Below, one piece after another: positions 1-32,687 of a DNA stretch of 32,687 nt. Origin of the DNA: Opitutia bacterium (GTDB lineage Bacteria > Verrucomicrobiota > Verrucomicrobiia > Opitutales > Opitutaceae). Position 1 is the stretch's first letter, and every line of letters begins with the position of its first letter. Below the pieces are notes generated by a model. The model worked only from the letters and a program-made list of their open reading frames with translations, was not told the DNA's origin and did no database searches. The DNA lies in contig JACQFT010000151.1 of assembly GCA_016199925.1 (NCBI GenBank), forward strand, positions 1 through 32,687. Reading direction: 5' to 3'. Position numbers and translations under genes: made by a program.

Positions 1-234
1 GCCTACTTCGAACAGCGCGGACGCTTCCGCCTCGATCCCGAGGGGCGAGCGGCGAAACACACGCATTGGGAAGAAGATCGCGACGCCGGCGAGCTGCACG
101 TTTTCCAAATGCTCATCGACACCGAAGGCGCCAACGACTGGGACGCGCAGTTCACTGTGCTCCTCCCGCCATCGCGCGCCGAGAACCGCGTCGTGCTCCG
201 TTTCGAGTCGGTGGGTCCACTCGGTGGCGCGTAA
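1..234 (+). CDS. C-terminal fragment of probable DUF3516-type DEAD/DEAH RNA helicase
   Basis: Frame 1 is open from the window edge to a TAA at 232-234, giving the last 77 residues of a protein whose start lies outside. The tail contains W-E-E near residue 29, then VFQMLIDTEGANDWDAQF. This resembles the C-terminal end of DUF3516 proteins, where a tryptophan-containing strand is followed by a 'DDPEGxHDW' motif. In that family an N-terminal superfamily-2 helicase carries this domain at its C-terminus. The helicase motifs are not in the window, so the call rests on this short stretch. A repeat element begins nine bases after the stop. Confidence 0.5.
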   Translation, partial: AYFEQRGRFRLDPEGRAAKHTHWEEDRDAGELHVFQMLIDTEGANDWDAQFTVLLPPSRAENRVVLRFESVGPLGGA

Positions 235-242
235 CGATTCTT

Positions 243-316
243 GGTAGGGCGAACCGTCTCGGTGAGCCGAGCCTTGCGAGATGAACGACGGCTCGGCAGG
301 GACGCCTCGCCCTACC
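243..316. repeat. Palindromic repeat, family 1 (arm A then arm B)
   Basis: A 74-bp imperfect palindrome. The left arm reads GGTAGGGCGAACCGTCTCGG then TGAGCC. The right arm, reverse complemented, reads GGTAGGGCGAGGCGTCCCTG then CCGAGCC. The same two arms occur in the opposite order inside the MmeI-like gene (26975-27039), and a decayed copy lies at 15514-15587. The right end covers the stop codon (312-314) of the minus-strand methyltransferase gene, so the element supplies its terminus. Confidence 0.8.
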
Positions 317-1010
317 TTGCAACAGTCCCCGCCGGTTTGTCCGCGACGTAGATCATGTAGGCGAAGCGCTTCGCGTTCTCGTAGAGTTTCGCCGGGACGG
401 CCTTCACGGCAAGTCCCGCCTTCGTCAGCCGGCGTTCGATGGCGATGTCGGGACACGCCGACCACACCGCGGCGCGCCCGCCGGGTTTCACGGCGGCGGC
501 GATGAACTTCATGCCGCTCTCGCTGTAGAGCGCGTAGTTCTCCTGCTTGACCATCGCGGTCGTGCCGTTGTCGATGTCGAGCATGACGGCGTCGTAGGGC
601 GCGTGCCCGGCCCGCTGGAGGAGCGCGCGCACGTCTTTCTCGATCACGTTCACGCGCGGGTCCGCGAGCAGCTTGCCGTTGAGGCCGAGGAGAAACGTGC
701 GGTTCCACGCCACGATCTCGGGAAAGAGCTCGGCCACGTCGACCTTCGCCTTCGGCCCGAGCGACTCCAGCACGCTCTTCAACGTGAAGCCCAGGCCGAG
801 CCCGCCGATCAGCACGCGCGGCGCGCCGCCTTTCACTTCGCTGGCCTTCTCGCAACCGAGCACGCCGAGCAGGGCCTCTGAGGTCGAGACGGCCGAGTGC
901 ATCAGTTGCTGGCCGTTCACGCGGATGCAGAAGTCGCCGTCGTGCTCGACGAGCGTCATGCGCGCGCCGTTGGGCGTCTTGGTTTCGGCGAGAGTGAGGT
1001 TCGGCTTCAT
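312..1010 (-). CDS. Spermidine synthase-like class I methyltransferase superfamily protein
   Basis: A 232-aa protein with a Rossmann-type SAM-binding core. The glycine-rich loop GGLGLGFT is near residues 69-76, an acidic residue follows at E94, D126 sits in EKDV, and YDAVMLDIDNG (139-149) forms the post-IV region. This is the layout of the spermidine/spermine synthase superfamily. The canonical GGGDGG loop is replaced, so true aminopropyltransferase activity is uncertain and the substrate is unknown. The reading frame stays open to 1076, but the extra 22 codons are low-complexity DNA matching a repeat pattern seen elsewhere, so I start at the ATG at 1010. The TAG stop lies inside the family 1 repeat at 243-316. 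Confidence 0.75.
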   Translation of the reverse strand: MKPNLTLAETKTPNGARMTLVEHDGDFCIRVNGQQLMHSAVSTSEALLGVLGCEKASEVKGGAPRVLIGGLGLGFTLKSVLESLGPKAKVDVAELFPEIVAWNRTFLLGLNGKLLADPRVNVIEKDVRALLQRAGHAPYDAVMLDIDNGTTAMVKQENYALYSESGMKFIAAAVKPGGRAAVWSACPDIAIERRLTKAGLAVKAVPAKLYENAKRFAYMIYVADKPAGTVAR

Positions 1011-1076
1011 CGGAGCGGAGTTGAAGGATGAAGGATGAAAGTTGAAAGCACTAAGCTCCAGCGAAGCGAAATCCAC

Positions 1077-1101
1077 GGCCCGCGGGGACGCGGGCCCTCC
1101 A
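1077..1101. repeat. Short GC palindrome, family 2
   Basis: GGCCCGCGGGGACGCGGGCC followed by CTCCA: a near-perfect hairpin. The same unit occurs in the other orientation at 3525-3549 and 7635-7659. It lies in the divergent region between the methyltransferase and icd. Confidence 0.8.
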
Positions 1102-1173
1102 CCAGACCGGCATCTGGCTTCCGGAGATGATTAGTCGGCCTGAAACGTCCATCGCGTCCCACAATGCCTTTGA

Positions 1174-3495
<2,322 letters not shown>

Positions 3496-3524
3496 ACGAC
3501 TGAGCTTGGACAGGATTAACAAAA

Positions 3525-3643
3525 TGGAGGGCCCGCGTCCCCGTGGGCCGAGATGCATTCCTTATTTTCACAGAAGGCAACGAAGGAAACAAAGGGGGTG
3601 GAATCGTCCGACCTTCGTTTCTTTTGTTAGCTTCTGTGCAAAC
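3525..3643. repeat. Composite intergenic repeat: family 2 palindrome plus long inverted repeat
   Basis: A TGGAGGGCCCGCGTCCCCGT-type palindrome (3525-3549) is followed after about 15 nt by an inverted repeat. Its arms are TTTCACAGAAGGCAACGAAG (from 3566) and, reverse complemented, TTTGCACAGAAGCTAACAAA (ending 3643). The same two-part layout is repeated in decayed form at 7635-7762. The rest of the 241-bp gap between icd and the antitoxin holds nothing I recognise. Confidence 0.65.
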
Positions 3644-3736
3644 GAATCGGCGTGTCGGTCCGGCCGATTGCTCCGCACCAGCCCGCGCTCCCGCCACCTT
3701 CTTGACTAGCTCACTATTGCCTGACACCTGTTGGCC

Positions 3737-3889
3737 ATGCGCACGAGCAACCGCAGTTCTCCCCGCAAACCGGCCGCAAAAAAGAAGTCGGTGACCACGG
3801 CGCGTCCGAAATGGCAGTTCGCCGTGGACGCCATCGGGATGGTCAGCGGTCCGCGAGATCTGTCGATGCGCAAGGGATTGAGTGCCTGA
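3737..3889 (+). CDS. Small putative antitoxin (partner of VapC-type toxin)
   Basis: A 50-aa basic protein (RTSNRSSPRKPAAKKK, then KWQFAVDAIGMVSGPRDLSM). Its position supports an antitoxin: its TGA (3887-3889) overlaps the GTG start of the PIN-domain gene by 8 nt, as in type II toxin-antitoxin operons. It is shorter than most VapB proteins and no clear DNA-binding fold is visible, so it may be a minimal or truncated antitoxin. A decayed second copy of this gene, including upstream DNA, lies at 8854-8990, where TTARPKxQFAxDAxGMV is conserved. That shows the unit was once mobile or duplicated here. Confidence 0.6.
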   Translation: MRTSNRSSPRKPAAKKKSVTTARPKWQFAVDAIGMVSGPRDLSMRKGLSA

Positions 3890-4298
3890 CCTCCGTTACA
3901 TCGTCGATTCCGGGCCCATCATCGCCGCGCTCAACCGGCGCGACAGCCACCACGAATGGGCGAAAGCCGTCTTTGCCTCGCTCGGAGAAGCTCCGACGAC
4001 CTGCGAAGCGGTATTGACCGAAGCCTGCTGGCACTTGCGGGAGTCGCCTGAAGCCGTCGCCCGTGTGATGGAAATGCCGGCCCGGGGCGATCTGCGGCTC
4101 TATCCTGTCGCCCACGAAGAAGGCGTCGCCCTTGCCGGGCTGGTTCGCAAATACGGCAAACGAATGGATCTCGCCGATGCCAGCATCGTTCGCCTTGCGG
4201 AGCTGTTCCCCAACGCGACGGTCATCACAACCGATCGTGAGGACTTTCGCATCTACCGCCGAAACCGCAACGATCCTATCGCACTCATTCACCCGTAG
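3882..4298 (+). CDS. vapC: VapC-type PIN-domain ribonuclease toxin
   Basis: A 138-aa PIN-domain protein starting at GTG 3882. The acidic residues expected at a metal-dependent RNase centre are visible: D9 in IVDSGPII, E47 in VLTEACW, D99 in MDLADASIV and D118 in ITTDREDF. PIN toxins of this kind cleave tRNA or rRNA and are held inactive by the upstream antitoxin. All four acidic positions are intact, so it is likely functional. It overlaps the small upstream gene by 8 nt, consistent with translational coupling. The RNA target cannot be inferred from the sequence. Confidence 0.85.
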   Translation: MPDLRYIVDSGPIIAALNRRDSHHEWAKAVFASLGEAPTTCEAVLTEACWHLRESPEAVARVMEMPARGDLRLYPVAHEEGVALAGLVRKYGKRMDLADASIVRLAELFPNATVITTDREDFRIYRRNRNDPIALIHP

Positions 4299-4340
4299 TC
4301 GTGCCCAACACTCATCGCTTACAACTTCGAGGGAACGACC

Positions 4341-5234
4341 GTGCTCGATCACACCGTAAGGATTCCGAAATACTACCGTCGCAGGCTCGCGAAAGAGATG
4401 CGGCCTATGCTCGACACGTGCCGTCGAGCCAGCGGGCGTCCTTTCGTTCACCAAATCATTGAATCGGTCCTCTCGGTGTCAGTTGTAGCGCGGTGTCGCA
4501 TTACTCCGGCGGCAAAAATGCACGCGGAGGATATGGGATTTCTTCGACGTGCAATGAACGCCAGCAGACAGAACAGTTTCAGCGAGACGATGACGGGTCT
4601 TGTCAGGGCGTTTTCCGGACATTTCAGAACCGTCCGAGCGTTCCACGGCTGCCGTCCCGCGAGCTTTGAGCCATATCTGACCCATGGCTTACTTCCGCTT
4701 TCGCGCGAATTGCTGAGCCAGCACGCTTATTCGCTGTTTGCAGGGAAAATTTCTCGCGACGAGGCGGACGTGTTGGTTGCGAAAGCTGACCTTTCTACGC
4801 GCCTAGGGGTCATACATTTCGGCACTGATCCTCGTGCTCAAATTTCGGAATACGGCCACTACTTGATCGACGGACCAGAGAGCCTTTGCCGCGTCTTCGA
4901 CGGAGCCAGATTCTCTGAGCGGCGCGAACGCCGAAGACAGCTCGGGGTTCCAACGATGATCGATTGTGCTGTTCCGTTAGAATTAATTTCACCTGAACGG
5001 CAGGCTAACCTTGCTCGGCACGTCATCACCGCGTTTTTTTCGGAGCAGAGCGACATTCCAGACGAAGATTCATGGGACAATGACTGCTCCGTAATTCTCG
5101 AATCTCCGCTGTCACCAAAGAACATTTTGGGGCATTTTCATCCCGCTGAGATTTACGACGCCCACGGCGATGGCGCACCATATAGGAGCCCAGTAACGAA
5201 ATGCCGATGGTGCGCAGAGTGGCCAAGTGGATGA
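4341..5234 (+). CDS. Uncharacterised 297-aa protein, probably horizontally acquired
   Basis: I do not recognise this gene confidently. The GTG start at 4341 is supported by a GAGGG about seven bases upstream, a rare clear ribosome-binding site in this window. Conserved-looking blocks are FHGCRPASFEPYLTHGLLPL (about 100-120), EYGHYLIDGPESL (about 169-181), GVPTMIDCAVPLELI (about 199-213) and NILGHFHPAEIYD (about 261-273). An early 'HG...GLLPL' block followed by a Y-rich block loosely recalls ADP-ribosyltransferase folds, but this is speculation. No signal peptide or membrane segment is seen. Codon use is visibly less GC-biased than its neighbours, and it follows vapC by 42 nt in what looks like an accessory islet. 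Confidence 0.6.
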   Translation: MLDHTVRIPKYYRRRLAKEMRPMLDTCRRASGRPFVHQIIESVLSVSVVARCRITPAAKMHAEDMGFLRRAMNASRQNSFSETMTGLVRAFSGHFRTVRAFHGCRPASFEPYLTHGLLPLSRELLSQHAYSLFAGKISRDEADVLVAKADLSTRLGVIHFGTDPRAQISEYGHYLIDGPESLCRVFDGARFSERRERRRQLGVPTMIDCAVPLELISPERQANLARHVITAFFSEQSDIPDEDSWDNDCSVILESPLSPKNILGHFHPAEIYDAHGDGAPYRSPVTKCRWCAEWPSG

Positions 5235-5307
5235 CATAAGGGACACCGCACCCGCACGCTCCCGGATCAAGTTTACTCGCCGCGCACTGGGTTCACAGCC
5301 TTGCCGC

Positions 5308-5406
5308 ATGCCCAAAGCACTCCTTACTCTCGACAAATTCGTCTCCGACGCTCTTCGCCCCAGCAAGACGCTGTCAGGCAGACGGGGTTTAGGATTTGAA
5401 GTTTAG
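5308..5406 (+). pseudogene. Decayed fragment with similarity to the icd 3' end
   Basis: A 32-codon open frame encodes MPKALLTLDKFVSDALRPSK, then [21 protein letters not shown] matches [14 protein letters not shown] near the icd C-terminus. At nucleotide level 5331-5373 and 3430-3472 agree at about four of every five bases by eye. The first 11 residues instead resemble the start of the DUF1801 gene (MSKALPTLAEF, 7111). It is probably a chimeric gene relic. The rest of the 5235-5696 gap contains the repeat at 5549-5661 and otherwise nothing I recognise. Confidence 0.35.
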
Positions 5407-5548
5407 GCTCTGCTGCAAAACAACGACGCCCCGCTTTTTGGACGGTGCGTCGGAGGCTGGGTTGACGTGTGACGGATTAGGTTTTCTCGGGGACTTTGGG
5501 GCGCTTGGTCTTGCTGCCGCGCTCGCTTTGCCGCGTGCCGGATTGACT

Positions 5549-5661
5549 AACCACTGAGGCACGAAGGCACGGAGAAGAGGTTTCCTTTGTGTCTCTGCGT
5601 CTTTGTGGTGAATCCATTCTCGGGCAATAACCACCAAGGCACGAAGTCACGGAGCACAGAG
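5549..5661. repeat. Three-armed 'GGCACGAAGGCACGGAG' repeat
   Basis: The arm AACCACTGAGGCACGAAGGC (from 5549) is followed by an inverted arm, TTTGTGTCTCTGCGTCTTTG (from 5587, ending in TGGTG), and then a third, direct arm AACCACCAAGGCACGAAGTC (from 5629). This is a hairpin-forming intergenic repeat lying upstream of the second toxin-antitoxin pair. A short related string, GAGGCACGGAGTCGCAGAG, occurs near 7561. Confidence 0.6.
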
Positions 5662-5696
5662 CTTGAATCCCGCGATCAATCTCTTAGGTTCCAGCT

Positions 5697-5909
5697 ATGA
5701 GCAAACGGGAAATCCTCGCAGAATTGCCGAAATTATCGGCGCAGGACCGCGGAGAAATTCTTGAGCAACTCTGGCACCTGGAGGAAAGCGCCGGCCCGAC
5801 GGCGCGGGAGAAAATGCTGCTCGATGAAGCGCAGGCGGCCTACGACGCGAATCCTTCGGCAGGTGCACCTTGGTCCGAGGTGGAAGCCCGTTTGCGGAAG
5901 CGCCCATGA
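5697..5909 (+). CDS. Type II antitoxin of the addiction-module component family
   Basis: A 70-aa acidic, helical protein: MSKREILAELPKLSAQDRGE, then ILEQLWHLEE. It resembles short putative addiction-module antitoxins that pair with RelE/ParE toxins. The C-terminal PWSEVEARLRKRP is the segment expected to wrap the toxin. Its TGA (5907-5909) overlaps the toxin ATG in an ATGA arrangement, so the two are translationally coupled. It probably represses its own promoter with the toxin, as is usual for the family, but no operator palindrome is obvious. Confidence 0.8.
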   Translation: MSKREILAELPKLSAQDRGEILEQLWHLEESAGPTAREKMLLDEAQAAYDANPSAGAPWSEVEARLRKRP

Positions 5910-6202
5910 CCCGGCTCTTGCTCGTCCGACCCGAAGCGGAGCAGGAATTGGCTGCCGCCTCCCGTTGGTATGAAGGAAAACGAGCCAGGCTTGGCGATGA
6001 ATTTCTCGACGACGCGGCCGCCGCCATGCGCGTGCTTGCGCAGGACCCTGAGCGCGAACGGCTTTACTACCGCAGTTTCCGCCGCGTGCTGCTGCGTCGA
6101 TTTCCCTACAAGATATTCTACCAAGTAATCGGCGACCGCGTCGTAGTCTTCCGCGTGCTGCACGCGAAACAAGAGCACACGCGCGGCTTGAAGTCAGACT
6201 AG
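5906..6202 (+). CDS. RelE/ParE-family toxin
   Basis: A 98-aa basic protein with the typical toxin pattern. It has LLVRPEAEQELAAASRWYEG at the start, a central LGDEFLDDAAAAMRVLAQDP helix, then RRVLLRRFPYKIFYQVIGDR and VVVFRVLHAKQEH at the end. The R-RFPYKIFY and 'V-RVLHA' strands are hallmarks of the ParE/RelE fold. Members either inhibit gyrase or cleave mRNA at the ribosome, and which applies cannot be told here. The frame is open further upstream, but the ATG at 5906 overlapping the antitoxin stop is the natural start. It ends 86 bp from the convergent PEP-CTERM gene. Confidence 0.88.
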   Translation: MTRLLLVRPEAEQELAAASRWYEGKRARLGDEFLDDAAAAMRVLAQDPERERLYYRSFRRVLLRRFPYKIFYQVIGDRVVVFRVLHAKQEHTRGLKSD

Positions 6203-6288
6203 TCGGAGCGCTTACGCCGCCGCTCCTTCTTTCAGTTTGCTCGCTGACACTGTGGTCTTGCGCCGCGTCGCAGTGTCCGCGTGCGCTC

Positions 6289-6966
6289 TTACGCCGTGCG
6301 CCGGAGGATTCGGCGGCGCAAGCCGGCCGCGAACACGGCCACGACGCCGCCGATCACCGCGTAGGCGCCGGGCTCGGGAACCGCACTCACCGCCAGAGTA
6401 ACGTTGTCGATTCCGAGAAAATCCGCGCCCGAGCTGGTGTTGGTTTGCGCCCAGCGCACTGCCAGCGGATCGGACGAAACCGACGCACCCGAAGTAAAGG
6501 TCAACGACTCAACCACCCCGTTCGTGACGGAGGCTTCCAGATTGCCAAACGGGACGGGACCACCGGAGGCGGTCGCCAGTGCGGTAAAGGTCGAGCCATC
6601 CCACGTGCCTAGCGAAAACGAGAAGTTCGCGTTTCCCGTGCCACCGGAGGCAACATAGCCAATCACGAAACTGAGCGTGTATTTCATGTTGGCGACCGGC
6701 GCCGTGCTGGTGACATATTGCACGCTGAAGGGGGCAAAGCCTTGGCCGGCACCGTTGATCAGTGCGTCATTCGTCGAGTTAAATGTCCGGGGCGATCCCG
6801 ACAGCGCGACCCATCCCGCCACGGGCAGGTTGGTGGTGCCCAAGCCTTCAAAGGTGCTGTCCGAATGTGAACCGTTGAGGTTGCCGATAAAGGTCTGGGC
6901 CGAAAGAACGGCGATCAACCAAACCGGAGTCGAAAACAGCAGAAAGCTTCGAAGCGCGGAGCGCAT
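6289..6966 (-). CDS. PEP-CTERM sorting-domain protein
   Basis: A 225-aa exported protein. An N-terminal signal peptide (MRSALRSFLLFSTPVWLIAV, then LSAQ) is followed by a Ser/Thr/Gly-rich beta-type region. It ends with the tripartite PEP-CTERM signal: VPEPGAYAVIGG, a hydrophobic stretch, and RRRILRRTA. Such proteins are processed by an exosortase and attached to the outer envelope or extracellular matrix. The middle (DFLGIDNVTLAV just before PEP) resembles the carbohydrate-binding-like beta sandwiches common in these proteins, with no enzyme motif. I use the ATG at 6966 because the longer frame adds eight residues that spoil the signal peptide. Confidence 0.85.
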   Translation of the reverse strand: MRSALRSFLLFSTPVWLIAVLSAQTFIGNLNGSHSDSTFEGLGTTNLPVAGWVALSGSPRTFNSTNDALINGAGQGFAPFSVQYVTSTAPVANMKYTLSFVIGYVASGGTGNANFSFSLGTWDGSTFTALATASGGPVPFGNLEASVTNGVVESLTFTSGASVSSDPLAVRWAQTNTSSGADFLGIDNVTLAVSAVPEPGAYAVIGGVVAVFAAGLRRRILRRTA

Positions 6967-7110
6967 GGGGTGCGCGAAATCGACCCACAATTTCCCGTGT
7001 CTGTCGAGAATTTTTTCGGCAATTCATCGGTCGGCACTCAGGGAGCGCCTGCATCCCGACGCTGCCGGTTCTAGATTGCTCGCTGAGCAGCGCACGCACA
7101 GCGTTGGCGC

Positions 7111-7533
7111 ATGTCCAAGGCACTCCCCACCCTCGCCGAATTTTTTGCCGCCCTCCCCGCCGATCGCCGCGCCACGATGACGACCTTGCACCAGGCGATC
7201 CGCAAAGCAGTGCCGAAGCTCGCGCCGCTCATCATGTCCGGCATGGGCGGGCCGCTCATCGCCTACGGCAAGTATCGTTACAAGTCAGCCAGCGGTCGCG
7301 AGGGCGACTGGTTCATCATCGGGCTCGCGTCGGGCAAGACCGGCTACGCGCTCCACCTCTGTGTGGGCGGCGCGGGCGGCTACCTCGTGGAGAAAAATGC
7401 TGCGAAGCTCGGCAAGGTGAAGACGGGCCGCAGTTGCATCAACTTCAAGCAGCTCGAAGACCTGAACCTCGCCTCCGCGATGGCGCTCGTGAAACAGGCC
7501 GCGAATTCCGGCGGCATCAACGCCGTGAAATGA
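7111..7533 (+). CDS. DUF1801 domain-containing protein
   Basis: A 140-aa cytoplasmic protein of the DUF1801 (YdhG-like) type. It has an N-terminal helix (FFAALPADRRATMTTLHQAI), then RKAVPKLAPLIMSGMGGPLI, AYGKYRY, and a C-terminal KTGRSCINFKQLEDLNLASA region. DUF1801 proteins are small, widespread and of unclear biochemical role, and some are linked to iron or stress regulation. The ATG start is preceded by no clear ribosome-binding site. The first 11 residues resemble those of the gene relic at 5308. Confidence 0.8.
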   Translation: MSKALPTLAEFFAALPADRRATMTTLHQAIRKAVPKLAPLIMSGMGGPLIAYGKYRYKSASGREGDWFIIGLASGKTGYALHLCVGGAGGYLVEKNAAKLGKVKTGRSCINFKQLEDLNLASAMALVKQAANSGGINAVK

Positions 7534-7634
7534 CGAGGTTCGGCGGCTGAGTTGGCCAAAGAGGCACGGAGTCGCAGAGCCGAACGAAACCACCAACTTG
7601 TCAGTCTTTGGTGATGCACACTAATCGGCACCAA

Positions 7635-7762
7635 TGGAGGGCCCGCATCCCCGCGGGCCGTGGCAAAAGAGCCAGTATTTCACGATAGGTAGCGAAGAAA
7701 ACTAAGGGCTAAGGGCCGATTAGATTTCTGCGGTCTCTGTTCCCTCCGTTTGCTCCTGGGCA
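7635..7762. repeat. Second composite repeat copy (family 2 palindrome plus decayed inverted repeat)
   Basis: TGGAGGGCCCGCATCCCCGC followed by GGGCC (7635-7659) is nearly identical to the palindrome at 3525. It is again followed at a similar distance by TTTCACGATAGGTAGCGAAG (from 7678) and a diverged inverse arm ending near 7760. The unit fills most of the gap between the DUF1801 gene and the convergent M50 protease gene. Confidence 0.55.
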
Positions 7763-7785
7763 AGTTCTGACGCGTTGGCTGTCGC

Positions 7786-8697
7786 CTACGCATCCACGAT
7801 CGATGCGTCCCACGAGCGGTGGGGACGAGCCTCGTGGCAGTTCGGGCACATGGTCGTGTCGTTGGCGTGCTGACAGTGCGGACACACGGCGGCGGTGGCA
7901 AAGGGATCGAACGCCGCCTTGCACGACGGGCACACCCAGAGTGCGCCGCGCGGCGGCAGGGCGTGGCAAACCGGGCACTTGAACTCCGGTCGCCGCGGCA
8001 GTTGTTCGAGTTTCCGCAGCGCGCCTGCGGCCCGGAAGCTGCCCCAGCTTTGGCTGAGCAGGAAATACGCAATCACCCCGAGCCAGATCGACTGGTCCCA
8101 CACCGCCAGCGCGACCAAGCCGACCCCGCCGATCAAGCCGATGATCGTCGCCACTTGCAGGCTGCGGGCCCGGCCGCACCAATACCAGAGGAGCGAGCGC
8201 AGGATTTGTCCGCCGTCGAGCGGGTAGATCGGCAGCAGGTTGAACACGAGCAGGCTGAGATCCATCACCACGAGCGCCCGGAGGAAATGAACGAAGTCCG
8301 GATTGTTTTCGAGCAGCCCCGCCCAGCGGCAGGCCCAGCCCAAGCCGATGAAGACCGGCAGCAACACGACGTTGACGAGCGGCCCGGCGGCGATGCTCCA
8401 CAGCGTCGCGCCCGCCCGCTGCGGCGGCGCCACGTAGGCCACGCCACCGAGCGGCCACAGCACGATCTGGTTCGCCGTGCCGCCCACCTGCCGGCACGCC
8501 AGCGCGTGGCCGAACTCGTGCAGCGTGACCGTGACGAAGAGCATCACGTATTCGAGCACAGCCCAAGCCGGCGTCGTGTAGTTCGGCACGCGCTGCGACA
8601 CGGAATACATCGCGATGATGAACCACGACCAATGCACGTGGACATCGATTCTCTTGAAACGAAAAAGGCGGAAAGACCCCTGCTGGGCGGGCAACAT
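7786..8697 (-). CDS. M50 (site-2 protease-like) membrane metalloprotease with zinc-ribbon tail
   Basis: A 303-aa integral membrane protein. The HEFGH zinc motif in a transmembrane helix (residues 60-64 from the chosen start) and the second motif NLLPIYPLDGG (about 153-163) mark the S2P/rhomboid-like M50 family, which cleaves substrates within the membrane. At least four hydrophobic segments surround these. The C-terminal 70 residues contain four CPxC pairs (CPVC, CPSC, CPHC, CPNC), enough for two zinc ribbons and an unusual addition. I start at ATG 8697, since the longer frame adds 24 residues with no membrane-protein character. It probably takes part in membrane stress signalling, but no partner sigma/anti-sigma gene is adjacent. 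Confidence 0.85.
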   Translation of the reverse strand: MLPAQQGSFRLFRFKRIDVHVHWSWFIIAMYSVSQRVPNYTTPAWAVLEYVMLFVTVTLHEFGHALACRQVGGTANQIVLWPLGGVAYVAPPQRAGATLWSIAAGPLVNVVLLPVFIGLGWACRWAGLLENNPDFVHFLRALVVMDLSLLVFNLLPIYPLDGGQILRSLLWYWCGRARSLQVATIIGLIGGVGLVALAVWDQSIWLGVIAYFLLSQSWGSFRAAGALRKLEQLPRRPEFKCPVCHALPPRGALWVCPSCKAAFDPFATAAVCPHCQHANDTTMCPNCHEARPHRSWDASIVDA

Positions 8698-8853
8698 GCG
8701 CGCCAAGGCATCAGTCCGCCCGCCCCGACGCAATCCAGCATTCTGTGGTCGGCCCGCGGGAGCAGCCAAGACGCTCGCGGCGGGGCGAGCGCCGACCGCG
8801 CGTCTTGAGAGGCCGGTGTCTCCCGCCGCCTTCCCCGCCTACTGCGCGTTTGC

Positions 8854-8990
8854 CTGACACCGGCTCGCCACTCTTCCGGGCAACCTCAACTCCTGGCGCA
8901 AGCCGGCCGCAAAGAAAGCCGGTGACGACTGCGCGTCCGAAACGGCAGTTCGCCGCGGACGCCGTCGGGATGGTCGGGCGGCCCGCGCGT
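8854..8990 (+). pseudogene. Decayed copy of the small VapC-partner antitoxin
   Basis: This stretch aligns by eye with 3722-3852, including upstream bases (GCCTGACACC). In the corresponding frame it reads KPVTTARPKRQFAADAVGMV, against KSVTTARPKWQFAVDAIGMV in the intact gene. The ATG position is lost (GCCACT in place of GCCATG) and no PIN-domain gene follows. It lies between the M50 protease and the M42 peptidase; the rest of that 460-bp gap holds a palindromic stretch near 8767-8807 and nothing else recognised. Confidence 0.7.
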
Positions 8991-9157
8991 TCGCCGACGA
9001 ACGCCGGAGAAACTTTCGCGGTCGCTCTGATGGCGAATCGGCACGAAGCGAGCCCGGGTATCGGGAAGCAACTATCGGAGCGGGGTCTGGCGCATTGCCC
9101 GAGCGCTCCGCCATTTTCCCTTTGCCCCGGGCCGGGTGTTGGACCTCACTCTCGCGC

Positions 9158-10225
9158 ATGGCTGACTACGTTGCTCCCGTTTTCCTGACCGAATTGCTCC
9201 GGGCCAAGTCGCCCTCCGGTTCAGAGGGCCAGGCTCAGGCCGTCTTCGACGCCCACGTCAAACCGCACGCCGACACCTACGCCAACGACGCCCTCGGCTG
9301 TCGCCTCGCCACGCTCAACAAGTCCGGCGGCCCGACCGTGATGTTCTCCGGCCACATGGACGAACTCGGCCTCATCATCACCTACGTCAACAAGGACGGT
9401 TTCATCTATTTCGACACCATCGGCGGCCACGACAAGACGATCATCTCCGGCCGCCGCGTGATCATCCAGACCGCGCACGGTCTCGTGAAAGGCGTCACCG
9501 GCAAGCGCGCCATTCACCTGATGGAGGAGTCCGACCGCAAGAAGGTGCCCGAGATTCACGAGATCTGGATGGACATCGGCGCGAAGTCCAAGGCCGAGGC
9601 ACTCAAGCGCGTCGCCATCGGCGATGTCGCGACCTACGACCACGAATTCGAAATCATCAGTGGTAGCGTCGGCACCGCACGGGCCTTCGACAACAAAGTT
9701 GGCGCCTACATCGTCGGCGAAGCGCTCATCCGTCTCTCCCGGGAAAAGGCCAAGCTCAACGCCAAGATCGTCTCCGTCGCCACGACGCAGGAAGAGATCG
9801 GCGTGCGCGGCGCGACGACGTCGGCGTTCGCCGTTGATCCGCATGTGGCCCTCGCCGTCGATGTCGGCCACGCGACCGACCACCCCGACTGCGACAACCG
9901 CAAATACGGCGAGACCAAGCTCGGCGGCGGCCCGATCATCTGCCGCGGCCCGAACGTCAATCCCAAGGTTTACCAGCGCCTGATCGCCTGCGCCAAGAAA
10001 GCAAAGATCACCGTGCAACTCGAGGCCGACCCGCGCCCGACCGGCACCGACGCCCGCGCGATCCAGATGGCGCGCGGCGGCGTCGCCTGCGGCCTCGTCT
10101 CCGTGCCCCTGCGCTACATGCACACCCCGAGCGAAGTCGTCGACTTGGAGGACGTCGAAGCCTGCGTGAAGCTCTTTGTCGAGTTCGCCAAGTCAGTCGG
10201 CAAAGGCGAATCCTTCAACTGGTGA
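9158..10225 (+). CDS. M42 family metallo-aminopeptidase
   Basis: A 355-aa cytoplasmic peptidase of the tetrahedral aminopeptidase/FrvX type. Dinuclear metal ligands and catalytic residues can be placed: H66 and D68 in SGHMDELG, D178 in RAFDNKVG, the EE pair 212-213 in TTQEEIGVRG, D235 in AVDVGHATD and H322 in RYMHTPSE. The family trims peptides released by proteases, fitting a nutritional or protein-turnover role. The frame is open from 9095, but the ATG at 9158 gives the expected MADYVAPVFLTELL start. The stop overlaps the GTG of the next gene by 3 bases, so the two may be co-transcribed. Confidence 0.92.
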   Translation: MADYVAPVFLTELLRAKSPSGSEGQAQAVFDAHVKPHADTYANDALGCRLATLNKSGGPTVMFSGHMDELGLIITYVNKDGFIYFDTIGGHDKTIISGRRVIIQTAHGLVKGVTGKRAIHLMEESDRKKVPEIHEIWMDIGAKSKAEALKRVAIGDVATYDHEFEIISGSVGTARAFDNKVGAYIVGEALIRLSREKAKLNAKIVSVATTQEEIGVRGATTSAFAVDPHVALAVDVGHATDHPDCDNRKYGETKLGGGPIICRGPNVNPKVYQRLIACAKKAKITVQLEADPRPTGTDARAIQMARGGVACGLVSVPLRYMHTPSEVVDLEDVEACVKLFVEFAKSVGKGESFNW

Positions 10226-11256
10226 GCACGCACCCCCGATACAGCCCTCGGTTCTCTCCGGCTTGGTTCCGGAGCACTGGGGACGCGGCTCCCTCGCCGC
10301 GTTTTTTCGAGCCGGGGCCGACGCGGCTCCAGTCCGATCACCGGCGAGTTCTCTCCGCTCTGCTCCTCGCCACCGCGCTTTCGCTCGGCGCCGCCAAACT
10401 CTCCGCCCTCATCATCTCCGGCGGCACGACCTCCGCCAACCAGCGATTCAGCGGCACGTTTCCGACGGCGCCGACCGCCAACAGCTCGTTTCAGTTCAGC
10501 TCGTTCGATTTCTCCGGTGTTGGCTGGCAGACGGCCAGCTCCGCGTTCGGCGTCACGCTCATCTCGCCGCAGGAATACCTCACTGCGGCGCACGTCGCCC
10601 CCGCCGCCGGCTCGACCGTCACGTTCCTCGGCGCCGACAACGTGCTGCACACCTACACGGTCGCCAGCACGACGGCGGTCACGCTGCCGCTGAACGGCGC
10701 GACGACCGACCTCGTCGTCGGCCGGCTCACGGCGCCGATCTCCCCCTCCGATCGGGTGGCGTTTTATCCGACGCTCGTGCTGAGTTCCTTCAACGCCTAC
10801 CTCAACCTGCCGGTCGTGATGTATGGCCAGACGGGGGTGGTCGGCACCAACAACGTCCAGACTTTCTTCGTCAACGTGGACGTCCTGCCGTTCGGCACTG
10901 CGCCCGACGGCACCGCGGACAGCATCCTGCTGTCGACGCAGTTCGACGCCATCACTGGCGAAGCGCAGGCGCAAGGAGGCGACTCCGGCAGTCCGACGTT
11001 CATCATCGCGAGCGGCCAACTGGCGCTCGTCGGCGTGCATTCCGCCATCAACGGCGCGCCCCCGCCCGAGCTGACGCTCGACTCCTTCGTCCCGAGTTTT
11101 TATTCGCAGATCAACAGCGTGCTCAACGGCGACGGCTACACCTTCGGCGCGCTGACGGCGGTGCCCGAGCCGGGCACGACGGCGCTGCTCGCGGGCCTGG
11201 CGGCGTCGGGCGTCATCGCGTGGCGGCGACGGACGAGCCTGGTCACGCGCGTCTGA
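10222..11256 (+). CDS. Trypsin-like serine protease with PEP-CTERM anchor
   Basis: Up to 344 aa. The chymotrypsin-fold triad is visible: H124 in LTAAHVA, D163 in TTDLVVG and S255 in GGDSGSP. The end carries VPEPGTTALLAGLAASGVIA, then WRRRTS, a PEP-CTERM signal for exosortase processing. A signal-peptide hydrophobic core (VLSALLLATALSLGAA) lies unusually far in, at residues 43-58. The GTG at 10222 overlaps the preceding stop. The first 40 codons cover a GC-rich repeat-like segment (10265-10335, with GACGCGGCTCC twice), so the true start may be downstream or the N-terminus may have been extended by a repeat. It likely acts outside the cell or in the envelope. Confidence 0.82.
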   Translation: MSTHPRYSPRFSPAWFRSTGDAAPSPRFFEPGPTRLQSDHRRVLSALLLATALSLGAAKLSALIISGGTTSANQRFSGTFPTAPTANSSFQFSSFDFSGVGWQTASSAFGVTLISPQEYLTAAHVAPAAGSTVTFLGADNVLHTYTVASTTAVTLPLNGATTDLVVGRLTAPISPSDRVAFYPTLVLSSFNAYLNLPVVMYGQTGVVGTNNVQTFFVNVDVLPFGTAPDGTADSILLSTQFDAITGEAQAQGGDSGSPTFIIASGQLALVGVHSAINGAPPPELTLDSFVPSFYSQINSVLNGDGYTFGALTAVPEPGTTALLAGLAASGVIAWRRRTSLVTRV

Positions 11257-11266
11257 ATCTCTGGCG

Positions 11267-11880
11267 ATCGGATGGGGTCACGGGGATTGCGCCCCGTGAC
11301 CCTTCCACACCACCGGACGTGCGGTTTGCCGCATCCGGCGGTTGGATAACAAGAGACGCTTACCCTGGCGACCTTAGCGCATCTTGCCAGGCACGCATCG
11401 TTACCGCATGGATCCACCATGCGTTCCGATCCGCCGAACGTGGGAAAACGAATTTCGCTCGACGCCCAGTCGTTTCGCCTGACTACGCGACTTGCCTTGG
11501 TCTTCATTGTCTCCTGCATCCTTCGGCCCTTCGCTCCTGCCGCCGTTACGCGGCGATCCTCACTACTACGGCCTCTGCTGACTTCTCCCACGCTCTCACG
11601 CGGGAGATCTCCCCGGGTAAGGTGCATGAACTTTCGGCCCGTGCCGTCAGGCTCTACCAGATGCGTCTTTCGGTGACGGTTGGATTTCGCGTTTTCTCGC
11701 ACGCTCATCGCCCGCATCTCGGCCTCGCTGCCTGTTCGTGTTCCTACGGTCGTGCCTTTGCCACGGACTTCTTTCGTGCTGAGTGCCTCGCGGCACCCGC
11801 CTTGTCCTTCACTACGGTTGTTGTCACTGGTTCCGGTCATTTTGTTTCTTCTGACGAGTTCATGCCCATGCCGGGCACAC
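11267..11880 (-). mobile_element. ORF-less group IIC intron (about 614 nt)
   Basis: Read on the minus strand. The 5' end at 11880 is GTGTGCCCGGCATGGGC, the group IIC start. An internal CTTACCCGGGGAGATCTCC and GTCAGCAGAGGCCGTAGTA match conserved intron blocks. Domain V is ACCGCCGGATGCGG, CAAA, CCGCACGTCCGGTGG with a CGC triad. Domain VI is an 11-bp stem (GGGTCACGGGG/CCCCGTGACCC), followed by an A seven bases from the 3' end and closing UCCGAU (11267). No reverse transcriptase is present: domain IV keeps only an AGGAGACAATG (ATG at 11507) and a frame without RT motifs. Boundaries come from family consensus, and ribozyme activity is untested. The ORF at 11136-11840 on the same strand is an artefact. 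Confidence 0.87.
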
Positions 11881-11883
11881 TAG

Positions 11884-11905
11884 CGGCAGGCGTCCCTGCC
11901 TGCCG
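11884..11905 (-). other. 5'-exon hairpin used as group IIC intron landing site
   Basis: CGGCAGGC...GCCTGCCG forms an 8-bp stem with a 6-nt loop, ending three bases before the intron 5' splice junction (exon ...GCTA, then GTGTGCCC). Group IIC introns characteristically insert just downstream of such stem-loops, so this independently supports the intron call. Confidence 0.8.
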
Positions 11906-11949
11906 ATGGTTCGCGGCGCGGTCGCGAGAGCAGGCCGTTCACCGAGACG

Positions 11950-11977
11950 AAAAACCCACAGGCACGGAGGCCTGTGG
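11950..11977 (-). terminator. Intrinsic terminator of the tig-clpP-clpX operon
   Basis: On the minus strand CCACAGGC-CTCCGT-GCCTGTGG forms an 8-bp stem followed by GTTTTT, 42 bases after the clpX stop. It lies between clpX and the intron landing hairpin, so the intron would be transcribed mainly by read-through. Confidence 0.75.
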
Positions 11978-12018
11978 CTACACCAGGCACAGTCCGCACG
12001 GTCGCGGGCCCTCACCTC

Positions 12019-13311
<1,293 letters not shown>

Positions 13312-13387
13312 GGGAAAAGTTTATCGGCCAGCCACCGGGGTTAGTCGAGGAATTTTCCCCGCCCGGCGATTTTGCCGAAAATAGTGC

Positions 13388-14011
13388 TTAAGCCGCGCTG
13401 GCTTGGGCGATTTTCTCCGCGTCGCGCGTCGAGGCGACGACGTGGTCGACGATGCCGTAGGTCTTGGCCTCTTCGGCGCTGAGGTAATAGTCGCGGTCGG
13501 AATCCGTCGCGATTTGCTCGGGCGTCTTGCCGGTGTGCTTGGCGATGGTCTCGTTGAGGGTCTTGCGCCAGCGGAGGATTTCCTTGGCCGCGATGGCGAT
13601 ATCGGCCGTCTGGCCGCCTGCGCCGCCCGAGGGCTGGTGGATCATCACGCGGCTGTTCGGGAGCGCGAAGCGTTTGCCCTTCGTGCCGGCGGCGAGGAGC
13701 ACCGTGCTCATGCTCGCCGCCATGCCGATGCAGTAGGTGACCACGTCGCACTGGAGAAAATTCATCGTGTCGTAGATCGCCATCCCGCCCGTGACGACCC
13801 CGCCCGGCGAGTTGATGTAGATGTGGATGTCCTTCTTCGGGTCCTCCATCTGCAGAAACAGGAGCTGCGCGATCACCGCGTTCGCCACGTAGTCGTCGAT
13901 CGGCGTGCCGATGAAGATGATGCGGTCCTTCAGGAGGCGGCTGTAGATATCCATCGCCCGCTCGCCGCGGCCGGTATTTTCGATGACAGTGGGGACGTGG
14001 TAGTAGCTCAT
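13388..14011 (-). CDS. clpP: ATP-dependent Clp protease proteolytic subunit ClpP
   Basis: A 207-aa serine peptidase forming the tetradecameric chamber docked by ClpX. The catalytic residues are visible: S100 in GMAASMST, H125 in MIHQPSGG and D174 in DSDRDYYLS. The oxyanion strand [11 protein letters not shown] and the VPTVIE N-terminal loop are typical. Length and start are normal for the family. Its ATG overlaps the tig stop in an ATGA arrangement, implying translational coupling, and clpX follows. Confidence 0.98.
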
Positions 14012-15330
14012 GCTTTGGGGGTGACCGGGCTAACGGTAGCCTGCGCGACGATATAATCAAGGGCCTTGTCGAACATGATCTGCTGTTGGATGGCGCGGAG
14101 CTGGTCGCGGTCCTTGCCGAGGTCCTTCGCCAGTTTGTCCGGCTTCTGGCCGCTGCGCATCGCTTCGCGCATCAGCCACGAGTTGATGTCCTTCTCGTCG
14201 ACCTTGATCTTCTCGGTCTCGGCGATCTTGGTGAGGATGAGCTGCACCTTCACCCGCGCGAGGGCCGCCTTCGTCGCGCTGTCGTGCAGCTCCCGCTTGT
14301 TCTCTTCAAATTTTTCCTGGGGCACGCCCCGGCGCATATTCTCCTCGATGAACTGCCGCAGCACGCCGTCGCGCTCGGCAGCGACGAGGCTGTCGGGCAC
14401 CGGGAAATTCGCCTGCGCCACGAGCGCATCGGTGATCTGGCGGCGCTGCGCGGCGCGGTTCTCGAATTCTTTGCGCCGCTTGAGGCTGGCCCTGGTCTGC
14501 GCCTTCAACGCCTCGACGCTCTCGGCCTGGTTGGCCTTGGCGAACGCTTCGTCGAGCGTCGGCAGCACCCGCTCGCGCACTTCCTGCACCTCGAGGGCGT
14601 AGCTTGCGGCTTTGCCGGCGAGCGCGGGCACCGCGGAGAACTCCGCGGGAAAACTGATCGTCACGTCCTTCTTGTCGCCGGCCTTCAAGCCCGCGAGCAG
14701 CGCGCCCAGGCCGGGGAGCAGCGTCTCGGTTGCACTCTCGACTTCCTCCCAAGTCTGCGGCGCGGCCGCGTAGATGCCCTTGTCGCCGACGACTTCGCCC
14801 AGCGGCCGGCCGTCGAGGGTGCCCGTGTAACCGAAGCGCACGTAGTCGCCCTTCGCGGCCGCGCGGTCGGCGGCCTTGAAGTCCGCGCGCTCGGCGCGCA
14901 GACCGTCGATCACCGCATCGACTTCGGCCTCGGTCGGCTCGGGGTCGGCCACCTCGGTCTTCATCCCCTTATACTCGGGCGGCGCGAATTGCGGCGTCAC
15001 GTCCAGCGTCAGCGTGATCGCCGCCGACAACGTCGGCTCGATCGCGCCCTCCTCAACCTTGACCAGCGTGATCACCTCGAGCTTCGATTCCTTCAGGCCG
15101 TCGCGATAGGCTTTGCCGATCACCCGGTGCTTGAACTCTTCCAGCAGCTCCTTGCCAAACCGCTTCGCCACCATCGCCGCCGGCGCTTTCCCGGGGCGGA
15201 ATCCCGGCAGGTTCACCTGCTTGGAAAATTCCCCCAGCACGGACTGGTATTCGGCCGCCACCTCACCCTTGTCGAGGGTGACGGTCAGCGCTTTGCGGGT
15301 CTCGTTGATATCGGCGATTTGGACGTTCAC
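14008..15330 (-). CDS. tig: Trigger factor, ribosome-associated chaperone and peptidyl-prolyl isomerase
   Basis: A 440-aa chaperone that binds nascent chains at the ribosome exit. The ribosome-binding signature GFRPGKAP is near residue 45, within [20 protein letters not shown]. An FKBP-like PPIase domain follows ([20 protein letters not shown] region), then a long helical C-terminal domain. The frame is open 108 codons further upstream but that part is compositionally unlike a protein, so I start at GTG 15330 ([20 protein letters not shown]). The start context is TTTTCCC then GTG. It is the first gene of the tig-clpP-clpX operon, with a candidate promoter at 15370-15398. Confidence 0.95.
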
Positions 15331-15369
15331 GGGAAAATTTCGGTGGATTTGGGTCGTTGGAACCGGCCA

Positions 15370-15398
15370 AGGTAGGTGACCCCCGCGCGCACGGTCAA
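15370..15398 (-). promoter_or_regulatory. Candidate sigma-70 promoter for tig-clpP-clpX
   Basis: On the minus strand TTGACC (15398-15393) and CTACCT (15375-15370) are separated by exactly 17 bases, 40 bases upstream of the tig GTG. The -35 matches consensus well; the -10 is moderate. Confidence 0.4.
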
Positions 15399-15513
15399 GG
15401 TCCGTTTCCAAACCCCAACTTCCAACCTCCCAATTCCACGAAATGCCGTTCATTCCGGCCCTTCCCGACCCACTGACCTCACGATTTTCACCGGAGTGTG
15501 ATTCAATCCGTGC

Positions 15514-15587
15514 CGGCAGGGCGAACCGTCCCCGGGGAGCCGCGGGTGATCTGCGTTCGGCCGCACGGCTCAGCCGGCTTGTCCGCC
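15514..15587. repeat. Decayed family 1 palindromic repeat
   Basis: GGCAGGGCGAACCGTCCCCG, then GGGAGCC, resembles arm A of the element at 243-316. A weak opposing arm (GGCTCAGCCGGCTTGTCCGC) ends at 15587. It sits in the 394-bp divergent gap between tig and tsaB. Otherwise the gap holds AACTTCCAACCTCC-type low complexity (15408-15440), GGAGCTTGG repeats (15667-15692) and the tig promoter candidate. Confidence 0.5.
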
Positions 15588-15724
15588 ATAGCGTTGGCGA
15601 CGGCGGGAGACTTTGCCCAGCCCCGGGGCGACCGGCTGGCTCAGATTTAATCACCCCCTAATCACCGGAGCTTGGTGGTTGGAGCTTGGAGCTTCCCTCG
15701 CCACCGCCCAATCTCCTCCCCGCT

Positions 15725-16417
15725 ATGCCGTCGCTCAACCAACTCCTCGCCCGCCACGGCCGCCTGCTCGTCCTCGACGCGGCCTCGGCGCAGGTGCAAG
15801 TCGGCCTCCTGCACGCGTCGCGGCCCGCCGTTTGGCACACCGCGACGGCCGAGGCCGGCACCGGCCTCTTTGCCGGCACCGACGCGGTCCTGCGCGACGC
15901 CGCCACGGACCTCGCCGACATCGGCGCGTTTGTTTTCTGCGAGGGCCCCGGCTCGATCCTCGGCATCCGCACGGTCGCGATGGCCATCCGCTCGTGGCAA
16001 ACGATCTGCCCGCGCCCCGGCCCCGCGTATCACTACCAAAGCCTCGCGCTGCTCGCCCTCGAACTCGCGCGCCCCGGCTCGCCCGCACCCGCCGCCGTCA
16101 TCACCGACGCGCGCCGCGACACGTGGAACTGCGTCGTGATCGACGCCCACCGCAGCGCCAGCCGCCTCCAGCGTCTCTCCGCCGCCGCCACCGCCGCCCT
16201 CCCCGGCGATCTCTGGCAACCGTCCGCCTTCCGCGCTTGGGCCGAGCCGCCGCGCGCGGCGCGCGACTGCGCTTACGACGTCGCCGCGTTGCTCGTCGCG
16301 CACGCCGACGCCGACCTGTTCGCGCCGACCGACGCGCCCGACGCCTTCCAGCCCGCCACGCCCGACTACAAGAAGTGGTCCGCGCAAATCCACAGCTCGG
16401 CGACGCCAGCAAAGTAA
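15725..16417 (+). CDS. tsaB: TsaB-like tRNA threonylcarbamoyladenosine biosynthesis protein
   Basis: A 230-aa ASKHA-fold protein related to TsaB, the partner that activates TsaD in making t6A37 of tRNA. The N-terminal LLVLDAASAQVQVGLL strand and the central CEGPGSILGIRTVAMAIRSW (family pattern GPGSFTGLRIG) identify it; DARRDTWNCVV around residue 130 matches the conserved DAR region. The T in the usual F-T-G is replaced by L-G, a variant. The frame allows a start at 15686, but ATG 15725 gives a normal N-terminus. The next gene is alr, 180 bp downstream, with a repeat between. Confidence 0.75.
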   Translation: MPSLNQLLARHGRLLVLDAASAQVQVGLLHASRPAVWHTATAEAGTGLFAGTDAVLRDAATDLADIGAFVFCEGPGSILGIRTVAMAIRSWQTICPRPGPAYHYQSLALLALELARPGSPAPAAVITDARRDTWNCVVIDAHRSASRLQRLSAAATAALPGDLWQPSAFRAWAEPPRAARDCAYDVAALLVAHADADLFAPTDAPDAFQPATPDYKKWSAQIHSSATPAK

Positions 16418-16473
16418 TCGTCCCCGGCGGCATTCAAGCGAACCCATGCGACTCACGACTACGCTTTCGACGA

Positions 16474-16538
16474 GGAGGGACGACCTCCGTGTCGTCCGTC
16501 GGGTCGCGGTTGGCGGACCGGACGGAGCCGCTCCCTCC
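16474..16538. repeat. Palindromic repeat, family 3 (copy 1)
   Basis: GGAGGGACGACCTCCGTGTC...GGACCGGACGGAGCCGCTCC then CTCC. It has inverted GGAGGGA/TCCCTCC ends and an inner GTCGTCCGTC/GACGGA pairing. A second copy lies at 19515-19590 with the same core, GTCGTCCGTC then GCGGACCGGACGGAGCCG. Both copies lie 59-64 bp ahead of a start codon (alr and DUF1501). Confidence 0.7.
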
Positions 16539-16597
16539 CCGCAAACGAAGCGAAGCAATCTGCCGGCCGGTAGAACAGGAGCTCGGCCCCTCCGCGA

Positions 16598-17749
16598 ATG
16601 AGCGCGTCCGCCCAACTCCCGTTGCGCTGCTGGGCCGAGATCGATCTCGCCGCGCTCGAGCGCAACCTGAAACTCATCCGCGCCTCCCTCCCGCCGCACA
16701 TCAAGTATGTCGCCGTCGTCAAAGCCGACGCCTACGGCCACGGTCTCCACCACACCGCCGCGCAGCTCATGCACGCCGGCGCCGACCTTTTCGCCGTCGC
16801 CAACCTCGCCGAAGCTGCCGCGCTCCGCGAACTCAGCGCCGACTGGCCGATCCTTCTCCTCAGCCCCGTGCTCCCCGACGAGGACCGCTACCTCGCCGAC
16901 TACGGCGTCGCCGCCACCGTCTCCAGCGCCGCCGAGGTCGCGCGCTTCGACGCCGTGGGCCGCGCCGCCGGCCGGCCCGTCGCCGTCCACCTCAAGATCG
17001 ACACCGGCATGGGCCGCCTGGGCGTGTGGCATCCGCAGGCGCCCGCACTCTACGCGCAAATCCGCGCCGCCGCCGGCGTGCGCCTCGCGGGCGTGTTCAC
17101 CCACTTCGCCAGCGCCGACGACGACCCCGGCTTCACGGCGGAGCAACGGCGCCTCTTCCTCGCCACCCTCGACGCTCTTCCCGGGCTCGGCGCCGCACCA
17201 CTGCTCGTCCACGCCGACAACAGCGCCGGCCTCGAGACCGCTCCGGGCGACTCTGTCTTCAACGCCGTGCGCGTCGGCCTCCTCCAATTCGGCATCCTCC
17301 CCCACCCGCACTCGTTGCTCGCCCGCGTCCGCACCGAGCCGGTGTTCAGTTTCCACACCCGCGTCGGCCTCGTGAAAAAACTCCCCGCCGGCACCGGCAT
17401 CAGCTACGGCCGCACTCACCGCCTCGCGAGCGCGCGCACCGTCGCGCTGCTCACCGCCGGCTACGGCGACGGCCTCCCGCGCGCGTGCAGCAACCGCGGC
17501 CACGTCCTCCTCCACGGCCGCCGCTGCCCCGTCCTCGGGCGCGTCTGCATGGACCAAACCGTCGTCGACGTCACCAACGTGCCCGGCGTCGTGCAGTGCG
17601 GCGATTACGCCGTGCTCGTCGGCCGGCAGGGCGCCGGCGAGATTTCCGTCACCGAGTTCGCCGCGTGGGCCGACACCATCCCGTGGGAAACCCTCACCTC
17701 CGTCACCAAGCGCGTCCCGCGCCTCTACAAGACTCCGCGCGGACTCTGA
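16598..17749 (+). CDS. alr: Alanine racemase
   Basis: A 383-aa PLP enzyme interconverting L- and D-alanine for peptidoglycan. K42 in VAVVKADAYGHG is the PLP lysine and Y270 in GISYGRTHRL the second catalytic base. The HLKIDTGMGRLG (131-142) and RVCMDQTVVDVT (315-326) motifs are present, and the length is typical. It lies between tsaB and the DUF1800 gene on the same strand, with 44 bp to the latter; co-transcription is plausible. Confidence 0.97.
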   Translation: MSASAQLPLRCWAEIDLAALERNLKLIRASLPPHIKYVAVVKADAYGHGLHHTAAQLMHAGADLFAVANLAEAAALRELSADWPILLLSPVLPDEDRYLADYGVAATVSSAAEVARFDAVGRAAGRPVAVHLKIDTGMGRLGVWHPQAPALYAQIRAAAGVRLAGVFTHFASADDDPGFTAEQRRLFLATLDALPGLGAAPLLVHADNSAGLETAPGDSVFNAVRVGLLQFGILPHPHSLLARVRTEPVFSFHTRVGLVKKLPAGTGISYGRTHRLASARTVALLTAGYGDGLPRACSNRGHVLLHGRRCPVLGRVCMDQTVVDVTNVPGVVQCGDYAVLVGRQGAGEISVTEFAAWADTIPWETLTSVTKRVPRLYKTPRGL

Positions 17750-17793
17750 AACCGCCGGCCGGCCCCGGCGTCTTTCTCGCAGCCCCCCGGGCC

Positions 17794-19281
17794 ATGGCCG
17801 ACTCCCTCCACTCCTTCGCTCCCTCCGACGCGTGGCAACCGCTGCCGGCCGCGCAATGGGACGAGCCCGCCGCCCGCCATCTGCTCCGGCGCCTCGGCTT
17901 CACCGCCGCCCCCGCCGAGACCGCGCGCGCTTTGCACGACGGCCCCGCCGCCACCCTCGCCCGCACCTTCGCCCGAATGCCGGCGTTCCCGCCGCCGCCG
18001 CTCATCGCCGCCCTCGAGGCCGACTCGCCCCGGCTCGCGCGCAAGCTCACCAGCCGCGACCCGGCCGAAAAACGCCTCGCCGGCAAAGACGCCCGCGAAC
18101 GCTCCCGCGAAGCCCTCGCCGACCTCACCCTCCGCTGGCTCGCCCACGCCGCCCGGCCTGAGAACTCCGGCGCCGAAAAATGGCTCCTCTTTCTCCAGGA
18201 CGTGTGGGTCGTCGGCCTCGACAAGGTCAAAAACTCCGCCCTCCTCTACCGGCATCAGGACCTCCTCCGGCAAGCCGCCCTCGGCGATGCCCTCACCCTC
18301 GCCCGGGCGATGTCGCGCTCGCCCGCGATGATCGTCTATCTCGACCTCCAGCAGAGCAAGGCCGGCGCGCCCAACGAGAATTTCGCCCGCGAACTCTTTG
18401 AGCTCTTCACCCTCGGCGAAGGCCACTACACGGAGCAAGACATCAAGGAGGCCGCGCGCGCCTTCACCGGCTACCGGCAGCAGCTCGGCACCTTCCGCTT
18501 TGCCGCCCGCCAGCACGACCGCGGCCCCAAGACCGTCTTCGGCCGCTCCGGCAACTACGATGGCGACGACGTGCTGCAGCTCGTCTTCCGCCAGCCGGCC
18601 GCCGCCACGTTTCTCCCGCGCGAGATGGCGCGCTTCTACCTCGCCGATTCGCCGCTGCCCGCCGCTCACCTCGACGCGTTGGGCCGCCTGTGGGCCCGCG
18701 ACGGCTTCGGCCTCCGCCCGCTCGCGACGCGCTTCTTCGGCAGCCGCCTCTTCTTCGCCCCGGAGTTTCGCGGCAACTTCATCAAGAGCCCCGTGCAATT
18801 TTATCTCGGCCTGCTGCAGGACCTCGACCTCGGCGTCGCGCCGCTTCCGCGCCAAGTCATCGGCGTGCTCCGTCAGATGGGCCAGATGCCGTTCAACCCG
18901 CCGAACGTCCGCGGCTGGGTCGGCGGCCGCGCTTGGATCAACTCCGCCACCCTCGCCGCCCGCCGCCAGCTCGTGCAAGGCCTCCTCCATCCGCTCAACC
19001 GCGACGCCCTCAACGCCGACGAACTTCACGCCCTCGACCTCGCCGCCGCGGACGGCCCCGCTCACTTCACGCTCGACGACGCCCGCCTCGAACCTTGGCT
19101 GCAATTGCCGAATGACAAGCTCACGGCGTCGTTGCTCGCCACCTGTCTGCCGGGCCAGCGCGGCACCGCGCTCGAGCAACAGATCGGCGCCTTTCTCGAG
19201 CGCAGCTCCGCCCGCAAACTCCCGGCCATCCGCGCTGCCCTCGCGACGCTCCTCGAATCGCCTAACTACCAACTCTGCTGA
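17794..19281 (+). CDS. DUF1800 domain-containing protein
   Basis: A 495-aa DUF1800 protein, a family nearly always encoded beside a DUF1501 gene in Planctomycetota, Verrucomicrobiota and others. Family signatures are HLLRRLGFTAAPAE at the N-terminus, MIVYLDLQQSKAGAPNENFA, RELFELFTLGEGHYTEQDIK, EAARAFTGYR and a C-terminal PPNVRGWVGGRAWIN. The function is not established. No convincing signal peptide follows the ATG at 17794, although many relatives are exported. The frame is open far upstream only because of GC bias. The DUF1501 partner follows after 373 bp. Confidence 0.9.
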   Translation: MADSLHSFAPSDAWQPLPAAQWDEPAARHLLRRLGFTAAPAETARALHDGPAATLARTFARMPAFPPPPLIAALEADSPRLARKLTSRDPAEKRLAGKDARERSREALADLTLRWLAHAARPENSGAEKWLLFLQDVWVVGLDKVKNSALLYRHQDLLRQAALGDALTLARAMSRSPAMIVYLDLQQSKAGAPNENFARELFELFTLGEGHYTEQDIKEAARAFTGYRQQLGTFRFAARQHDRGPKTVFGRSGNYDGDDVLQLVFRQPAAATFLPREMARFYLADSPLPAAHLDALGRLWARDGFGLRPLATRFFGSRLFFAPEFRGNFIKSPVQFYLGLLQDLDLGVAPLPRQVIGVLRQMGQMPFNPPNVRGWVGGRAWINSATLAARRQLVQGLLHPLNRDALNADELHALDLAAADGPAHFTLDDARLEPWLQLPNDKLTASLLATCLPGQRGTALEQQIGAFLERSSARKLPAIRAALATLLESPNYQLC

Positions 19282-19303
19282 CGACTGGCCGCTCGCACGG
19301 AAG

Positions 19304-19422
19304 ATTTCGCCACCCAAAACACCAAAATGATTTCGCCCGCCGACAAATATTTCCCGCGCGCCGATGGGCGCCACGCGAGTCTCGCTCGCCGACGGATTCT
19401 GGTGTTTTTCGTGGCAAAATGT
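19304..19422. repeat. Inverted repeat of the 'CCACGAAAAACACC' type
   Basis: Arms TTCGCCACCCAAAACACCAA (from 19307) and, reverse complemented, TTTTGCCACGAAAAACACCA (ending near 19421) face each other across about 75 bp. Together with the family 3 repeat at 19515-19590 this accounts for much of the 373-bp gap between the DUF1800 and DUF1501 genes. Confidence 0.6.
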
Positions 19423-19514
19423 TTCCGCCCTTCCGTCACCGCGTAAAGCTCCCCCAAACAAGCCCCGGAGCTTTCGACCAAACAACCATGCCACTCACGA
19501 CCATCGCTTCGCCT

Positions 19515-19590
19515 TGGAGGGATTCTGCTGGCCAGCAGAATGTCGTCCGTCTTTTCGCACTCCGCGGACCGGACGGAGCCGGTCCCTCCA
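19515..19590. repeat. Palindromic repeat, family 3 (copy 2)
   Basis: TGGAGGGA...TCCCTCCA ends enclose a small perfect hairpin, ATTCTGCTGG-CCAGCAGAAT, plus the GTCGTCCGTC and GGACCGGACGGAGCCG core shared with 16474-16538. It sits 64 bp upstream of the DUF1501 start. Confidence 0.7.
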
Positions 19591-19654
19591 CCCAAACCAA
19601 GCCGGAGTCCGCTCGCCACAGCGAGCAAGCTCCGCGATCTCGGACCCACTGCGC

Positions 19655-20905
19655 ATGAAAAACCCCGCGCCTTTCCTTCCCGCCACGCGCCGCGACTTTC
19701 TCAAGTTCGGCGCCAAAGGCGTCAGCCTGCTCGCGTTCAGCCGCTTCGCACCGGGCTTTGTCGTCGAGTCTGCCTACGCGCAGGCGCCCGCCGCCGAGAA
19801 AGACCGCACGATCCTCGTCCTCGTCCAGCTCGCCGGCGGCAACGACGGCCTCAACACCGTCGTCCCCTACGCCGACTCCCACTACAACCGCCTCCGCCCG
19901 ACCCTCGCCCTCGCCAAGGAGCAGTTGCTTCCGCTCAACAGTTCCATCGCGTTGCACCACGCCTGCGCCCCCCTCCACGAACTGCTCAAGGACGGCAAAC
20001 TCGGCATCGTGCAGAACGTCGGCTACCCGAATCCGAACCGCAGCCACTTTCGCTCGACGGAAATCTGGGAGACCGCGAGCGAGAGCAATGAGACGCTGCC
20101 GACCGGCTGGCTCGGCCGCTACTTCGACAACGCCTGTGCCGGCGCTCCGACGGCCGGCGACCCGTGCGGCGTCAACATCAGCAGCGAAGTCCCGCAATCT
20201 TTCCTCAGCGCACGCGACCACCCGACGTTCAGCCTGTTGCCGTCCCAGCGCGGCCGCGGCCGTTCGCCCGAAAATCTCAAGCTGCTCGAAACCGTGCTCC
20301 AGCCGCCCGCGCACGCCGACGAGCACGACAACGCCAGTTACCTTCGCCACACGATGATGGACGCGCTCGTCACCGAGAAACGCTTCCAGAAAATCCTCAG
20401 CGACTACACGACCCGCGCCGGCTACCCGGCCTCGCCCTTCGGCAATTCACTCCGCAACGTCGCCGCGCTCATCGCCGCCGGCACCGCCACCCGCGTCTAC
20501 TACGTTTCGCTCCCGGGCTTCGACACCCACAGCAACCAGGCCAACCATCACGCCAACCTCCTCCAGCAACTCTCCTCCGGTCTCGCGGCTTTCCAGAGCG
20601 ATCTCGAGAGCAAGAAACTCGACGGCCAGGTGCTCACGATGACGTTCTCCGAATTCGGCCGCCGCCCGAGCGAGAACGAGAGCAAGGGCACCGACCACGG
20701 CACCGCCGCTCCGCTCTTCGTCCTGGGCTCGCGCGTGCAGCCCGGCCTGCACGGCACGGCGGCGAATCTCGCCGTCCACCCCAACGAGGACCTGAAATTT
20801 TCCACCGACTTCCGCCGCATCTACGCCACCGTGCTCGACCGCTGGCTCGGCTGCAAATCCGCCGCCGTCCTCGGTCGCGACTATCAGCCGCTCGGTTTCG
20901 TCTGA
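19655..20905 (+). CDS. DUF1501 family Tat-exported protein
   Basis: A 416-aa protein with a twin-arginine signal at the N-terminus (ATRRDFLKFGAKGVSLLAFS, cleavage probably after AYAQA). The mature part starts ILVLVQLAGGNDGLNTVVPY, the classic DUF1501 opening, and contains GFDTHSNQ, TFSEFGRRPSEN and GTDHGTAAPLFVLG. The fold belongs to the alkaline phosphatase/sulfatase superfamily, but the reaction is not known. The DUF1800 protein encoded upstream is its habitual partner, and they probably act together in the periplasm. The ATG at 19655 is chosen because it directly precedes the Tat motif. Confidence 0.92.
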   Translation: MKNPAPFLPATRRDFLKFGAKGVSLLAFSRFAPGFVVESAYAQAPAAEKDRTILVLVQLAGGNDGLNTVVPYADSHYNRLRPTLALAKEQLLPLNSSIALHHACAPLHELLKDGKLGIVQNVGYPNPNRSHFRSTEIWETASESNETLPTGWLGRYFDNACAGAPTAGDPCGVNISSEVPQSFLSARDHPTFSLLPSQRGRGRSPENLKLLETVLQPPAHADEHDNASYLRHTMMDALVTEKRFQKILSDYTTRAGYPASPFGNSLRNVAALIAAGTATRVYYVSLPGFDTHSNQANHHANLLQQLSSGLAAFQSDLESKKLDGQVLTMTFSEFGRRPSENESKGTDHGTAAPLFVLGSRVQPGLHGTAANLAVHPNEDLKFSTDFRRIYATVLDRWLGCKSAAVLGRDYQPLGFV

Positions 20906-21246
20906 CCGGTTTTGCCGGTCGCACCCAGCGCCGCTGCGGTCGGCCGGCTTTTGTTTCGGGTCGTGCGCTTACTGGGCTCGTTGAGGCTCGCGCATCGAAC
21001 TCACGGAATCCTCGGCGGGACGCCGAGGACAGCACGCGGGACGCGTGCGCTCCCCGGAAACAGAGCCGGCCTGGCAGACCAGCGGCGCGCCTCACTCGCT
21101 CCTCGTCCGCCAAAGGCGGCGATGGCTCGCGGCAAGTGCTCTCCCCTGTGGGAGCGAGCTTGCTCGCGACTCCTTCCCCAACCGTCGCACGCGGGCGCAC
21201 TCCGACCGCTTCGGCCCGCACCGGAAAACTCCGCCCGCCGGCCGAC

Positions 21247-21381
21247 CTGAGCATCAAACCCTCAATGCTCAGGAGGACTCTGCTCGCTCCGGCCACGGCT
21301 TTCCGGTTTGGTTTCGCAAGTGTGGGTCAGCGCGCAAGCGCGCTGGCCCACGGGGGAACCGTTTGCGCGAGCAAACCGGAA
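21247..21381. repeat. Nested palindromes upstream of the TonB receptor
   Basis: CCTGAGCAT...ATGCTCAGG (21247-21274) is a perfect 9-bp hairpin. Then TTCCGGTTTG (21301-21310) pairs with CAAACCGGAA (21372-21381) around an inner hairpin (21322-21351; GTGGGTCAGCGCGC/GCGCGCTGGCCCAC). The rest of the 560-bp gap 20906-21465 holds more hairpins (TCCTCGGCGGGACGCCGAGG near 21012; GGGAGCGAGCTTGCTCGCGA near 21151). I found no riboswitch such as a cobalamin element. Confidence 0.6.
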
Positions 21382-21465
21382 AGCCACCCCGCTCCGGCGC
21401 CGCCGCGCGAAACAAACTTGTCAGGCTTGCGCGATTCGGCAGGTTCTGGCGGCTCTGCCTCCCGC

Positions 21466-23613
21466 ATGTCGCCCTCGCACTACTCCACCCAACTTCGCCT
21501 TGCTCCCGCGCCTGCCGGCCATCGTCGCTTCGCCCTCGCCGCTGTCGGCCTGCTCGCGTTGGTGACGACCTCCGTCACCCGCGCCGGCGGCGACCCGGTC
21601 GATCTGCCGAAGTATTTCGCCACCGCGACCAAGCTGCCCACCGAAACCGCCGTCGTGCCGGGCATGGCGTCGACCGTCTCCGGGCAGGACCTGCTCGACC
21701 GCGGCGTGCGCGATTTGCGCGGCGCGCTCGCGCTCGTCGGCGGTCTCGATGTCGGCCCCGGCGGCGACTCCGGCCCGGCCGGCTCGGCGCCCGGTTTGTG
21801 GGGCCTGCGCGAAGTCGATGCGTTTCTCCTCGTCGTCGACGGCGTGCCTTCGGGCGGCGCGTTCAATCCCGCCCTTGCCAGCCTCGATCTCACCAACGTC
21901 GAGCGCATCGAGGTGCTGCGCGGCGCCGCGCCCGTGACCTTCGGCGCCACGAGTTTCGTCGGCGTCATCCACGTCATTCACCGCGCCGCCGGCCAGGCGG
22001 CCGCGTCGCTCACGGTCGGCGGCGGCACGCCCGGCACGGCCACGGCCGCGTGGACGCTCAACTTGCCCGCCGCCGGCAATCTCGCGCAGTCGCTCACGCT
22101 CAACGGCGAGCGCCGCTCCTTCTCACAGGACGACTCCGACCTCGCGCGGCTCCACGCGCTCTATCGCGGCGCCGCGACGCTGCCGGCCGGCAGCCTGCGC
22201 GTCGACCTCGAGTTCACCTCCCTCCGCCAGTCGCCTTACAGCCCGCACCCCCGCGAGGGCGGCGGCCTCACGGCCCGCTTCCCGCTCGACGCCAATGTCA
22301 ATCCTTCCGACGCCCGCCAAGACCTTAACCGCGGCCAGCTCAACGCTGTCCTCGATCACAACACCTCCTTCGGCCAGTGGACCACCACCGTCTCGCTCGC
22401 GCGCACGACGCAGCAGAACACCCGCGGCTTTCTGCGCGAGGACTTCGCCTCCGACGGCACGACGGTTAACGCCGACGGCTACCGCCAGAAGGTCGGCCTC
22501 ACCGACCTCTACGTGAACTCCTTCCTCTCGCTCGCTCCCGGCCCCACCCTCAACGCCGCCCTCGGCGCCGACCTCCTCTCCGGCCGCGGCCGGCAGACGA
22601 GCCAGAATTTCGAATACGCGGTCTTCCCCGACGGCCGCCACCGGCCCGACTCGCGCTCGCTCCGCACCGACGAGTTCACCGCGCTCGACGACACCCGCAA
22701 CTTCGCCGGCCTCTACTCCGAGCTCCAATGGACGCCGGGCGACCGCTGGCACCTCGTCGGCGGCCTGCGGCTCAACCACACCGCCGAGAAACGCGCCGGC
22801 AGCGTGCGCGACGACACCGGTGCGCTCATCGACTCGGGCGACGACCGCCTCACGCAAACTCGCCTCGCCGGTTCAGTCGGGGCGACCTTCACCCTCTGGA
22901 AAAACGGCGCCGACTACGTGAACGCCTTTTCGGACTACCGCGACACCTACAAGCCGGCCGCGCTCGACTTCGGGCCCGAGGGCGAGGGCGACATCCTCAA
23001 ACCCGAGACCGCGCGAAGCTGGCAGACCGGCGTCCGCGGCTCGGCCAACGCCGGCCGACTGACCTGGGAAGCGAGCTACTTCAACCTGCGCTTCGAGAAT
23101 CTCGTCATCCGCGAAAACATCGGCGGGCTCCCCGCGCGCGCCAACGCGGGCCGCGAACACTTCAAGGGCTTCGAGTTCGAAAGCAGCTACGCGCTCTCCG
23201 GCGATCTGCGCGTCAGCGCCGCCTACGCCTATCACGACGCGCGCTTCACCGACTACGCGCGCCTGCGCCCCGACAATTCCGTCCAGCAGCTCGCCGGCAA
23301 ACGTCTCGAACTCTCGCCGCAGACTCTCGCCGCGCTCGGCCTCGTCTACGCGCCCGCGCTCGGCCCCGTCGCCTCGCTCACCTGGAACCGCACCGGCCGC
23401 CAGTTCCTCAACAAAACCAACACGTCCGCCTCGCCCGCCTACGCGACGGTCGACGCCGGCCTCGGCTACCGCACGAAACGTTGGAGCGCCCGCCTCGACG
23501 GCACGAACCTCGGCGACCGCCGCGATCCCGCCGCCGAGAGCGAGATCGGCGACGCGCAATTCTACCGCCTCCCCGGCCGCGCCCTCCTGCTGTCGGTGAC
23601 GATGCACCTCTGA
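21466..23613 (+). CDS. TonB-dependent outer-membrane receptor
   Basis: A 715-aa outer-membrane transporter. The signal peptide (FALAAVGLLALVTTSVTRAG) is followed by a plug domain (STVSGQDLLDRGVRDLRGAL, then LLVVDGVPSGGAFNPALASL, then VERIEVLRGAAPVTFGATSF). A long beta-barrel follows, with NFAGLYSELQWTPGDRWHLV, ILKPETARSWQTGVRG, EASYFNLRFENLVI and a terminal LPGRALLLSVTMHL strand. The substrate cannot be told from the sequence; TonB/ExbBD genes are not in the window. The start ATG at 21466 precedes the signal peptide directly. It follows the DUF1501 gene across a repeat-rich gap, so co-regulation is unproven. Confidence 0.93.
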   Translation: MSPSHYSTQLRLAPAPAGHRRFALAAVGLLALVTTSVTRAGGDPVDLPKYFATATKLPTETAVVPGMASTVSGQDLLDRGVRDLRGALALVGGLDVGPGGDSGPAGSAPGLWGLREVDAFLLVVDGVPSGGAFNPALASLDLTNVERIEVLRGAAPVTFGATSFVGVIHVIHRAAGQAAASLTVGGGTPGTATAAWTLNLPAAGNLAQSLTLNGERRSFSQDDSDLARLHALYRGAATLPAGSLRVDLEFTSLRQSPYSPHPREGGGLTARFPLDANVNPSDARQDLNRGQLNAVLDHNTSFGQWTTTVSLARTTQQNTRGFLREDFASDGTTVNADGYRQKVGLTDLYVNSFLSLAPGPTLNAALGADLLSGRGRQTSQNFEYAVFPDGRHRPDSRSLRTDEFTALDDTRNFAGLYSELQWTPGDRWHLVGGLRLNHTAEKRAGSVRDDTGALIDSGDDRLTQTRLAGSVGATFTLWKNGADYVNAFSDYRDTYKPAALDFGPEGEGDILKPETARSWQTGVRGSANAGRLTWEASYFNLRFENLVIRENIGGLPARANAGREHFKGFEFESSYALSGDLRVSAAYAYHDARFTDYARLRPDNSVQQLAGKRLELSPQTLAALGLVYAPALGPVASLTWNRTGRQFLNKTNTSASPAYATVDAGLGYRTKRWSARLDGTNLGDRRDPAAESEIGDAQFYRLPGRALLLSVTMHL

Positions 23614-23687
23614 ACGCGTTTCGCGAGTCAGCGAGCTTGCTCGCGCTCCGTGAATTGTAGGGCTGGCGCTTGTCGCCACGCCGAGTT

Positions 23688-23807
23688 GGGGCGCCGTCTT
23701 GCTGCGCCCGTTGGGTAGATTGACGCTGGGCGCCGAGCAAGTTAGGGCCGGCGCTCGCCGCCGCGTCGCAGAGTCGGGCAGCGTTGCTCGCAGCAAGACT
23801 GCGCCCC
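23688..23807. repeat. Inverted repeat upstream of the MmeI-like gene
   Basis: GGGGCGCCGTCTTGCTGC (23688-23705) and GCAGCAAGACTGCGCCCC (23790-23807) match inversely at 17 of 18 bases. TAGGGCTGGCGCTTGTCGCC and TTAGGGCCGGCGCTCGCCGC lie beside and between them. Nothing else is recognised in the gap 23614-23981. Confidence 0.65.
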
Positions 23808-23981
23808 TACCCGCTCCTTCTTCCTCTCTCACAGCTTTCCACTTTGCCCCTTCGCTCGCTCCCGCGCCTCACTCCTCCGCGCCAACGCTCGCCGTGCGAG
23901 TCGCGGCGTCATCCCGGTCGCACATCGAGCCCACCTCCGCTCTTGCCGCCGCGTCGCGGCTCCGCTCTTCTGACTCACCCC

Positions 23982-26900
23982 ATGCCGTCGCCCGATATTG
24001 TCGCAAAATTCATCCAACGTTGGTCCGAGGCGCCGGCCTCCGAACGGGCCAACTACGTGATGTTTCTTTCGGAGCTGTGCGATCTGCTCGGCGTGCCTCG
24101 TCCCGACCCCGCCGGCCCCGACGCAGCCGCCAACGCTTACGTCTTTGAGCGCCCGGTCACGTTCCACCACCGGGGCACAGCCAAGACCACCACCGGCCGC
24201 GTCGATCTCTACAAGCGCGGCTGCTTCGTCCTCGAGGCGAAGCAATACGCCGCCGGCAAAGCCGGGCCCGCCGAATTCGCGTTCAATCTCGCCGACGACG
24301 CCCCCAAGTCCGCCAAGATCGCGCGGGGCTCCGCCGCGTGGGACCGCGCCATGCTGGAAGCCCTTGGGCAGGCCGAGCGCTATGCCCGCTCGCTGCCCGA
24401 CGACGAGGATCCGCCGCCGTTCCTGCTCGTCGTCGACGTCGGCAACGTCATCGAGCTCTACTCCGACTTCACGCAGAAAGGGAAGAACTATCTCCCCTTC
24501 CCCGACTCGCGCTCGCACCGCATCAAGCTCGCCGATCTCGCCGACTCCGACCTGCGTGAGCGCCTCCGCCAAGTCTGGCTGACTCCCGCCGCGCTCGACC
24601 CCGCCAAGATTTCCGCTCAGGTCACGCGCAAAGTTGCCGCTCATCTCGCCGAGCTGGCCAAATCTTTCGAGAAACGCCACGAGCCCAAACTCGTCGCCGA
24701 ATTCCTCTCCCGCTGCCTCTTCTGCATGTTCGCCGAAGATGTCGGCCTCCTCCCCAAGGAGAGTTTCCGCCAGCTGCTCGAATCGGTGAAGTCCGACCCC
24801 GGCGCCATCGTGCCGATGATGAAACTCCTCTTCGAGGACATGAACGAGGGTCGCTTCTCCGGGCTGCTCAAGAAGAAGCTCCTCTATTTCAACGGCGGTC
24901 TCTTCGCCTCCGCGCAAGCGCTTCCCGTCACCGGCACGCAGCTCGGCCTCCTTCGCCAAGCCGCCGCGCTGGAGTGGAGGCACGTCGAGCCCGCCATCTT
25001 CGGCACGCTCCTCGAACGCGCGCTCTCCCCCGGCGAACGCCACAAACTCGGCGCGCACTACACCCCGCGCGCCTACGTCGAGCGCCTCGTGCTGCCTACC
25101 GTCATCGAGCCCCTGCGCGAGGAATGGGCCGCCGTGCGCATCGCCGCCGTCACTCTCGCCCAGCGCGGAGAGAACAAGGACATCAAGGAAGCCCGCGCCA
25201 CCGTGCGCGAATTCCACGACCGGCTCTGCAAAGTCCGCGTGCTCGACCCGGCCTGCGGCTCCGGCAATTTCCTCTACGTCGCCCTCGAACAGTTGAAACG
25301 CCTCGAAGGCGAAGTCATCACCCTCCTGCGCGACCTCGGGGAAACCGACGTGCTCGCCCTCCAAGGCGTCACCGTCGATCCGCACCAGTTCCTCGGCCTC
25401 GAGATCAACCCGCGCGCCGCCGCCATCGCCGAACTCGTCCTCTGGATCGGCTACCTCCAATGGCATTTCCGCGTCCACGGCGAGGCGATGCCCGCCGAAC
25501 CCGTGCTGCGCAAATTCAACAACATCGAGTGCCGCGACGCCGTCCTCGCCTACGACAAGAAAGATTTCGCCAAAGACGAACACGGCAAGACGCGCTTCGT
25601 GTGGGACCGCAGGACGATGAAGACCGATCCTGTGACCGGCCGCGAAGTCCCCGACGACAAAGCTGTCATCCCGCTCGAAATTTTCACCAACCCGTGCCCC
25701 GCCCAGTGGCCGCAAGCCGACTTCATCGTCGGCAACCCACCGTTTCTGGGAAAAAGCAAATTGCGCGAGGATCTCGGCGATGGTTACGCCGAGACCCTCC
25801 GCGCTGCCTATGAGAACGTGCCGGACAGCGCGGATTTCGTGATGTTCTGGTGGCACAAAGCCGCCGAGGAAGTGCTGGCCGGCCGAGCGCAACGTTTCGG
25901 TTTCATCACGACGAACAGCATCAAGCAGACTTTCAACAGACGCGTCGTAAAACTCGCACTTGACCAAGGTGTGTCGCTCCGGTTCGCGATTCCCGATCAT
26001 CCTTGGGTCGAAAATGCGGACGGTGCCGCAGTGAGAATCGCAATGTCTGTCGGTGCCCTAAGCTATAAGCTACCCGAGCCGGGCATCCTCCAAGAACCAC
26101 CACCACCTGACCCGTCGGCGCTGGCGGGTGACTTGCTCGTGGTAAGAAAAGAAGCTCCGCTAGACGACGGTTCAAACGACGTGGAGTTCGCTCAGTTTCG
26201 TGGACGTATCAGTTCCGACTTCACGATCGGCGCTGAACTGGCGGGAATGTCGTCCCTCAAGGCGAACGAAGGACTCACCTCGATGGGAGTGATGCTCGCA
26301 GGTTCGGGATTCATTCTCACCGAGGACGAAGCGCGAGAGCTCTCGAAGAAGGAGAAGAAAGCTGTCGGCATCGTGATACGTCACTATCGCAACGGCAAAG
26401 ACCTGACCGATCAGCCCCGGCGCGCATCAGTGATTGATTTCTGTGGTCTGACCGCAGAAGAGGCGCGCGACAGATTTCCGCGCGCATACGAAGTCGTCCT
26501 TTCTCGAGTAAAACCGGAGCGTGATGGAAACCGCGACGAACAGTTTCGCCAAAAATGGTGGCTCTTCGGGCGCGTGCGCCCCGACTTCCGCGCGCTGACT
26601 GCCGGTGTTCACCGTTATATCGTCACAGCCGAAACCACCAAGCATCGCCTCTTCCAGTTCCTCCCGAGCGATGTCTTGGCCGACCATTCGACGATTGCTT
26701 TCGGCCTCGACGACGCCTTCTACCTTGGCGTTTTGAGCTGCTGCATTCATGTGGTCTACGCTGTCGCTGCTGGCGGTCGTCTCGGAGTCGGCAACGACCC
26801 CCGCTACAACAAATCACGCTGCTTCGATCCCTTTCCGTTCCCCGACTGCACCGAGAAGCAGAAGGAGAGAATCCGGAAACTGGCGGAGGAACTCGACGCC

Positions 26901-27575
26901 CACCGCAAACGCGCCCAAGCCAAGCACGGCCTCGGCCTGACCGACATCTACAACGTGCTGGAAAAGATTCGGCTGGTAGGGCGAGGCGTCCCCGCCGAGC
27001 CGTCCGTGTCCCCGGCTCACCCGGAGGGTTCGCCTTATCTTTCGGAAAAGGAAAAACGCATTCACGACGCCGCCCTCGTCTCCACGCACAAGCAACTCCA
27101 CGACGATTTGGATCAGGCCGTCGCCGACGCCTATGGCTGGACCTGGCCGCTGACCGACGCCGAGATTCTGGAGAAGGTGGTCGCCCTCAACGCCGCCCGC
27201 GCCGCGGAGGAAGCCAAGGGCAACATCCGCTGGCTCCGCCCCGACTACCAGAAACCCCTCTTCGCCGGAGAGAAGCAGTCCGACCTGGGATTGGAAACTG
27301 TAGGAGCGGGTTTACCCCGCGATTCGGCCGATGGGAGATCGCGGCGTAAAGCCGCTCCTACAAAAAAGACAAAAGCCGCGTGGCCCGCCACGCTCGCCGA
27401 CCGCGCCAAAGCCGTCGAACTCGCTCTCGCCCACGCCGAGACCCCGCAGACCGCCGCCGCGCTCGCCCGGCAATTCAACCGCGCGAAGGAAAAAGACGTG
27501 CTCGAAATCCTCCAGACCCTCACCGCCCTCAGCCGCGCCCACGAAGGCGACACCCCCGGCACCTACGTGCGCTGA
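23982..27575 (+). CDS. Single-chain MmeI-like (type IIL) restriction-modification enzyme
   Basis: A 1197-aa protein with the MmeI domain order. The N-terminal nuclease motif is D75-x9-E85-x-K87 (RVDLYKRGCFVLEAKQ), with the D-to-ExK spacing reported for MmeI. A helical spacer, then an adenine-N6 methyltransferase with motif I DPACGSGNF (422-430) and motif IV NPPF (585-588), follow, then a target-recognition region and a C-terminal domain (DAYGW region). One polypeptide would cut DNA and protect one strand by methylation. Two palindromic repeats lie in frame at about residues 998-1019 and 1107-1127. The recognition region (about 26000-26600) looks less GC-biased, suggesting exchange. The chosen ATG 23982 gives a normal N-terminus. 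All catalytic motifs are intact. Confidence 0.88.
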   Translation: MPSPDIVAKFIQRWSEAPASERANYVMFLSELCDLLGVPRPDPAGPDAAANAYVFERPVTFHHRGTAKTTTGRVDLYKRGCFVLEAKQYAAGKAGPAEFAFNLADDAPKSAKIARGSAAWDRAMLEALGQAERYARSLPDDEDPPPFLLVVDVGNVIELYSDFTQKGKNYLPFPDSRSHRIKLADLADSDLRERLRQVWLTPAALDPAKISAQVTRKVAAHLAELAKSFEKRHEPKLVAEFLSRCLFCMFAEDVGLLPKESFRQLLESVKSDPGAIVPMMKLLFEDMNEGRFSGLLKKKLLYFNGGLFASAQALPVTGTQLGLLRQAAALEWRHVEPAIFGTLLERALSPGERHKLGAHYTPRAYVERLVLPTVIEPLREEWAAVRIAAVTLAQRGENKDIKEARATVREFHDRLCKVRVLDPACGSGNFLYVALEQLKRLEGEVITLLRDLGETDVLALQGVTVDPHQFLGLEINPRAAAIAELVLWIGYLQWHFRVHGEAMPAEPVLRKFNNIECRDAVLAYDKKDFAKDEHGKTRFVWDRRTMKTDPVTGREVPDDKAVIPLEIFTNPCPAQWPQADFIVGNPPFLGKSKLREDLGDGYAETLRAAYENVPDSADFVMFWWHKAAEEVLAGRAQRFGFITTNSIKQTFNRRVVKLALDQGVSLRFAIPDHPWVENADGAAVRIAMSVGALSYKLPEPGILQEPPPPDPSALAGDLLVVRKEAPLDDGSNDVEFAQFRGRISSDFTIGAELAGMSSLKANEGLTSMGVMLAGSGFILTEDEARELSKKEKKAVGIVIRHYRNGKDLTDQPRRASVIDFCGLTAEEARDRFPRAYEVVLSRVKPERDGNRDEQFRQKWWLFGRVRPDFRALTAGVHRYIVTAETTKHRLFQFLPSDVLADHSTIAFGLDDAFYLGVLSCCIHVVYAVAAGGRLGVGNDPRYNKSRCFDPFPFPDCTEKQKERIRKLAEELDAHRKRAQAKHGLGLTDIYNVLEKIRLVGRGVPAEPSVSPAHPEGSPYLSEKEKRIHDAALVSTHKQLHDDLDQAVADAYGWTWPLTDAEILEKVVALNAARAAEEAKGNIRWLRPDYQKPLFAGEKQSDLGLETVGAGLPRDSADGRSRRKAAPTKKTKAAWPATLADRAKAVELALAHAETPQTAAALARQFNRAKEKDVLEILQTLTALSRAHEGDTPGTYVR
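26975..27039. repeat. Family 1 palindromic repeat read in frame inside the MmeI-like gene
   Basis: GGTAGGGCGAGGCGTCCCCG then CCGAGCC (arm B), followed by GGCTCACCCGGAGGGTTCGC then CTTATC (inverse arm A). These are the two arms of the intergenic element at 243-316 in opposite order. It is translated as GRGVPAEPSVSPAHPEGSPY between VLEKIR and LSEKEKRIHD, where relatives have only a few residues. Confidence 0.8.
27299..27362. repeat. Second, unrelated palindromic repeat in frame in the MmeI-like gene
   Basis: TGTAGGAGCGGGTTTACCCC (GCGAT follows) and, reverse complemented, TGTAGGAGCGGCTTTACGCC (GCGAT follows) form 26-nt arms around a 12-nt loop. It is translated as VGAGLPRDSADGRSRRKAAP in the linker before the last domain (AAWPATLADRAKAVELALAH). 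It resembles REP-type repeats known from other GC-rich bacteria. Confidence 0.8.
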
Positions 27576-27609
27576 CCCCGCCCCACCGCTTCCTCTCGCT
27601 TCCCGGAAC

Positions 27610-27630
27610 ATGTCACTTAATAGGTGACAT
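27610..27630. promoter_or_regulatory. 21-bp palindrome, copy 1 of 3
   Basis: ATGTCAC-TTAATAG-GTGACAT: 7-bp inverted half-sites around a 7-bp AT-rich spacer. All 21 bases, spacer included, are identical in the copies at 27716 and 28119. It lies 35 bp after the MmeI-like gene stop. Confidence 0.85.
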
Positions 27631-27715
27631 TGGCTTCCGTCACTCCACGCCCTTCCTGGCCGGCACCGTTGCCACCTGAGCGTCCGCCACACCGGTCGCT
27701 TGCTTCCGTCGGAAG

Positions 27716-27736
27716 ATGTCACTTAATAGGTGACAT
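27716..27736. promoter_or_regulatory. 21-bp palindrome, copy 2 of 3, overlapping the HTH start codon
   Basis: Identical to copy 1. Its last two bases are the AT of the HTH gene ATG (27735), and the AGGTG of its right half is at Shine-Dalgarno distance. A protein bound here, or an RNA hairpin, would block initiation, so autoregulation is likely. Confidence 0.8.
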
Positions 27737-28106
27737 GGCTACCGTTCCATCCCTCACCCGTTACGAGATCCCGGCAGAATTGGGGAATCTCATCATCGCT
27801 GCGGCTGTTGAAATGGCCAAGCAGACGAACAAGGCGTTCCGCGTCGAGCCACGTCGGCGCTCGCAACGAACTGGCCGGACCCTCCGGCCCGGAAAAGATA
27901 CACCGCTCTGGAACGAACTGCGCGCCCAACTGCAGCCCTACCTGACCCAATACGGCCAACAGGTAAACCTCGGACGCGTGCTGGGCTTGCCGCGCCAGCG
28001 CATCAACTCGTTTGTCACGGGTGGCGGACAAATGCCCGACGCCGAACGCACCCTCCAGCTTCTGGCTTGGCTCATGGCGGTGCGCCAGGGCAAGCGACCG
28101 AGTTGA
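27735..28106 (+). CDS. Small helix-turn-helix DNA-binding protein
   Basis: A 123-aa protein, not matched to a named family. The C-terminal half (WNELRAQLQPYLTQYGQQVN, then LGRVLGLPRQRINSFVTGGG, then PDAERTLQLLAWLM) has the spacing of an XRE/lambda-repressor-type HTH, with the putative recognition helix at LPRQRINSFV. The N-terminal part is helical (AELGNLIIAAAVEMAKQTNK) with a basic linker (PRRRSQRTGRTLRPGK). Its ATG emerges from one 21-bp palindrome and identical copies flank the gene on both sides, so these are the likely binding sites. An upstream GTG (27624) is possible but would translate through copy 2. It could control itself, the MmeI-like gene upstream (C-protein-like), or be part of a mobile cassette. 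Confidence 0.7.
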   Translation: MATVPSLTRYEIPAELGNLIIAAAVEMAKQTNKAFRVEPRRRSQRTGRTLRPGKDTPLWNELRAQLQPYLTQYGQQVNLGRVLGLPRQRINSFVTGGGQMPDAERTLQLLAWLMAVRQGKRPS

Positions 28107-28118
28107 CCGCGAACGAAC

Positions 28119-28139
28119 ATGTCACTTAATAGGTGACAT
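28119..28139. promoter_or_regulatory. 21-bp palindrome, copy 3 of 3
   Basis: Identical to copies 1 and 2, 12 bp after the HTH gene stop, so the gene is bracketed on both sides. No gene starts immediately downstream on either strand; the next is the convergent ugd stop at 28288. Confidence 0.85.
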
Positions 28140-28184
28140 CTGCAATTTACGCTTCCGGGCCATTGCAACGCGCGCGTCGCGCTC

Positions 28185-28278
28185 ATGAGCAGCCGGGTGG
28201 TTTGGCGGAAGCCGTCCGCCGTAGCGCCGGTGGGCAGGCGGGCGACGGCCAAAGGCCAACCCGCTACTCGCTGCTCAT
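28185..28278. repeat. Inverted repeat between the HTH gene and ugd
   Basis: ATGAGCAG (28185-28192) and CTGCTCAT (28271-28278) close a roughly 94-bp imperfect palindrome with further matches inside (GTGGTTTGGC against GCCAAAGGCCAAC). It lies between convergent genes and could act as a bidirectional terminator, although no T-tract is present. Confidence 0.5.
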
Positions 28279-28287
28279 TACTTCCGC

Positions 28288-29652
28288 TCAGAGCGGCTTG
28301 CCGATGCCGGAGGCGCGGAAGCCGATTTTTCGCAGCGCGGCGAGGTCGATGATGTTGCGGCCGTCGAAGAGAAAAGCGGGCTTGGGCATCGCGGCGTAGA
28401 TGCGCGCGTAGTCGAGCGTGCGGAACTCGTCCCACTCGGTGACGATGGCGATGGCGTGCGCGCCGGCGCAGGCGGCGTAGGCGTCCGGTGCGACGGTGAA
28501 CAGCGGATTCTCGACGCCCTTGCCGAGCGTGTCGGCCCTGATCTCGGCGGCCGGGACCTTCGGGTCGTAAACGGAGACGTGCGCGCGCTCGGCGAGCAGG
28601 TCGCGGCAGACGTTGATCGCGGCGGACTCGCGCGTGTCGTTGGTGTCCTTCTTAAAAGCGAAACCGAGCACGGCGATTTTTTTGTCGGAGACGGTGTTGA
28701 AGAGTTCTTTGACGATGCGGCCGGAGAAACGGCTCTTCTGCCAGTCGTTCATCGCCACGACCTGTGTCCAGTAGGCGGCGACGTCGGGCAGGCCGAAGCT
28801 CTCGCAAAGGTAGGTGAGGTTGAGGATGTCTTTCTGGAAGCACGAGCCGCCGAAGCCGACGGAGGCCTTCAAGAATTTCGGGCCGATGCGGCTGTCCTTG
28901 CCGATGGCGTTGGCGACTTCGTCCACGTCGGCGCCGGTCGCTTCGCAGAGGGCGGAGATGGAATTGATGGAGGAGATGCGCTGCGCGAGAAAGGCGTTGG
29001 CGACGAGCTTAGAAATCTCGGACGACCAGAGGTTGGTGGTGATAATGCGCTCGCGCGGCACCCAACGGGCGTAAACGGAGACGAGCGTGGCGACGGCCCG
29101 GTCGCCATCGGGCGTGCGCTCGCCGCCGATGAGCACGCGGTCGGGCGCGAGGAGGTCGGCGACGGCGGTGCCCTCGGCGAGGAACTCGGGGTTGGAGAGG
29201 ACCTGAAATTTATGCCCGCGGGAATTCGCGGTGACGATCGACTGGATGGCGTCGGCGGTTTTCACCGGGATGGTGGATTTCTCGACGATGATCTTGTCGC
29301 CATTGGCGTGCTCGGCGATGGTGCGGGCGACGGACTCGATGAAGCGCAGGTCGGCCGCGCGGCCGGCGCCGACGCCGTAGCTCTTGGTCGGCGTGTTGAC
29401 GGCGACGAAGATGATGTCGGCGTCGCGGATGCCGCCGGCGACATCGGTGGAGAAAAAGAGATTGCGGCCGCGCGCCTCCGCCACGACTGCGTCGAGGCCG
29501 GGCTCGTAGATGGGCAGGTGGCCCTCGTTCCACGCGGCGATGCGCGCAGCGTTCATGTCCACGACGTTCACGCGGAGGTCGGGGCATTTCAGGGCGATCA
29601 TGGCCATGGTCGGCCCGCCCACGTAACCGGCGCCAATGCAGCAGATGTTCAT
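28288..29652 (-). CDS. ugd: UDP-glucose 6-dehydrogenase (eukaryote-like type)
   Basis: A 454-aa NAD enzyme oxidising UDP-glucose to UDP-glucuronate for surface polysaccharides. It has the Rossmann motif GAGYVGGP (7-14), NTPTK near 86, SNPEFLAEG (153-161, containing the catalytic glutamate), K215 in [20 protein letters not shown], the catalytic C271 in [10 protein letters not shown] and a C-terminal YDPKVP. Blocks such as [17 protein letters not shown] and [12 protein letters not shown] are the form I recall from animal UGDH and differ from the short Escherichia coli type. The ATG at 29652 gives [13 protein letters not shown], a normal start. No polysaccharide cluster is adjacent. Confidence 0.96.
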
Positions 29653-29815
29653 GTGCGTTCAGGTGTAGGGAGGGGCCCGACGCGCAACAACCAAAAATGT
29701 CCGGAGATAGGTTTGCAGCGGCGCTCGCCGCCGTGCCGGATCAGACCCCAAACCGGCGCACCGTCCCGGCTTCGCCGAGGCTGTGGCGGGCAAGCAAGCG
29801 GCGGCCCTCCATCGT

Positions 29816-31105
29816 TCACTTCTTCAGTGAGAATTGTCGGGCAACTTGCACGAAGCGTTTGGCGGCTTCGCGCAACTGGTCGGGGGAGAGCACGCCGCAG
29901 CTGGCACGGATGAAGTGGCGCGCGGGCCGGTCGCCGAAACACATCTCGCCGGGGACGTAGAGCACGCCGGCGGCAACGCAGGCCCGGCAAAATTCGCCGT
30001 CCATCCCGGTGTCGAACCCGGTGGGGGCGCACAGCCACAGATACATCCCGCCAGCGGGCTCCTCCCAGTGCCAGCCGAGTTCGCGGAGACCCTCGGCGAG
30101 CAGCGCGCCGTGGAGCGCGCGCATCTTGGTCGCGTAGCCGCGGCGCACTTTGGGGAGATGGTCTGCGAAACCGCCGGCGAGCAGAATCTCCTCGAAGAGC
30201 GCCTGGTTGTAGTTGGCGCTGCCGAAATCCTGCGGGCCTTTGATCGCGAGGAGTTGCTCGAGCCAGACGGCGTCGGTGCAGAACGCGTAACCGACTTTGC
30301 CGCCGGTCGCGAACGGCTTGGTCAGCGTGAGCGCGTAGAGTTTGGGGAAGGCCGCCCACTCCGGCAGCGTGAGCACGCAGCGCGCCGGGTGCGGGGTGTC
30401 GAAATAGAGTTCGCGATATGCCGCGTCCTCGATGACGGGCACGATGACGCCGTGCTCGGCGAGCACGCGGCCGAGGGCGGCCTTGTCGGATTCGCCGAGG
30501 CTGCGGCCGGAGGGATTGGAAAAATAGCTGACGAAATAGACGGCCTTGACGCGGGCGATCTCGCCGGTGCGCGCGAGTTCATCGAGCAAGCGATGGAGTT
30601 CGCCGATCCGGAGAGCACCGGTCTCGTCGAAGGGCAGCGACTTCGGGCGGGCGCCGAGGCTGGTCAGGATTTCGAGAAACGCGAAGTAGCTCGGCCGGTC
30701 CACGAGCACGATGTCGCCGGGGTCGCAGAGGGACTGGACGGCGAGGTAGAGCGCCTGTTGCGAGCCGGTGGTGACGAGGCAGCGCCCTTCGTAGTCGGCG
30801 GCGGCGAGGGTCGGTTCCCAATGCGCGAGGCGTTGGGCGAGGAGCCGGCGCAACTGGGGGCGGCCCTGCGTCGTGCCGTAGTTGAGATACTCCGGTTCGC
30901 CGCGGCGGGCCGCAAGCGCCTGGGCGGCGGCGACGAACTCCGCGCCGGGGAGCGTGGTGTTGTCGGTGAAGCCGGCCGCGAGCGACAGCAGCGCCGGATT
31001 CTCCAGCGCCTTCCGCATGAGGACGGCCACCGCGGGCTGGCGGGCGCGCACGCCGAGGGTGGAAAGGGGCAGAGCGGGCCGGGCGGGGGCGGTGGTCGGG
31101 AGCAT
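29816..31105 (-). CDS. PLP-dependent class I/II aminotransferase, MocR-like without HTH
   Basis: A 429-aa fold-type I aminotransferase. The substrate-binding NYGTTQGRPQLRRLLAQRL, VTTGSQQALYLAVQSLCDPG, the SNPSGRSL motif (N197), the PLP-ring aspartate in PVIEDAAYRELYFD (D227) and the PLP lysine K263 in LTLTKPFATGGKVGY are visible. The pattern matches the 2-aminoadipate/multi-substrate aminotransferase group related to MocR regulators, but no N-terminal GntR DNA-binding domain exists, so it should be metabolic. The amino donor is unknown. I start at ATG 31105, since the upstream 36 codons run back into the ftsH terminator. It is 122 bp downstream of ftsH on the same strand. Confidence 0.85.
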   Translation of the reverse strand: MLPTTAPARPALPLSTLGVRARQPAVAVLMRKALENPALLSLAAGFTDNTTLPGAEFVAAAQALAARRGEPEYLNYGTTQGRPQLRRLLAQRLAHWEPTLAAADYEGRCLVTTGSQQALYLAVQSLCDPGDIVLVDRPSYFAFLEILTSLGARPKSLPFDETGALRIGELHRLLDELARTGEIARVKAVYFVSYFSNPSGRSLGESDKAALGRVLAEHGVIVPVIEDAAYRELYFDTPHPARCVLTLPEWAAFPKLYALTLTKPFATGGKVGYAFCTDAVWLEQLLAIKGPQDFGSANYNQALFEEILLAGGFADHLPKVRRGYATKMRALHGALLAEGLRELGWHWEEPAGGMYLWLCAPTGFDTGMDGEFCRACVAAGVLYVPGEMCFGDRPARHFIRASCGVLSPDQLREAAKRFVQVARQFSLKK

Positions 31106-31172
31106 GGTGGTGGTGGGGCGGACGGTGCGGAGGCGGAGCGAGGGGCCGATGGTGGCGGGAAAGCGCGGGTTG

Positions 31173-31202
31173 AAAAGAAAAAGGCCGGGCACAGCGCCCG
31201 GC
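31173..31202 (-). terminator. Intrinsic terminator of ftsH
   Basis: On the minus strand GGCCGGGC-GCTG-TGCCCGGCC forms a strong stem directly followed by TTTTTCTTTT, 25 bases after the ftsH stop. It separates ftsH from the aminotransferase gene. Confidence 0.85.
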
Positions 31203-31227
31203 CAGAGAGTCATAACGGAAATGACGT

Positions 31228-32687
<1,460 letters not shown>

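Follow-up and report, generated by a model that had tools for sequence, protein, structure and literature searches.

A 614-nt ORF-less group IIC intron behind clpX in an Opitutaceae bacterium, probably mobilised in trans by a resident reverse transcriptase

The locus and the anatomy of the intron

We analysed a 32,687-nt stretch of genomic DNA from an Opitutia bacterium of the family Opitutaceae (contig JACQFT010000151.1, hereafter 'the window'), in which clpX and a convergent gene encoding a trypsin-like protease enclose a complete 614-nt group IIC ribozyme without ORF (11880-11267, minus strand; Rfam), with domains D1-D6 in order. The features of the locus, in window coordinates, are as follows:

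10222-11256, plus strand: convergent neighbour gene whose product is a trypsin-like protease with PEP-CTERM; its end is 10 nt away from that of the intron
11266, minus strand: IBS3 (C), at which the 3' exon begins (every copy whose 3' exon can be read has C)
11267-11880, minus strand: ORF-less group IIC intron, 614 nt, 5' GTGTGCCCGGC at 11880 and 3' ...CATCCGAT at 11267 (Rfam; exon/repeat comparison)
11268-11306, minus strand: domain VI, with a bulged A at 11273 and an A-T pair at 11297/11280
11309-11342, minus strand: domain V, 34 nt, with the CGC catalytic triad
11344-11525, minus strand: domain IV, about 180 nt, of the kind found in ORF-less introns (alignments, D4-D6 consensus fold, covariance model R1)
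11382-11499, minus strand: D4a arm, putative maturase-binding subdomain (covariance model R2, from RT-bearing introns only)
11526-11621, minus strand: D2-D3 region, with the blocks CTTACCCGGGG and GTCAGCAGA (Rfam D1D4-1)
11622-11880, minus strand: domain I (Rfam D1D4-3 at 11797-11622; same as the RT-bearing copy wherever comparable)
11696-11698, minus strand: EBS1 (GAG), in the D1 terminal loop CGAGAAAA
11881-11884, minus strand: IBS1 (GCTA), insertion site (assigned from its position and from the IBS1 in the IIC structure, PMC10190682)
11884-11905, minus strand: 5' exon hairpin CGGCAGGC-AGGGAC-GCCTGCCG (genomic repeat copies; DNA fold)
11956-11977, minus strand: intrinsic terminator of clpX, upstream of the hairpin
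12019-13311, minus strand: clpX, codirectional neighbour (Pfam zf-C4_ClpX and AAA_2)

A preliminary description, made from the sequence of the window, had recognised the group IIC parts in order, a CGC triad and an A in domain VI seven bases from the 3' end, and all of these readings were borne out. Within the intron, group-II-D1D4-3 matched at 11797-11622(-) (92.5 bits, E 1e-17) and group-II-D1D4-1 at 11621-11526(-) (45.1 bits); the covariance search for domain V, on which that description had staked its reading, returned a D5-D6 match to all 77 positions of Intron_gpII at 11343-11267(-) (39.9 bits, 0.1 bit below the gathering score of 40; E 3e-6 in a search of 851 bases). The CGC triad and the D5 bulge were found by direct reading of the sequence, as was the bulged A of D6 at 11273 (the seventh base from the intron 3' end), and the intron fold has a z-score of -3.6. 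The claimed length of about 614 nt without an RT was likewise upheld, the ends being set by exon comparison, and tblastn with the RT resident elsewhere in the genome detecting no RT encoded in 11267-11880; ORF remnants are also absent. A 234-aa frame (11840-11136) was considered as an intron ORF and rejected, since it crosses all domains, runs past the 3' end and is not conserved among the other ORF-less copies. By every feature tested, 11880-11267 is a group IIC intron.

As had been described, the hairpin (11905-11884) is situated just past the clpX terminator (11977-11956). In a congeneric genome (G122) clpX is directly followed by an M42 peptidase gene, and the same gene (which we take, from reading the sequence, to occupy window positions 9095-10225) sits beyond the intron in the window, so that the two window flanks belong together. 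Behind clpX in G122 the intron, the repeat and the protease gene are all absent; as this comparison offers no base-exact empty site, copies of the repeat were used in its place.

The interrupted hairpin repeat

The perfect short hairpin that had been proposed as 5' exon proved to be a 22-nt element with an 8-bp perfect stem, belonging to a dispersed repeat: positions 11905-11881 have 23 perfect copies in the genome (including that of the window) and 59 at up to three mismatches, against 0 for the reversed control. This repeat, CGGCAGGCAGGGACGCCTGCCGCTA(C), is REP-like, and some of its copies form tandem or inverted pairs 40-130 nt apart. Similarity to the window ends at 11881 in most repeat copies, and all other copies inspected (23/23) read GCTA/C (the slash marking the insertion point). 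Since joining the exons of the window restores this same GCTA/C, the intron precisely interrupts one copy of the dispersed repeat, and the interval thereby behaves as the discrete insertion that had been predicted. The 3' exon of the window starts with C (11266), like that of every intron copy in which it is readable. Insertion is directly 3' of a DNA hairpin, with a short IBS1 and a one-base IBS3, as expected of group IIC; the DNA target in the E.r. IIC structure (PMC10190682) is a stem-loop, which carries an IBS1 and an IBS3 of a single base.

The EBS1 of the window intron (GAG) pairs with 5' exons ending in CTC, and the CTA exon of the window consequently leaves an A.G mismatch at -1 (EBS1/exon pairs: GAG/CTA in the window, GAG/CTC in a copy from genome G211, UAG/CTA in a copy from genome G094). 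Because of this mismatch, splicing of the window intron might be weak.

The resident RT-bearing intron and the domain IV module

The preliminary description had argued that such an intron would need a maturase in trans, and had proposed a genome search for full-length relatives with an RT. A probable source of this protein is present in the same 3.8-Mb draft genome (G000), where a near-identical RT-bearing relative occupies contigs C144 (the 5' 115 nt) and C226 (from intron position 145), with 29 nt unassembled and the break inside the shared core; the two parts are likely one intron copy. Window and RT-bearing copy are identical at 115/115 positions of the 5' part and differ once (at 11621) in the next 216 nt compared, and within D5-D6 only 11297 and 11280 differ, the D6 pair being A-T in the window and G-C in the RT-bearing copy (a compensatory change). 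The intact RT ORF on C226 (about 430 aa) is the sole RVT_1 match in the genome; its product has RVT_1 and GIIM domains only (Pfam), scores above the cut-off for TIGR04416 and carries YADD, and its nearest PDB relatives are the GsI-IIC RT (E 5e-120) and then the group II intron maturase of 7uim (E 2e-88). Judged by these homologies, the cognate RT-bearing intron encodes a class C RT. On C144 its 5' exon, which ends in CTC, forms another hairpin. Nearly identical in D1-D3 and D5-D6, the two introns differ by the RT of about 430 aa and by D4.

Two further group II-like sequences were observed in the window's genome. One (G000:C147:4225-4410) belongs to this intron family as a diverged 5' fragment (84%), behind a hairpin exon ending in CTC, and the other (G000:C187:6643-6758; L149:1501-1616) is a third D5-D6-like match (28.9 bits), near which no D1-D4 match was found, in a genome without a second RT; it may be what is left of a group II intron of another class.

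Across 252 genomes of the family (DNA search and model R1), the D4 of the window was recovered in G082:C146, G082:C21, G120:C183 and G112. The G082:C146 intron matches the window at 81% over 562 nt, G082:C21 is a remnant without D1-D3, and in G112 only the tail of an ORF-less intron is present, at a contig end. The G082:C146 copy (L065) also bears a foreign-looking insertion of about 170 nt in D1, near intron position 50. Among the ORF-less copies D4 identities are 52-83% with no conserved reading frame, the D4 consensus fold is a single long branched arm, and the D4-D6 consensus fold contains 19 pairs with changes on both sides (four sequences); this D4 of about 180 nt is conserved and structured across three Opitutaceae genera. 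RT-bearing and ORF-less copies lie side by side in G000, G120 and G112, i.e. an RT is resident in 3/4 genomes with the ORF-less D4, yet in G082, with its two ORF-less copies, no RT of this intron family was found. No more than one intact copy was seen per genome (no burst), and no RT-bearing intron with a D4 of the ORF-less type was found in the 252 family genomes. When D4 alone was searched by DNA similarity in 373 genomes of the order (a sample without some of the family genomes) only chance matches were returned; the D4 pattern had no match in IMG/VR, and the whole intron none in plasmids. In GTDB r220 the D4 pattern was found only in the Opitutaceae/Verrucomicrobia MAGs RH-18aug17-13 and RH-23may17-318, which correspond to G120 and G082 and which, from these isolate names, we take to be of freshwater origin.

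The motif AGGAGACAATG had been read as the trace of an ORF deleted from domain IV. This did not hold: AGGAGACAATG forms the 5' strand in the helix at the base of D4, and as an RBS/ATG remnant it was rejected, the other ORF-less copies reading AGGAAGCAAGG, TGGAAGCAAGG or AGGGAAGTATG, without conservation as a start site. The preliminary description was thus right in calling the intron ORF-less, but its D4 is not that of the resident RT intron minus the ORF, the window D4 being a separate structured module, containing D4a, that is shared with other genera.

RT-bearing relatives (G000, G072, G109, G112 and G211) possess a structured arm ahead of the RT ORF, and covariance model R2 was built solely from the D4a arms of these five introns. 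R2 matched the window D4 at 11499-11382 with 33.2 bits (E 2.1e-5, 43.7 kb searched; next window match 13.8 bits), and it matched the ORF-less copies of G082 with 28.3 and 19.1 bits, G120 not being among the matches listed. Counted per row over the R2 pairs with letters, 31/33 are standard in the window and 33/34 and 30/32 in the two other ORF-less rows, as compared to at most 16/29 in a control with the partner strand slid. The D4a homology rests on R2, because the reverse search (R1 on the RT-bearing introns) gave a best score of only 10 bits. In the E.r. IIC structure the maturase binds the D4a arm with high affinity (PMC10190682), and the retention of this arm in the window while the ORF was lost, as indicated by the homology, fits the prediction of maturase use in trans. 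The window intron thus presents the traits of an ORF-less, trans-mobilised intron: no IEP of its own, a related IEP-bearing intron in the genome and D4a homology.

Two side observations concern RT-bearing relatives. In the near-complete genome G211, two IIC introns minus different parts of the RT ORF (L068 and L069), neither of which gave a D4a match, lie beside an intact copy. In G109, a match to the Acido-Lenti-1 RNA barely over the cut-off (L074:1930-1974) lies about 180 nt downstream of an RT-bearing intron.

Conflicting histories of core and domain IV

In a tree of the D1-D3 core (about 210 columns, few rows, with ORF-less copies all from draft assemblies, where assembly collapse could inflate core near-identity), the window falls beside the resident RT copy, and the ORF-less intron from G120 clusters with RT-bearing introns of its own genus (99/99); a single ORF-less clade is rejected (p-AU 0.003). 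The D4a tree (about 120 columns, likewise few rows) unites the ORF-less copies in one clade (100/99) and rejects two groupings, window plus resident RT copy (p 8e-7) and G120 plus the RT copies of its genus (p 8e-5). In the window the switch between the two histories falls at the D3/D4 and D4/D5 edges. The D4 and core trees conflict. The simplest account of these sequences is a distinct ORF-less D4 seated on cores that were exchanged, or homogenised, with those of resident RT introns.

Taken together, these observations make it probable that the window holds a non-autonomous ORF-less group IIC intron that is mobilised in trans by the resident RT and whose core has been exchanged with that of RT-bearing introns. 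We infer that read-through from clpX would transcribe the intron, and that its RNA would fold into an active ribozyme whose D4a arm would bind the class C RT/maturase that the near-identical RT-bearing intron encodes at another locus of the genome; the common RNP would then splice the intron and reverse-splice it into DNA hairpins, here the repeat CGGCAGGCAGGGACGCCTGCCGCTA/C. An ORF-less lineage of (presumably freshwater) Opitutaceae would retain its own D4, its ribozyme core being exchanged or homogenised with resident RT-bearing introns through RT template switching or gene conversion. On whether this is a long-lived non-autonomous IIC lineage, with an ORF-less D4 that persists across genera and a core repeatedly replaced from the resident RT-bearing intron, core and D4 thus evolving as exchangeable modules (plausibly because the RT switches templates at the conserved borders D3/D4 and D4/D5), our judgement is evenly balanced.

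Several independent ORF losses from RT-bearing introns with this variant D4a, and no exchange between copies, would account for the match between each core and the local RT-bearing introns, but we regard this course of events as unlikely, given that the 252 family genomes contain no RT-bearing intron of this D4 and that the best R1 score on an RT-bearing intron is 10 bits. It is quite improbable that the intron is a dead relic (i.e. the resident RT-bearing intron with its ORF deleted in place and the rest decaying): the core is nearly the same as that of the RT-bearing copy and degenerate copies do exist in relatives (G082:C21, without D1-D3), but the D4 of the RT copy does not contain that of the window (which is diverged, conserved, structured and common to several genera), D6 has changed only by a compensatory pair and ORF remnants are absent. 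We know of no use for a D4a arm in a protein-free ribozyme. As this arm is kept here with covariation, and as an RT is resident in 3/4 genomes with this D4, we find it very doubtful that the intron is a self-sufficient ribozyme, neutrally inserted between convergent genes past a terminator, despite its intergenic location and the precedent of C.te.I1 of C. tetani, which is without cognate IEP (PMC4424553). An assembly chimera in this draft (and probably metagenome-assembled) genome could be suspected from the RT copy broken at contig ends within the shared core, but is scarcely credible in view of the clpX-M42 peptidase order in G122, which joins the flanks, and of the same D4 inside introns of other genomes.

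Our preferred reading, mobilisation in trans by the resident RT, has its closest counterpart in the TeI3 introns of Thermosynechococcus elongatus, which belong to subgroup IIB. These ORF-less introns owe their mobility to IEPs acting in trans, which related introns of that genome encode (Mohr et al. 2010, PMC2882425), and the window intron resembles them in the loss of the ORF from DIV, the preservation of DIVa and the presence of related IEP-bearing introns in the genome, its own action in trans being a prediction. In contrast to the TeI3 introns, in which clear remnants of the ORF share a breakpoint and which are not of class IIC, the window intron is IIC, lacks an ORF remnant, has a hairpin target and shows conflicting D4 and core histories across genera. 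With the E.r. IIC RNP (PMC10190682; PDB 7uim) it shares a IIC ribozyme, a homologous RT (E 2e-88, encoded by the resident RT-bearing copy), the D4a arm and a stem-loop target; the E.r. intron encodes its RT, whereas the window intron has no ORF and lies in a dispersed repeat. Insertion 3' of a DNA hairpin is likewise known from the IIC introns that occupy intrinsic terminators and attC sites (PMC4424553), but in the window the hairpin is one of many copies of a repeat, has no T tract and lies downstream of a terminator distinct from it. ORF-less introns have been termed rare in bacteria (PMC4424553), and no description of an ORF-less IIC intron carrying a conserved D4a module was encountered in the literature searched (with few subscription papers).

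The occurrence of an autonomous and a non-autonomous IIC intron in one genome, combined with a domain IV reduced to a minimal D4a type, would provide a natural test of the RNA needed by a class C maturase in trans, and a compact 614-nt intron with a repeat-hairpin target may have experimental use. Moreover, group II introns may exchange modules, as the discordance between the D4 and core histories suggests, and this bears on the origin of ORF-less introns served by shared proteins, a proposed step toward spliceosomal introns.
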